A stretch of 53,519 bases of DNA, taken from positions 1 to 53,519 of the forward strand of contig JAFGFW010000191.1 in assembly GCA_016930875.1 (NCBI GenBank), read 5' to 3'. Position 1 is the first letter of the stretch; each line of letters begins with the position of its first letter. Under the pieces are notes generated by a model. It ran no database searches, was not told the DNA's origin, and saw only the letters and a program-made list of their open reading frames with translations. The position numbers were made by a program, and so were the translations under genes. Of the stretch, positions 1 to 53,519 are shown piece by piece. The stretch is from Deltaproteobacteria bacterium. GTDB lineage: Bacteria; Desulfobacterota; Desulfobacteria; Desulfobacterales; C00003060.

Positions 1-1
1 C

Positions 2-364
2 AACTATTGGATGTACGTAGGTCTGATGATGATCGGCTTTTATGCCATGATGGCAAAGAGGAACTTGATAAAGAAGATCATCGGCATGAACATCTTTCAG
101 TCAGCCATCATATTTTTCTACATCTCCACATCCGTCAAGAAGGGTGCGACCGTCCCCATTCTGGAGCATGCCCACGGAGGCCACGGGCACCATGCCGTTG
201 ATGTTATGCAATATGCCAACCCATTGCCCCATGTGCTCATGCTTACAGCCATTGTAGTGATGGTAGCCACACTGGGAGTGGCACTGGCTGTGGCCATCAT
301 GATTTACAGGAGATATCATACATTAGAGGAAGACGAGATCATTATGAGCATAAGAAGAGGTTGA
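2..364 (+). CDS. MrpC/NuoK-like subunit, 5' end cut by window
   Basis: This is a small hydrophobic subunit of the MrpC/MnhC (NuoK-like) family, a membrane subunit of cation/proton antiporters and of complex-I-like respiratory modules. The open frame runs into the left edge; a Met at base 11 is inside the first membrane helix, so the true start is probably upstream. Visible are a helix followed by a K-R-N-L-I-K-K-I-I-G loop typical of the family, a second helix, a His/Gly-rich loop (GHGHH) and a third helix, then a charged C-terminal tail. It ends 4 bases before the MrpD-like gene, so the two are surely one operon. The His-rich loop is not a usual family feature. NuoK proper is an alternative, but the MrpD-like neighbour favours MrpC. 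Confidence 0.8.
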   Translation, partial: NYWMYVGLMMIGFYAMMAKRNLIKKIIGMNIFQSAIIFFYISTSVKKGATVPILEHAHGGHGHHAVDVMQYANPLPHVLMLTAIVVMVATLGVALAVAIMIYRRYHTLEEDEIIMSIRRG

Positions 365-368
365 GAAG

Positions 369-1865
369 ATGATAGCACAGATCCCGATCCTGATTGTTGT
401 AATCCCGCTGATATCCTCTATGTTGTGCCCCCTTATCGGACTGTGGAGGAAAGGCCTATGCTATTTTTGGGCCGTTTTCGTCCTTGCGTTATCTGCGCTG
501 GCATCCATGAGTACGCTGCTTAGGGTGATAGAGAGCGGTACCATCCACTATCGTCTGGGAGGCTGGGCGCCTCCCTTCGGGATTGAGTATGTTGTTGATC
601 AACTGAATGCCATGATGCTGGTTATCGTGTCTGTCATCAGCCTGATGGTTGCCATCTATTCCAAGCGGAGTGTCGAACAGGAATTGCCAGAAAGAACCGT
701 TTACTTTTACACCGTTTTTTTACTCCAGGTGACGGGTTTCTTAGGCATCGTCATAACCGGTGACCTGTTTAACCTTTATGTGTTTTTGGAGATCGGCTCC
801 CTGGCCGGCTATGCCCTGATCGCCGTCGGCGAGGATGGCGCGCCCCTGGCCACTTTTAGATACATCGTTATGGGAACCATCGGCGCCTGTTTCTATCTAC
901 TAGGCGTCGGCTATATCTACATATCGACCGGTTCTCTTAATATGGCGGATGTTCAGCAAATACTGCCGCGCCTGTATGATTCAAAGGTTGTCCTTACAGC
1001 CGTTGCGTTCCTTCTTGCAGGGTTGGCGGTCAAGATGGCCCTTTTCCCTGTCCATGTGTGGCTGCCAGATGCCTATACAAAGGCCCCTTCAGTTGCCAGC
1101 GCCCTGATTGCTCCCCTGATGACCAAAATATCGCTCTATGTCATGATCCGGGTGCTTTTTACCGTGTTTAAGCCTCACTTGTCCGTGGAGCTGCTTCCGG
1201 TTACCGACATAATGGCCTGGGCAGGTGTCATTGCCATATTAGGGGGCGCTATAATGGCCCTTGCCCAGACTGATTTCAAAAGGATGCTCTGTTACGTCGT
1301 TGTGGCAGAGGTTGGCTATATTGTTGGCGGTGTAGGATTGGCTAACACGATAGCGATGCAGGGAGCGATCCTCCACATCCTCAATGACGCGGTTATGACG
1401 GTTGGGCTCTTTACTGTTGCCGGCATTATAGCATACAAAATGAGAAGTCATAACCTATCTGATTTTAAAGGCCTTTTTAGAAAGATGCCCTTCACCATGG
1501 CTGCTTTTGTGGTTGGCGCTTTGTCCATCATTGGGGTCCCTCCCACGTGCGGCTTTTTTAGCAAGTGGTACCTTATCCAGGGGGCCGTGATAGCTGAGCA
1601 TTGGGCGTTTCTGGCGGCATTGCTTTTATCCAGTCTCATTAGTATGATTCTTTTTTTTCGGGTTATTGAAATTGCATACGACTTCCATGCCTCTCACGGA
1701 CACGAAGGGCACACACATGGTACCGGCCACGCTCAGATAATAGACGAGGCCCCTCTGAGCATGTTAATCCCAACGATTGCCATTGCCCTAGGTATTATCT
1801 TAATCGGTCTTTATAATCAGGCGATTTTGTCCAATATTATCGCATCTGCTGTGCCAAAGTTATGA
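369..1865 (+). CDS. MrpD/NuoN-like proton-translocating membrane subunit
   Basis: A 498-residue polytopic membrane protein of the proton-conducting transporter family (MrpD, NuoN, NuoM, HyfB). The hallmark region is present: the TM5 segment GDLFNLYVFLEIGSLAGYAL with its conserved Glu, the VKMALFPVHVWLPDAYTKAP helix with the conserved Lys, and the ALAQTDFKRMLCY segment. It is expected to move protons or Na+ across the cytoplasmic membrane, either in an Mrp antiporter or in a complex-I/hydrogenase-like assembly. Length and the GDLFNLYVF signature fit MrpD best. A His-rich stretch (HASHGHEGHTHGTGH) lies in a loop near the C-terminus and echoes the one in the preceding subunit. No further Mrp genes follow within the window; the operon seems to end here. 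Confidence 0.88.
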   Translation: MIAQIPILIVVIPLISSMLCPLIGLWRKGLCYFWAVFVLALSALASMSTLLRVIESGTIHYRLGGWAPPFGIEYVVDQLNAMMLVIVSVISLMVAIYSKRSVEQELPERTVYFYTVFLLQVTGFLGIVITGDLFNLYVFLEIGSLAGYALIAVGEDGAPLATFRYIVMGTIGACFYLLGVGYIYISTGSLNMADVQQILPRLYDSKVVLTAVAFLLAGLAVKMALFPVHVWLPDAYTKAPSVASALIAPLMTKISLYVMIRVLFTVFKPHLSVELLPVTDIMAWAGVIAILGGAIMALAQTDFKRMLCYVVVAEVGYIVGGVGLANTIAMQGAILHILNDAVMTVGLFTVAGIIAYKMRSHNLSDFKGLFRKMPFTMAAFVVGALSIIGVPPTCGFFSKWYLIQGAVIAEHWAFLAALLLSSLISMILFFRVIEIAYDFHASHGHEGHTHGTGHAQIIDEAPLSMLIPTIAIALGIILIGLYNQAILSNIIASAVPKL

Positions 1866-2170
1866 GCTGCTCTGTAATCCTGATATATGAGGTAATAGTT
1901 GGGGGGGCAAGGGAACCCCCTGGACGAAGGCATGCCGCCATTTCCATCCCCCTCCGCCAAACCCTCACACTTCAGGCTAGCACTTACCCATGTCTTCCGC
2001 CCCCGGCCCCTCATACAAGGAGAAAGGAAGTATTGATCAGGGCAATCGAATTACACCTTGACTTGATTCTTAGGTGATTCTGATGATAAAAGTAGGAAGT
2101 GAACTGGGTGCTGCGTTAGAAAACCGGCGGGAAACTTAAGAAAAAGACCACAGGGAGATATCAAGAATAA
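1866..2170. other. Intergenic region, no supported gene
   Basis: About 305 bases between the MrpD-like gene and the receiver-kinase gene. A short open frame from 1862 has no recognisable protein features and no good ribosome site, so I leave it out. A G-run followed within a few bases by a C-run (about 1902-1922) could form a short hairpin and may help terminate the upstream operon, but no T-run follows. A purine-rich CAGGGAGA sequence at 2151-2158 is the likely ribosome site for the next gene. Confidence 0.4.
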
Positions 2171-3757
2171 ATGTCTAAACTCCTGCTCATAGATGATGAG
2201 GAGTCCATAAGAAAGGTCTTGGGCCTCTACTTGCGCAGCAAGGGTTATGAAGTCATCACGGCAGCGGATGGCCCAAAAGGGATAGATTTATTCCTGCAAG
2301 AAAGGCCTCCTATCGTGTTAACCGATATGAAGATGCCCGGCATGGATGGGATTGAGGTGTTAAGAAGGATAAAAGAGGCCAGCCCTGAAACCGAAGTCAT
2401 CGTCATTACGGGGCATGGGGATATGGACCTGGCGATTCAATCCCTCAAACTTAATGCCTCCGATTTTGTCACCAAACCTGTTGGAGATGAGGTCATATCG
2501 GTTGCCCTGAGACGGGCGCAGGAAAGGCTGGATACGCGGAGGCTGCTCAAGGAATACACGGATAATTTGGAGCTTATGGTCAAGGACGCGACAGAGGAGT
2601 TGAGGAAGGCCCACGACTTCCAAAAAAACCTCATCCAGAATTCCATTTACGGGATCATAGCAGCGGGAAGCGGCGGGACCATTGTCGTCTTCAATCGAGG
2701 GACTGAGGATCTGCTGGACTATGCGGCAGACGACGTTGTCGGCAAGATGCATATTGACAGCCTATACCCCCCTGGTGTTGGTGAAACGGTGCGTCAAACA
2801 CTTTATGGCGAAGCCTGTGGAGGCAAACACAGACTTGTGGGTTATGAGAATGTCATTGTTTCAAAAAAGGGCGAACAAATCCCTGTGCGGATATCAGGGG
2901 CCACCCTTTTTGAAGACGGTGCGGCCACGGGCGTTGTGTATTTCTTCCAGGATTTACGGGAAATCAAGAGACTCCAGAATGAATTGATACAAAGCGAAAG
3001 GTTGTCCGCCATTGGGCAAGCCGTCGCAGGCATGGCCCATTATACCAAGAATATCTTGAATGGGCTCCAGGGTGGCGTTTACATCGTTAACACGAGTTTA
3101 AAGAAAAACAAGCCGGACCTTTTGCACAAGGGCTGGAGCATGGTCGAGAACAATGTTGGTAGAATTTCTGACCTGGTGATGAATATGCTCATTTACTCCA
3201 AGGAACGTGAGCCCGATTACGTGAGCTGCTCCCCGAATGATATTGCTCAAGAAGTCTATGATCTTATGTATCAGACCCTTGAAGCCAGGTGGGCGAAGTT
3301 ACGTGACGTTATGAAAGAAAAGGCTCCGCAGCCTAAGGTGAAGCTAGTCAAGGATTTTGCTTTTTCTATTAATGAGTGTTTTCTTGACCCTACCGGGCTC
3401 CACCGATGTCTCCTTAATCTGGTCACCAATGCCATTGATGCCTGTACCGCCGAACGCCATGAGGGCAAGGAGTTCTTTGTAGTCATAAGGACCCGCAAGG
3501 AAGACGGTGGCATCAGATTCGAAATCGCGGATAATGGTGTGGGTATGACCCAGGAGATTCAGGAGAGTCTCTTTGAGGATTTCTTTTCAACCAAGGGCCC
3601 CAAAGGCACCGGCCTTGGGCTGCTTGTGACCAGAAAGATCGTTGATGAGCACGGTGGGACCATTACTTTTGATTCAACTCCAGGTGAGGGCACAACTTTT
3701 ATTATGCGTTTTCCGTGCGGAAAAGCAAGTTCAAATAGGACAGAGCGAGCGGGATAA
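2171..3757 (+). CDS. Receiver-PAS-histidine kinase (response-regulator-first hybrid)
   Basis: A 528-residue soluble signalling protein with the receiver at the N-terminus. The receiver (1-120) has the acidic pair D8/D9, phospho-acceptor D52 (TDMKMPG) and K102. A coiled linker (about 120-150) leads to a PAS domain (about 155-265). The dimerisation helix has H290 in the unusual sequence GMAHYTKNILNGL rather than the usual AHEINNPL. The ATPase domain has an N box (NLVTNAIDAC), G1 box (DNGVGM) and G2 box (TGLGL). No membrane segment is present, so it probably takes its input by phosphotransfer onto the receiver from another kinase, perhaps the one at 4910. A lone receiver follows about 200 bases downstream. 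The specific signal is unknown. Confidence 0.88.
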   Translation: MSKLLLIDDEESIRKVLGLYLRSKGYEVITAADGPKGIDLFLQERPPIVLTDMKMPGMDGIEVLRRIKEASPETEVIVITGHGDMDLAIQSLKLNASDFVTKPVGDEVISVALRRAQERLDTRRLLKEYTDNLELMVKDATEELRKAHDFQKNLIQNSIYGIIAAGSGGTIVVFNRGTEDLLDYAADDVVGKMHIDSLYPPGVGETVRQTLYGEACGGKHRLVGYENVIVSKKGEQIPVRISGATLFEDGAATGVVYFFQDLREIKRLQNELIQSERLSAIGQAVAGMAHYTKNILNGLQGGVYIVNTSLKKNKPDLLHKGWSMVENNVGRISDLVMNMLIYSKEREPDYVSCSPNDIAQEVYDLMYQTLEARWAKLRDVMKEKAPQPKVKLVKDFAFSINECFLDPTGLHRCLLNLVTNAIDACTAERHEGKEFFVVIRTRKEDGGIRFEIADNGVGMTQEIQESLFEDFFSTKGPKGTGLGLLVTRKIVDEHGGTITFDSTPGEGTTFIMRFPCGKASSNRTERAG

Positions 3758-3797
3758 CGGGAAACCTCAAGTCAACATAAGTATTCAATGGCGGCTC

Positions 3798-3874
3798 TTG
3801 TCACTTCGAGCGGAGCGAGAAGGCTTGCGTGAAAGAGTCCCTTCTCAAGATTTATCCCTTCGGTCGAAACGACA
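3798..3874. repeat. Dispersed palindromic repeat (TTCGAGCGAAGCGAG type)
   Basis: An imperfect inverted repeat: TTGTCACTTCGAGCGGAGCGAG at the left and CCTTCGGTCGAAACGACA at the right. A cleaner copy of the same family is at 14621-14700. These are intergenic hairpin-forming repeats; the copy here separates the hybrid kinase from the lone receiver and may act as an attenuator between them. Confidence 0.7.
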
Positions 3875-3961
3875 TGGGACGAACGGGTGCGGGTCTTTAC
3901 CAAAAGGCATATCCGAAAGAGTCCGGATAACAACGTGAAAAACGGAAAGGAGGGGGCTGTC

Positions 3962-4345
3962 ATGGAAAAAAAGATTCTTATCGTAGATGACGAAGTCGAG
4001 CACATAGATTTTGCATCCACCATATTGGAAGAAAGCGGTTATGCACCGATAGTCGCTATGGATGGCAAGGAAGGCATGGAGAAGGTCAAGGCCGAAAAAC
4101 CGGATCTCATTCTCCTGGACATACTGATGCCGGAACGGGGCGGGATTGGAATGTATCAGGAACTCAAGCATGACGAGGAGACCAAGGACATTCCAGTCAT
4201 CATTGTTACGGGCATTGCCAGAGGCGGGCGTTTCGACGACCTCATTGTGCGGCAGAAGCAAGACCTCCCGGCCCCTGATGGATATATCGAAAAGCCGATG
4301 AATGCAGACGTCATGCTCAAGATGGTCAGTGATTTGTTATCGTAG
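3962..4345 (+). CDS. Single-domain response regulator
   Basis: A 127-residue stand-alone receiver domain without an output domain. Acidic residues D9/D10, phospho-acceptor D53 (LLDILMPERGG) and the late lysine in YIEKPM are present. I chose the ATG at 3962 because a strong ribosome site (AAAGGAGGGGG) ends about 8 bases upstream; an in-frame ATG at 3887 would add 25 residues that do not look like receiver sequence. The loop after the MP motif and the stretch GIARGGRFDDLIVRQ before the last strand are longer than usual. It probably acts as a phosphate shuttle or sink between the kinases at 2171 and 4910, which is inference from position only. Confidence 0.87.
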   Translation: MEKKILIVDDEVEHIDFASTILEESGYAPIVAMDGKEGMEKVKAEKPDLILLDILMPERGGIGMYQELKHDEETKDIPVIIVTGIARGGRFDDLIVRQKQDLPAPDGYIEKPMNADVMLKMVSDLLS

Positions 4346-4470
4346 ATAAGGGCTCTTTATTGTAAGAGTTGGGGACACGGTTGGCTTTTGCTGAGCTGAT
4401 TGTCTATTGATAACAAGATGTCGTCCGAGTCTGTCATATGAATACCGGTCAGACCCGATTGGAGGTCACC

Positions 4471-4905
4471 ATGAAATGGTTGATAATCACAACGACTACC
4501 GGGCTCCTTACCCTTTGTCTGTTTGTCCTTTCGGCACTCCATGTTTCGGCTGACAAGGAAAAGGCAACTTATGTAGGAATGGAAAAGTGCAAGGAATGTC
4601 ATCCAGAGCACGTAGAGAGTTATTACTCTTGGAAGTACTCAAAGAATTTCCGGGTCATAAAGATGAGGAAAAAAGATGATGACCCTAATTGTGTTCCCTG
4701 TCATACCACAGGATATGGAGAACCGGGAGGATTTGTCACTATCAGCGAGACCCCGGGCATGGTGAATAAACAATGTGAAAGCTGTCATGGCCCGGCCAGC
4801 CTTCACCTCAAGGCTCCGACCAAGCGCGAACATCAGGAGACACTGAGCATTCCACAGAATGTCTGTACAGTGTGTCACAGCGGCCACAAGCATCCGGGGT
4901 ACTGA
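4471..4905 (+). CDS. Secreted tetraheme cytochrome c
   Basis: A 144-residue protein with a signal peptide (basic MK start, hydrophobic core to about residue 25, cleavage near VSA) and four CXXCH heme motifs in order: CKECH, CVPCH, CESCH and CTVCH. It should be a periplasmic tetraheme cytochrome of the cytochrome c554/multiheme type that carries electrons. The ATG at 4471 follows GGAGGT at 4461-4466; an upstream in-frame ATG at 4438 is less likely. Its stop lies 4 bases before the next gene, whose sensor domain also has a heme motif, so the pair may be functionally linked: cytochrome as redox partner, kinase as redox sensor. That link is inference. Confidence 0.88.
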   Translation: MKWLIITTTTGLLTLCLFVLSALHVSADKEKATYVGMEKCKECHPEHVESYYSWKYSKNFRVIKMRKKDDDPNCVPCHTTGYGEPGGFVTISETPGMVNKQCESCHGPASLHLKAPTKREHQETLSIPQNVCTVCHSGHKHPGY

Positions 4906-4909
4906 TAAA

Positions 4910-6982
4910 ATGGGTCTTGCCCCGTCATTCCTAGACAACTTCCGAGCCAGACTACGCATACCCAGCCTGACGCTCAAGCTGATATTAGGCATGAGCGTCA
5001 TTTTCATTGTATTCATAGGCGTCTTTACTTATTTTGATATGGTGACACGAACAAAGTTTCATTACAGCAACCACGAGGAACGAGCCTATGAGATCAGTAA
5101 TATGGTTATGAGAAGTATTGAGTATCCTATGCTCGATGGAGAGATGGAGGTCGTCCAGGCTATCCTGGAAAGCTTGAACAGACTGAGGGATGTGACAGTA
5201 GCAAATCTTTGCGATACTGAAGGCACTATCAAGTATAGTGGATTGCCAGCGAACATAGGCGGGGTCGACAGTTCAGAAGCCACAAAGAGGGCGTTACGCA
5301 ACAGTGTTTTGGTAAAGGGCCTGGAGATGTTGGGAGAAAAAAAGATACTCCAACATGCCATGCCAATCCGCAATGAGAAAACCTGTCATAAGTGCCATGG
5401 TGCTGAAGAACAAATATTGGGGATTTTGTCCGTGGGAATTAACTGGACGCCTATAGAGCAAAGGATAGCAGCGCTCAGGGACAAGGAGATTACCCTGGCC
5501 GCAATTTCTCTTGTGGTTGTGGGTTTTTTCTTGAGCCTATTCCTGTCCAAATACATTACGCGACCCCTCTCTACGCTGACGCGTCTAGCCGATGAAATCA
5601 GCCGGGGAAGACCCGGGTTTGAATTTGGCAGAACGGTCAAATGCTGGGAGGTGGAGAAATGTGATAAAACCGACTGCCCAGCCCATGGGAATACGGAAAG
5701 GCTGTGTTGGTACGTGGGCGGGACCCTCTGTCACGGTCAGCCGTCAGGGAAATTTCCCGAAAAGCTGGACGAGTGTCGCAAATGCAAGGTGTATAAAATG
5801 CATGTGGGTGACGAGATGGTCCACTTGGCGGATTCATTCAAGGAAATGCTCAGCAAATTGAAGGTCTCTGACGAAGAGCTGAGACGCTCTGAAGCAAAAT
5901 ACAGGCGTCTGTTTGACAGCGATCCAAACCCCATTTTTATCTTGGATCGTCAAACACTTAGCATTCTGGATGCCAACGCAAGGGCTGAGAGCCAATATGG
6001 CTATTCCAAAGAAGAGCTTCTGAAGCTTTCTTTCAAGGATTTGGGATATGAAGCAGATGCACGGGAAATTATGTTGAGTTTCAGAGATGTCACGGATCAT
6101 CGATCTATTGTGTTTTCCAAGAAGCAACATCGCAGAAAAGATGGGGGGCTTTTTTATACCAGCATTCACGTATGTGGCGCGCGATACATGAAAAAAAACG
6201 CTCTGATTGCTACAACAACCGATGTCACAGAGAGCGTGCAGAAAGAGACTCAGTTGATTCAGGCCGGTAAACTGGCAACTTTGGGAGAAATGGCCGCAGG
6301 CATTGCCCACGAATTGAATCAGCCGCTCAATGTCATGAAGATAGGCAGTGACTTTCTCACAGAGATGCTAAAGACGGGCAAAGCGATCAGTGATGAAGAA
6401 TTAAACACTGTGGCTGGAGAAATCAGGGCCCAGGTGGCAAGAGCATCTGTCATTATACATCATATGCGGGAGTTTGCCAGGGTAGCGGACGTCAGCAGCT
6501 ATAAACTTGATATCAATGAACCCATCAGAGACGTTTTTAAGATATTGGGTCAACAGTTAAGGCTGCATCAAATAGACTTAGAACTGGATTTGGGGGAAGA
6601 CTTGCCTCCGATCATGGCAGATCATAATAAATTAGAACAGGTTTTCATAAACCTCGTGACAAATGCCAGGGATGCCATGGAAGAGAGAACGTCCGGCGCA
6701 ACCAGGTTATTAAGAATAAGATCTTTTGTAGATAATGACGATGTCGCAGTAACCGTATCCGATACCGGGGCCGGCATTTCAGAAGACATCATAGATAGGG
6801 TATTTGAACCCTTTTTCACCACAAAAGGCGTCGGCAAAGGCACCGGACTTGGGCTTTCCATTAGCTATAGCATCATCAAAGACTGTGGTGGGACCATAAG
6901 GATGGAAAGTGAAGCAGGTCTTGGAACAAAGTTCGAACTACGGTTTCCTGCAGGTGCGGGGAATGCTCAAGACAATCCATAA
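4910..6982 (+). CDS. Membrane sensor kinase with heme-binding periplasmic domain and two-CW module
   Basis: A 690-residue kinase. Domains in order: TM1 (about 22-45); a periplasmic sensor (46-195) ending with a covalent heme motif C159-H-K-C162-H163; TM2 (about 195-213); HAMP (213-235); a cysteine-rich two-CW module with C245, C251, C256, C266, C274, C289 and C292, beginning CWEVEKC and containing LCWYVGGTLC; PAS (325-440); dimerisation helix with H467 (GIAHELNQPLNVM); and an ATPase domain (NLVTNARDAM, DTGAGI, GTGLGL). The heme motif suggests redox or gas sensing in the periplasm, and the Cys module a cytoplasmic metal or redox site. I start at 4910, just after the cytochrome stop, though no strong ribosome site is visible. 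The partner is probably the lone receiver at 3962. Confidence 0.87.
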   Translation: MGLAPSFLDNFRARLRIPSLTLKLILGMSVIFIVFIGVFTYFDMVTRTKFHYSNHEERAYEISNMVMRSIEYPMLDGEMEVVQAILESLNRLRDVTVANLCDTEGTIKYSGLPANIGGVDSSEATKRALRNSVLVKGLEMLGEKKILQHAMPIRNEKTCHKCHGAEEQILGILSVGINWTPIEQRIAALRDKEITLAAISLVVVGFFLSLFLSKYITRPLSTLTRLADEISRGRPGFEFGRTVKCWEVEKCDKTDCPAHGNTERLCWYVGGTLCHGQPSGKFPEKLDECRKCKVYKMHVGDEMVHLADSFKEMLSKLKVSDEELRRSEAKYRRLFDSDPNPIFILDRQTLSILDANARAESQYGYSKEELLKLSFKDLGYEADAREIMLSFRDVTDHRSIVFSKKQHRRKDGGLFYTSIHVCGARYMKKNALIATTTDVTESVQKETQLIQAGKLATLGEMAAGIAHELNQPLNVMKIGSDFLTEMLKTGKAISDEELNTVAGEIRAQVARASVIIHHMREFARVADVSSYKLDINEPIRDVFKILGQQLRLHQIDLELDLGEDLPPIMADHNKLEQVFINLVTNARDAMEERTSGATRLLRIRSFVDNDDVAVTVSDTGAGISEDIIDRVFEPFFTTKGVGKGTGLGLSISYSIIKDCGGTIRMESEAGLGTKFELRFPAGAGNAQDNP

Positions 6983-7091
6983 TGCTCTCGCCAGCCAGAA
7001 AAACTCATTGCCGCAAAAGAAACCACGCCCAGAGCTTGGCCTTAACCTGTCTCGCAAAAGGGTGCGCAGCGCGCATCACATCAATCCTTAG

Positions 7092-7262
7092 CCAACGTCA
7101 TTGACTTCATGGGCGGAATCCGTTAGAGAAAAGATAACGAAAGCCGTTGAAGTGGCGATCAGTGACACCGGCAAACGCATTCACAAGAAGGCCGTAACAT
7201 CTCAAAAAGTCCGGGTGCTGCTCCGGGCGAGGGGCCCTTTTTTCAAAGGCGATATCAACTAA
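7092..7262 (+). pseudogene. Possible remnant of a histidine-kinase ATPase domain
   Basis: The 411-base gap between two kinase regions has no intact gene. One frame, open from 7092 to a TAA at 7260, encodes VEVAISDTGKRIHKKAV, which resembles the G1 box and flank of HATPase domains (V-x-V-x-I-S-D-T-G-x-G-I). The preceding N box and following G2 box are missing. I read it as a decayed fragment of a kinase gene, but the match is short and could be chance. Nothing else recognisable is seen between 6983 and 7393. Confidence 0.3.
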
Positions 7263-7417
7263 AGATTTTGGGCTGCGTTATCGGTCGGAATCATCGACAA
7301 CGTGCTATTTTTGCATCTTGCTCGGATTTGCCCTCTGGTCTTGCCAAAATCATGATCATAGATACGTGAATCTTTGCTTATCGATATAGAAGAATGTGTA
7401 GGAGTCGCGGGACGGTG

Positions 7418-8410
7418 ATGTTTATGGAAGTTGATCATACTATGGATCAAGAGGAAAAAGACGTCCTAAAGAATCTTATCGTCTATTTAGGCTGCATAGT
7501 ACCCCATCTCCAGGAAGTGAAGCTTAATAAGCTGATTTACGTCGCCCATCTATACCATTATTCAAATTATGGCCTGCTTCTAACCAAGACTCCATTTCTT
7601 AATTTTAGTCATGGTCCCCATGCTCCGGCGATTAGATCCGTCATAAACGAGCAACTTGAAAGCAATGCCATGCGCTTGGAGATATCCCGTAGCGAGACAG
7701 AACCACCATATTCAAACCCTTGTATAATTATTAAGTCCTGTATAAGGAAAGATGAAAGGCTATCTAATCAATGTTTGAATACTATGAAAGAAGTCGTCGA
7801 AGATTGGGGAGACAAGATTTTCACAGAGATACTTGATTATGCCACTAGAACGATTCCTTTCATTTCGACTGGATATAGAGAGCCCATCGATCTGACGAGT
7901 ATCCAGCCATCGCAGAGTCTCAAGTGCGCCTTGACGTTGCCAGAGAGAGTCAGTCTCCACAAGTTTATTAAGACCCCTGAAGAGGCGGTTGGTAAAGCTG
8001 GCGGCTGTAACAGCCAAGCCTGCTCAGTGTCTGTTAATGAAGCAGCAGAGATATATCTTGCTTTGTGCGGTGATCTTCCGGAGAAAATCCCTTCCAAAGA
8101 ACACCTTGGATTCAACGCCCAGGCGGTCCTGGATGCATTCGGCAATGCGTGTGACAAGAATGAAGACGGCACGGAGAACCATCTAACCGATACTGACAGT
8201 GCGGCACAACTGGCACACTCTCTGATAAATCCTGCGGGTTTCAGGTATCATAATAATTCAGTGGCCTTAAGGATCGGGATGCTCTTACTGAAAAGGCGTG
8301 GTTATTCTTTTGACAGGAACTTTGTGGAGGAAAATTCCCCGGCGGTGCATGATTATGAATCCCTAAGGGATTGGTTTGGCAGGGCAAGCTCAAGGCTTGC
8401 CACCGGGTGA
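7418..8410 (+). CDS. Panacea (DUF4065/SocA-like) protein with degenerate Doc/Fic-like C-terminus
   Basis: A 330-residue protein. Residues 16-150 look like the Panacea/DUF4065 antitoxin domain: VKLNKLIYVAHLYHYSNYG followed by FxxxxHGPHAPAI, which fits the family pattern K-L-x-K-L-x-Y-x-A ... YG ... GP-x-x-P. Residues about 205-325 resemble a Doc/Fic fold: helical VLDAFGNA, then a stretch where the family motif HPFxDGNKRTA would fall but AGFRYHNNSVA is found (273-283), followed by a Doc-like LLLKRRGYSF. The catalytic His is Ala, and Asp and Gly are also changed, so AMPylation or kinase activity is unlikely. Panacea domains are known as neutralising modules of toxin-antitoxin pairs. Starts at 7394, 7418 and 7442 are possible; AGGAG at 7400-7404 favours 7418. 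No separate toxin gene is adjacent. Confidence 0.6.
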   Translation: MFMEVDHTMDQEEKDVLKNLIVYLGCIVPHLQEVKLNKLIYVAHLYHYSNYGLLLTKTPFLNFSHGPHAPAIRSVINEQLESNAMRLEISRSETEPPYSNPCIIIKSCIRKDERLSNQCLNTMKEVVEDWGDKIFTEILDYATRTIPFISTGYREPIDLTSIQPSQSLKCALTLPERVSLHKFIKTPEEAVGKAGGCNSQACSVSVNEAAEIYLALCGDLPEKIPSKEHLGFNAQAVLDAFGNACDKNEDGTENHLTDTDSAAQLAHSLINPAGFRYHNNSVALRIGMLLLKRRGYSFDRNFVEENSPAVHDYESLRDWFGRASSRLATG

Positions 8411-8439
8411 GAGAAAGCAGGATTCGGCAACCTCAGGAA

Positions 8440-9762
8440 ATGACCCCGCACACCCATAGATCCTTGCTCCTGGGTATCTCCTTAATTAGTGTTCTATGTC
8501 TGGCTGTTGGGCTTGCCCTGAGCTTCCGTTTGGGGGAAGACGGGGCAAGCCATCTATTTTGGTTTTGGTGTATAGCGACAGTGTGTGTCCTGGTAGGCGT
8601 GAGCGCAATCTTACTATACGAAGAAATGCGCCTTGGCAAGCAGCAGCAGCAGGTAACCCGGAAAACTGAGGAACTAAAAAAGTCTGAAGAAAAATACCGC
8701 AGCCTGGTTGAAAGCACTGAAGACTTCATCTTCACTGTCGATGCAACCGGGCATTTTCAATCTTTGAACAGCTTTACCGCGAATTTTTTTGGGGGCACGC
8801 CCTCTCAGTTCATTGGAGAGCCGCTGTCTGTCCTTTTTTCAGAAGAGGTTGGAGCTCAACAGCTCAGGCTTGTGCGCGTGGTCTTCGAATTTAGAAAAAG
8901 CGTGCGGGACGAGTTCATGGTGACAACTGGTGAACATCAGGCCTGGCTCAGCGCCAACTTCATGCCGGTCAAAGATGAACAGGGCAAGGTCGTGTCCGTT
9001 TTATGCATTGCCAGAGATATTACCGAAAACAAGAAACTGGAGAACCAGCTCGTCAATACCGAAAAGCTTGCCTCGATGGGGACCCTGGCGGCCGGAGTGG
9101 CTCACGAACTGAACAATCCTCTTGGCGTGATGCTAGGCTATACAGATCTGCTTTTGGAAAAGCTTGCCAAGGGGAGCCAGGATTACGAGGACCTGAAGAC
9201 CATTGAGCGTCACAGCCTTCATTGCAAAGAGGTGGTGGAGAACTTGTTGAGCTTTGCCCGTCAGGAAGAAGGCGTTTCAGAGTATTGTGACGTCAATGAG
9301 GCCATCAACAACATAATCAACGTGGTCAGACATTCGTTGGAAATGAAAAATATCGATCTCCGATTAGATCTAGCTCCCCAGCTTCCGAGGGCAGGTGGAG
9401 ACTCCCGTCAGATGCAACAGGTTTTTTTGAACCTTGTTAACAACGCCTCGGCGGCCATGAAAGGGGGCGGAATCTTGGAGGTTAAGACGGCTTTAAGCCC
9501 CGGTCAGGACAAAGTGCTTATCACAGTTCGGGACGATGGACATGGCATCAAGAAAGAACACATGGAAAATATTTTCGACCCTTTCTTTACGACCAAGAGT
9601 GAAGGTGAGGGGACGGGGCTGGGTCTTTTCGTCAGTCACGGAATTGTAACGAAATACGGAGGCGCAATTACCTGTGAAAGCAGCTTCCAGGAGGGTTCCC
9701 AAGGCCCACATGGAACAGTTTTTACTGTCACGCTAAAGGCCAAAGAGGGGGACGAGTTATGA
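8440..9762 (+). CDS. PAS-domain membrane histidine kinase
   Basis: A 440-residue kinase: TM1 (about 9-30), a very short periplasmic loop, TM2 (about 39-61), a coiled linker, PAS (about 85-200), dimerisation helix with H222 (GVAHELNNPLGVM) and an ATPase domain (NLVNNASAAM, DDGHGI, GTGLGL). With almost no periplasmic loop, its signal probably comes through the PAS domain or the membrane itself. ATG at 8440 has AGGA just upstream; an in-frame ATG at 8371 would overlap the previous gene. The stop overlaps the start of the next gene (ATGA at 9759-9762), so this kinase and the NtrC-type regulator are a translationally coupled pair. Confidence 0.9.
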   Translation: MTPHTHRSLLLGISLISVLCLAVGLALSFRLGEDGASHLFWFWCIATVCVLVGVSAILLYEEMRLGKQQQQVTRKTEELKKSEEKYRSLVESTEDFIFTVDATGHFQSLNSFTANFFGGTPSQFIGEPLSVLFSEEVGAQQLRLVRVVFEFRKSVRDEFMVTTGEHQAWLSANFMPVKDEQGKVVSVLCIARDITENKKLENQLVNTEKLASMGTLAAGVAHELNNPLGVMLGYTDLLLEKLAKGSQDYEDLKTIERHSLHCKEVVENLLSFARQEEGVSEYCDVNEAINNIINVVRHSLEMKNIDLRLDLAPQLPRAGGDSRQMQQVFLNLVNNASAAMKGGGILEVKTALSPGQDKVLITVRDDGHGIKKEHMENIFDPFFTTKSEGEGTGLGLFVSHGIVTKYGGAITCESSFQEGSQGPHGTVFTVTLKAKEGDEL

Positions 9763-11189
9763 GTGGCAGGATCCTGGTTGTGGATGACGAGAAGGACATG
9801 CTTTCCCTTCTGAGAAGGATCATTACGGAAAAGACCCTCCACAAGGTGGCAACCGAGCATGACCCCTTGAAAGCTGTTGAAATTATGGAAAAAGAAGCTT
9901 TTGATGTGGTTATCACCGATCTGAAAATGCCGGGGATGGACGGGATTGGCCTGCTTGGCGAGGTACGAAGGATTCAGCCTTGTGCCGTGGTTATCATCAT
10001 GACCGCCTATGCCACCATAGAAACCGCGGTGGAAGCGATCCGAAAGGGGGCGTTTGACTACATCTCCAAGCCATTCCGAAAAGAACGCATCTTGCTCACT
10101 CTTCGCAGGGCCTTGGACTGGCAGGCCCTGACCCGTGAGAATATTGCCTTGCGCGAGTCCCTTGAACAACAGAAAAAGCCTCCGACTATTGTCGCTTCCA
10201 GCCCTGCCATGACATCGACTCTAAATAGGGTCAAACAAGTGGCCAAATCAATGGCAACCATCTTGATCCAGGGGGAGAGCGGCACGGGCAAAGAACTTGT
10301 GGCCAAGTCGATTCATGCCTACAGCGATCGCAGTGACAAGCCTTTTGTAACCATCGACTGCACGGCTATCCCGGAGCAGATCATTGAAAGCGAACTTTTC
10401 GGCCACGTAAAGGGGGCGTTCACCGGTGCCTGGAAGGATAAGAGGGGGTTGGTAGATGAGGCAAATCAGGGCACCCTGTTTCTGGATGAGATTGGAGAGC
10501 TGAGCATGGTCATGCAGGCCAAGCTGTTGCGCCTTCTTCAAGAAGGGGAATATAAGGCCGTGGGCGGCCTGAATACCAAGCACGCTGACATTCGATTTGT
10601 AGCCGCCACCAACTACGATCTCGAGCAACGCACGGCCGAGAAGAAATTCCGAGAAGATCTTTTTTATCGCCTTAACGTGATTCGTTTTCGTTTGCCTCCA
10701 CTGCGGGAACGGCGAGAGGACATCCCCCTGCTGGTGTGTCACTTTCTGGAAAAATATGGCAAATTGAACCGCAAAGCAATACGTGACATTGACCCGGAGG
10801 CCATGTCAATACTCATGGCCCGGCAGTGGCCTGGGAACGTCAGGCAGTTGGAAAACGTGATTGAAAGGGGAGTGATTCTGTGCCGGTCTGAGCAAATTAT
10901 GCTTGAAGATCTCATGCCTGAAAGCTCTCATGCGAGCGTGCTGTCCTGCTTCAACGGGGCCACTTACAACCTTCCTTTCAAAGAGGCCAAAGAAGCAGTG
11001 ATCAGGGCCTTTCATCAACAATACATCCATGCAATACTCCAGCAAAACAAGGGCAATATTTCCAGAGCTGCACAGCAGGCCGGCCTGCAGCGGCAATATC
11101 TTCACCGCCTGATTAAGGAGGAAAACATCAGCGCTGAAAATTTCAAAGATGATGCCGCGAACCATGCTTCCAGGCCAGAGGCCCTCTAG
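9759..11189 (+). CDS. NtrC-family sigma54-activating response regulator
   Basis: A 476-residue activator: receiver (1-120) with D9/D10 (VVDDE), phospho-acceptor D54 (TDLKMPGMDG) and K104; central AAA+ domain with Walker A GESGTGKE (172-179), GAFTGA sigma54-contact loop (219-224), Walker B FLDEIG and the RQWPGNVRQLENV segment; and a Fis-type helix-turn-helix at the C-terminus (NISRAAQQAGLQRQYLHRLI). Once phosphorylated by the kinase at 8440 it should drive sigma54 promoters; the nearest candidate is at 11542, before the CBS/TauE operon. The stop codon TAG lies inside the left terminal repeat of a small inverted-repeat element (11187-11333), so that insertion may have fixed the present C-terminus. 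Confidence 0.92.
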   Translation: MSGRILVVDDEKDMLSLLRRIITEKTLHKVATEHDPLKAVEIMEKEAFDVVITDLKMPGMDGIGLLGEVRRIQPCAVVIIMTAYATIETAVEAIRKGAFDYISKPFRKERILLTLRRALDWQALTRENIALRESLEQQKKPPTIVASSPAMTSTLNRVKQVAKSMATILIQGESGTGKELVAKSIHAYSDRSDKPFVTIDCTAIPEQIIESELFGHVKGAFTGAWKDKRGLVDEANQGTLFLDEIGELSMVMQAKLLRLLQEGEYKAVGGLNTKHADIRFVAATNYDLEQRTAEKKFREDLFYRLNVIRFRLPPLRERREDIPLLVCHFLEKYGKLNRKAIRDIDPEAMSILMARQWPGNVRQLENVIERGVILCRSEQIMLEDLMPESSHASVLSCFNGATYNLPFKEAKEAVIRAFHQQYIHAILQQNKGNISRAAQQAGLQRQYLHRLIKEENISAENFKDDAANHASRPEAL

Positions 11190-11333
11190 GAGGCTGTCCG
11201 AGAATGGGTATTTCCCGCAATCTCTGCGTCAGACTCAGATTTTAATCCTCAAAATACTCAGTGTATTCCTGCAGTTAAAATCTTCGTCTTCCTTGACCTT
11301 GCAAAAAATCTCTCATTCTCGGACAGTCTCCTA
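11187..11333. mobile_element. MITE-like element with 20-base terminal inverted repeats
   Basis: TAGGAGGCTGTCCGAGAATG at 11187-11206 is matched by CATTCTCGGACAGTCTCCTA at 11314-11333, inverted with one mismatch in 20. Both ends carry TA at the outer edge, as expected for a TA target. Inside, AGATTTTAA and TTAAAATCT give a second, shorter inversion. The 147-base element has no coding capacity, which fits a non-autonomous mobile element. It supplies the stop codon of the preceding regulator. A role as terminator is also possible. Confidence 0.65.
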
Positions 11334-11541
11334 GGCCGGAAGCTGACTGTAACCTGTTTGTTTCGCCAATCAACCCACTGGAATTCTGGTACTTCTTATA
11401 GCCTTCACCTAATATGTCACCTTGAACTGTAACCTGAAAGTTTACAAAGCCTCAGTCCTCCAACCAGGCTCGAAAGCTCAGGAATACTATATTTGCTGCT
11501 ATTCCAAGGTGTTACAACCAGCCGCTTCTGCATTGTCACTA

Positions 11542-11557
11542 TGGTACATATCTTGCG
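11542..11557 (+). promoter_or_regulatory. Predicted sigma54 promoter for CBS-TauE operon
   Basis: TGGTACATATCTTGCG matches the -24/-12 consensus TGGCAC-N5-TTGCW with GG and GC ten bases apart. It lies about 120 bases before the CBS gene. Upstream, ACTGTAACCTG occurs twice (11346-11356 and 11426-11436, exactly 80 bases apart) and a related GTGTTACAACC lies at 11509-11519; these could be activator sites. The NtrC-type regulator just upstream is the likely activator. No other feature is seen between 11334 and 11541. Confidence 0.6.
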
Positions 11558-11592
11558 ACAGGTGATAACTTAATCTTAATTCCCCTTTTTTA

Positions 11593-11634
11593 GCGGCGTA
11601 GCCGCGTTGTATAAAATCGCGGAAGCGATTTTAT
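11593..11634 (+). repeat. Double-hairpin leader element, copy 1
   Basis: Two adjacent hairpins: GCGGC-gta-GCCGC (11593-11605) and ATAAAATCGC-ggaa-GCGATTTTAT (11611-11634, perfect 10-base arms). Closely related copies sit at 48506-48546 (both hairpins) and 41994-42016 (second hairpin only). All three lie downstream of a predicted sigma54 promoter; here the element is in the leader before the CBS gene. It may act on mRNA processing or stability. Confidence 0.65.
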
Positions 11635-11678
11635 GTCAGGAAATCTACAATACTCGCCAGGCGGATCAGGCCGAGAGG

Positions 11679-11963
11679 ATGAGGATGAGGATGAGGAAGC
11701 TTTGCGTTCAGGAGATTGTCATTCCCATTGAGGATCACGTTGCGTCAAAGCCGTCTGTGTCTCCTGAAGATAAGATCACGGATGCCATAGAGGTCATGTT
11801 GAAAAATGATCTGAAGCAAATTGCCGTGAGACGAGAAAACAGAGTCCTTGGCATGATCACCCTTGAAGATGCCTTCAAGGAAATCGGATTGGAAGGAGGC
11901 CTGAAATTAAAGGGAAAGCGAAGCGTTGTTGTCCATGGCAGGAAGCTCATGGTGGATGAATAG
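11679..11963 (+). CDS. Small single-CBS-domain protein
   Basis: A roughly 94-residue protein with one CBS motif: SVSPEDKITDAIEVMLKN, then IAVRRENRVLGMITLEDAFKE. CBS domains usually work in pairs and bind adenine nucleotides, so this one must dimerise to form a site. It is the first gene after the sigma54 promoter and precedes the TauE permease, a position that suggests energy-status control of transport (inference). The start is uncertain: ATGs at 11679, 11685 and 11691 lie in a GAGGAT tandem repeat in which each GAGG could serve as ribosome site for the next ATG. An upstream in-frame ATG at 11607 lies inside the hairpin repeat and is unlikely. Confidence 0.7.
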   Translation: MRMRMRKLCVQEIVIPIEDHVASKPSVSPEDKITDAIEVMLKNDLKQIAVRRENRVLGMITLEDAFKEIGLEGGLKLKGKRSVVVHGRKLMVDE

Positions 11964-12075
11964 CAAGTGTCCAAAATCATACGGGAAAAACAGCATGGAG
12001 AGGGGGTGTGGATGGTTTTTTCGCGGCATTTGAGCAATTGGTCAGAAACTACATAGAAGGAGGAGAATTGTTGCC

Positions 12076-13380
12076 ATGAATTTTTTTAGACAGTGGGGCC
12101 AATTTATGATGATGGGTGCAAGAGCCCTTGCCGAATGGGAAATCCAAAACTGTAACACCATTCTGCGTGACCGCAAGCGGCTCGTCATACTCGGTTTATT
12201 GATAGTCCCCGTCATACTCGTGGGCATCGCCTTTGCTGACCAGATTGGCGGGGCCTTGCCGGATTTGCTCGGCGGCAAAAAGGCCTATAGCCCGGCCTTT
12301 TACAGCACCGGCATTTTTATTGTATCTATCCTTATCGGCATGGGCGCCGGCCTGATCACAGGCTGCATCGGCGCAGGCGGCGGGTTTATCATTGCTCCGG
12401 CCCTGATGAGCGCGGGCATCAAAGGTATCCTGGCTGTGGGAACCGACCTTTTTCACATCTTTGCCAAGGCCATCATGGGGAGCGTGATCCACAGGAAGCT
12501 CGGGAACGTCTCCGTGCCTCTGGCCGCGGTCTTCTTGATCGGCGCTATTATAGGGGCGACAGTTGGCGGGGTGATCAACCGTGTGCTCTACGAGATCAAC
12601 CCTGTGCTCAGTGACGCCTTTATCACGACCGTTTACTCCCTTATGTTGGGTTTTCTGGGGATCTACGCCATGACCGACTTTCTCAAGGCGAGAAAGGCTG
12701 CTGCGGGCGTGGATCTTCCCCATGGAGGGGATGCCCATGGAGGAAAAACGGAAGGGGCCGAGATGGGGAACCTTCCAAAGAAGCTTCAGGCTGTTAAGCT
12801 TCCTCCCATCGTCAGATTTGATGCCGACATTACGCCTGGTGGGCGGGGGATTTCATGGATATTTTTGGTCTTGAGCGGCGCGCTCGTCGGAATGGCTGCA
12901 GGCATTATGGGGGTTGGCGGCGGCTTCTTGACCTTCCCCATATTCGTTTATGTGCTTGGCGTTTCGTCCATGACCACGGTCGGGACTGATATCTTCCAGA
13001 TCATATTCACTGCAGGCTATGCCTCAATAAGCCAGTACGCCATCTATGGGTTTATCTTTTATACACTGGCCATGGGCATGCTCTTGGGGTCCTTGCTGGG
13101 TATCCAGATCGGGGCCATGGTCACTAAAGTCGTTCCGGGTATCACGATCCGAGGCTTTTACGCCATGGCCGTGCTGGCAGGTTTTCTCAATCGTTTTTTT
13201 GCCCTGCCAGCCAAGTTGGGCGCCATGGGTTACATCCCCATATCAAAACAGCTGGGTGACATCCTGGATACCATCGGTGTTTGGGCCTTTTTCATTGTGA
13301 TAGGAGGGTTTTCGGTCTGGGTGATCGGCACGTTCCTGAAGAATATCAAAGTTCTGAAGGGAGAGGAGGTGAGAGCATGA
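12076..13380 (+). CDS. TauE/SafE-family anion permease 1
   Basis: A 434-residue membrane protein of the sulfite exporter TauE/SafE family. The two internally repeated halves are visible: GLITGCIGAGGGFIIAPALM with AVGTDLFHI in the first, and GMAAGIMGVGGGFLTFPIFV with TVGTDIFQI in the second. An N-terminal helix precedes the core, and the two halves are joined by a hydrophilic loop (HGGDAHGGKTEGAEM). The family moves sulfite, sulfonates, sulfoacetate or related organic anions; the substrate cannot be read from sequence. AAGGAGGAG at 12057-12065 supports the start at 12076. The stop overlaps the next gene by 4 bases. Two other permeases of this family are at 24852 and 49055. Confidence 0.88.
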   Translation: MNFFRQWGQFMMMGARALAEWEIQNCNTILRDRKRLVILGLLIVPVILVGIAFADQIGGALPDLLGGKKAYSPAFYSTGIFIVSILIGMGAGLITGCIGAGGGFIIAPALMSAGIKGILAVGTDLFHIFAKAIMGSVIHRKLGNVSVPLAAVFLIGAIIGATVGGVINRVLYEINPVLSDAFITTVYSLMLGFLGIYAMTDFLKARKAAAGVDLPHGGDAHGGKTEGAEMGNLPKKLQAVKLPPIVRFDADITPGGRGISWIFLVLSGALVGMAAGIMGVGGGFLTFPIFVYVLGVSSMTTVGTDIFQIIFTAGYASISQYAIYGFIFYTLAMGMLLGSLLGIQIGAMVTKVVPGITIRGFYAMAVLAGFLNRFFALPAKLGAMGYIPISKQLGDILDTIGVWAFFIVIGGFSVWVIGTFLKNIKVLKGEEVRA

Positions 13381-14063
13381 TTGCGCATAAGAAAGAATTC
13401 TATGGCGGTATTGTAATGATGGCCGTGTTTGTAGTTGTGCTCATCATCGTTTTTTCACCGGTTTTCAAGGGGCAAAACGGTCTGGAGTACCTGGACTCCT
13501 TGTATAACTCCATATCAAAAGGCTCAGCCTACTACATTCCAAATGTCAAGGAAGAAGTCGACAAGTTCAGTGGGAACTCGGTGAGTGTGACCCTGGCAAT
13601 GGACAATGAGGAGCAGGCAAAACAGACGGCCCTGCTTTTCATGAAGGGAGACGCACTGGTAAATGTATCAGGGGCCGAGTTAAAGGTCACCGGTGATCTG
13701 GCTAAGATCCTGAACAACTGTCTTGCCGATGCAGATGACATGTATAATAATCTTGGCAACAAGGTCTCCAGCAAATACGACTGCGACGAAAAGCGGGTCC
13801 TTTATAACTGGTGGAAGGCATCTAAGGCTGTGGATAAGGACTTGAAGAAGCAGAAGCTGTTCAAGGAGGCCAAGGTCGTTGCTGTGGTGATAAAGAAGGC
13901 CGTGGAATCGTCTTATAACTACTACAAGATCGAACCTGACCAGATTTCTGACCGTCTCGGCATAGTAGTCTTTTCTCTGATCTTTTATGTCGTTTACACC
14001 CTGTGGTACGGCTTTTCAATCATGTTCATGTTTGAGGGTTGGGGCATGAAACTGGAACATTAA
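13377..14063 (+). CDS. Membrane protein of unknown function coupled to TauE permease
   Basis: A 228-residue protein with an N-terminal helix (about 10-28), a hydrophilic, largely helical middle (30-190) and a C-terminal membrane segment (about 195-218, IVVFSLIFYVVYTLWYGFSIMF). I do not recognise the family. Two cysteines (in NNCLAD and KYDCDEK) are in the middle part. The GAGAGGAGGTGAG ribosome site and ATGA overlap with the permease stop show translational coupling, so it is probably an accessory subunit of the transporter. It is the last gene of the operon: a strong hairpin terminator follows. Confidence 0.75.
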   Translation: MIAHKKEFYGGIVMMAVFVVVLIIVFSPVFKGQNGLEYLDSLYNSISKGSAYYIPNVKEEVDKFSGNSVSVTLAMDNEEQAKQTALLFMKGDALVNVSGAELKVTGDLAKILNNCLADADDMYNNLGNKVSSKYDCDEKRVLYNWWKASKAVDKDLKKQKLFKEAKVVAVVIKKAVESSYNYYKIEPDQISDRLGIVVFSLIFYVVYTLWYGFSIMFMFEGWGMKLEH

Positions 14064-14088
14064 CATGCCCGGCTTGCAATTGCGATAC

Positions 14089-14112
14089 GGCAGGGCCATT
14101 GTTGGCCCTGCC
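14089..14112. terminator. Hairpin terminator between convergent operons
   Basis: A perfect 10-base stem, GGCAGGGCCA-ttgt-TGGCCCTGCC, lies between the end of the plus-strand TauE operon (14063) and the end of the minus-strand kinase/receiver operon (14139). There is no long T-run on either side, but position and stem strength suggest a bidirectional terminator. Confidence 0.7.
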
Positions 14113-14138
14113 CGTCCCAAATTCCTTTTCGAGATGGA

Positions 14139-14555
14139 TTACTCTACGTCCAACTTCTTCTTCAGCTCTATATTTTCCTTTTTTACAAGGGCTAGTTCAA
14201 TGGCCCTGTTGATGGTAAAGAGTATGCTGTCCTTCCTGAAAGGTTTGGTAATGAAGTCAGCAATCCCCTTTTTCATGGCCTCGTCGGCTGTTTCAATTGA
14301 ACCATAGGCCGTGATCATGACCACGGGAATGTCAGGTTTTATCTCTTGGAATTCATCAAAGAGCTCAATCCCGTCCAGGCCCGGCATCTTGAGGTCGGTG
14401 ATTACTAAGTCGTAGTCCTTCTCTGAGAACAGTTTTATCCCTTCGGACGGGTTGTTGGTTGTTTCCACTTCATAGTCGGTATTCTCTTCAATCATCATCC
14501 TCAGGAGCATCAGCATATCTGGTTCATCGTCAATGATTAAGATCCGTTGTGGCAT
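14139..14555 (-). CDS. Single-domain response regulator
   Basis: A 138-residue receiver with D9/D10 of the acidic pocket, phospho-acceptor D54 (TDLKMPGLDG) and K104 in TKPFRK. After the receiver comes only a charged helix (ALVKKENIELKKKL) like the linker of NtrC-type regulators, with no AAA+ or DNA-binding domain; it looks like an NtrC regulator that lost its output part. It is downstream of the Cache kinase at 14737 on the same strand and is its likely partner. How the signal goes further is not visible; phosphotransfer to another regulator, such as the NtrC-type proteins in this window, is possible. Confidence 0.88.
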   Translation of the reverse strand: MPQRILIIDDEPDMLMLLRMMIEENTDYEVETTNNPSEGIKLFSEKDYDLVITDLKMPGLDGIELFDEFQEIKPDIPVVMITAYGSIETADEAMKKGIADFITKPFRKDSILFTINRAIELALVKKENIELKKKLDVE

Positions 14556-14593
14556 TGTTTTTCTCCTTTGTGATTGGTGTCCGATATATAACC

Positions 14594-14734
14594 AGTTTCC
14601 ATCCGGAAACCGGGCAAAGTTGTCATTTCGAGCGAAGCGAGAAATCTTATCATATTGAAAGCACGTAGGTTTTAGATTTTTCCCTTCGCTCGAAATGACA
14701 TAATAACATAAAGAGGGATTTCCGGGTGGAAACT
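14594..14734. mobile_element. MITE-like element carrying a nested palindromic repeat
   Basis: AGTTTCCATCCGGAAA (14594-14609) is inverted as TTTCCGGGTGGAAACT (14719-14734), with one mismatch in 16. Inside is TGTCATTTCGAGCGAAGCGAG (14621-14641) matched by TTCGCTCGAAATGACA (14685-14700), the same hairpin family as at 3798. No coding sequence. The element separates the kinase at 14737 from its receiver at 14555. Confidence 0.6.
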
Positions 14735-14736
14735 AA

Positions 14737-16953
14737 CTAACCTGTCTTGCCGTTGGCCACGGGCAGCTCCACGGTAAAGGTGGTTCCGGGTTCCTTTCCT
14801 TCCGCTCTCGTCTGGCTCTTGACTTCGATATGGCCTCCGAACTTCTTCACAATACCGTAGCTTACAGAAAGCCCCAGACCTGTTCCCTCTCCAACTCTCT
14901 TGGTGGTGAAAAAGGGCTCAAATATTTTATCCAGATTATCAGGCGGTATCCCATCGCCAGTATCTTCAAATCCTATTTTGACAATGTGATCGGTCAGGTG
15001 TGCTGAGATGGTCAATATTCCGCCACCCTCCATGGCGGCTACCGCATTGTTAATAATATTCAAGAATACCTGTTCCAGTTGCTGGCCATCACCCTTTACT
15101 CTGGGAAGGTTCTCTTCCATTTGGGTTGTGAGGTCTATCTTTTTTGTAAGAAGGGTATTCATGACAACATTAACAACTTTCTGGATATCGTCAAGCACAT
15201 CAGTTTCTGTGGTGGTCTTCTGGGGTATCCTGGCAAAGGCAAGGAGATTCTCAACGATCCTTTTACAGTTATTCCCCTGCCTCTCAATGGTCTTGAGGAT
15301 CTCATGTTCTTTGGAGCCTGCGGGGGTTCTATCCATCAATAGTTCCGTAAAACCAAGGATAATGGCAACCGGGTTGTTTATTTCATGGGCAACGCCTGCT
15401 GAAAGCGACCCCAGAGATGCGAGTTTTTCCGTATGAACGAGCTGTCCTTCCATTATCTTATGTTCTGTGATGTCTCTGGATATGATCAATACTGCGCCTA
15501 TATGACCTCCGTCTGTCAGGACAGGCTTGTATTTTGTGTCAAGGCAATACTGCCTGTTTTCTATGTTTACGCATTCTTCGTGATTAATAGTCTCAGATGT
15601 TGCCAAGACCTTTTCAACCGTCAAGCAGACACTTTCGGGTGTTTCGTATTCGATCACATCCATTACTCTTTTTCCCACAACGTCGTCAACCTGACACCCC
15701 ATCAACTGCAGGCAGTATTGATTGACTGAAAGGATATTACACTGTTCGTCCACAGTATAGATCATGTCATCTGCTGACTCGATAACGGATCGGTACCTTT
15801 CCTCAGAGCGTTGCAGCCTGTTGGCGTAACGCGCCAGGTCTTTTGTCTTTTCTTCGACTTCTTCTTCAAGGGTTTTGAGCCAGGTCCTTTCGTTTGCTAT
15901 AAAGAAGGTAAATATGACAATTACCGCAGCAATTAAAACACCCTGTATCATAAATTGTCTAACATACACGGTGTGTACGGCGTCTTCCACCTCACTAATC
16001 GGCGCTGCCACGGCAACCGACCATATCCTTGTGGCGTTGGCAGCTCCAATTTGCACTGGCGCGTAGGCGATCAGTTTTTTCATGGGGCCCCTCACGCCAC
16101 GGTGCCAACCTGAGATATACCAGGAGGTCCCTTCCTTTCCCCGCAGCATCTTGGTTTTTTGTATGAGGTCGATTTTGCTGAAAGAGATGTGTGGATCTTT
16201 AAATTTTCTCACCTCAAAGGCATTTTGGCCGATAAAATCCCTTTCCAGGTGGTACAGAAAATCCCCGGACTCATTAATGACCCATGCATACCCAGTCTTG
16301 CCTGACCTGATGCGACCCACGAATTTTTCTGCAAGCAAACCAGCGTCCAGGACAAACACCAGCACCCCCGAAAATTGGTAAGTGGGTTTCGGGTGTGCCT
16401 GATCGCTTGAGACGTTATAGACCGGCGTAGCCATAGTCATGACAAGACCAGGCTCAGAGTTCTCAACAACCTCCTTCTTGACATCGCTTATGTAGACCTT
16501 GCCTCTGTTTGCCGGTTCTTTGCACCATTGAAAATAATCCTCGCGGCCATAGGATCCCTTTTCCACAAAGACTGCATTGGCATAATTGACTGAATAGGAG
16601 TTGGTGCCGTGAGCGTTCACAAGCATGACTCGGATTACACCATAGTCCTTAATACTTGAAAGGGAGATTTTCATCCGGTTTGGCCAGGAGACCGCCTCCA
16701 CATACTGAATCGAGGGTGAGAGGCTCAGAGTCATCAGTTCCCGCTTAAGGATTCTAAAATTTACAGTCAATATCTCTGTGGCATTTCTGGCTAATGAAAG
16801 CTGCTGTGCATTGAAGTCCTCATTGATTATCTTTTTCGTTTCGCGGGCTGAAAGCGTCCCCAAAATGAGGGCCCCCCCCAAGAGTACTGCGATGACTCCT
16901 GTGATAAGCCATAAACCCGGTTTTCGGGCAAAGTATTTGAGATATTTCTTCAC
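14737..16953 (-). CDS. Cache-domain membrane histidine kinase with PAS
   Basis: A 738-residue kinase: TM1 (about 13-33), a large periplasmic double-Cache sensor (about 38-330), TM2 (about 333-353), coiled linker, PAS (about 385-500), dimerisation helix with H523 ([13 protein letters not shown]) and an ATPase domain ([22 protein letters not shown]). The long periplasmic domain has the YGREDYFQW and [12 protein letters not shown] segments typical of dCache, a fold that usually binds small ligands such as carboxylates or amino acids. The ligand is unknown. It precedes the lone receiver at 14139 and follows PEP-synthase-like protein 1 on the same strand, with a palindromic repeat on each side. 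Confidence 0.9.
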
Positions 16954-17000
16954 AAGTCTTTAACTCGGACAAGCTGGAACCAAGAGAGGAAAACAGATTT

Positions 17001-17109
17001 ACCACGAAAGCATGAAAGGACACGCCTTTTCCTAAGGCGCATGCCGCAAAGCACGAAGAAAAGATTCCTAGAGAAATTTCGTGTCTTCGTACTTTCGTGT
17101 TTTCGTGGT
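17001..17109. repeat. Palindromic repeat (ACCACGAAAGCA type), copy 1
   Basis: ACCACGAAAGCATGAAAGGACAC at the left pairs with GTGTCTTCG...TTTCGTGGT at the right. A tighter copy is at 26073-26148. Both copies are preceded by AAGCTGGAAC (16970-16979 and 26046-26055), so the repeat unit extends beyond the palindrome. Both also lie next to a PEP-synthase-like gene, which may be coincidence. The gap 16954-17161 holds nothing else. Confidence 0.65.
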
Positions 17110-17161
17110 TGTCTTTAAAAATCTCCTGCCGGAAAAAAATACCAATTTCGTTGATAACGGA

Positions 17162-19741
17162 CTAATGCGGAATGTTCACAAAAGACTCAATTCCCTTGAT
17201 CATATCTTTGTAATACCACTCTACCATTTTTTCGTTGTGCATTACCATATCCATCTGCCGTGTGTGAACTATGACATGTCCCAATACCTTCAGACGTTCC
17301 TTCAAGAAGGCTTCTTCGTGCCCCTCAATACGCGCAAAGATACTGTCTTCTCTGACCTCCACACGGAAATCAAACTTGCCCAGTATCCTTGAAATAAAGG
17401 CGACCCTGCGGTTTCTCCTGCCGGAATCAGCCCCGCCACCCTTGAAGGCGAAGCTCACGTAATTCTGATTTTCGTTTCCACCCACGTAAGATTCGGTTGT
17501 GGAAAAATGGAAACCCAGGCGTACGCTTAAGTTACAGAAGTCTTTTGAGAGAACAATATAATTTTTGTCCGTCAGATACGATGCCGCGTCAGGGTCTATG
17601 GCCGACCCAGCCACCACGGACAAGAAACCTTTGGTGTCCATCGGGGGAGGCCCTTTCCACGGCACAGCAGTCATTCCTTCCCATATGGCACGCATCGGTT
17701 CGGATACAATGTCTTCGGGCCCTATCCGCTTTCCAAGGCCTTGTTTGAGGCCATCCTCAAGGTCTATGACCAGCCATTCCAGGGGAATATCCTTGCTTAC
17801 CAGCTTTTTTGCCGATTTTTCAGAAAAATATGTATGCTTACCGAAATCGAACATCTCCCTTAACGCCATTTCGTGCGAAAACCGTGTGATATCGTGAAAG
17901 GTTCGACAAGTCTTCGCCTTAAAATCAGGGCCCCTGGGGTCAGTCATGTATAATGGGGTGATTTCCTTTAAGATTGTGCGAAGGCGCCGGTAAATTGGAG
18001 AACTGGAAAATCCACCAGTCTGTTTGCCGGCCTTCAGTAGCTCACCAACCTCACCCTCATAAACCCTGCCATATTGAGCATCGACTGTCACCAGCATGCC
18101 GTCTCTTAGAACTCTTGTAGCATCTTCTGCATTAAGAATGGCAGGCACGCCCAGTTCTCTTGCAACTGTGGCAAGGTGTCCCAAGACAGAACCTGTGTCA
18201 GAAATCACAGCAGTGGCCTTATCCAGGATCAGTGCGAACTCGGGATGTGCCTGTCTTATCACCAGAACGCCTCCTTCGGGGAAATCGCCCATTGCCCTTT
18301 CGTCCCTCACTTGGCGGACGGGCCCTGCTGATACCCCGCGGCAGGCAATCTTACCCTTATCAAGAAGAAGCTCGTGCCCTTCCACATGCCTGGGCTTATC
18401 CAAGAGTTTCTCTTTATGCATGTAGGACATACGAAGAGGCCTTGATTGCAAAACTTGAATAACCCCGTTATGGTCCAAGGCCCATTCCATATCCTGAGGG
18501 GATTCAAAATGCGATTCCAGCACGCGGGCAAGATTGCTCAGTTTTAGTACCTGATCTTCATCCAGGCACGATGTGTCCTGCATATGCTCGGGAACTGCAA
18601 CCTCTTGTGTCCCGCCGTCGGCAGAGGCACGACTCATGACCCTTTGCCTGCCCTCTTTCTTGCGCGAAACCCTGCTGCCCTTTCCGCCTTTGGCCGGGGC
18701 GATGACTTTGAGAGTTTCCGGAGGGACCACCCCCCCTACTGCATAATCTCCCAGTCCCCACACAGCATTGATGAGGACCACGTCCTCATCCGGATTTCTG
18801 GGATCACGTGAATAGGCTATCCCGCTTGACGCGGGATCAATCATCTGTACGACGCCTGCGGCCATGGCCATCTCATTGATGTTAAAGCCCTTGTCCTTAA
18901 AGTAAAAGAGGGCTCTGGGCGTAAACTGGCTCGAAATAACCTTCTTGTAAGCCTCTATGAGACTTTCCCTTGTGACATTCAGCACAGTGGCGTACTGGCC
19001 GGCAAAGCTGGCCATGATGTCTTCGAGGATGGCGCTGCTTCGAACAGATACATGAAGGGATGTCTCTGCTGTTTGCCTCTTCATTTCGTCAAACGCGAGC
19101 AGTATTGCGTCTTGAAGATCGCCGGGGACCTCACTTTTTTGCACTAACCCCTGCATTGCACGGCTGGCATCCTCCAGGGCGGCATAATCCCTGATATCAA
19201 CCGAGCCGCAGTTTTCCTCCAAAAGCGCTTCTATCTGGTTATGTCGTACAAAGCTCTGATAGGAGAATGTGGTGATGACAAAGGCATTAGGCACTTGGAG
19301 ACGAATGTTGTTGGCCACCTCGCCCAGATAGGCCATCTTGCCCCCGCAGGAAGGCGCCATATCCTTATGAACGGATTCAAGGGCTAACACGTAATCGGTT
19401 TTGGGGATGGCGATTGCTGGATGGAGGATCTCCTGAGCTGTCTTGTTGATGCGGTCACTGGCACGCACCAGATCCTTGTACTTATTACCAGATACCTGGT
19501 TCAGACTGTCGATAATCCTGTTAATGCCCTTTGAAACGGACCGATACGAAGATTCCACATAGGCTGCATCGAAGACATAGGCCCCGCTTGCCTTTTCCTG
19601 CATATCCGCCATGGTGGCAAGCACCGCATTGTTGGCGTCAAGGAGTTCCCGAAAGGCCTTATACTTGTGGGTAAAGAGGTCCTTCTCTTCCTCTCCCCGT
19701 AGGGCTTTTTCTCGTCTTTTCTTGCTGAAAAAATTGAACAT
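17162..19741 (-). CDS. PEP-synthase-like phospho-histidine protein 1 without PEP barrel
   Basis: An 859-residue protein related to PEP synthase/pyruvate phosphate dikinase. Regions: a family-specific helical N-terminal domain (about 20-110); ATP-grasp domain (about 120-435) with CGGKMAYLGE, SVRSSAILEDIMASFAGQY, SSGIAYSRDP, NAVWGLGDYAVGGVVPPE and QDMEWALD...LQSRPLR; mobile phospho-histidine domain (about 455-570) with H522 in GSVLGHLATVARELGVPAI; then a novel C-terminal domain (580-859) in place of the PEP/pyruvate TIM barrel, ending in an FRVEV...VHTRQMD region. It should use ATP to phosphorylate H522 and pass phosphate to an unknown acceptor. A basic insert (about 350-375) is unique to this copy. 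It follows the CBS protein at 19767 by 25 bases and leads into a Cache kinase. Paralogs are at 26210 and 33359. Confidence 0.85.
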   Translation of the reverse strand: MFNFFSKKRREKALRGEEEKDLFTHKYKAFRELLDANNAVLATMADMQEKASGAYVFDAAYVESSYRSVSKGINRIIDSLNQVSGNKYKDLVRASDRINKTAQEILHPAIAIPKTDYVLALESVHKDMAPSCGGKMAYLGEVANNIRLQVPNAFVITTFSYQSFVRHNQIEALLEENCGSVDIRDYAALEDASRAMQGLVQKSEVPGDLQDAILLAFDEMKRQTAETSLHVSVRSSAILEDIMASFAGQYATVLNVTRESLIEAYKKVISSQFTPRALFYFKDKGFNINEMAMAAGVVQMIDPASSGIAYSRDPRNPDEDVVLINAVWGLGDYAVGGVVPPETLKVIAPAKGGKGSRVSRKKEGRQRVMSRASADGGTQEVAVPEHMQDTSCLDEDQVLKLSNLARVLESHFESPQDMEWALDHNGVIQVLQSRPLRMSYMHKEKLLDKPRHVEGHELLLDKGKIACRGVSAGPVRQVRDERAMGDFPEGGVLVIRQAHPEFALILDKATAVISDTGSVLGHLATVARELGVPAILNAEDATRVLRDGMLVTVDAQYGRVYEGEVGELLKAGKQTGGFSSSPIYRRLRTILKEITPLYMTDPRGPDFKAKTCRTFHDITRFSHEMALREMFDFGKHTYFSEKSAKKLVSKDIPLEWLVIDLEDGLKQGLGKRIGPEDIVSEPMRAIWEGMTAVPWKGPPPMDTKGFLSVVAGSAIDPDAASYLTDKNYIVLSKDFCNLSVRLGFHFSTTESYVGGNENQNYVSFAFKGGGADSGRRNRRVAFISRILGKFDFRVEVREDSIFARIEGHEEAFLKERLKVLGHVIVHTRQMDMVMHNEKMVEWYYKDMIKGIESFVNIPH

Positions 19742-19766
19742 TGTTGTAAGAGCCTTTGTATCGCGG

Positions 19767-20243
19767 TTATAGCTTTAACATGGCGTTTGTTATTTCGTGA
19801 AACAGATCTTCCATCCGCACAACCCCGATAAACCTTTCCCCTTCCGTGACCGGCAGGAGACAGGTGGCCTCCTCCAGCATCATGTGAGAAGCCATCAAAA
19901 TGCTCTCCTCGGCATCAATCGTGACCGTGGCCTCGGACATGAACTCCTTAATTGGCAGGGCAAGCCGCTTTTCGCTTACGGTGTTGAGCAGGTCGTCCCA
20001 TGATATTGGGATACTCTCCTGGTTGCCTTGACCAAACTTCGGTTCAATTGCCCTTAAGATGTCATTTTGCAAAAGCATGCCCACAAGCTTGTATGCCTCG
20101 TTAAAGACCATGATTGTATGGTGTCCTGTTTCATAGGAGACATTGAGCTGTACAATCGCCTCCCTAAGGGTTCCCCAGTAAGGCATGTGAGGATAGTCTG
20201 TCAGCGGAATGACTAGATCCCTTACTCCCTTTTCGCGTACCAT
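19767..20243 (-). CDS. CBS-domain-pair protein 1
   Basis: A 158-residue protein of two CBS motifs: the first around YWGTLREAIVQLN...HHTIMVFNEAYKLVGMLLQNDIL, the second around MSEATVTIDAEESILMASHMMLEE...LLPVTEGERFIGVVRMEDLFHEI. CBS pairs bind AMP, ATP or related nucleotides and usually regulate a partner. It starts inside the end of the LCIB-like gene (22-base overlap) and precedes PEP-synthase-like protein 1, so all are one operon. It is a paralog of the CBS protein at 23023, which opens the operon; both share the unusual start R-V-x-D-x-x-x-x-x-T-x-Y-P-H-x-x-Y-W. Confidence 0.85.
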   Translation of the reverse strand: MVREKGVRDLVIPLTDYPHMPYWGTLREAIVQLNVSYETGHHTIMVFNEAYKLVGMLLQNDILRAIEPKFGQGNQESIPISWDDLLNTVSEKRLALPIKEFMSEATVTIDAEESILMASHMMLEEATCLLPVTEGERFIGVVRMEDLFHEITNAMLKL

Positions 20244-21379
20244 GTCTCCTCCTGGTCATTACATTCCAGTATCTGGTCTATGGAGAGTCTCCCCTTTGGG
20301 GGGGTAAAAGAATCCAGGAGACTGTTGATCTCAGACGGCCCCATAACAATCCCCTCTCGCTCGCCAGCCGGTTTGAAGAAGGCGTATTGGGGATAATAAA
20401 CATTGGAATAATGATAAGTCCGCTCTTCACAATACAGATCGACAGTCAAACCGGACACGCCGAAGACCCCCTTGGACAGCACATCCGGAATTGCATGGAT
20501 GGCATCCACGAATCGGTTGAACTCTATCCATGTGTTCACATTTGCAATAGTGGCCATAGGAGGATAGTCTAGACTGGACACGATTTGATGCATAAGCGGA
20601 TGTAGTCTCCGGGTAATGTCATCCGGAAAGGGAGCGGACGAAGTCCAAAGGAATCTGAAATAGTCACCTGCAAGTTGGTCTCTTATTGGGGAGGGGTCGT
20701 GCGTTATGGCCTGCTTTTTCGCCTCAAGGGCATGTTGCAGATCCGGATGAACCTCAAAAATAACAGAGCGTGGGCTTTCCGCGGTCATGACACCTTCAGA
20801 TTCCGGATTGCCTCTTATCAAAGAGGGATCCAGGCATAGCTTGGCAGGGTGGGGCTCATCAGAGCTGTGAATCCCAAGGAGTCGGTTTGGAATTTCAAGG
20901 AAAACTCTGCCCTCTTCTTTGAAGAGCTTAATGCTATTCTTGGCATATTCGTACTCTTTCAAGTAAGGCTCCATGACGCCGGCCAATTTGCCGCAGCATG
21001 CGCTAAAGCCCCCCTCTTTTTCGCGATAGATCTTTCCAAATGTTTCGGCCTGGTGGTCGTACCCGGTGTGGCTTCCCATCACATATACCAAGTTCTCGGC
21101 GTGATGTGAGGCCGGGACAATAGCCTTGGTGTCCAGTTCGGCTCCCACCTTTCCCCCAACAAAAGGAGATGTCCCGAAAGTGGCGATGAAATAGAGGAGC
21201 TTAAGGCCCTGGCTCTCATCCGGACACTCAACCTTTACAGGCATGGTTGTGGCCATATCAAACTTACAATAGCCTGCCACCAGTTCTTTGAGCTTTCCAA
21301 AAAATGTGGCCAGGTTGTATTGACGGGCCATCACGGCACGGTTGTCAGGGATTATGCGGGGACGTTTCAAATAGTCCAT
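20222..21379 (-). CDS. LCIB-like (type II beta) carbonic anhydrase homolog, putative
   Basis: A 385-residue soluble protein. Residues 50-140 carry a pattern that I match, by eye, to the LCIB/LCIC beta-carbonic-anhydrase family: C52-P-D54-E (the CxDE of beta-CAs), GTSPFVGGKVG, S-H92-H93 after a short gap, VMGSHTGYDHQAETFGKIYR (compare FPHI...GEVG.I.R) and a C128-C129-G-K-L segment. This gives the Cys-His-Cys zinc set plus the Asp expected for type II beta-CAs. The Arg partner of the usual Asp-Arg dyad is not evident. Residues 160-385 are unlike anything I recognise. If real, it would interconvert CO2 and bicarbonate beside an anion transporter and CBS sensors. No membrane segment or signal peptide. 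Confidence 0.55.
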   Translation of the reverse strand: MDYLKRPRIIPDNRAVMARQYNLATFFGKLKELVAGYCKFDMATTMPVKVECPDESQGLKLLYFIATFGTSPFVGGKVGAELDTKAIVPASHHAENLVYVMGSHTGYDHQAETFGKIYREKEGGFSACCGKLAGVMEPYLKEYEYAKNSIKLFKEEGRVFLEIPNRLLGIHSSDEPHPAKLCLDPSLIRGNPESEGVMTAESPRSVIFEVHPDLQHALEAKKQAITHDPSPIRDQLAGDYFRFLWTSSAPFPDDITRRLHPLMHQIVSSLDYPPMATIANVNTWIEFNRFVDAIHAIPDVLSKGVFGVSGLTVDLYCEERTYHYSNVYYPQYAFFKPAGEREGIVMGPSEINSLLDSFTPPKGRLSIDQILECNDQEETWYAKRE

Positions 21380-21404
21380 ATAAACCTCCGGTGTGAATTG
21401 AAGA

Positions 21405-21477
21405 TTGATTATTGATTATTGAAAAAGCGAGAACTTCTTTTTCAAATCATCAATCGCCAATCGCAAATCAACAATCC
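21405..21477. repeat. AT-rich inverted repeat region
   Basis: The gap between the transporter and the LCIB-like gene holds ATTGATTATTGAAAAAG followed shortly by CTTCTTTTTCAAATCATCAA, which can form an imperfect hairpin, and then short CAATC/CAAATC repeats. A similar CAATC-rich stretch occurs at 51047-51085. It may attenuate read-through or process the operon mRNA. Confidence 0.35.
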
Positions 21478-23007
21478 TCAAGGTGCCGGCAGAGTAATCG
21501 GCATTCCCAGGACTGGCCAGATCACCCACACGCACAGGGCCACTACTGCCATCAGGAGGACGCTTGCCGGAATGCCGTAGGTAAAGAACTCGCCCGTGGT
21601 AAATTGCTTTGAATCATACGCAATGGCATTCGGGGCCGCGCCTACCAGCAAGAGAAAAGGCATGCCGGCCGTGACCAGTGATGCAAAGAGGATCACTTCG
21701 CCGGATACGCCCAGATAAGGGGCAATCACCAGGGCCACAGGCAGCGAGATAGCAATGGCAGCCACGTTCATGATAAAGTTTGTCATGATCATGACAAAAA
21801 AGGCGATGCTCATGATAAATACAAACCCGGGAGATTCCTGGAACATTCCAAGCCAGTTAACGGCCATCCATTTCGCTGCGCCGGTTTCCCATAGGCAAAA
21901 ACCGATGCTCATGGCCCCGGCAAAGAGCAAGATAATATTCCAGGGGATCTCTTCCAGGTCCTTAATATCGAGAATTTTAGTAATAAAGAACAGGATGGTT
22001 GAAATGAGAACAATCGCCGTCTTGTCAATCGCTTTCAGGGCCGGGACAAAGGACCGCAGGCCCATGACCAAGATGACGCCAATGACAATGGAGGCTGCCA
22101 GGATTTCTTTGCCGCTGATTTTGCCCAGTTGCTCATTGAGCTTCTTGGCCTTTTCCCTGAGACCGGGAATCGTCTTTTTTTCCGGTTTCAAAAAGACCAT
22201 GAAAAATGCCCACAGGACAAAGACCATGATCCATCCGGGAAGAAACATATAATAGGTAAGTTGAAAAAAGCTGATATCCTTTCCCATGATGTCGTTATAA
22301 AAGCCGATTGCCACGGCGCCGCGCGCAGCGCCCAACAGGGTTACGATGCTCCCTGCGCCGGCCACATAGGCCATGCCTATGAAAAGGCCCTTCCCGAATT
22401 TGGTTTTTTTGTCTCCTTCTCCGTACAGGGCATAGATGGCCAAAAGGAGTGGATATATGGTAGCGGCCACTGCCGTGTGGGCCATGACATGGGTCATGGC
22501 AGCCGTGACCACAAAGCAGCCGAGGTAGATCATGCTGGTTTTTTCTCCCACAATAGCCAGCATCTTATACGCCAGGCGCTTGGTGAGGCCTGTCTTGGTA
22601 AAGACCATGCCGATGACTATTGAGCCAAAGATAAACATCACGGAAGGATCCATGAAATCCTTAAAGGCTGCCTTGGCAGGCCGGATGAGAAAGAGGGCTT
22701 GCATCACCCCTATTGTGATACTGGTTACCCCGATCGGCACAACCTCAAAGACCCACCAGGTGCCGGCCAGCAAAAAAACGGCCAGCGCCCCCTTGGCCTC
22801 TTTGGACAGAGCAAAGTGCTTTCCCATGGGGTCCACCGCGTCCGGCCACGGCGGGGCAGAATAGACTATGAAAAAGAGGACGATCCCTATTGCTATGAAA
22901 AGCAGGCGGTTCCAGTCCAGTCTGGGCTTTTCAGGAGAAAGAACGATTTCATCAGGCATCTCCGGGAGACCTGCCCCGGAGGCAATCGGCTTACTGTTTT
23001 CAACCAT
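21478..23007 (-). CDS. DASS/SLC13-family anion:Na+ symporter
   Basis: A 509-residue polytopic membrane protein of the divalent anion:Na+ symporter (SLC13/DASS/ArsB-like) family. Seen are the first helix pair ending in VYSAPPWPD, the VFLLAGTWWVFEVVPIGVTS segment, the amphipathic stretch MTHVMAHTAVAATIYPLLLAI, a second-half ITNFIMNVAAIAISLPVAL helix (repeat of the N-T/S motif) and the late GAAPNAIAYDSKQFTTGEFF motif near the C-terminus, all typical. Substrates in the family include succinate, malate, citrate and sulfate; sequence alone does not decide. It follows the CBS protein at 23023 by 15 bases and is presumably under its control and that of the sigma54 promoters. Confidence 0.88.
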   Translation of the reverse strand: MVENSKPIASGAGLPEMPDEIVLSPEKPRLDWNRLLFIAIGIVLFFIVYSAPPWPDAVDPMGKHFALSKEAKGALAVFLLAGTWWVFEVVPIGVTSITIGVMQALFLIRPAKAAFKDFMDPSVMFIFGSIVIGMVFTKTGLTKRLAYKMLAIVGEKTSMIYLGCFVVTAAMTHVMAHTAVAATIYPLLLAIYALYGEGDKKTKFGKGLFIGMAYVAGAGSIVTLLGAARGAVAIGFYNDIMGKDISFFQLTYYMFLPGWIMVFVLWAFFMVFLKPEKKTIPGLREKAKKLNEQLGKISGKEILAASIVIGVILVMGLRSFVPALKAIDKTAIVLISTILFFITKILDIKDLEEIPWNIILLFAGAMSIGFCLWETGAAKWMAVNWLGMFQESPGFVFIMSIAFFVMIMTNFIMNVAAIAISLPVALVIAPYLGVSGEVILFASLVTAGMPFLLLVGAAPNAIAYDSKQFTTGEFFTYGIPASVLLMAVVALCVWVIWPVLGMPITLPAP

Positions 23008-23022
23008 TATGCGTTTCCTCCT

Positions 23023-23547
23023 TCACTCTAATACGGTTTTAGTCAGCTCATTAAAAACGTCGCTCATGCGCAAAACACCTGCTATGTTCTCCCCATCCAT
23101 CACAGGGAGCAGGTTCACGTCCGCCTGAAGCATGACAAAGGCCGCTCTTTCAAGAGAATCATTTGCCTCAACCGTTGCCCGGATCGGTACCATAACCTCA
23201 CTGACCGGCTTTTCCGCCTCCTCTTTGCACCTGCTAGAAAAGGTGCCTTCCACAAGGGCAGAAAGGCTTGCATAGTCTTTGTCCGTGAGTCCCTCAAAAG
23301 GTGACGTTTCATCCCTTCTAAGAAACTTCGGCTCAATGCCCGTGAGAAGGCTTTTCAGTGTCAAAACACCCTGGAGTTGATACTTTTCATCAAATACAAG
23401 AACCATCCGGTGCTCTCCCAGACCCGCTGTCTCATCATAAGAACTGTGAATCATGGCGATGGCATCCCGCACGCTCATCCAGTAAGCAATGTGGGGATAC
23501 TCGGTTATCTCAACCATGAAATCCTTCACCCTTTTAGCACTCTGCAT
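23023..23547 (-). CDS. CBS-domain-pair protein 2, first gene of minus-strand operon
   Basis: A 174-residue protein with two CBS motifs: YWMSVRDAIAMIHSSYDE...HRMVLVFDEKYQLQGVLTLKSLL and VMVPIRATVEANDSLERAAFVMLQ...LLPVMDGENIAGVLRMSDVFNEL. It is the first gene after two tandem sigma54 promoters and leads the operon CBS, transporter, LCIB-like protein, CBS, PEP-synthase-like protein. Its paralog at 19767 shares the same layout. By family it should sense adenine nucleotides; its closeness to the transporter suggests gating or expression control. An AGGAGGGG ribosome site is present upstream of the ATG. Confidence 0.86.
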   Translation of the reverse strand: MQSAKRVKDFMVEITEYPHIAYWMSVRDAIAMIHSSYDETAGLGEHRMVLVFDEKYQLQGVLTLKSLLTGIEPKFLRRDETSPFEGLTDKDYASLSALVEGTFSSRCKEEAEKPVSEVMVPIRATVEANDSLERAAFVMLQADVNLLPVMDGENIAGVLRMSDVFNELTKTVLE

Positions 23548-23606
23548 GAAACCCCTCCTCTTGAATCGGTGTTGTTTATTCTGACATGGAAAACCTGGTA
23601 CTCTGC

Positions 23607-23622
23607 AGCAAAAGCAATACCA
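23607..23622 (-). promoter_or_regulatory. Predicted sigma54 promoter, proximal
   Basis: On the minus strand the sequence reads TGGTATTGCTTTTGCT, with GG and GC ten bases apart as in the consensus TGGCAC-N5-TTGCW. It points at the CBS-led operon, whose start codon is 60 bases downstream. Together with the distal site it forms a tandem pair. Confidence 0.6.
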
Positions 23623-23649
23623 CGTCCTGTGCCCATCTCCTGACTATTA

Positions 23650-23665
23650 AGCAAGGGTCATACCA
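23650..23665 (-). promoter_or_regulatory. Predicted sigma54 promoter, distal
   Basis: On the minus strand the sequence reads TGGTATGACCCTTGCT, matching the sigma54 -24/-12 pattern (TTGCT box complete, GG-N10-GC). It is 43 bases upstream of the proximal site. The divergent gene at 23863 encodes a sigma54 activator, the likely regulator. Confidence 0.65.
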
Positions 23666-23690
23666 AGCCGCGAGAATGCCCTCGGTTTGC

Positions 23691-23707
23691 AATAACATAT
23701 TGTTATT
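23691..23707. promoter_or_regulatory. Palindrome, candidate activator-binding site
   Basis: AATAACA-tat-TGTTATT is a perfect 7-base inverted repeat in the divergent region, 26 bases upstream of the distal sigma54 promoter and about 155 bases before the activator start. It could be the upstream activating site for the sigma54 activator, or an autoregulatory operator. Only one such site is seen, while activators often use two. Confidence 0.4.
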
Positions 23708-23862
23708 TAATACTTTTCCCTTTGTGACAGCTTGAAGAAAGCGACAGCGCAGAGATGATCCCGGCAAGTTTTTGCCAAAACAAACAGAAGATTGCCGCTA
23801 TAGAGGTGAATCTGTTTGACACTCAGGTGGTATTGTGGTTAAGAACACACAAGGAATCAATA

Positions 23863-24816
23863 ATGCAGAGATTTATCATCGGTTCTGATGTGATGCGCTT
23901 CATTATCAACTTGGTGCATCAGGTTGCCAAATACGATGTAAATGTGCTACTAACAGGCGAAAGCGGCACAGGCAAGGAGATGCTTGCCCGGATGATCCAC
24001 CTTGAGAGCTCAAGGGCTGAAAACCCTTTTGTTCCGGTAAACTGCGGCATCCTCTCAGGCCTTCTGTTCGAAGACAAGCTTTTTGGGCACGAAAAGGGAT
24101 CCTTCACAGGGGCCATTTGCAGGCAGAAGGGCTGCTTTGAGACGGCTGACAAAGGCACTCTGTTTCTCGATGAGGTCTCCGGAGTGCCTTTGGAAAATCA
24201 GGTGGATTTTTTGCGGGTCCTGGAAGATCTTCGGTTTTCACGCATTGGGGGAAATGAGCAAATTGAGGCGGATGTTCGGATTATCTCGGCAACGAACAAA
24301 GACCTCAGAGACCTGGTCAAAAAGGGGGAGTTTAGAGAGGACCTGTTCTATCGTCTTCATGTCGTGCCAATCTACATACCTCCTTTAAGGGAGAGAAAGA
24401 GCGCTATCGCCGAGATGGTGAATTACTTTCTGGATCAATTAAGCGTCAGGTACGAAAAACCGAGACCTGCTGTATCGTCAGAGGCCATGGATGTTTTTTG
24501 CCGCTATGATTGGCCCGGAAATGTGAGGGAACTGAGAAACCTCTTGGAAAGGGTTTTTATCCTGAACGTCAAGGATACGATCGGTATAGAGCAACTCCCT
24601 TCTGATTTTCTATGGCACTTTAAAGAACCTCCGGCCATGGATCTGGGAGAAGTCAAAAGAAAGGCGGAAACCAAGGCCATCCTGGACGTCTTTGATCGTG
24701 TGCAGGGCGACAGGGAACGGGCCGCCCGGATCCTTAATATCAGCCCGCGAACCTTGAGATACAAACTGAATCGATATGGGATCAAGGTGGATTCAAGACG
24801 CAACGTTTTGTCATGA
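23863..24816 (+). CDS. Receiver-less sigma54 activator (PspF-like layout)
   Basis: A 317-residue enhancer-binding protein made of an AAA+ sigma54-interaction domain and a Fis-type helix-turn-helix, without an N-terminal sensory domain. Walker A GESGTGKE is at 32-39, the sigma54-contact loop is GSFTGA (79-84, Ser for Ala), Walker B is LFLDEV, and YDWPGNVRELRNL and RERAARILNISPRTLRYKL close the protein. AAGGA ahead of ATG 23863 supports this start; ATG 23755 would add 36 residues without recognisable domain. Lacking a receiver, it is probably always competent and controlled by a binding partner, as PspF is by PspA. It is divergent from the tandem sigma54 promoters and overlaps or abuts permease 2. 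Confidence 0.88.
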   Translation: MQRFIIGSDVMRFIINLVHQVAKYDVNVLLTGESGTGKEMLARMIHLESSRAENPFVPVNCGILSGLLFEDKLFGHEKGSFTGAICRQKGCFETADKGTLFLDEVSGVPLENQVDFLRVLEDLRFSRIGGNEQIEADVRIISATNKDLRDLVKKGEFREDLFYRLHVVPIYIPPLRERKSAIAEMVNYFLDQLSVRYEKPRPAVSSEAMDVFCRYDWPGNVRELRNLLERVFILNVKDTIGIEQLPSDFLWHFKEPPAMDLGEVKRKAETKAILDVFDRVQGDRERAARILNISPRTLRYKLNRYGIKVDSRRNVLS

Positions 24817-24851
24817 CCGTACTTTGTGATGGAGTCATCAAGAATGGAAAA

Positions 24852-26024
24852 ATGAAAGTCCATCACATCATCTTGATCTTGTTATTTCTGGGGCTGACCC
24901 TCTGCCTTGACATCAACAACTGCCAGGCCGTCTCCAAGGCAGGGGGGAGTTCTGCCGTCCAGGCTTCGGCTGCTGAATCCACTGTGGCCTCCGGGGAGCA
25001 TGAGGTCCCTTGGTACATTATAAGACTTCCTACCCTCAACCGGGACTTCAACGTCTGGGTCCTTATCGCCATCGGATTTTCCGTAGGGGTCCTGGGCCGG
25101 TTTTTTGGCACAGGGGGCATAATTTTTGTGACTCCGGCCTTGAATGTATTCGGCTTTCCAATAGCCACGGCAGTAGGGACCGACCTTGCCCAGATGACCG
25201 TTAAGGCCTGCATAAGACTTGCTAAAGGTGGTTGGAGGCAGCAAGTGGAACTCAAACTTGTTGTGCTGATGATCATCGGTATGGTCGCCGGTGTTGAGCT
25301 GGGGGCCCGGACGGTGATATGGCTTGCTGCGTTAAGTAAGGCCGGAACGGTTATCCGGATGGTCTATCTTGCCGGGCTTCTCGGGCTGGGCCTGTTCATG
25401 TTCATAGAATACAGAAAGATTACAGGCGTTCAACACGATGAGACATTTTCGGGCCAGAGTTGGCTTCCGCCACTTGATGAGGGCGGGACCGCCGTATCGA
25501 GGAGGCTCCAGGCCATGAAGCTTCCACCTGTAGTTACTTTGTCGGCATCCGGCGTTCGGGTCTCTTTCTGGATCATTATCGGCATTGCCTTTATTACCGG
25601 ATGGCTCTTTGGCCTTTTGGGGGTGATGGGCGCCTTCTTGCCTTTGCCGGCCATGATTTATCTTATGGGCCTGGCGGCGGCCATTGCCCTGGGGACCGAT
25701 CTTTTTTGCACAGCTTTCTCAGGCGGTTACGGAGCCCTCACCTACGCCTTGAAAGGACACGTTGAAATCATTGCCGTCTTATGGATTCTCGTTGGCACCC
25801 TTGTCGGCACGCAGACTTGCAGCCGCACTGCCCATTATGTAAAGGGCCCGGGCATTCGTCTTTTGTATGCTGTTACCGCGATCACGGTTGGGTTGTCTGT
25901 TCTTCTCAAACAGTTTGGTATGATTGTCCCGGCCCGTGTCGTGTTGCTGGTGGCTATTCTTGCCCCTTGCGGTATTCTTATGGCGAAGATGCTTAAGGGG
26001 TATTTGCGGGAAAGGCAAGAGTAG
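24852..26024 (+). CDS. TauE/SafE-family anion permease 2
   Basis: A 390-residue membrane permease of the TauE/SafE type with a signal-like N-terminal helix (MKVHHIILILLFLGLTLCL) and a periplasmic stretch before the core. Half 1 has GVLGRFFGTGGIIFVTPALN and AVGTDLAQM; half 2 has GWLFGLLGVMGAFLPLPAMIYLMG and ALGTDLFCT. The glycine-rich repeats GxGGG are degenerate (GTGGI and GVMGA) compared with permease 1, which may reflect a different substrate. I prefer ATG 24852 because the hydrophobic signal begins there; ATG 24813 overlaps the activator stop and would be translationally coupled. It precedes PEP-synthase-like protein 2, with a palindromic repeat between. Confidence 0.84.
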   Translation: MKVHHIILILLFLGLTLCLDINNCQAVSKAGGSSAVQASAAESTVASGEHEVPWYIIRLPTLNRDFNVWVLIAIGFSVGVLGRFFGTGGIIFVTPALNVFGFPIATAVGTDLAQMTVKACIRLAKGGWRQQVELKLVVLMIIGMVAGVELGARTVIWLAALSKAGTVIRMVYLAGLLGLGLFMFIEYRKITGVQHDETFSGQSWLPPLDEGGTAVSRRLQAMKLPPVVTLSASGVRVSFWIIIGIAFITGWLFGLLGVMGAFLPLPAMIYLMGLAAAIALGTDLFCTAFSGGYGALTYALKGHVEIIAVLWILVGTLVGTQTCSRTAHYVKGPGIRLLYAVTAITVGLSVLLKQFGMIVPARVVLLVAILAPCGILMAKMLKGYLRERQE

Positions 26025-26072
26025 GGGCTAGCACCCTTAGGCGGCTAAGCTGGAACAGAAAAAAATAAAATT

Positions 26073-26148
26073 ACCACGAAAGCACGAGATGACGAAAGCA
26101 CGAAGAAAGAATTTCCGTAGAGATTTCGTGTTTTCGTGCTTTCGTGGT
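26073..26148. repeat. Palindromic repeat (ACCACGAAAGCA type), copy 2
   Basis: ACCACGAAAGCACGA (26073-26087) is a perfect inverted match of TCGTGCTTTCGTGGT (26134-26148). It is the same family as 17001-17109. It lies in the 185-base gap between permease 2 and PEP-synthase-like protein 2 and might shape their relative expression. Confidence 0.7.
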
Positions 26149-26209
26149 TAGTTTTGTTTCCCCTTTTTGTTTCCGGTGTTTCCCAGTTAAGGTTTTATGA
26201 GGTAGCGTC

Positions 26210-28813
26210 GTGTTTGGATTGACACGATTAGTCAAGAAAGTTGTAAAAGGAGCGGGTAAGCGAGAGCCCCAGGAAGCGCCGGAAGAACTGCGCTCCATGT
26301 TTAAGGCGAGATATTGGAACTTTAAGGCCCTCTTAAACGCCAATAATACGGCGCTCCATATCATGTCCGACATGGAACACGCCCTTCGCGGGAGCCACAG
26401 CTTTGGCATGGCCTTTGTTCGCGCTAACTGCACCGCTGTTTCAGTCAATGTGTATAAGATAATTCAGAACATGAACGAGATCTCCTCCAACCGCTATGAG
26501 GCCCTTTATGAGGCTTTTGCGGAAATCGAGAACGGCGTCAAACAGATCCTGGAAGAGCGCAAGGAATTCGGACAGGGCGAACTGATCCTGCCTCTTGAGG
26601 CCGTAAACAAGGATATGGCCGATCATGTCGGCGGAAAGATGGCGAATTTGGGGGAAATCCTGAATCGGGTCAGCCTTTCGGTGCCGGAAGGCTTTGTTAT
26701 CACGGCCTCTGCGTATGATCTGTTCCTCAAACACAGTAACCTCCAAGAAGAAATCAACCGGCGGATTCAGCCTCTGGATCTTGAAGATATGGAGATGCTG
26801 CACAAGGCAAGCGCTGATATTCAGCAGTTTATTATTCAATCGCAATTGCCGGATGAGCTTGAAGAGGCGATCGTTTCCGCATACAAGGACCTTGAAGAGA
26901 AAACAGAAAAAGGCGTAAATGTCTCCTTGCGCAGCAGCGCCATGGGAGAGGATACGGAAAAGGCCTCTTTCGCGGGTCAGTATCGCTCCGAGCTTAATGT
27001 GAACCAGGAGTTTTTGGCCTACACATTTAAGGAGATTCTGGCAAGCAAATACACCCCCCAGGCCCTTACGTACCGTTTGAGCATGGGCTTTCGAGATGAA
27101 GACATAGCCATGTGTGTGGGCTGCATGGCAATGGTTGGCGCTGTTTCAAGCGGAGTGATGTATTCCCGTGATCCGAGCAATATTCGCAACAACGTGGTTA
27201 TCATCAACGCGGTCTGGGGCCTTGCCAAATCGGTCGTGGACGGCACCGCATCCCCGGACCTTCTTGTGGTTTCAAAGGGACAACCGGGTGAGATCCTAAA
27301 AAAGGAGATTCACAGGAAAGAGCAAAAATTCGTGTGTTTTGCCGAAGAAGGGGTTTGCCGTATGGAGTTGACAGGTGATGAGAGGGACGATCCTTCTATC
27401 ACTGATGATCAGGCAGTATCCCTCGCCGGGTTGGCTTGTCGTCTTGAAGACCACTATGGATGCCCTCAGGACATTGAGTGGGCCGTTGAGAAGGACGGTG
27501 TCATCAGAATACTGCAAAGCCGACCGTTGAGACAGATGGATACAGAAACAAAAGGTGTGGAAGAAGGGCCGGGTTTCAAAATACAGGAGCCCGTTGTCTT
27601 GCAAGGTGGTGTGACGGCCAGCCCGGGGGTTGCCTGCGGGCCTGCCTTTCTGGTGGATACCACTGTGGATCTGCTCCAGTTTCCTGCTGGAGCGGTATTG
27701 GTAGCGCAGCATTCTTTACCCCAATGGGCCACGCTCTTGAACCGGGCAGCAGCAGTGGTAACGGATCGAGGGGGTGTCACGGGACATCTGGCGACTGTTT
27801 CAAGAGAGTTCAGTGTTCCGGCCCTTTTCGACACCCTTGAGGCCACGGGCAAGATTCAACATGGCGATATCATAACGGTTGATGCAGACGGCCGGAAGGT
27901 CTATGAAGGAAGGGTCGAATGCCTGCTTGAAGAGGCCTCGGTTGAAAGAGCGAGCCTGATGAAAGGAAGTCCTGTTTACCATATTCTGGAAAAGGCCCTT
28001 GAGTATGTTGTGCCCCTGAACCTGATTGATCCGGATGGCGATGATTTCAACCCAAAGGGGTGCCGGACTTATCACGACATTACCCGCTTCTGCCACGAAA
28101 AATCCGTAAAGGAGATGTTCAGCTTTGGCAAGGACCACCGTTTTTCAGAGCGAGCCAGTAAGCAACTGGTCTATAAGGTCCCAATGCAGTGGTGGATAAT
28201 CGACCTTGAGGACGGGTTTAAAGAACCGGTTGAGGGTGACAAGGTTAAACTGGAACAGATCGCGTCCATTCCCATGCTGGCCATCTGGGAGGGGACCATC
28301 GCCATACCATGGGAAGGCCCGCCTGCGGTTGACACAAAGGGGTTGTTCTCAGTCATGTTCTCTTCGACCATGGACCCGAGCCTGACTGCCGGGGGTAAAT
28401 CTCGTTATAGTGAAAAGAACTATTTCATGATTTCCAAACATTTTTGCAACTTGACCTCTCGTTTGGGATATCACTTCTCAACCGTTGAGTCATTTGTGGG
28501 TGAGAGGCCCAAAGAGAACTATGTGAGCTTCAATTTTAAGGGGGGGGCCGCTGACTTCAACAGGAGGCTGAGGAGGATCAAATTTATCGGAGCAATCCTG
28601 GAGAAATTTGATTTCCGGGTCGAGATCAGTGAAGACGCTATCACTGCGAGGATAGAGGAATATGATCAGGACTTCATGATAGAGCGGCTCAAGGTGCTCG
28701 GATATTTGACCATCCATACCAGACAGCTCGATATGATCATGGCCAACGATGCCAGGGTCATTCACTATATGGACAAGATGATAAAGGATATCAATTCCTT
28801 TGTTTCGGTGTAA
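26210..28813 (+). CDS. PEP-synthase-like phospho-histidine protein 2 without PEP barrel
   Basis: An 867-residue paralog of the protein at 17162. Same order: N-terminal helical domain (30-115), ATP-grasp domain (about 130-440) with HVGGKMANLGE, SLRSSAMGEDTEKASFAGQY, SSGVMYSRDP, NAVWGLAKSVVDGTASPD and QDIEWAVE...LQSRPLR, phospho-histidine domain (about 455-570) with H526 in RGGVTGHLATVSREFSVPAL, and the novel C-terminal domain (580-867) ending GFDFR-like EKFDFRVEIS and IHTRQLDMI. The start is GTG at 26210 with GAGGT upstream. It lies 15 bases before a Cache kinase and heads a string of two kinase/receiver pairs. Role proposed: ATP-driven histidine phosphorylation feeding or sensing the signalling genes; the acceptor is unknown. 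Confidence 0.85.
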   Translation: MFGLTRLVKKVVKGAGKREPQEAPEELRSMFKARYWNFKALLNANNTALHIMSDMEHALRGSHSFGMAFVRANCTAVSVNVYKIIQNMNEISSNRYEALYEAFAEIENGVKQILEERKEFGQGELILPLEAVNKDMADHVGGKMANLGEILNRVSLSVPEGFVITASAYDLFLKHSNLQEEINRRIQPLDLEDMEMLHKASADIQQFIIQSQLPDELEEAIVSAYKDLEEKTEKGVNVSLRSSAMGEDTEKASFAGQYRSELNVNQEFLAYTFKEILASKYTPQALTYRLSMGFRDEDIAMCVGCMAMVGAVSSGVMYSRDPSNIRNNVVIINAVWGLAKSVVDGTASPDLLVVSKGQPGEILKKEIHRKEQKFVCFAEEGVCRMELTGDERDDPSITDDQAVSLAGLACRLEDHYGCPQDIEWAVEKDGVIRILQSRPLRQMDTETKGVEEGPGFKIQEPVVLQGGVTASPGVACGPAFLVDTTVDLLQFPAGAVLVAQHSLPQWATLLNRAAAVVTDRGGVTGHLATVSREFSVPALFDTLEATGKIQHGDIITVDADGRKVYEGRVECLLEEASVERASLMKGSPVYHILEKALEYVVPLNLIDPDGDDFNPKGCRTYHDITRFCHEKSVKEMFSFGKDHRFSERASKQLVYKVPMQWWIIDLEDGFKEPVEGDKVKLEQIASIPMLAIWEGTIAIPWEGPPAVDTKGLFSVMFSSTMDPSLTAGGKSRYSEKNYFMISKHFCNLTSRLGYHFSTVESFVGERPKENYVSFNFKGGAADFNRRLRRIKFIGAILEKFDFRVEISEDAITARIEEYDQDFMIERLKVLGYLTIHTRQLDMIMANDARVIHYMDKMIKDINSFVSV

Positions 28814-28828
28814 TCCGGGATTATCTGA

Positions 28829-30484
28829 ATGGAAGAAAAGGACTACAACAAATTACGGTGGAAGATAATCTTTACAACGCTATGCTTTTCGCTGATCCCT
28901 CTTTTTGCCTTGGGGTTCAGCATCTATCATCAGTTCAGTGTCTCTTACACGGCCAAGATCAGGGAAGACCTCAGGACCCTGGCGGAAAACAGGCGAAGCG
29001 CCATTGATCTTTTTTTTAGCGAACGTATCTCCCAGCTTACGACGCTGGCCTATACCCATTCTTTTGACCAACTAAAAGAAGAAGGCTATCTGGATAAAGT
29101 CTTTAATATCATTCAAACGCGCTCAAAGGCCTTCGTAGACCTCGGGGTGATTGGTCAAGACGGGAACCATGTGGCTTATTCGGGACCTTATGAGTTGAAA
29201 GGAGTCAATTATAAGAAAGAGGCGTGGTTTGCTGCGGTCATGTCACGAGGTGTGCATATAAGTGATGTCTTCATGGGGTTTCGAAAGTTTCCGCACTTTG
29301 TCATCGCGGTAATGCGCCGCGAAGGAAGCCAGTCTTGGATTCTTCGCGCCACCATCGATACATACATTTTTGACGCCATGGTGAGGGCGGCACAGGTTGG
29401 CAAAGCGGGGGACGCTTTTGTTATCAACCGGCATAATATGTTGCAGACCGCCCCCCGGTTTAGCGATGAACTCCTTGGAAAGGCGGATTGCCCTGATTTC
29501 TCGGCATCATTCGGCACCTCTGTTGAGGAGATTGAGTGGAATGGCGAGAAGACTCTCTTCGCCACAACCGCGATTGCAGATAATAAATGGCTGCTGGTCA
29601 TCAAGGAAGATCCCCGGGAAGCGCTGACCCCCCTTCTTAGGGCGAGGTATATGGCAATCTGGATTTTCATTGCCGGCGCCTCGATTATTGTGCTCGGCAC
29701 TATCCTTGTCGCCCGCGCGACGATAGCCCGCCTGATACAGACCGACCGCGAGAAGGCAGTGTTGAACGCCAGCCTGGTTCAATCGAGCAAGATGGCTGCC
29801 TTAGGAAAGTTGGCTGCAGGGATTGCCCACGAGGTGAACAATCCCCTAGCCGTCATCAAAGAAAAAGCAGGCTGGATAATGGATCTTCTTGAAGTGGAAG
29901 ACATCGCAAAAAGTGTGAATTATAAGGAGGTTAAAGCTGCTATCCGCAAGATTGACCAACATGTCGAACGAGCAAAGAAGGTTACGCACCGCCTATTAGG
30001 CTTTGGGCGACGCATGGAACCGGTCCATGAGACTGTAGATATCAATAAGACCCTGAACGAGACCATCGAGTTTTTTGAAAATGAGGCCCATTACCGGAAT
30101 ATTGATGTCAAGACCGACTATCTTGAAAACCTTCCACTAACGACAAGCGACTCTGGCCAACTCCAGCAGGTCTTTCTCAATATCTTTGATAACGCCATCG
30201 ATGCTATTGGCAAGAACGGTGAGATTGATGTCAAAACGGGTCTTGTTTCTAATGATAACGAGATTGCAATTACGATTTCGGATAGCGGTCCAGGTATTCC
30301 CGGAGAGACGCTAGATAGAATCTTTGATCCTTTTTTCACGACGAAAAAAGTTGGAGATGCAACCGGGCTGGGGCTGTCCATAAGCTACGGCATTATAGAG
30401 AAACTGGGCGGAAGGATTACAGTGGAAAGCAAGGAGGGACACGGGACCACCTTTACGGTCTATTTGCCAACACGAGAGAGATAG
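28829..30484 (+). CDS. Cache-domain histidine kinase A
   Basis: A 551-residue kinase: TM1 (about 12-34), periplasmic Cache sensor (about 40-270) with YSGPYELKGVNYKKEAWF and HISDVFMGFRKFPHFVIAV, TM2 (about 273-298), dimerisation helix with H334 (GIAHEVNNPLAVI) and ATPase domain (NIFDNAIDAI, DSGPGI, TGLGL). There is no PAS and no clear HAMP. The G2 loop reads KKVGDATGLGL, with Ala in place of the usual Gly. It is followed 12 bases later by its receiver (30497). Kinase B at 30952 is a tandem duplicate. The sensor is of a kind that often sees carboxylates or amino acids; the ligand is unknown. Confidence 0.9.
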   Translation: MEEKDYNKLRWKIIFTTLCFSLIPLFALGFSIYHQFSVSYTAKIREDLRTLAENRRSAIDLFFSERISQLTTLAYTHSFDQLKEEGYLDKVFNIIQTRSKAFVDLGVIGQDGNHVAYSGPYELKGVNYKKEAWFAAVMSRGVHISDVFMGFRKFPHFVIAVMRREGSQSWILRATIDTYIFDAMVRAAQVGKAGDAFVINRHNMLQTAPRFSDELLGKADCPDFSASFGTSVEEIEWNGEKTLFATTAIADNKWLLVIKEDPREALTPLLRARYMAIWIFIAGASIIVLGTILVARATIARLIQTDREKAVLNASLVQSSKMAALGKLAAGIAHEVNNPLAVIKEKAGWIMDLLEVEDIAKSVNYKEVKAAIRKIDQHVERAKKVTHRLLGFGRRMEPVHETVDINKTLNETIEFFENEAHYRNIDVKTDYLENLPLTTSDSGQLQQVFLNIFDNAIDAIGKNGEIDVKTGLVSNDNEIAITISDSGPGIPGETLDRIFDPFFTTKKVGDATGLGLSISYGIIEKLGGRITVESKEGHGTTFTVYLPTRER

Positions 30485-30496
30485 GGAGACAAGGGT

Positions 30497-30916
30497 ATGA
30501 ATGAGTTTAGTGTTTTGGTTGTCGATGATGAGGATGATTTTCGCGAAACTTTTGTAAAACGGCTTAAGAGGAGAAACCTCGATGTTTCGGGTGTAGAAAG
30601 CGGTGAAAAGGCCCTCGAACTTCTGGACGAAAATCCCTTTGATGTTGTTATCCTTGATGTCAAGATGCCGGGCATGGATGGAGTGGATGTCCTGCGGGAA
30701 ATGAAGAAAAAGAGACCCCTCACGGAGGTTATCATGCTCACCGGCCATGCTTCGGTTGAGTCAGGAATTGAGGGGATGAAGCTTGGGGCATTCGACTACA
30801 TCATGAAACCGGCAGATATCAATGAGTTGATGGACAAGATGCGGCAAGCATACGAAAGGAAATCCATTCATGAAGAAAAGATTCGCCAGGCCAAGATGAA
30901 GGAACTGACGGATTAG
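30497..30916 (+). CDS. Single-domain response regulator A
   Basis: A 139-residue receiver with D10/D11, phospho-acceptor D54 (LDVKMPGMDG), the MLTGHAS strand and the late lysine in IMKPAD. A short charged tail (RKSIHEEKIRQAKMKEL) follows. No DNA-binding or enzymatic output. It lies between kinases A and B; a paralog follows kinase B. Receivers of this class often shuttle phosphate or bind a target protein directly; the neighbouring PEP-synthase-like protein is one possible target (inference). Confidence 0.9.
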   Translation: MNEFSVLVVDDEDDFRETFVKRLKRRNLDVSGVESGEKALELLDENPFDVVILDVKMPGMDGVDVLREMKKKRPLTEVIMLTGHASVESGIEGMKLGAFDYIMKPADINELMDKMRQAYERKSIHEEKIRQAKMKELTD

Positions 30917-30951
30917 CCTGCACGGTTTTCTTAACAACAAGGAGGAACCGG

Positions 30952-32637
30952 ATGGCCAAAAAGGGAAGGCACTCGTACCGAGGCCTGCGCCAGTATATCA
31001 CGATCATTCTGTTCGTAGCGGCGGCCATACCGATGGCGGTCACCGGCGGAAGCATCTATTACGAATACCGAGCTTCCATCAGAGAGAAGGTGACAACGCA
31101 GCTAGAAGGTATAGTGATTTTCCACAAGGAATCGATTGAGCGTTTCCTGGAGGAGATCACTGCTGCCATGATGGTAACAACGCAGCTTAAACCCTTTGAT
31201 AAGACGGTCCAAAGTGATGTTTTGCAAGAAGTATTTAATAGCCTGCAAAGACAGTACAAACATGCCTTTGGGGATATAGGGGTCATAGACTCAAAAGCGA
31301 CCCATTTAGCCTACATAGGAGCCTATGATTTGCTTGGCAAGAATTACAGCGATGCCCCCTGGTTTAAAGAGGTGATGGAAAAGAGGGTGTTTGTAAGTGA
31401 TGTCTTCCTTGGTTTCCGGCGACTTCCGCATCTTATCGTTGCCGTCAGGCAGGGAGATGGGAAAAATAGCTGGATCTTGAGGGCTACGGTGGACGCGGCC
31501 AGATTCGGTTCCGTTGTGGAGAATGTCCGGCTTGGACACACCGGACAGGCATTTATCGTGAACAAGGAGGGCTACTATCAGACCAGGCCCAGGACGGGCG
31601 GTTATGTTATGGAGAAAAGCGAACCGGGTGATTTGGAACTGAAACCGTTTGATGGCGTCAATTTTTGGGAAGTCCAGGGCAAAAAAGGACAGAAAGTTCT
31701 CCGGGCCAAAACCTGGATGAAAGACAACAACTGGCTCTTGGTTGTACAACAGGATGTTGATGAAGCCTTTGCCGAACTCTATACGACGAGAAACGCAGCC
31801 ATCCTGATGTTTATCCTTGGGGGCATTTTGGTTGCCGTGGTCACTTTTTTTACCACCAGGCTTTTGGTGCGCAAGATAGAAAGGGCTGATGAAGAAAAGA
31901 GTGTTCTTGATGAGCAACTTATCCAGTCTCAGAAACTCGCATCCGTTGGTAAGCTTTCTGCCGGAATCGCCCATGAAATAAACAATCCCTTGGCCATAAT
32001 CGGGGAAGAGGCTGGATGGATGCAGGATCTCTTGAAGCGGGATAGCCTGAAAGGCTTAAGAGAAATGGACGATTTCAAAGATTCGCTGCGAGAAATTGCC
32101 CAGCAGGCCGGCCGGTGCAAGGAAATCACGCACAAATTATTAAGCTTTGCACGCAAGATGAAGTCTGTCATTAAAGATGTGAACATAAACGAATTGGTTG
32201 AAGACGTCATTGGCATGGTGGGCAGGGATGCAGCGCTTAGCAACATAAAAATCGTCAGAGAGTACAATGCACACTTGCCTCTTATGTACAGCGATCCTTC
32301 CCAGTTGCGGCAGGTGTTCTTGAACGTGATCAACAACGCAAGGGACGCTATTGAGGGCGGGGGTGAAATCAAGATTGAAACAGGAATAGGCGAGGGCGAT
32401 ACAATCAGCATCAAAATAAGCGATACGGGCCCCGGCATACCTAAAGCGAACATGGGTAAGATTTTTGACCCGTTTTATACGACAAAACCTCCGGGCAAGG
32501 GGACCGGGTTGGGGCTTTCCATCTGTCACGGGATCATTGAAAAATTGGGAGGGGATATTTCTGTCGCCAGTGATGTGGGCAAGGGGACGACTTTCACCAT
32601 CAATCTCCCCTTAGAACTAAAGAGAGGAGGGATCTAG
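30952..32637 (+). CDS. Cache-domain histidine kinase B
   Basis: A 561-residue duplicate of kinase A with the same plan: TM1 (about 14-34), Cache sensor (about 40-275) with YIGAYDLLGKNYSDAPWF and FVSDVFLGFRRLPHLIVAV, TM2 (about 281-304), H341 (GIAHEINNPLAII) and the ATPase domain (NVINNARDAI, DTGPGI, GTGLGL). The two sensors differ enough to recognise different ligands or ranges. AAGGAGGA precedes the ATG. Its own receiver starts 2 bases after its stop codon. Confidence 0.9.
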   Translation: MAKKGRHSYRGLRQYITIILFVAAAIPMAVTGGSIYYEYRASIREKVTTQLEGIVIFHKESIERFLEEITAAMMVTTQLKPFDKTVQSDVLQEVFNSLQRQYKHAFGDIGVIDSKATHLAYIGAYDLLGKNYSDAPWFKEVMEKRVFVSDVFLGFRRLPHLIVAVRQGDGKNSWILRATVDAARFGSVVENVRLGHTGQAFIVNKEGYYQTRPRTGGYVMEKSEPGDLELKPFDGVNFWEVQGKKGQKVLRAKTWMKDNNWLLVVQQDVDEAFAELYTTRNAAILMFILGGILVAVVTFFTTRLLVRKIERADEEKSVLDEQLIQSQKLASVGKLSAGIAHEINNPLAIIGEEAGWMQDLLKRDSLKGLREMDDFKDSLREIAQQAGRCKEITHKLLSFARKMKSVIKDVNINELVEDVIGMVGRDAALSNIKIVREYNAHLPLMYSDPSQLRQVFLNVINNARDAIEGGGEIKIETGIGEGDTISIKISDTGPGIPKANMGKIFDPFYTTKPPGKGTGLGLSICHGIIEKLGGDISVASDVGKGTTFTINLPLELKRGGI

Positions 32638-32639
32638 AA

Positions 32640-33071
32640 ATGCCAAAACCTAGGATATTAATCGTGGATGACGAGGAAAGATTTGTAAAGACCCTGACAA
32701 AGCGCTTGACCGAAAGGGGATTAGACGTATTTGGTGTGTACAGCGGAAGGGGGGCAATAGAAGAGGTAAGAAACAACCCTTATGATGTGGTCATCCTGGA
32801 TGTCAGAATGCCTGGTTTGGACGGCATAGAAACCTTGCGCGAGTTAAAGAAAATCGATCCCGGAATTGAGGTTCTCATGCTTACGGGGCATGCCTCGGTT
32901 GATTCGGCAGTGGAGGGAATGAGATTGGGGGCCCACGAGTACCTGATGAAGCCGTGCGATATCGAGGAATTAATGGAGAAGATTGATGCGGCCTATGAAT
33001 TGAAGCAAACCAGGGACGACAGAATCCGCCAGGCAGAAGCGAGAAGGATAGTTGATAGAAGTCCGGGGTAG
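32640..33071 (+). CDS. Single-domain response regulator B
   Basis: A 143-residue receiver paralogous to the one at 30497: D10/D11, phospho-acceptor D54 (LDVRMPGLDG), MLTGHAS, LMKPCD lysine and a charged tail. The shared tail (D-R-I-R-Q-A-E-A-R-R) with regulator A supports a tandem duplication of the kinase/receiver pair. Last gene of this plus-strand run; repeats and a GC hairpin follow before the convergent gene at 33359. Confidence 0.9.
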   Translation: MPKPRILIVDDEERFVKTLTKRLTERGLDVFGVYSGRGAIEEVRNNPYDVVILDVRMPGLDGIETLRELKKIDPGIEVLMLTGHASVDSAVEGMRLGAHEYLMKPCDIEELMEKIDAAYELKQTRDDRIRQAEARRIVDRSPG

Positions 33072-33283
33072 AAAGAGAAATGCGCTAAAATGCCTAAAAT
33101 AAAGAGAACAGTTCGTACTTCAACAGCACGCTTTAAGTCCCGCCTTACCTCTACCTCAACGAGAGCGATGGCCGGCACATCCCTAACTTTGATGTACTCG
33201 CAAGAAGTCGAACTCAGTGAATCTGTCATGTTACAGGGTAAGGATTTCTCGCTTTCAGCCGTCGTAGCCGAGGCTACTATGGC

Positions 33284-33322
33284 GAAGTCGGCTCGCTCGA
33301 AATGACCCCGCCGCTGGCGGGG
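33284..33322. repeat. Partial palindromic repeat and GC-rich hairpin between convergent genes
   Basis: GAAGTCGGCTCGCTCGAAATGAC resembles one arm of the TTCGAGCGAAGCGAG repeats seen at 3798 and 14621. It runs into CCCCGCCGCTGGCGGGG, a short strong hairpin that could terminate transcription from both sides. The rest of 33072-33358 shows no gene with support. Confidence 0.5.
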
Positions 33323-33358
33323 GGTGAGGCATCTTACGAAACCATCAAGGCATTTTTT

Positions 33359-35965
33359 TCACTTCATCTCAAACTGGTAATCCCCTTCCAGGAAAGCCTT
33401 TGCCACAGCCTCCACAGTCGCTTCGCTGGTCATCAGCATATCCATCTGCCGGGTGAATTGAAGCAACCGCCCGACCATGTCCAGCTTTTCTTCAATCACG
33501 GGAAGTTCGTATTTTTGAAGACGGGCGTCTATCCTGTCTCCCGTGACTTTCACCGAAAAGTCGAGGCCTTCGAGCATCATGGCGATGGCGCGGGCCCGGC
33601 GATTCCTCCGGATATCATCAGCAGCGCCACCCTTAAAGGAAAAGGTAATATAGTTCTTGTGGATAGTCCGGCCGCAATATGAATCGAGCACACCGTAATG
33701 GTAGCCCACACGGGAACTGAAATTGAGATACTTGTCCGAAATGATTGCGTAGCTGCGGTCACCAAACCTTTGTCCGGCGCTCGGGGGGGGAGACAACATC
33801 TGTTCGGTCATGACTGAAAAAAAACCCTTAAAATCAACAGGGCGCGGTTGGCGTAAACGAAAATCTTCGTGCGTCATCCCCTTTAGGAGTGCCTTGAAAG
33901 GAAGAGATGCGATATTGTCCAAAGTCACCTTCTTAGCGTGTTCGGTCACCCCGGCAAGGCCGCCTTCCAGATCGATGACATAGAGGTCAAGAGGAATATT
34001 GGCATCTAGCTTTACAGCGCCCCCTCCTCTGACTGAAACAATGTCGCTGATTTGAAACATCTCGGTGTAACAGAACTCGTGTACCAGACGCATGATATCG
34101 TGAAGCGACTGGCACGATCGCGGGGCAAAATAGGAAGCCTCGGGATCCAAGAGATGCAAAGGTACGATCAGGTCGGCTGCCCGTCTCAAGGTTTGATACA
34201 CAGGCGTATCCTTCATGTGAGGCTCCCTGGTAGTCTGTATGGCAAGCAATTCCGGAACCTTGCCCTGATAGACTCTCCCTGAATAGGCATCCACAGTGAT
34301 TTCCGCACCAGGGGGGATAGAGGTGGTCGCCACCTTGAGATCCAGGATGGAGGGTACGGCAAATTCCCTGGCGAGGGAAGCCATGTGTCCGGTCACACTC
34401 CCTGAGTCGGTGACAATAGCCCGGGTCTTCTGCATAATAATCGCGAATTTCGGTGTCGAATGCTCAGCCACAAGGACCGCACCATCCGGAAAGGCCATAA
34501 GGTCTTCTTCTGAACGCACATGAAAGGCCGGACCGAATCCCACACCCGGGAAGGCCACAGCCCCGCCTTCTACCAGCAAAGGATACCCGGTCAACCTGGG
34601 GATGGTCTCTTTAAGACCGTTTTTCTCGGGACTTTCCACACGGAGTGGCCGGGTTTGCAACACAATGAGACGTCCATTGCTGTCAAGGGCCCATTCGATA
34701 TCCTGTGGGCACTGGTAGTGCTCTTCCAGTTTCACGGCATAACCTGCAAGGGTGCGCACCTGCTCCGGCGATAGGCACGGCTTATCCTGTTTGTCCGCGG
34801 CCACGCCTATTTCTACGAGACCACCGTCCGGGTTACTGACCAACTGAACCGGTTTGTTGGAGGCTTTTGTCTCAACAATACTCAGCTCGTTATCCTTTGA
34901 CACTGTATAGGTATCCGGGGTGATCACGCCATCCACGGCATAAGGACCCAGTCCCCACACGGCAGTGATCATGACATCATCTTCCAGGATATTGAATGGG
35001 TGCCTGGAATACATCACCCCGCTGGCCACGGATTCCACCATTTGAATGCAGGCCACGCTCATGGCAGTGTCCTCATCCCGAATCCCCTTATTGAGGCGAT
35101 AAGATATGGCCCTGGGGGTATAGAGGCTGGCAACAATGTACTTGTACGTCTGGATAAGTTTGTCGGAAGGCACATTCAATGATGACAGGTATTGGCCGGC
35201 ATAAGACAGCTCGCTGTCCTCTCCGATAGCGCTACTCCTCATCGATACACGTAGATCCCATAATCCCTCCTGTTGGGTCGCCTCTACCATCTGACCATAG
35301 GCCGACAGAATGGCCTGCTCCAGTTCAGCGGGGACCCGGGCCATGATTATCAACCTCTGGATTTCCTCACTCATACTGTTTACTGTTTCCGGCCTGTCCG
35401 GATCCATCTCCATTTTTTTCCTATTGATCTCATCGACAAGGTCGTTATAGGCAAGGAAGGAATCAAAGGCGTGGGTCGTGATGGCGAATCCTTCGGGTAT
35501 GGGAAGTCTCACGCGATTGTACACCTCGCCCAGGTTTGCGTTCTTGCCCCCTACCCAATCCACCATCTCCCTGGTCACCCCGGAATAGGGCAAAACGGAT
35601 TCAGTCGCGGGGATTTCCTTCTTTCTGACCAACTCCTCTTTTATCTTTTCATTGAGCTGTTCCAGGATGTCATATAGTGAAACATACTTGTTGTTTGAAA
35701 GATTATTCAGGCATTTGACCATACGAAAGGTGTGAAATACAGCGCGGGTCGATTTGGCACGCACATAGGACATACCAAAAACCTCCCTGCCCTGCAGCTT
35801 TTCCTCCATGTCTGTGATAATGTTTAAAACTTCAGTATTAGATGCCAACAGCTCCTTAAACCAGGAATACTTTACTCTAAAGAGGCGGGATATGTCTTCT
35901 TTTGAGGGGACGGGCTTCCGAGATTTCCGTCTAAATATGTTGAATTTTTTTAACACGTTCATCAT
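33359..35965 (-). CDS. PEP-synthase-like phospho-histidine protein 3 without PEP barrel
   Basis: An 868-residue paralog of 17162 and 26210, taking the ATG at 35965; the frame is open 40 codons further upstream but that part is unlike the family. Regions: N-terminal helical domain (25-115), ATP-grasp (about 125-440) with WVGGKNANLGE, SMRSSAIGEDSELSYAGQY, ASGVMYSRHP (His replaces the Asp of the other two), TAVWGLGPYAVDGVITPD and QDIEWALD...LQTRPLR, phospho-histidine domain with H527 in SGSVTGHMASLAREFAVPSI, and the novel C-terminal domain. It stands alone on the minus strand, divergent from the FtsH-kinase operon with a 300-base control region between. Confidence 0.85.
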   Translation of the reverse strand: MMNVLKKFNIFRRKSRKPVPSKEDISRLFRVKYSWFKELLASNTEVLNIITDMEEKLQGREVFGMSYVRAKSTRAVFHTFRMVKCLNNLSNNKYVSLYDILEQLNEKIKEELVRKKEIPATESVLPYSGVTREMVDWVGGKNANLGEVYNRVRLPIPEGFAITTHAFDSFLAYNDLVDEINRKKMEMDPDRPETVNSMSEEIQRLIIMARVPAELEQAILSAYGQMVEATQQEGLWDLRVSMRSSAIGEDSELSYAGQYLSSLNVPSDKLIQTYKYIVASLYTPRAISYRLNKGIRDEDTAMSVACIQMVESVASGVMYSRHPFNILEDDVMITAVWGLGPYAVDGVITPDTYTVSKDNELSIVETKASNKPVQLVSNPDGGLVEIGVAADKQDKPCLSPEQVRTLAGYAVKLEEHYQCPQDIEWALDSNGRLIVLQTRPLRVESPEKNGLKETIPRLTGYPLLVEGGAVAFPGVGFGPAFHVRSEEDLMAFPDGAVLVAEHSTPKFAIIMQKTRAIVTDSGSVTGHMASLAREFAVPSILDLKVATTSIPPGAEITVDAYSGRVYQGKVPELLAIQTTREPHMKDTPVYQTLRRAADLIVPLHLLDPEASYFAPRSCQSLHDIMRLVHEFCYTEMFQISDIVSVRGGGAVKLDANIPLDLYVIDLEGGLAGVTEHAKKVTLDNIASLPFKALLKGMTHEDFRLRQPRPVDFKGFFSVMTEQMLSPPPSAGQRFGDRSYAIISDKYLNFSSRVGYHYGVLDSYCGRTIHKNYITFSFKGGAADDIRRNRRARAIAMMLEGLDFSVKVTGDRIDARLQKYELPVIEEKLDMVGRLLQFTRQMDMLMTSEATVEAVAKAFLEGDYQFEMK

Positions 35966-36263
35966 GGTTCTGCCTGCCCTTAAGGATGTACGCGTTTGTT
36001 CATGGCAAAAAGAACTGCATGAGTTGACTGGATAGAGAGAGATAGCAAAAACGGCTCGACAATAAACTTTATTTATTTTAAACATACAATGTAAGTTGTG
36101 TCAAAAGACGATTAAGGAGTGTTTAGTAATCGTGTTCGATCCCGCTCCTACAGTTTTGGATATTTTGGCATTTCATATTTGGATTTGTTCCGGATTTGCG
36201 GCTCGCGCCTTGAAAACAGTACGTGCTTCGTATTTCCGGTTTATCCGGGTTAGGTATTTTTAA
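35966..36263. other. Divergent intergenic control region
   Basis: About 300 AT-rich bases between PEP-synthase-like protein 3 (minus) and the FtsH-like gene (plus). I looked for sigma54 sites and found none with the correct GG-N10-GC spacing. No clear -35/-10 pair stands out either. The region must hold both promoters, but I cannot place them. Confidence 0.35.
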
Positions 36264-38090
36264 GTGAAGAAAAAGATAACCTGCATTCTATGTTTTATTA
36301 CGGCTGTGATCCTTGTTGTCCTTGCTCACAACTACATCACCGGACGGCCATCACAGAATATCTCGTATAGTGAATTGAAGAAGCTCCTGAAGGAAAAAAA
36401 CGCAGACCGGCTGGCCATATACAAGGATCGTATCGAGGGAGAATTGACCGGCGATGGTATCAAGTCTCTGGCCATGATGAGAGGTCTTGAGCTGGATAAT
36501 AGATCGATTGAAAGCATGCAGAAAGAGCATACTTTTGCAACCAATCGCGTTGAAGACCCCCAATTGGTGGATGAGTTGGATCGGCTGGGGGTTTATTACC
36601 AATCCAGGTCAGGTCATGCCTGGATTATGACTGTTGTTTCCTGGATTGCTCCTGCCAGTATACTCCTCGTGGCGGGATTTATCTTTTTTAGAAAAATAGG
36701 CTTCGGATCGGGCAAGAGCAGCCTCTTTCTCGAGAAGAAATCCAACGTTACTTTCCCTTATGTGGCAGGGCTGGCTGTGGCAGAAGAGGAACTGAAGGAA
36801 GTTATAGGATTCTTGAAAAACCCGGCCCGCTTTCAGAACCTTGGGGGCAGAATCCCCAAGGGTATTCTTTTGGTGGGTCCGCCGGGTTCTGGCAAGACGC
36901 TGCTGGCCCAGGCGGTTGCCGGAGAGGCCAATGTGCCTTTTTTCAGTATCAGCGGTTCGGCCTTTGTCGAGATGTTTGCCGGAGTCGGTGCGGCCAGGGT
37001 GAGAAACCTCTTTGCCCGGGCGGAAAAGAAGGCCCCCTGCATTATTTTTATTGACGAGATAGACGCTGTTGGCAAGGCAAGAGGCGGTAGCGGTATTCCC
37101 GGCGCAGAAGAGCATGAACAGACCCTGACCCAGTTACTCACTGAAATGGATGGGTTTGATCCCCAGAAAGGGGTCATTATGCTTGGAGCAACCAATCGTC
37201 CCGAGATCCTGGACCAGGCCTTGCTCAGGCCGGGCAGGTTTGACCGGCACATTGTGGTGGACCGGCCGGATTTGAACGGTCGGGAGCAGATATTTAGAAT
37301 TCATGCCAGAGATGTAAGACTGGGCAGAGATGTGGACTTCAGAAAGCTGGGCGCCAGCACACCGGGGATGGTGGGGGCAGAGATAGCAAATGTCGTCAAC
37401 GAAGCGGCTCTGTTGGCGGCACGAAGGAATAAAGAGGCCGTTGAAATGTCTGACTTTGAAGAAGGGATTGAGCGTGTGGCCACCGGGTTGGAAAAGACGA
37501 ACAAGTTGATCAATGCCAGAGAAAAGGAAATCGTGGCCTATCACGAGACAGGACATGCTATTGTATCCTTGTCATTGCCACGTGCGGATCCGGTTCATAA
37601 GATCTCCATCATTCCCAGAGGAATATCTGCTCTCGGATACACTGTCCACTTGCCTACAGAAGACCGCTACCTCCTGACAGAGTCGGAACTATCGGATAAA
37701 ATAGCCGTTCTGTTGGGAGGCAGGGCATCAGAAGAGATCATTTTCGGAGAAGTCTCAACGGCCTCACAGAGGGATTTGGAAGAAGCGACGGAGATTGCCA
37801 GAAGTATGGTTCAGACCTACGGGATGAGCGATAAACTGGGGCCCCTTACCTTCGAGAAAGGACGGCCGCTTTTTTTGGACACGAAGTACAGTCCGCTCAA
37901 GGAATATAGCGAACACACGGCCAGGCAAGTTGATGAAGAGGTTCACAAAATAATAGCCCAGGCGTACCAAAGGGCCAGAGGAATACTTGTGGAACGACGT
38001 TCTGATGTGGAAAGGGTGGCCAGGGTCTTGATGGAAAAAGAGGTTATGGAGGGAAGCGAATTAAAAGGACTTCTTATGAAAACGAGCTAA
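36264..38090 (+). CDS. Compact FtsH-type membrane AAA+ metalloprotease
   Basis: A 608-residue FtsH-like protein: TM1 (about 5-22), a periplasmic stretch (23-120), TM2 (about 121-142), AAA+ domain with Walker A GPPGSGKT (205-212), pore loop FVEMFAG (234-240), Walker B IIFIDE (260-265) and second region of homology [20 protein letters not shown], then the M41 peptidase with zinc motif H427-ETG-H431 and a downstream Asp in [10 protein letters not shown]. It should degrade membrane or regulatory proteins. It starts at GTG 36264. Some positions differ from housekeeping FtsH (SAF for SDF, RNL for RDL), and it sits 4 bases before a sensor kinase, so it is probably a specialised paralog. Confidence 0.9.
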
Positions 38091-38094
38091 ACCC

Positions 38095-40077
38095 ATGTTG
38101 CCTCCGGAAACAGATACGAGTTCGAATACCTTAAAGACACTCAATGTGGCCATTGTCGGCGGCGGGGTCCGTTGCAAAGCCCTTTTGGAGATGGCTTTTA
38201 GACATAAGTTGAAGAGATTCCGGATGAATGTGCTGGGTGTAGCGGATCCCAATACTCGGGCGCCGGGACTTGTATTTGCGCGGAGACACAGCATTTTTAC
38301 GACTAAAGACTATCATGATTTTTATGAATTGAAGTCTCTTGACCTGATCATAGAAGTGACCGGCAAAAAAGGAGTGCGTGATGGGATAGTCCACTCCAAA
38401 CCGAGACATATCCGCATCATGGATCACGATGCTGCCAACCTCTTCTGGGACTTCTTGCAACTGGAAGATGAGCAGGCCATTTATGAAAGGGACACCATAG
38501 AGAAAGTCAGGAAGGAGTTTTCACAACATACCAGGGAGCTTTCGGTTTTGAACAGTATCATCCATACCGTAAACCAATCCTTGGACGTTAACGGTATTGG
38601 CAGAGAAACTCTGAAACAGGTGCGATGCTGGTTAGACATGGATATGGCATGGATCCATATCAGAGATCCTAAAAGAAATAAGTGGGAATCATTTGGAGAT
38701 CAGGATGCAACCGGAGGGGTTCCGGAGGGTTTTTTTGCTGAAATCCAGCCGGAATATTTCTTGCCGAGGGGAGTCGACAAAAAGGGCCCGGTTGTAATGA
38801 ACAGGACCTCGAGGTTACCCATTTCACTGGAAAGGCATGGTATGCAATCTGTCGTAAATCTTCCTCTGTACTCCGGAGAGGAACTCGTTGGGGTTGTGTG
38901 CCTGGCCAGCCGGAGGCCAAGAGACTTCCTGGACAGGGAAATTCAAGTCCTGCAGTCCATCAGCGAAGAGATTGCCATTGGCGTTGCTAAGGCTACGCTT
39001 TTCGATACAGTATGCCAGGACAAGAGAGAATGGGAGTCTACCTTTGATGCCATTACCGCCCACATTTTCATAGTCGATTCCAGGTTTCGCATCCTTAAGG
39101 CCAATAAGGCATTCCTGGCCGATTACGGTCTGGATAACGCGGAGCAGCGAAAGTGCTATGAGGTTGTTTGCCAAGGGAAAGAACCATGCCAAGAATGTGC
39201 AGTGCAGGAGGTGTTTCGCCTGAAAGCAACTGTTGCTCTTGAAAGAGAGCATCCGGTGCTGGGAGGTTTTTTCCGATACAATTACTTTCCAGCCTTTACT
39301 CCCGAAGGTGAGGTCTCTTCCGTGACTATTTATGAAGAGGACATAACCGACATCAAGAGGGCGGAAGATAAGATAATAGATTTCCAGAAGAGACTCATCA
39401 AATCGGAAAGCATAGCCGCCATGGGAAGGTTGGCTGCCTCGATCGCTCATGAGATTCGAAACCCGCTGGGCGCGCTGTCCAATTCCATTAGCCTGCTTCG
39501 CAAAAGCATCACTCTGGCCGGGCCGCTGCAGGAACTCATGGAGATCATGGCCGAGGAAGTTGGACGACTGAACAACATTGTTCATGACTTCCTGACATAC
39601 AGCCGTCCCAAGAAGCTCCAGTATGCGAAGATAGATATCAATAAACTGTTATCCGAGACAGTTACCTTGTTGACCAAGGACAAGGAGTTGATGGGGGAGT
39701 GTCAGATTCAGTGTCTTCTTGAAGACGCCCCCCCGGTGAAGGTGGATGGGCGTCAGATCAGAACGGCCGTTCAAAACCTCCTCATCAATGCATTGCAGGC
39801 CTCAAGGGGGAAGGGATTGATAACGGTTACCACCGAAAAAGCGGTGCAAAATCATCAGCGCCTTTTCAAGATCGGCATTCACGACACTGGAAAGGGAATA
39901 TGTCAAGATAATTCAAAGAAGATTTTTGAACCATTCTTTTCTACCAGGGCAAAGGGGTTAGGCCTGGGCCTGGCCATAGCCAGAACGATCGTGGAGGGAC
40001 ATGGGGGAGATATTGAGGTCAGAAGTGAAGAAGGCGTAGGTACGTCGGTTTTTGTAGAGTTGCCTTTAGAAAGGTAA
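38095..40077 (+). CDS. Histidine kinase with N-terminal Rossmann-like domain, GAF and PAS
   Basis: A 660-residue soluble kinase. The N-terminus (15-115) looks like a dinucleotide-binding Rossmann domain: strand NVAIVGGGVRCKALLEM, acidic strand end LGVADP, and DLIIEVTG as the fourth strand, reminiscent of homoserine- or oxidoreductase-type folds. Then a coiled region, GAF (about 150-310), PAS (about 315-425, with CQGKEPCQECAV cysteines), dimerisation helix with H452 (SIAHEIRNPLGAL) and an ATPase domain (NLLINALQAS, DTGKGI, GLGLGL). A nicotinamide or similar nucleotide could be the sensed ligand (inference). It is 4 bases from the FtsH gene and 4 bases from the NtrC-type regulator that follows. 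Confidence 0.85.
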   Translation: MLPPETDTSSNTLKTLNVAIVGGGVRCKALLEMAFRHKLKRFRMNVLGVADPNTRAPGLVFARRHSIFTTKDYHDFYELKSLDLIIEVTGKKGVRDGIVHSKPRHIRIMDHDAANLFWDFLQLEDEQAIYERDTIEKVRKEFSQHTRELSVLNSIIHTVNQSLDVNGIGRETLKQVRCWLDMDMAWIHIRDPKRNKWESFGDQDATGGVPEGFFAEIQPEYFLPRGVDKKGPVVMNRTSRLPISLERHGMQSVVNLPLYSGEELVGVVCLASRRPRDFLDREIQVLQSISEEIAIGVAKATLFDTVCQDKREWESTFDAITAHIFIVDSRFRILKANKAFLADYGLDNAEQRKCYEVVCQGKEPCQECAVQEVFRLKATVALEREHPVLGGFFRYNYFPAFTPEGEVSSVTIYEEDITDIKRAEDKIIDFQKRLIKSESIAAMGRLAASIAHEIRNPLGALSNSISLLRKSITLAGPLQELMEIMAEEVGRLNNIVHDFLTYSRPKKLQYAKIDINKLLSETVTLLTKDKELMGECQIQCLLEDAPPVKVDGRQIRTAVQNLLINALQASRGKGLITVTTEKAVQNHQRLFKIGIHDTGKGICQDNSKKIFEPFFSTRAKGLGLGLAIARTIVEGHGGDIEVRSEEGVGTSVFVELPLER

Positions 40078-40081
40078 ACCA

Positions 40082-41488
40082 ATGGCCCGGATACTCATTG
40101 TGGATGACGAGAAGGGGGTGCGCAGAAGCATAGCGATCGCCTTTCAGTTCAGCGGCCATCAGGTTGACGAGGCCGCTACCGGAGAAGAGGCCCTGCAACT
40201 TGTCCAGAAAGACATCTTTGATCTCGTTATTACCGACCTGGTCATGGAAGATATTGATGGGTTGGAGTTGATTAAGAAGATCAAGACACTGTGTCCTACC
40301 TCATCCATCATCATGATGACTGCCTATGGCTCTATCGACAGCGCTGTTAGGGCTATCAAACTTGGAGCCAGTGACTATATTACCAAGCCCTTTACGGACG
40401 ACCAGATTATCCTGACCGCGGACAAGGCCCTGGAACGTCAGAAACTGGAATCGACCATACGGGTTTTACAAAGTGTTTTAGTTGATAAGTACGACTTCAA
40501 GAATATTATTACTGTAAATCGCGAGCTACAGGAGGTGTTGCGAAAAGTCTATCTGGTTGCCTCTCAAAACATCACGGTGCTGCTGGTCGGAGAAAGTGGA
40601 ACGGGCAAGGAGCTGATTGCAGCTTCCCTGCACCGCATGAGCTACCGGAAAGGGGGCGCTTTTGTTGCCTTGAATTGCGGCGCTTTTCCGGAGACTCTCT
40701 TGGAAAGCGAACTGTTCGGACATACCCGCGGCGCCTTTACAGGGGCAACCAGTCACAAAAAGGGGTTGGTTGAAGAGGCTGATGGCGGTACTATATTTTT
40801 GGATGAAATCGGGGATGCCCCTCTATCCTTTCAGGTAAAAATACTGCGTTTTTTGGAAAATGGGGAATTTAGAAGGCTCGGAGAGACCATTACCCGAAGG
40901 GCTGATCTGAGAATTGTTGCCGCCACACATAAAGATCTTGAACACGAGATTCAGTCCGGTCACTTTCGCAACGACCTATTCTTTCGCCTTAATGCCTGCC
41001 GGTTTGATTTGCCGCCTTTGCGTGCCAGAAGGGAAGACATACCTCTTCTGGTACGACACTTCTTGAAAGCCTGTTCATCAGAGATGAATAAGCATGTAGA
41101 GATGATACATCCCCGCGTATATGATATCTTTTCAGGGTATTCCTGGCCAGGAAACATCAGGGAATTGCAAAACACCATCCGTTACGCCGTGGCCATTACG
41201 GCCAAGAACTGCATCGATATTGAAGATCTCCCCGGTAGCTTTCAGATGCTTATTCGTGAAGAGACAAAACCGATCTACTCATTAGAGCAGCCGGCGAGCC
41301 TCTACGATCTTGAAAGAAGTTATATTCTTTCTGTCCTGGAAACAACCGGATGGAATAAGAAAAAGGCCTGTGAGATTCTTCAGATATCCAGGGCCACACT
41401 GCATCGCCGGTTGAAAGAATATAAGCTGGGCCAGAACCAGAACCCGAGAGGCGCCTCTTCCGCCATCCCTTCAAACGTCTCAAATTGA
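40082..41488 (+). CDS. NtrC-family sigma54-activating response regulator
   Basis: A 468-residue activator: receiver (1-120) with D8/D9 and D52 (TDLVMEDIDG, Glu where Pro is usual) and K102; AAA+ domain with Walker A GESGTGKE (170-177), GAFTGA loop (217-222), FLDEIGD Walker B and YSWPGNIRELQNT; and a Fis-type helix-turn-helix (NKKKACEILQISRATLHRRL). The partner kinase is the Rossmann-GAF-PAS protein just upstream. Tandem palindromes overlapping and following its stop codon (41477-41524), and a sigma54-like promoter at 41601, are the probable target. Confidence 0.92.
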   Translation: MARILIVDDEKGVRRSIAIAFQFSGHQVDEAATGEEALQLVQKDIFDLVITDLVMEDIDGLELIKKIKTLCPTSSIIMMTAYGSIDSAVRAIKLGASDYITKPFTDDQIILTADKALERQKLESTIRVLQSVLVDKYDFKNIITVNRELQEVLRKVYLVASQNITVLLVGESGTGKELIAASLHRMSYRKGGAFVALNCGAFPETLLESELFGHTRGAFTGATSHKKGLVEEADGGTIFLDEIGDAPLSFQVKILRFLENGEFRRLGETITRRADLRIVAATHKDLEHEIQSGHFRNDLFFRLNACRFDLPPLRARREDIPLLVRHFLKACSSEMNKHVEMIHPRVYDIFSGYSWPGNIRELQNTIRYAVAITAKNCIDIEDLPGSFQMLIREETKPIYSLEQPASLYDLERSYILSVLETTGWNKKKACEILQISRATLHRRLKEYKLGQNQNPRGASSAIPSNVSN

Positions 41489-41524
41489 TACTAACTTTCA
41501 TTCTTCCCTGTCTCATTTTGAGAC
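41477..41524. promoter_or_regulatory. Tandem palindromes, candidate sigma54-activator sites
   Basis: GTCTCAAATTGATAC (41477-41491) and GTCTCATTTTGAGAC (41510-41524) share a 15-base imperfect dyad (12 of 15 identical) and start 33 bases apart, about three helix turns. They lie 77-124 bases upstream of the -24/-12 box at 41601, the normal place for sites of an NtrC-type activator. The second copy is part of a 12-base perfect inversion TTCCCTGTCTCA/TGAGACAGGGAA (41504-41536), which could also act as a terminator for the preceding gene. Confidence 0.5.
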
Positions 41525-41600
41525 TGAGACAGGGAAATACCGCAGTCAACATAAAATAATGTGCTGCAATATCGGCATGTTAGTTTTAGATATGTATTGT

Positions 41601-41616
41601 GGCACGAGTCTTGATA
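41601..41616 (+). promoter_or_regulatory. Predicted sigma54 promoter
   Basis: TGGCACGAGTCTTGAT has a perfect -24 element TGGCAC and TTGA in place of TTGC at -12, with normal spacing. It is 33 bases before the lone receiver gene at 41649. The GA at -12 weakens the call, but the upstream tandem palindromes and the adjacent NtrC-type gene support it. Confidence 0.55.
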
Positions 41617-41648
41617 TGATGTAAGTCAAAGGCGGTGGCTAAGATAGC

Positions 41649-42023
41649 ATGAGAATACTGGTTGTGGACGATGATAAGAATTTTAGACATTCACTAGTAT
41701 TATATCTGACCTCAAATGTATGGAAGGTGGATGAGGCGGCTGATGGCGTTGAAGGCTGGCTAAAATTGAAAAACAATTCCTACGACGCGGTCATTACTGA
41801 TATTGAGATGCCGGGCATGGATGGATTTGCCCTGAGAAAGAGGGCCAGGCAACAAAAGCTCGAAACAAAGTTTATTTATATGTCTGCCTATCCCTCTTCA
41901 TCAACAAAACTCAAGAGTACCCCATTCTTGATCAAACCATTTGTCCTGGAGATGTTACACAACCTATTAGAAAAGATCGTTCTTGAACCAAATATAAAAT
42001 CGCGAAGCGGTTTTATACCTTGA
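41649..42023 (+). CDS. Short single-domain response regulator
   Basis: A 124-residue receiver: D7/D8/D9 pocket, phospho-acceptor D51 (TDIEMPGMDG) and a late lysine in FLIKPFV. The stretch before that lysine is compressed (SAYPSSSTKLKSTP), so helix 4 is shorter than usual. It is the first gene after the candidate sigma54 promoter at 41601. The last codons run through copy 3 of the hairpin element (41994-42016), so the protein C-terminus SRSGFIP is encoded by the repeat. Confidence 0.82.
   Translation: MRILVVDDDKNFRHSLVLYLTSNVWKVDEAADGVEGWLKLKNNSYDAVITDIEMPGMDGFALRKRARQQKLETKFIYMSAYPSSSTKLKSTPFLIKPFVLEMLHNLLEKIVLEPNIKSRSGFIP
41994..42016 (+). repeat. Hairpin leader element, copy 3 (second hairpin only)
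   Basis: ATAAAATCGC-gaa-GCGGTTTTAT, nine of ten arm positions paired. It is related to 11611-11634 and 48524-48546. It overlaps the 3' end of the receiver gene and is followed at once by the ribosome site of a 31-residue membrane peptide. Confidence 0.6.
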
Positions 42024-42038
42024 AAGGGGGTGAAGGTA

Positions 42039-42134
42039 ATGTCAACGGATGTTCTTATTTTGGTCGCTGTAGGGGCAGTAGTTCTTGCCGCTTTTGGGAC
42101 TTACATGGTAAAGACACTAAAGAGAAGAAAATAG
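42039..42134 (+). CDS. 31-residue single-helix membrane peptide
   Basis: A small gene with a strong ribosome site (AAAGGGGGTGAAGGT) ending just before the ATG. The product begins MSTDVLILVAVGAVV and has one membrane helix of about 20 residues, followed by a basic tail (KTLKRRK). Size and layout resemble regulatory micro-proteins that bind a membrane partner, but no family is recognised. Its neighbours are a lone receiver and a UspA protein. A second peptide of similar design is at 52956. Confidence 0.6.
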   Translation: MSTDVLILVAVGAVVLAAFGTYMVKTLKRRK

Positions 42135-42162
42135 ACTTTTTCGGGCGGCTGTTGTGAATTGT

Positions 42163-42215
42163 GATTCAGCGGTGGATCGAGGTGACCACGCGTTTACCTT
42201 GATCCACGCTGAATC
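42163..42215. repeat. Long inverted repeat (hairpin)
   Basis: GATTCAGCGGTGGATCGAGGT (42163-42183) pairs with ACCTTGATCCACGCTGAATC (42196-42215) with few mismatches and a 12-base loop. It is the strongest hairpin in this gap, between the small peptide gene and uspA. It may be a terminator or RNA-processing site. The remaining 42135-42333 shows nothing else. Confidence 0.6.
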
Positions 42216-42333
42216 TGATGGTTTCCTGTAGCTTGTAAAGAGTTTCCTTCCATCATTGCTTTTCAGAACTCGCAGCAAAGCGAATAGACACCAACTACAG
42301 TTCTGGGAGATACCTATGAGATGGGGACCGTAT

Positions 42334-42756
42334 ATGAAAATCTTGGTTTATGTCGATGCCTCCATGCACTCTTTGCATGCAGTGGAGACTGCCGCCAAAA
42401 TAGCCAAAGATGTACACGCATCAGTGACGATCCTGGCAATAGGCCTCCGCTATACTTCTGGCAAATCATATACTGACAAGCTGGAGGAGGAATCAACCAT
42501 TGCCCTTAGGAAAGCAGAAGATATAATGAAAAAAGGCGCGGTAAGTCCAAGAACCATGCTGTTAAGAGATGTGACACTTTTGAATGCTAAGGATGAGATT
42601 GTGGATATTATCAAGGAAGATGGTTTTGACCTGGTCATCATCGGAAGCATGGCTTTGACAGGCTTAAAGAAGCTGATGTTTGGCGGTATAGACGTTGCAT
42701 TGGTAGACGCTGTCCCTTGCTCAGTATTGGCGGTGAGGACGCCACTGGAAGATTAG
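42334..42756 (+). CDS. Universal stress protein (UspA family) 1
   Basis: A 140-residue UspA-fold protein: first strand MKILVYVDAS with the conserved Asp, helix HSLHAVETAAKIAKDV, strand ASVTILAIG, and a C-terminal GSMALTGLKKLMFGG...VPCSVLAVR. The nucleotide loop G-x2-G-x9-G is imperfect here (GSMALTG), so ATP binding is doubtful compared with the copy at 48088. I use ATG 42334 because MKILV is the standard UspA start; 42256 and 42316 are in frame but add residues outside the fold. The role is stress or energy-linked regulation of a partner, not defined here. Confidence 0.85.
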   Translation: MKILVYVDASMHSLHAVETAAKIAKDVHASVTILAIGLRYTSGKSYTDKLEEESTIALRKAEDIMKKGAVSPRTMLLRDVTLLNAKDEIVDIIKEDGFDLVIIGSMALTGLKKLMFGGIDVALVDAVPCSVLAVRTPLED

Positions 42757-42833
42757 CTCCGGGGGAAGGCTTCACAAATTCGGGCCGGCTGGAAGATATT
42801 GTGCTAGAAATGAAGTCAGCCCGGCTTATTAGG

Positions 42834-44654
42834 CTAAAAGATCGAGTCGAAAGTGATAGTTGGAATAGTGGGGCGGAGAACGGAGTTGACAAGTTCAGGC
42901 CTGAAGGTGGCCTCATGCTCGACATTGCCTGCCAGGGCAAACCGTTTGGCGTTGAATACGTGAAGGGGAATCCTGTGATCCACGTAACGCCTGCTTATGG
43001 CGCTTTTGCCGGCCCGCAGGAAGACGAAGCGCTGGCTCACATTGTCAACCGCCCTCCGCACCACGGTGTCGTAAAAGAATTCGCGTTCCTTTTCCGTGTC
43101 CTTGACCTCTACCAGGCCGCCCACTGTCGCGAATTCTTCCGCAATTTCCTCGAGCCTCGGGTTGTCGTTTTCCAACCCGACCTCATATGGAACCACGGTT
43201 TTGAAACCCGCCCCCCTGAAGGTGCTGTAATACCTTTCCCATAAGGTGGAGTCGGGGATGTCAGCGGCCGCGAAGCCGTCGTCAGCAAGATGGTTTCGAA
43301 TCATGGAATAGAACTCACGGCTGAACAGGCGGGATAAGTCAAAGTTGGTGGGGTTCGGGAAATCGCAGTAAACCCCGTCGAATATTTCCCTGCACCGGCT
43401 GAGCCAGGCAAAGGCGTCCGCCTGTATGAGTTTGACCCGCCTGTCCGACATGGAATCGCGATTCATGCGAACAAGCAGGGGAAATTCCCTGGCCAGCCGC
43501 AGTATAACGGGGTCAATGTCTACCACGGTAATGCTCTCGACCTCGTCGTACTTGAGCAATTCCCGGACAACCAGTCCGTCGCCTGCCCCGAGCACCAGCA
43601 CCCGCCGCGGCGGTTTGTCAAACTGTATTGGGATATGCACGAAGAACTCGTGGTATATCTCTTCGAAATTGGAGAAAAACTGGTACTGATGTTCCATGAA
43701 AAGCCAGATATCCCCAGGAAAATTCGGCTCGGCCCTGAACTTGTCCGTGTATGTCTTAAGTATTGAACCCAAAAATGGGTTGTCCGGCCGCCGCACAAAG
43801 TGGATGCACTGGTAGGGTGAACGAAAGGTTATGATATCGTCCATGTCGTCAAAAGGGCTAAGGAGTGAGCTGATATTGGTGATTTTGTCATCGTAGTAGA
43901 ATTTCTTGAGAAAATACTGTTCGGTCCGGCCGACCATGGACAAGAGGGCGATGAGGAGTGCGATGATCACCCCTGCCTTCGCGGCTTGGCGGGTCCTGGC
44001 CTGGCACGGTTTGGAAGTCACGAGAAGGAGACAGGCGAAAACGTTCAGAAGCGCTGACAGGTAGGAGATCGAAAATAATCCCAGCCGCGGCAACAGAACC
44101 AGGGGGAAGAGTACGGCACCCAAAAGCGAACCAAAATAGTCCACGCCCAGAACCACATTAACGGCCCTTGCCGGGTTCGTGTCCGGCAGGGTCTGTATTT
44201 CCACCTTGCGCATGGCGATGAGCAGCGGCACTTCGTACCCCGACAGGATCCCGATGGCCACAATGATCAAGTGGCTGAGCACGAAAAAGGAGACTGCTAG
44301 AACCGGCTCGCCTGTGGGGCCCTGGAAAAAAAGGGAGGTATTGACGGCATAGCGCTGCACCGCGGCGAGCATGTGCATAATAATCACGGACAGGCCGCCG
44401 ATGAGGCTTAACAGTATCTCGATGCGGATGAGCCTCTGGGCTGAACCTTTCTCTGAGTGGCCGCAAAGCAAGGCGCCCACGCCGAGCGAGGCTAGATACA
44501 CACCGATGGTTATACTGTAGCGCAGGACCGTGTTGCCCATGATGGCCGACAAGGTCTGGGCCAAGAGCAGTTCGTACACAATGCTGCAATACGCTACGAT
44601 CAGCGTAATGAAATAAGTTGTGGTGGCCTCAAAACGCTCTTTTGACTTGGGCAT
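42834..44654 (-). CDS. Membrane spermidine-synthase-like protein
   Basis: A 606-residue protein: N-terminal half (about 1-245) has 7-8 membrane helices, C-terminal half (about 330-540) a spermidine-synthase/methyltransferase fold with VLVLGAGDGLVVRELLK (AdoMet-type nucleotide loop), VVDIDPVI, QADAFAWL and YCDFPNPTNFDLSRLFSREFY. Such fused proteins are common in bacteria and are thought to be polyamine aminopropyltransferases or related enzymes attached to the membrane. The divergent neighbour at 44837 is AdoMet decarboxylase, which makes the aminopropyl donor, so polyamine synthesis is the best reading. It is preceded by a short GCAGAGACGCAAAGAGCGCAG repeat-like stretch at 44694. Confidence 0.8.
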   Translation of the reverse strand: MPKSKERFEATTTYFITLIVAYCSIVYELLLAQTLSAIMGNTVLRYSITIGVYLASLGVGALLCGHSEKGSAQRLIRIEILLSLIGGLSVIIMHMLAAVQRYAVNTSLFFQGPTGEPVLAVSFFVLSHLIIVAIGILSGYEVPLLIAMRKVEIQTLPDTNPARAVNVVLGVDYFGSLLGAVLFPLVLLPRLGLFSISYLSALLNVFACLLLVTSKPCQARTRQAAKAGVIIALLIALLSMVGRTEQYFLKKFYYDDKITNISSLLSPFDDMDDIITFRSPYQCIHFVRRPDNPFLGSILKTYTDKFRAEPNFPGDIWLFMEHQYQFFSNFEEIYHEFFVHIPIQFDKPPRRVLVLGAGDGLVVRELLKYDEVESITVVDIDPVILRLAREFPLLVRMNRDSMSDRRVKLIQADAFAWLSRCREIFDGVYCDFPNPTNFDLSRLFSREFYSMIRNHLADDGFAAADIPDSTLWERYYSTFRGAGFKTVVPYEVGLENDNPRLEEIAEEFATVGGLVEVKDTEKEREFFYDTVVRRAVDNVSQRFVFLRAGKSAISRRYVDHRIPLHVFNAKRFALAGNVEHEATFRPELVNSVLRPTIPTITFDSIF

Positions 44655-44836
44655 GCGAAATCAGCTCCAACGTTTCCCTGAATTTTTACTCACCGCAGAG
44701 ACGCAAAGAGCGCAGCGCAAAAATCCTTGGCCTGTACTCTGTGGCATGAAATGTGCTGTAAGCGATGGTGTGCGTCATAAATATTGACCCGCGCATCTAC
44801 ACGACGCAAAGGCGCCCAACAACTCATCCAAAATCT

Positions 44837-45202
44837 ATGGAGGTGGGCAAATTGACCCGGTCCGCCGCAGGTGTTCACTGTATTCTTGAACTGAACGGCT
44901 GTCCATATGAATTGCTTGACGACGAAGGTTTCGTCAGGGTAGCGGTTGAGCACGCTTCGGAAAAGGCTCTGTCCACGCTTCTCAATTTACACAGCCATAA
45001 ATTTAGCCCGCAGGGCGTCACCGCCGTGGGGCTACTGGCGGAATCCCATCTTGCCATACATACCTGGCCGGAAATGAATTATGCCGCGATTGATATCTTT
45101 ACCTGCGGAGTGTCCGCGGACCCGCGCAAGGCCTGCCATTTTCTCGTCGGCCACTTCAAGGCCAAATGTCATTCCATAATTGTCCTGGAGCGTGGCGGCT
45201 AG
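44837..45202 (+). CDS. speD: S-adenosylmethionine decarboxylase proenzyme (SpeH/SpeD type)
   Basis: A 121-residue class I prokaryotic AdoMet decarboxylase. The autocleavage motif is clear: E69-S70 in LAESHLAIHTWPE, where Ser70 becomes the pyruvoyl group, with His75 and Cys89 (IDIFTCG) as the other catalytic residues. It decarboxylates AdoMet to supply the aminopropyl group for spermidine synthesis, with the protein at 42834 as likely partner. Chosen start ATG 44837 gives the normal family length; ATG 44765 would add 24 unmatched residues. No strong ribosome site is visible. Confidence 0.9.
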   Translation: MEVGKLTRSAAGVHCILELNGCPYELLDDEGFVRVAVEHASEKALSTLLNLHSHKFSPQGVTAVGLLAESHLAIHTWPEMNYAAIDIFTCGVSADPRKACHFLVGHFKAKCHSIIVLERGG

Positions 45203-45238
45203 GTTAATGTGTACCCTATATCTCGCCAAAACATACAT

Positions 45239-47749
45239 TTATTTAGCAGAATCGGGCAAGTTAGCGAGATAATAGCGAGTTGCCGGACCGCGGCCGGTCT
45301 TTTTTAAAAGACCCCTTTCTACAAAATCGCGTAAGTCGTAAAGGGCAGTGCGAGACGGCAGATTGTTCCCAACGGCGGCTTGGTACTCTGAACGGGTAAT
45401 TTCTCCTTTACGGACGATAAACGGGAACGCCTTCTTTTGTCGCACATTAAGGTCTGGGGGAAAAACCTCACTGTTTTGGGTCGGAGGCTCAGGCCTGACC
45501 GGCTGAGAATGATATCCTACTACATTCTTCCCAGGAAAACGGAACTCTTCCACGCCACCTAATCTAATGTCATCGACGTGTATGAGTTCTCCTTCTGCCA
45601 TGGCCACAGCTCGAGTAACGCAATTCATAAGTTCACGGACATTACCCGGCCAGTGATAATTCTTCATCTTTTCAAGGGCGCCCTTGGTAATGCCAATGTC
45701 TTTCCTGTTCATGAGGCGACCTGCCTGATTTAAAAAGTCCTCTACCAGCACAGGGATATTCTCTTTGTGGTCCCTCAAGGAGGGGGTGCGGATGGTTAGG
45801 ACTTCAAGGCGGTAGTAAAGGTCTTCCCGAAAAATCCCTTTTCGAATTAATTTCCTTAAGTCCACATTGGTTGCCGTAATCAACCGAGTATTCACCTCGG
45901 TTTCCTCGTCACTCCCGAGGGGTTTGATTTTTCGCATAGAGATTGCTCTTAAAAGAGACTGCTGAACCCTGAGTGAGGCCGCTCCGATCTCATCCAAGAA
46001 GAGGGTTCCGCCATTTGCGGCCAAAAAAGCGCCCTTGCGGTCGACCCTGGCTTCAGTAAAGGCCCCTTTGACATGTCCAAAGAGAGAATCTAAGAGAAGA
46101 TTCTCATCCAGTGCTCCACAATTTATTGAAATAAAGGGTTTTTCCGCCAGGGCGCTGTGCTTGTGGATGGCCTCTGCTGTGAGTTGTTTGCCGGTCCCTG
46201 TTTCTCCAACGATCAAGACATCGGCATCCACGGAGGCGGCTCTCAAGATATTGCCTTTCAGGGCATCGATGGTTTGGCCAAACCCAATTATCTCTTCAAT
46301 ATCATGGGGTTCAAGACGTCTCCTGAGGGCATTCACCTCCTCTTCCAGCCGGGCCTTCTCCCTCTCGCTCTCCTTCTTGATCATTTCGTCTTTTAGACGG
46401 ATCTCTTCCATCTGTTTTTTCAACGTAAGAACCATCCTGTTGATAGCCCTTTGCAGGCCGCTCGTTTCATCGTCATACTTAGAAAGCGTGATCTCCTGCA
46501 ACTTTCCTGTCTGCTGAATGTGGTTCACGGCCGCGGCCAGATCCAGAATTGGCCTGGTAATGATGCGGCTCAGGCCAACGATCAGAATGGAAATAACAAT
46601 AATGGTTAACACGGTCACGAGAAACATCACATCAATCTGTTTGTACCCGGCCCATATTGTAAGGTTGCTTCTGTCCACCAGAACAACCCCGCCAAAGACG
46701 ATCGGCTTCCGATCAGGGGCAATATTGAAATGGATGGGGGCATAGCCGTGAAAGTGGAGAGTGCTTGATGGGTTGCGATATTCTCCCAGGTCGATCATCC
46801 TGACCGATCCGTGTCTCCCACTGCGGACGTCCTTTACAATGTGCCAATAATCTTTATCCAGAGAACTGGGCCTGAAACGAAATCCAAAACCAGGTTTTTC
46901 AACCATGGCTTCCTCAATCTGGGGCGCCCCAGGGTCAGCAGGCAGCTTCTTGAGGTTTCCCGGGGTCTCCTCTGAGTGAAACAGAATCGATCCCTCTTTA
47001 TCAAAGAGATAACCATAGATTGGTGGCGAACCACCCGTACGGGCGAACAGGGGGGACTGCGGAGAACTGATTTGAGAGAGTATCTTCAGAAGTTGGCGAG
47101 CGTCCACAGACAGCAGCAAGACACCAGCCTTGGAACCATTTTCATCATAGTAAGGCGTTACAAACCGTATTATTTTGGCTGGTTCCTTATTGGCATCCCG
47201 GTCCCCCAGTCCAAAAGGGTAGACAACATCTATGACGTCTGAAATCCAGACCTCACCATTTTTCAACTGGCTAACATGATATGCCAAAGTAAGAGGGCTC
47301 GGGCTGATCATGGCCACATGTTCGGCTCGAACGGAACATATGTCGTCGCCCACAGCCGCAACGTATACATGGTCTTGCCCATTTTGTGAGATAAAGCCAA
47401 GCTCGCTGTACGGCACCCCACTTATGTTCCTGCGAGATTTAAGCAAACTGTGGAACCTTGATCTCGTGATAGGTCTTTGCGCGACATCCAGCAGATTCTC
47501 TTTGCATTGCCCGAGCAAAATCTCAAAATCGCGGGCAAGGGCAACGGTCTTGATCTGAAGACTCTCCTTGACCGCCTCGTCCAAAAATTTACTAGAAAAC
47601 CAAAGGGTTATATAGCCGGTCAGGATAAGAATAACCACCACGGACGGGATCAATGCAACCAAAAGCTTTGTTCGGAGTCGCCAAGTCTTAAAACCATGGC
47701 GCATCAAAGACAGGGGGAACTGACCGTAGTCATGATGAAGAGTGCCCAT
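45239..47749 (-). CDS. Membrane-bound sigma54 activator with Cache-type sensor and winged-helix C-terminus
   Basis: An 836-residue one-component regulator: TM1 (about 27-50), periplasmic sensor (52-372) of Cache type, TM2 (about 374-395), HAMP (396-450), coiled coil (445-480), AAA+ domain with Walker A GETGTGKQ (515-522), sigma54 loop GAFTEA (562-567, Glu for the usual Gly) and HWPGNVRELMNC. Instead of the Fis helix-turn-helix, the end (767-830) has NVRQKKAFPFIVRKGEITRSEYQ...SRTALYDLRDFVERGLLKKTGRGPATRYYL, a winged-helix pattern like that at the end of Fic-family and RecG-like proteins. It is divergent from the sigma54 promoter at 48000 and is its likely regulator. ATG 47704 is an alternative start. 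Confidence 0.87.
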   Translation of the reverse strand: MGTLHHDYGQFPLSLMRHGFKTWRLRTKLLVALIPSVVVILILTGYITLWFSSKFLDEAVKESLQIKTVALARDFEILLGQCKENLLDVAQRPITRSRFHSLLKSRRNISGVPYSELGFISQNGQDHVYVAAVGDDICSVRAEHVAMISPSPLTLAYHVSQLKNGEVWISDVIDVVYPFGLGDRDANKEPAKIIRFVTPYYDENGSKAGVLLLSVDARQLLKILSQISSPQSPLFARTGGSPPIYGYLFDKEGSILFHSEETPGNLKKLPADPGAPQIEEAMVEKPGFGFRFRPSSLDKDYWHIVKDVRSGRHGSVRMIDLGEYRNPSSTLHFHGYAPIHFNIAPDRKPIVFGGVVLVDRSNLTIWAGYKQIDVMFLVTVLTIIVISILIVGLSRIITRPILDLAAAVNHIQQTGKLQEITLSKYDDETSGLQRAINRMVLTLKKQMEEIRLKDEMIKKESEREKARLEEEVNALRRRLEPHDIEEIIGFGQTIDALKGNILRAASVDADVLIVGETGTGKQLTAEAIHKHSALAEKPFISINCGALDENLLLDSLFGHVKGAFTEARVDRKGAFLAANGGTLFLDEIGAASLRVQQSLLRAISMRKIKPLGSDEETEVNTRLITATNVDLRKLIRKGIFREDLYYRLEVLTIRTPSLRDHKENIPVLVEDFLNQAGRLMNRKDIGITKGALEKMKNYHWPGNVRELMNCVTRAVAMAEGELIHVDDIRLGGVEEFRFPGKNVVGYHSQPVRPEPPTQNSEVFPPDLNVRQKKAFPFIVRKGEITRSEYQAAVGNNLPSRTALYDLRDFVERGLLKKTGRGPATRYYLANLPDSAK

Positions 47750-47999
47750 CCTCTAACCCTTTAAAATCATGTCGTTAAGATCGTTAAGACACGATGGCCG
47801 CAATCTTAAAAGCTGCTTCTCGCAAAATCTCGCATTCATCTGATTATCACCTACTCTGGGGCACGTCAAGAGATTTTGTAGATGTCACGAAGATAGTCGT
47901 GTTCACCTATACTGGCCTTGCCAACGATGCGCTTTTTATGCAAAATCGCCGGTTCAGAAAATCCGCGATCCAAAATCCAGAAATCGTATCGTATTTGGA

Positions 48000-48015
48000 T
48001 GGCACACATATTGCT
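48000..48015 (+). promoter_or_regulatory. Consensus sigma54 promoter for uspA-TauE operon
   Basis: TGGCACACATATTGCT is a perfect match to TGGCAC-N5-TTGCW. It is 72 bases before the uspA start codon. The membrane-bound sigma54 activator divergently transcribed from 47749 is the natural regulator. The intergenic stretch 47750-48087 otherwise holds TCGTTAAGA direct repeats around 47771-47787; no protein-coding gene is supported there. Confidence 0.8.
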
Positions 48016-48087
48016 GCTGTTCCTTTCCAGTCTGGGCCAACGGTTCTATATCGCAAAAACTAGCAAAGAAAGGAGGGGTGAGAAGGT

Positions 48088-48498
48088 ATGAAAATTTTGG
48101 TACCGGTGGACAATTCTGAGTTTGCCTTAAAGGCGCTCGACAAGGCTATTGACCTGGCGAAGCAACAAGGAGCGGAATTGACCGTAATGTCTGTTGCCCT
48201 GGAGTTCCAGGATGTGGAGGAGATTCCCGTCAGCTATGCCGGAAAATTCAAGGACCAAGCAACAAGGGCAGTGAATAAGGCCAGCGAAGTAGTTGAAAAT
48301 GCGGGGCTTAAACCACAAACCCGGGTTGAGATAGGGGCGTCTCCAGCAGACAACATTGTCAAATATGCTGAGGAAGCCAAGACAGATCTCATTGTAATGG
48401 GGCACCGGGGCATGGCAGGACTCGGGCGTTTCTTGTTAGGGAGCGTGGCCGGAAGGGTAGCGGCCCACGCGCCATGTTCGGTCCTGGTGGTACGGTAA
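48088..48498 (+). CDS. Universal stress protein (UspA family) 2
   Basis: A 136-residue UspA protein with the canonical ATP-binding set: MKILVPVDNSE start, VMSVALE strand, and GHRGMAGLGRFLLGSVAGRV (G-x2-G-x9-G-S) followed by APCSVLVVR. It is thus expected to bind ATP, unlike copy 1 at 42334. AAAGGAGGGGTGAGAAGGT is a very strong ribosome site. It is the first gene after the sigma54 promoter, in an operon with a small membrane protein, permease 3 and a secreted protein. It likely reports energy status to the transporter (inference). Confidence 0.92.
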   Translation: MKILVPVDNSEFALKALDKAIDLAKQQGAELTVMSVALEFQDVEEIPVSYAGKFKDQATRAVNKASEVVENAGLKPQTRVEIGASPADNIVKYAEEAKTDLIVMGHRGMAGLGRFLLGSVAGRVAAHAPCSVLVVR

Positions 48499-48505
48499 CT
48501 TGCAA

Positions 48506-48546
48506 GCGGCCTAGCCGCGTTGTACAAAATCGCAAAGCGATTCTAT
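48506..48546 (+). repeat. Double-hairpin leader element, copy 2
   Basis: GCGGC-cta-GCCGC (48506-48518) followed by ACAAAATCGC-aaa-GCGATTCTAT (48524-48546). Same order and spacing as 11593-11634. It lies in the gap between uspA and the small membrane protein and is followed by GAAAGGAGG, the ribosome site of that gene. Confidence 0.65.
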
Positions 48547-48563
48547 GAAAGGAGGTATTCCTA

Positions 48564-48854
48564 ATGAGAGCGTTTTTTTACAGAGCGTTTGCCTTTTTAA
48601 CCATGGCCTATCTCTTGATCCCGGAGCCGGTCTGGGCCGCTGAAAAGGGGAAACTTCTGGTCCATGTGTGTGATACTCGTGGTCTTGCAGGCATTTATCT
48701 CTATTTTGGCAACATGTATAATACAAATCTCTTGATGTTTGGCATCTGGACGGTCGTTGTTCTCACGGCCATGGGGTCGGCCTTAGGGTTCGGTATGGAC
48801 GTACTCATGTCACGGACAGGGCTTGACCTGACGTCCCGTGAATTGGAGGAATAA
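48564..48854 (+). CDS. Small membrane protein with signal sequence, upstream of TauE
   Basis: A 96-residue protein: signal-type N-terminal helix (MRAFFYRAFAFLTMAYLL, cleavage near VWAA), a short periplasmic part with one Cys, and a membrane helix (LLMFGIWTVVVLTAMGSALGFGMDVLM) followed by a short polar tail. AAAGGAGG precedes the ATG. The family is not recognised. Its place between UspA and permease 3, in the same operon, suggests a small transporter subunit, as I also suspect for 13377. A 200-base gap (48855-49054) follows with no supported gene. Confidence 0.72.
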   Translation: MRAFFYRAFAFLTMAYLLIPEPVWAAEKGKLLVHVCDTRGLAGIYLYFGNMYNTNLLMFGIWTVVVLTAMGSALGFGMDVLMSRTGLDLTSRELEE

Positions 48855-49054
48855 GACCGCGCAGCTTAAAGATTCTGTGTGGGTAGTCGTCAAGGGTTTG
48901 CGGTTGGACAGCTCGTTACGGAAATCGTCGGTCGGCTTAGGAATGTGCTCTACCATATTTGAGCCGAAGCCTATCCCACGTCGGACGAAACGAGTCGCGA
49001 AACCGATGGACGTTAGACGTTACCCTCATGATACAAAGAAAGGAGGCTTAACTC

Positions 49055-50086
49055 ATGGAAACAGCGTGGTATTTGATGTACATGCCCATTTCGGGCATCG
49101 ATATTTTTTGGCCCGGCCTTGTCCTCATAGGATTCGCCGTAGGCGTTATCGGCGGGTTCTTTGGTATGGGGGGCGCTTGGCTGGTGACCCCGGCGCTAAA
49201 TATCCTGGGCTTTCCCATGGCCTTTGCCATTGGAACGGATATCGCTCATATTGCCGGAAAATCGATGATTGCAACCGTCCGGCACGCTAAGTTCGGCAAC
49301 GTGGATGTCCCCCTCGGACTCGCCATGCTCGTCTTCACCATGTTAGGAATTGAGATCGGGGCGAGGCTCGTCATGTACCTGGAGGCAATCGGGTTTGTCG
49401 GACCTGTGGTGCGGTGGGTCTATGTTGGTTTTCTGCTCGTCATCTTTTTTATGACTCTCAAGGATATTCTCGGCAAGCGCAAGATAGAAAGGGAAGCCAA
49501 GGAAGGTGAAGACGTCAAGATGAGGCGCGGGATCGAGTGGTACAAGACCTTTCACAAGATCAACATACCCCCGATGATAAATTTCAAGGCGGCAGGATTC
49601 CGTTGTTCCCTGTGGCTGCCTGGTCTAGTCGGTTTTGTCACCGGTGTGCTGGCAGGGTTCCTCGGCATTGGTGGCGGTATGCTCCGTATGCCGGCCCTGA
49701 TCTACTTTGTCGGTTGTCCCACGCATCTAGCTGTCGGCACAGACCTCTTTGAGGTGATGATCTCAGGGCTGTACGGGGCCTTTACTTACACGCTCAAGGG
49801 GCGGATCGAGCTGATCGCAGTGGTTGTCATGCTCTGCGGTGCTGCCATAGGCGCCCAGATAGGCACGGTCGCCACCAAATACAGCAAGGGACTCGGGATC
49901 ATATTCTGGTTCATGGTCTGCATCGTGGTCTGCATGACCTCTATTATCCTCAAGCAGTTTGGCCAGCCGATGATCGCCGGGATTCTGATTCTGGGCGTGG
50001 TGGCCTGGGTGTGTTTAGTTATTCTGAGGATCTGCCTTAAGGGCGCTTTCGCAGAGCTCAGAGCAAAGAAGGCCGCAGGCGCATAA
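49055..50086 (+). CDS. TauE/SafE-family anion permease 3
   Basis: A 343-residue permease of the TauE/SafE family with both signature halves: GVIGGFFGMGGAWLVTPALN and AIGTDIAHI; GVLAGFLGIGGGMLRMPALIYFVG and AVGTDLFEV. Between them is a charged cytoplasmic loop (KRKIEREAKEGEDVKMRRG). Family substrates are sulfite, sulfonates or other small organic anions. AAAGGAGG lies before the ATG. It is controlled with uspA by the sigma54 promoter at 48000. Confidence 0.9.
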   Translation: METAWYLMYMPISGIDIFWPGLVLIGFAVGVIGGFFGMGGAWLVTPALNILGFPMAFAIGTDIAHIAGKSMIATVRHAKFGNVDVPLGLAMLVFTMLGIEIGARLVMYLEAIGFVGPVVRWVYVGFLLVIFFMTLKDILGKRKIEREAKEGEDVKMRRGIEWYKTFHKINIPPMINFKAAGFRCSLWLPGLVGFVTGVLAGFLGIGGGMLRMPALIYFVGCPTHLAVGTDLFEVMISGLYGAFTYTLKGRIELIAVVVMLCGAAIGAQIGTVATKYSKGLGIIFWFMVCIVVCMTSIILKQFGQPMIAGILILGVVAWVCLVILRICLKGAFAELRAKKAAGA

Positions 50087-50127
50087 AGAGGTTTGGCGCA
50101 CGTTAAAGAAAGGAGGTAAACCATAAA

Positions 50128-50469
50128 ATGTCAAAGAACAAGCTGTTAGCCACAGTGTTTACCGTAGCCCTGGCGATTGCATTAATAGCACCTGCTGCAA
50201 TGGCCGCAGAAGTTGTACAGGGAAAATGCGTGGCAATAGACAAAGAGAACAAGACGTATACTATTGACCTGTACGACAAGACCAAGGACAAGGACAATCC
50301 TTTCGGAAAGTCCACAGGCGAGGCCTTGATAGTCAACTATTCCAAGAGCCTGATTGGTAAGGATCCGGAAGTCGGAAATATACTCAGGATCGCTTACGAT
50401 GTCGAGGGGACGGAGAACATGGCCATAAGGGTGATGAACGTAACAAAACAGGATATTATGAAGAAATAG
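50128..50469 (+). CDS. Small secreted protein of unknown function
   Basis: A 113-residue protein with a clear signal peptide (MSKNKLLATVFTVALAIALIA, cleavage after AMAA). The mature part of about 85 residues, with alternating hydrophobic strands (KCVAIDKENKTYTIDLYDK, GNILRIAYDV) fits a small beta-barrel, but I do not recognise the family. A single Cys is present, with no heme motif. AAAGGAGGT upstream. It is the last gene of the uspA-TauE operon and could be a periplasmic partner of permease 3. Confidence 0.78.
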   Translation: MSKNKLLATVFTVALAIALIAPAAMAAEVVQGKCVAIDKENKTYTIDLYDKTKDKDNPFGKSTGEALIVNYSKSLIGKDPEVGNILRIAYDVEGTENMAIRVMNVTKQDIMKK

Positions 50470-50486
50470 TGAGCACAGGCGGAGTG

Positions 50487-50514
50487 GGGGCAGCTTGAAG
50501 TCGGGCTGCCCCCT
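50487..50514 (+). terminator. Rho-independent-type terminator
   Basis: GGGGGCAGC-ttgaagtcgg-GCTGCCCCC gives a perfect 9-base GC stem, followed by TTCGTTTTGT. It lies 18 bases after the stop of the secreted protein and ends the uspA-TauE operon. Confidence 0.85.
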
Positions 50515-50525
50515 TCGTTTTGTAG

Positions 50526-50826
50526 TAACCGTTCACACGGTACGCGTGCTGTCATTGCGAGGAATGAGGAACGAACGACGGAGCAATCCGATCCGAAGGG
50601 TCGTCACGAACGAAGTGAAGTGATTTCCTTATTGACGGGGATTGCTTCGCCCGAGATACTCAGGGCTCGCAACGGCTTCGCCGCACTGCTTCGCTTCGCC
50701 CTCTGGGGCGTAAGCCTCTCCGAACTGTAAGCTCTCTGAGCCGGAAGTCTACGGGCCGGAGGCCCGCAATGAGTGGCTGTATATCGCACAGTGATACAGC
50801 AGACTTTGGGAGCTGTGAACGGTTAC
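50526..50826. mobile_element. MITE-like element with 13-base terminal inverted repeats
   Basis: GTAACCGTTCACA (50526-50538) is a perfect inversion of TGTGAACGGTTAC (50814-50826). The 301-base interior holds TGTCATTGCGAGG-type repeat sequence from 50551 and GC-rich palindromic stretches, and no gene with support. It fits a non-autonomous element or a composite of repeats. Confidence 0.6.
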
Positions 50827-50921
50827 GTTTTGTATTGCTCAAAGCAAAAGCGTTCGTTTTCCTGCTTTCAGCTTTGAGCCTTGAGCTTTCACACTTGACC
50901 TTTGAGCTCTATTCTGATAAC

Positions 50922-51044
50922 TAGTGCTTGAACGAAAACTCCCCGAAGCACAGTTTTTCTGTCATTGCGAGGGAGTACGACCGAAGCAATCCCCTCACTC
51001 CTCGCAATGACAGTTCGGAACCAAGGGTTTTCGTTCAGGCACTA
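50922..51044. mobile_element. MITE-like element with 19-base terminal inverted repeats
   Basis: TAGTGCTTGAACGAAAACT (50922-50940) is inverted as GGTTTTCGTTCAGGCACTA (51026-51044), 17 of 19 matching, with TA at both outer ends. Nested inside is a perfect 14-base inversion CTGTCATTGCGAGG (50959-50972) / CCTCGCAATGACAG (51000-51013). Non-coding. The gap 50470-51101 thus consists mostly of a terminator and two such elements. Confidence 0.62.
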
Positions 51045-51101
51045 ACTATCATTCAATTGACGATCAACCATCAACAATCTGCAATCGAAAAAGGGGAAGG
51101 C

Positions 51102-51368
51102 ATGATCGGAATCCGCCCAACAAGACCTCGGCGACAACCCATGAATAGCAAACAGAAGATAGTGGTCGTCGTGATGGATATTCTTATTTTTGTCGAGCTT
51201 GCCTATAGCATCGTCCAGGCCAAGACCAACCCCGAATATATGACCCCCATCTTCTTCAAGTATTTCATTCCCATGCTCATTATCACCCTTTTCCTGGCAA
51301 GAGCCCTGGTTAAGAGATTCAGGACAGAAGGGATCGAGGCAAAACCAGGGGCTGTCAGTCCTAAGTAG
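51102..51368 (+). CDS. Small two-helix membrane protein
   Basis: An 88-residue protein with two membrane helices (VVVVMDILIFVELAYSIV and FIPMLIITLFLARALV) and a basic tail. Function unknown. I favour ATG 51102 because AAGGGGAAGG lies just upstream; ATG 51141 gives a 75-residue protein that has the same helices. Longer upstream frames would run into the mobile element. It is 20 bases before the gene at 51388, likely in the same transcript. Confidence 0.6.
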   Translation: MIGIRPTRPRRQPMNSKQKIVVVVMDILIFVELAYSIVQAKTNPEYMTPIFFKYFIPMLIITLFLARALVKRFRTEGIEAKPGAVSPK

Positions 51369-51387
51369 ACATCTCGGCCTGCTGCCC

Positions 51388-52176
51388 ATGACACTTCAAA
51401 GAGTTTCATTCTGGATTAAGGTGGTCGGGAGATTGGCTGCCCTTGTGGGGGTGCTCGGCCTGGCCCTGGCTGTTGACGGGTTTATGGACGGGGCAGACCG
51501 GACCGCCAGGATCTATTCCGGCTATCCCGGCATGAGTCAGCCCATATCCGGAAGCTCGTCCAAACGGATAAAGTCGATAAACCAGCTTTCCTGTACCACT
51601 CCTTCCGAAGGGGTTACATTACGTTTTACCAAGGCTGAAAGCAGTGTCTGGCACCACGCCTGGTGGGGCACGCTGGAAATCGGCCCATCGGTTGAGCCGG
51701 GTAATCATACCCTGTCGGTAAAGTGCGAGGCAGAGATTCCTGAAAAAAGGGTCACCCAGTACAGGATCCGGGTTTACAAGGATATTTCTGCTTACAAAAC
51801 CCACCTCAGGTCGTATATTCGCCGCCATTGGGGAGTGTCCCCGTGGTGGGTTTTCTTGGGTATCCTCCCTGTCTTGGTTTTTTCCTTTGCCCTCGTCTAT
51901 CACCTTTCCGGTCGCAAACAATTGCTTATGGCTGCTTCGGGCCGCACAGAGATATACAGGATTAAACGATCAGGCGAAGATTGGTTAATCTCATTTGCCC
52001 TGGGAAGTGAGCACGGCGTCAAACAGGGTGATATAGTCCCCATTTATGCGCCGGATGGCGGTTCGGTGGGGACCGCTAAAGTACGAGATGTATTCCCAGA
52101 ACATTCACTAGCCGTCGCCCCCAGATGGCAAAAGGTCAAACCGGATTATGAAGTAAGGCTTCGCCCGGGCAAATAG
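51388..52176 (+). CDS. Membrane-anchored protein of unknown function
   Basis: A 262-residue protein: helix 1 (about 11-30), a periplasmic domain (31-150) with one Cys pattern SCTT...VKCEAE that may form a disulfide and a beta-rich character (GVTLRFTKAESSVWHHAWWGTLEIGP), helix 2 (about 151-175, WWVFLGILPVLVFSFALVYHL), then a cytoplasmic beta domain (180-262). The last part (HGVKQGDIVPIYAPDGGSVGTAKVRDVFPEH) is reminiscent of a small barrel with conserved glycines. No family recognised. Neighbours suggest an envelope-linked role. Confidence 0.65.
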   Translation: MTLQRVSFWIKVVGRLAALVGVLGLALAVDGFMDGADRTARIYSGYPGMSQPISGSSSKRIKSINQLSCTTPSEGVTLRFTKAESSVWHHAWWGTLEIGPSVEPGNHTLSVKCEAEIPEKRVTQYRIRVYKDISAYKTHLRSYIRRHWGVSPWWVFLGILPVLVFSFALVYHLSGRKQLLMAASGRTEIYRIKRSGEDWLISFALGSEHGVKQGDIVPIYAPDGGSVGTAKVRDVFPEHSLAVAPRWQKVKPDYEVRLRPGK

Positions 52177-52211
52177 CAACCTGGCGTCACCTGCTTCCTT
52201 CCTGATTTAGA

Positions 52212-52943
52212 ATGTGGTCTTTCAAGAAACTTTTCGAGAAGGTCCCCATTAATCAATATGTTCCTACCCGGACGGCCTGGTTTTCCCTTTTTCCCCAGGA
52301 GATTCGCAAGGCATACGAGGATCTCGATTTTAAAGGCCTAACCCATTTTCAGCTCAACCTTTACCGTCCGGAAGCGAAGAAGATCATGCCTGTTGCTCAA
52401 AAGATCATCCAAAGCGAGATCAAGCGCCTGGAGGACAAGGGCTGGTTGGAGAAGATGCCCATAGAATTTCCGGTAGAAGAGGTTCTTATTTCAAAACAGG
52501 TTCATGATATCCTTCTTCTGGAATACAAAGGGGCCGCGGAAGAGCGGAGAGAACGCCTCGGTTTACTTGTAGGATCGAAAAAAGGTAGGGTATCTGAAGT
52601 AAGAGACCTTGTCTTGACCGAGGAACTTGAACTAAAGGGGTTTTTTAAGGAGCGTCTCGAAAGAGGTGTAATATTGGATCTCGAGCCCTGGCAGACAATA
52701 CTGGAGAATTGGCAGAAACTTTTGCCCAAACGGGCCTTTCCGATTATCGGCACCTATCACACGCACTTATTTGTCAGTCGGTTTTGTCCCACCAGAGAAG
52801 ATATGGGCGTGTTAGCGGCAAATCCAGGCATGCCGCATTTGATCCTTTGCGGGGGGGAAGTTTATGGTTATACTTGCAAAGAGACAAAGCGCTTTATATT
52901 GCGCTATTATATCAGGTCGGCTTTGAAAACGAGAATCGTGTAA
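52212..52943 (+). CDS. JAB/MPN (JAMM) metalloprotease-like protein
   Basis: A 243-residue protein with a C-terminal JAMM-like zinc site: GTYH183-T-H185-LFVSRFCP-T194-RE-D197, matching H-x-H-x(7-8)-[S]-x2-D with Thr where Ser is usual. The expected upstream Glu may be E113 or E110 in the EERRERLGLLVG region. Residues 1-90 form an extension of unknown role. JAMM enzymes cleave isopeptide or peptide bonds, often from ubiquitin-like tails, and also act in cysteine or siderophore pathways. No ubiquitin-like or E1-like gene is seen nearby, so the substrate is open. A small membrane peptide follows at 13 bases. Confidence 0.62.
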   Translation: MWSFKKLFEKVPINQYVPTRTAWFSLFPQEIRKAYEDLDFKGLTHFQLNLYRPEAKKIMPVAQKIIQSEIKRLEDKGWLEKMPIEFPVEEVLISKQVHDILLLEYKGAAEERRERLGLLVGSKKGRVSEVRDLVLTEELELKGFFKERLERGVILDLEPWQTILENWQKLLPKRAFPIIGTYHTHLFVSRFCPTREDMGVLAANPGMPHLILCGGEVYGYTCKETKRFILRYYIRSALKTRIV

Positions 52944-52955
52944 GGAGAATGGTAT

Positions 52956-53081
52956 ATGTCCACATTAGGAATACTTAGTCTGGTTTTATCCCTGGGCCTT
53001 GCTATCGTACTTGGTGCTTATATTGGAAACCTGATTAGAAATCGGCGCCAAGAAAAAGACGATAAAGTCAAAAGTGGTTAA
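52956..53081 (+). CDS. 41-residue single-helix membrane peptide
   Basis: A small gene with AAGGAG 7 bases upstream of ATG 52956. The peptide starts MSTLGILSLVLSLGLAIVLG, has one membrane helix of about 22 residues and ends with a charged tail (RNRRQEKDDKVKSG). No family known. It is similar in design (MST start, one helix, basic tail) to the 31-residue peptide at 42039. The closeness to the JAMM-like gene suggests co-expression. Nothing supported lies between it and 53184. Confidence 0.55.
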   Translation: MSTLGILSLVLSLGLAIVLGAYIGNLIRNRRQEKDDKVKSG

Positions 53082-53183
53082 AATCGTCTCCAGAAATGGC
53101 GGCAAGGATCATCCTGGGACACCAGTGAGGTCTTAGCGGATCTGTGGAACGCCTTTGGTTGATGCCTTTTTGTGACTTAGAGC

Positions 53184-53519
53184 TTACCTGCTGGAAGTTC
53201 TTCCGAACTGGTTCTCTTTGCTAAAGACCCACTTCTCGATAGTCTCAAAGACTACTTCTCTCTTGATCGGCTTTGCGATATAGTCATTCATGCCCGCTTC
53301 AATGCACATCTCGTTATCACCCTTCATCGCATGGGCGGTTAAGGCAACGATCGGAACCCGTTCCGGTTGAGCTGAAGGCTGAAGGCTGAAAGCTGAAGGC
53401 TGATCGGAAGAAGCTCCATCTTCTGTTTTGACCTTGCCGACTTCGCCCGCCTGCGGGCCACAGCCTCCGGGCTCTCCGCCATAGGCTCCGGCCCGCAGGC
53501 GGGCGGAGAGCCCCGAGTG
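53184..53519 (-). CDS. C-terminal receiver of a hybrid kinase, cut by window; carries repeat-derived insert
   Basis: The last 111 codons of a minus-strand gene that runs off the right edge. The end of a receiver is clear: VPIVALTAHAMKGDNEMCIEAGMNDYIAKPIKREVVFETIEKWV, with the late Lys in AKPIK. The ALTAHAM-GMNDYIAKP style is typical of the receivers of hybrid histidine kinases. Before VPIVALTAHA the frame stays open through about 50 residues of Gly/Ala/Pro/Ser-rich sequence encoded by a GC palindrome (53444-53505) and a heptamer repeat (about 53371-53403). This insert sits in the loop before strand 4 and is repeat-derived. Upstream domains are outside the window. Confidence 0.8.
   Translation of the reverse strand, partial: HSGLSARLRAGAYGGEPGGCGPQAGEVGKVKTEDGASSDQPSAFSLQPSAQPERVPIVALTAHAMKGDNEMCIEAGMNDYIAKPIKREVVFETIEKWVFSKENQFGRTSSR
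53371..53403. repeat. GCTGAAG heptamer tandem repeat
   Basis: Four to five imperfect copies of GCTGAAGG/GCTGAAAG in tandem. It is translated in frame on the minus strand as part of the receiver insert and is a candidate for slippage-driven length change. Confidence 0.6.
53444..53505. repeat. GC-rich perfect inverted repeat inside a coding region
   Basis: CGCCCGCCTGCGGGCC (53444-53459) and GGCCCGCAGGCGGGCG (53490-53505) are perfect 16-base inverted arms with a 30-base loop. The hairpin is translated on the minus strand within the partial receiver gene and keeps the frame open. Confidence 0.65.

Follow-up and report, generated by a model that had tools for sequence, protein, structure and literature searches.

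P0001, a putative LCIB-type carbonic anhydrase and optional accessory of a probable sulfate-symport operon in a Desulfobacterales bacterium

Introduction

The LCIB proteins known from algae have a disputed enzymatic role, and non-catalytic LCIB and LCIC have reportedly been proposed to serve as a barrier or scaffold. The hydrolases of carbonyl sulfide (COS) and carbon disulfide (CS2) are relatives of the beta-carbonic anhydrases (beta-CAs) and have the same metal site. In the LCIB/LCIC proteins (PF18599; CrLCIB 5k5w, CrLCIC 5b5x and PtLCIB4 5b5y), a C-x-D-E motif, a catalytic His, a zinc His, an Arg and a CG motif follow one another in this order. Three structurally characterised LCIB homologues are summarised as having shown no activity, and His162 and Arg194 become disordered in the inactive LCIB/LCIC (PMC5876011). 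A beta-CA-like site built from C-x-D, His and Cys is also present in DabA (DUF2309) of the CO2-hydrating DAB/DAC complex, where it is coupled to an ion-translocating membrane protein, the Proton_antipo_M partner of DabA.

The second body of work that bears on the locus described here concerns sulfate import. The DASS proteins of sulfate reducers are considered to transport sulfate (PMC5840216), and for Desulfobacteraceae a 30.5-kb cluster has been described in which DASS sulfate transporters, made constitutively, occur alongside two-component systems and CBS proteins (PMC11887813). The DASS clusters of sulfate reducers combine DASS genes with genes for CBS proteins, Cache histidine kinases and response regulators, and the main text of these two papers mentions no carbonic anhydrase among them (PMC5840216, PMC11887813).

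Here we analyse P0001, a gene product encoded among the same kinds of neighbours on a contig of 53,519 nucleotides from a Desulfobacterales bacterium (JAFGFW010000191.1; the whole stretch is referred to as the window). The original prediction, made from the letters of the sequence, had called P0001 an LCIB-like beta-carbonic anhydrase in a bicarbonate or CO2 setting.

Results

The P0001 gene and its operon

The genes of the operon, in order of transcription and all on the same strand, are as follows.

23023..23547, minus strand: CBS-pair protein, upstream of the symporter (domain match)
21478..23007, minus strand: 509-aa sodium:anion symporter of the DASS family, probably for sulfate (Pfam/NCBIfam, alignment to VcINDY, distribution)
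20222..21379, minus strand: P0001 gene, LCIB-like protein of 385 aa (ORF, profile links, purifying selection)
19767..20243, minus strand: CBS-pair protein, downstream, with its start codon inside the end of P0001 and its own GGAGG (domain match, 22-base overlap)
17162..19741, minus strand: PPDK_N plus PEP-utilizer swivelling-domain protein with an uncharacterised C-terminus, next in the operon (domain match)
14737..16953, minus strand: dCache-PAS histidine kinase, closing the conserved gene string (domain match)
14139-14555, minus strand: response-regulator-like ORF (by eye from the translation)

We found that the open reading frame proposed at 20222-21379 is real: 385 codons and a stop fill the interval exactly, on the minus strand, which the original prediction had left unstated. 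A GGAGG ribosome-binding site precedes the ATG, and the last codons overlap the start of the downstream CBS-pair gene by 22 bases. Against five relatives, dN/dS of the gene is 0.10-0.18, and P0001 is therefore a real gene under purifying selection. One close homologue, at L005:10001-11155 (the same as L044), is broken by a stop codon or frameshift and has no DASS gene within 6.5 kb; it is perhaps a decaying gene or an assembly error.

With its DASS symporter, CBS proteins and two-component genes, the operon fits the pattern of the DASS sulfate-uptake clusters. Beyond the operon, at 23755-28813, are a divergent sigma-54 activator gene and genes for a TauE-like permease and another PPDK_N protein. 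The window encodes three PPDK_N plus PEP-utilizer proteins (17162-19741, 26210-28813 and 33359-36085), each with some 280-300 residues at the C-terminus that lie outside any Pfam model. A Proton_antipo_M/N protein of 498 aa is encoded at the very end of the contig (369-1865), about 20 kb from P0001.

Relationship of P0001 to the LCIB family

P0001 on its own had no match in Pfam, NCBIfam or the PDB sequences, and none to the canonical beta-CA model PF00484 (Pro_CA). Close relatives, at 66-96% identity, were found in Desulfobacterales metagenome-assembled genomes, and homologues at 25-30% identity are spread widely across its phylum: with P0001 alone as the query 14 of 395 genomes were reached, and many more by profile search. 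The bridging homologues align over most of the length of P0001 with E-values of 1e-24 to 1e-28.

We built a family profile from 38 homologous sequences, with identities down to about 25%. When 177,635 PDB sequences were searched with this profile (hmmsearch), the top eight matches were the eight LCIB-family chains (E 1.9e-7 to 7e-4, the best being 5b5y at 1.9e-7), and nothing beyond them fell below E 0.5. In the other direction, 16 of the 38 members matched Pfam LCIB_C_CA (PF18599) at E up to 1 and almost nothing else; two of them, L045 (4.3e-7, 29.9 bits) and L040 (5.4e-6, 26.3 bits), exceed the curated 25-bit cut-off of that model, and L023 matched at 1.1e-3. Compared with canonical LCIB by hhalign, the family reached 97% and P0001's own clade 93%, whereas hmmsearch with a profile of that clade gave no relevant match in Pfam or the PDB, LCIB included; the link to LCIB thus rests on the bridging sequences. 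Two further PF18599 matches at E about 0.006, in genomes L095 and L096, were set aside: by eye these look like TsaD/Kae1-type proteins, so E-values of this size against PF18599 are to be taken as chance here.

The family profile also retrieved three short, plain LCIB_C_CA members from the same class (L051, L053 and L055; PF18599 E 1e-42 to 1e-46). These proteins have the same active-site residues, and they differ from the P0001 family in having no insertion, in scoring over 140 bits to PF18599 and in occupying a separate long branch of the tree. A quick tree resolved the family into four well-separated clades, the long branches of which call for care. Scans of viral contigs found no further family sequences, and a plasmid search also found nothing.

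Judging from these profile comparisons, P0001 and its relatives are a divergent, previously unlabelled prokaryotic subfamily of the LCIB-type beta-carbonic-anhydrase superfamily. The original assignment to LCIB is upheld at the level of superfamily membership with a Cys-His-Cys site, and it is reached via intermediate homologues: a profile search connects the 38-member family to LCIB, P0001's own clade is connected by hhalign only, and P0001 alone is not connected at all.

The predicted active site

The residues that matter for a zinc site are listed below.

21224..21226, minus strand: C52, predicted zinc ligand, opening C-x-D-E (38/38; aligned with the Cys of CSDE/CRDE in LCIB structures)
21101..21103, minus strand: H93, which corresponds to the catalytic His162 of CrLCIB (His88 in PtLCIB4) and is not a zinc ligand (38/38; H-to-R spacing of 32 in 5k5w, equal to that of His162 and Arg194)
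21068..21070, minus strand: H104, predicted zinc ligand in G-S-H-x-G (38/38; aligned with the His of SHVG/FPHI in LCIB structures)
21023..21025, minus strand: R119, equivalent of Arg194 of CrLCIB (38/38; alignment to LCIB structures)
20993..20995, minus strand: C129, predicted third protein zinc ligand in the CCG motif (38/38)

All of the motifs named in the original prediction are present in P0001: C52-P-D54-E55, S91-H92-H93, G102-S-H104-T-G-Y-D, G115-K-I-Y-R119 and C128-C129. C52, D54, E55, H93, H104, G106, G115, R119 and C129 are invariant in all 38 homologues, while H92 and C128 are not. The motifs are more than chance, as the ribosome-binding sites, the dN/dS values and the invariance of most of them in the 38 sequences show. 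The Cys-His-Cys and C-x-D pattern also proved sound, with C52, D54, H104 and C129 both invariant and aligned with the LCIB structures.

The choice of histidine did not. In the alignment, the CrLCIB (5k5w) residues that match H93 and R119 are a His and an Arg with a spacing of 32, exactly that of His162 and Arg194; H93 would accordingly be the catalytic His, which leaves C52, H104 and C129 as the expected zinc ligands. The proposal that H92 or H93 binds zinc is thus wrong, since H93 aligns with the non-zinc catalytic His162 of Chlamydomonas LCIB, and H104 should take that place. The residue x of C-x-D-E is Pro in the P0001 clade, Ser or Ala in the rest of the family, Arg in CrLCIB and Ser in PtLCIB4.

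Core halves and insertion

Three segments of P0001 can be set against the LCIB core.

20954..21304, minus strand: residues 26-142, the N-terminal half of the LCIB core, which contains the zinc His and the two Cys ligands (hmmsearch alignment to 5b5y/5k5w; hhalign 97%)
20645..20959, minus strand: insertion of about 100 residues, 141-245 (family alignment versus canonical LCIB alignment)
20375..20623, minus strand: residues 253-335, probably the second half of the LCIB core (hhalign score 21.1, P 0.0026)

The N-terminal half of the P0001 family aligns significantly with LCIB/LCIC, at only about 25% identity in the profile alignment. The insertion of about 100 residues is conserved across the whole new family and absent from canonical LCIB. 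Beyond it lies a stretch collinear with the second half of LCIB, residues 253-335, made up of a helix, a helix, a strand bearing GVSGLTVDL (a GxxVN/D-type motif) and a strand; the hhalign match is weak (score 21.1, P 0.0026) and was equalled in 1 of 200 column shuffles. An AlphaFold2 model of P0001, made from six related rows, had a mean pLDDT of 42 and was unusable, with blocks of 60-85 within the insertion stretch. The 220-residue C-terminal half, left unassigned in the original prediction, can thus be divided in part: the evidence is suggestive of an insertion of about 100 residues and, after it, the remaining half of the LCIB core, the latter from a collinear match of modest strength. Three further features set P0001 apart from LCIB/LCIC: its length of 385 aa as against a domain of about 220-260 aa, the Pro at x of C-x-D-E in its clade, and its origin in a transport operon of an anaerobic bacterial lineage rather than in algae. 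From DabA it differs in that no sequence link was found here and in that the R of the DabA C-x-D-x-R is not at that place in P0001.

P0001 as an optional part of the DASS operon

Relatives of the window carry either the string CBS-DASS-P0001-CBS-PPDK or exactly CBS-DASS-CBS-PPDK (L177, L179 and L181). The P0001 gene is an optional accessory of the DASS operon, cleanly absent from the operon of close relatives. Of the genomes in the window's genus, 6 have both DASS and P0001 and 11 have neither. A member of a second clade, L141, is only about 26% identical to P0001 and adjoins a DASS protein that is 71% identical to that of the window.

The original prediction had read the setting as one of bicarbonate or CO2 handling. 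In the DASS protein of the window, AHT and MNV replace the two SNT signatures of VcINDY, and it consequently does not look like a dicarboxylate carrier. The MNV motif was present in all 26 DASS loci inspected (identity of at least 76%), many of these from genomes that have no P0001 gene. We found this DASS subtype (E up to 1e-100) in 198 of the 291 class genomes and in 72 of the 395 from the phylum. The P0001 family occurs in far fewer, 24 of the 291 class genomes, a handful of these being canonical LCIB or fragments. Because the subtype is so widely distributed without a P0001 gene, we set aside a dedicated role in bicarbonate transport for the DASS protein. Its distribution, taken together with the published clusters of DASS, CBS and two-component genes, suggests that the operon probably serves sulfate uptake and not bicarbonate uptake, and the host is a probable sulfate-reducing bacterium. 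Most DASS operons of this subtype have no P0001 gene, so sulfate uptake does not require it.

Other contexts of the family

Elsewhere, five family members adjoin a Pro_CA beta-carbonic anhydrase and four adjoin a SulP permease. At L142:5097-9278, genes for a PTS-EIIA/HTH protein, SulP, Pro_CA and an LCIB-like protein form one string on one strand, which looks like a bicarbonate operon with two types of carbonic anhydrase.

Five members lie directly upstream of an operon of the Ehr (energy-converting hydrogenase-related) type (L025, L028, L029, L030 and L022, the last with the first gene alone on the contig). These operons encode antiporter-like subunits, NADHdh, a HyfE-like protein and a 49-kDa-like large subunit without the [NiFe] cysteines, and the function of Ehr is unknown (PMC10284858, PMC4378227). 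Within the P0001 family, a Proton_antipo_M partner of the kind that DabA has is found in this Ehr-linked clade only. In L028 and L029, a gene with PTS-EIIA_2 and HTH_17 domains stands between the LCIB-like gene and the Ehr operon. Two genomes related to that of the window, L182 and L183, have an Ehr operon of this kind immediately next to the CBS-DASS pair, on the opposite strand. The Ehr-linked members are possibly a clue to the function of the Ehr complex and a partner for the orphan Ehr. A search of the window's own genome with the large-subunit protein as the query, run without a positive control, found no Ehr complex.

That genome has CODH/ACS. A search of it with PF00484 (Pro_CA) gave no match, and the same search, as a control, was positive in 9 of 14 genomes.

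Discussion

We consider it somewhat better than an even bet that P0001 is a zinc enzyme of the LCIB type that interconverts CO2 and bicarbonate, as an optional accessory of a DASS sulfate-symport operon. The protein would be cytoplasmic and zinc-dependent, with the metal held by C52, H104 and C129; D54 would orient the zinc-bound water, and H93 and R119 would complete the catalytic pocket. CO2 released in the oxidation of organic matter may be converted to bicarbonate and protons beside the sulfate importer, where the reaction may steady the local pH and supply or remove counter-ions. P0001 may also supply bicarbonate or CO2 to the rest of metabolism: with CODH/ACS present in the genome and Pro_CA absent, a carbonic anhydrase would be of use. 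The members of the family beside Pro_CA and SulP fit a role in inorganic-carbon chemistry. Weighing against this reading are the lack of a relevant match for P0001 alone or for an hmmsearch profile of its clade, the unusable structure model and the Pro at x of C-x-D-E.

The main rival is that the LCIB fold and its zinc have been kept without catalysis, P0001 being a subunit with a regulatory or structural role: it would sense bicarbonate, CO2 or sulfate and, with the CBS proteins, control the symporter. It ranks as such because inactive LCIB homologues are on record (PMC5876011), which also means that active-site residues in place do not guarantee activity. The tight coupling of the gene to that of a CBS regulator, through the 22-base overlap and among sensors, points the same way, and the large inserted segment could serve contacts. 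We nevertheless think it doubtful, as D54, H93 and R119 are conserved in every one of the 38 homologues at identities as low as about 25%, and a zinc scaffold would not need them. That P0001 is instead a hydrolase of the beta-CA fold acting on carbonyl sulfide, carbon disulfide or another sulfur analogue of CO2 would suit the sulfur-metabolism setting of a sulfate-uptake cluster; we hold it to be improbable, given that the nearest kin of P0001 are LCIB proteins rather than COS or CS2 hydrolases and that CO2 or bicarbonate is the simpler substrate for relatives paired with Pro_CA and SulP.

The version given in the original prediction, a bicarbonate-uptake or CO2-concentrating unit with DASS as the bicarbonate symporter and P0001 as its carbonic anhydrase, can draw on the relatives that sit with SulP and Pro_CA and on the AHT and MNV motifs, which are unlike those of a dicarboxylate carrier. 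We find this very improbable, since MNV is shared by every DASS locus inspected, including many from genomes without P0001, since this DASS type is so common in the class, and since clusters of DASS, CBS and two-component genes are described as serving sulfate uptake (PMC11887813). Least credible of all is that the motifs are coincidental and P0001 an unrelated protein. The lack of a direct match to P0001 alone speaks for it, yet P0001 matches the bridging sequences strongly, three methods tie these significantly to LCIB and the same residues do not vary across the family; this explanation is close to refuted.

The preferred reading of P0001 as a CO2/bicarbonate-interconverting enzyme could be widened to the whole family, which might be a carbonic-anhydrase-type module of several ion-coupled systems (DASS, SulP and Ehr) that couples CO2 hydration to ion movement. 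We regard this extension as unlikely. If it were true, the orphan Ehr complex would be a vectorial CO2-hydrating machine, analogous to DAB or to cyanobacterial NDH-1 CO2 uptake, and sulfate import in the window would be coupled to bicarbonate and proton production.

For the organism, the setting of P0001 suggests a link of sulfate uptake to CO2/bicarbonate balance in probable sulfate-reducing bacteria. For the family, a large and unlabelled prokaryotic subfamily with the full set of active-site residues, encoded beside defined anion transporters, would offer simple test proteins for CO2 hydration by the LCIB fold and for the purpose that it serves.
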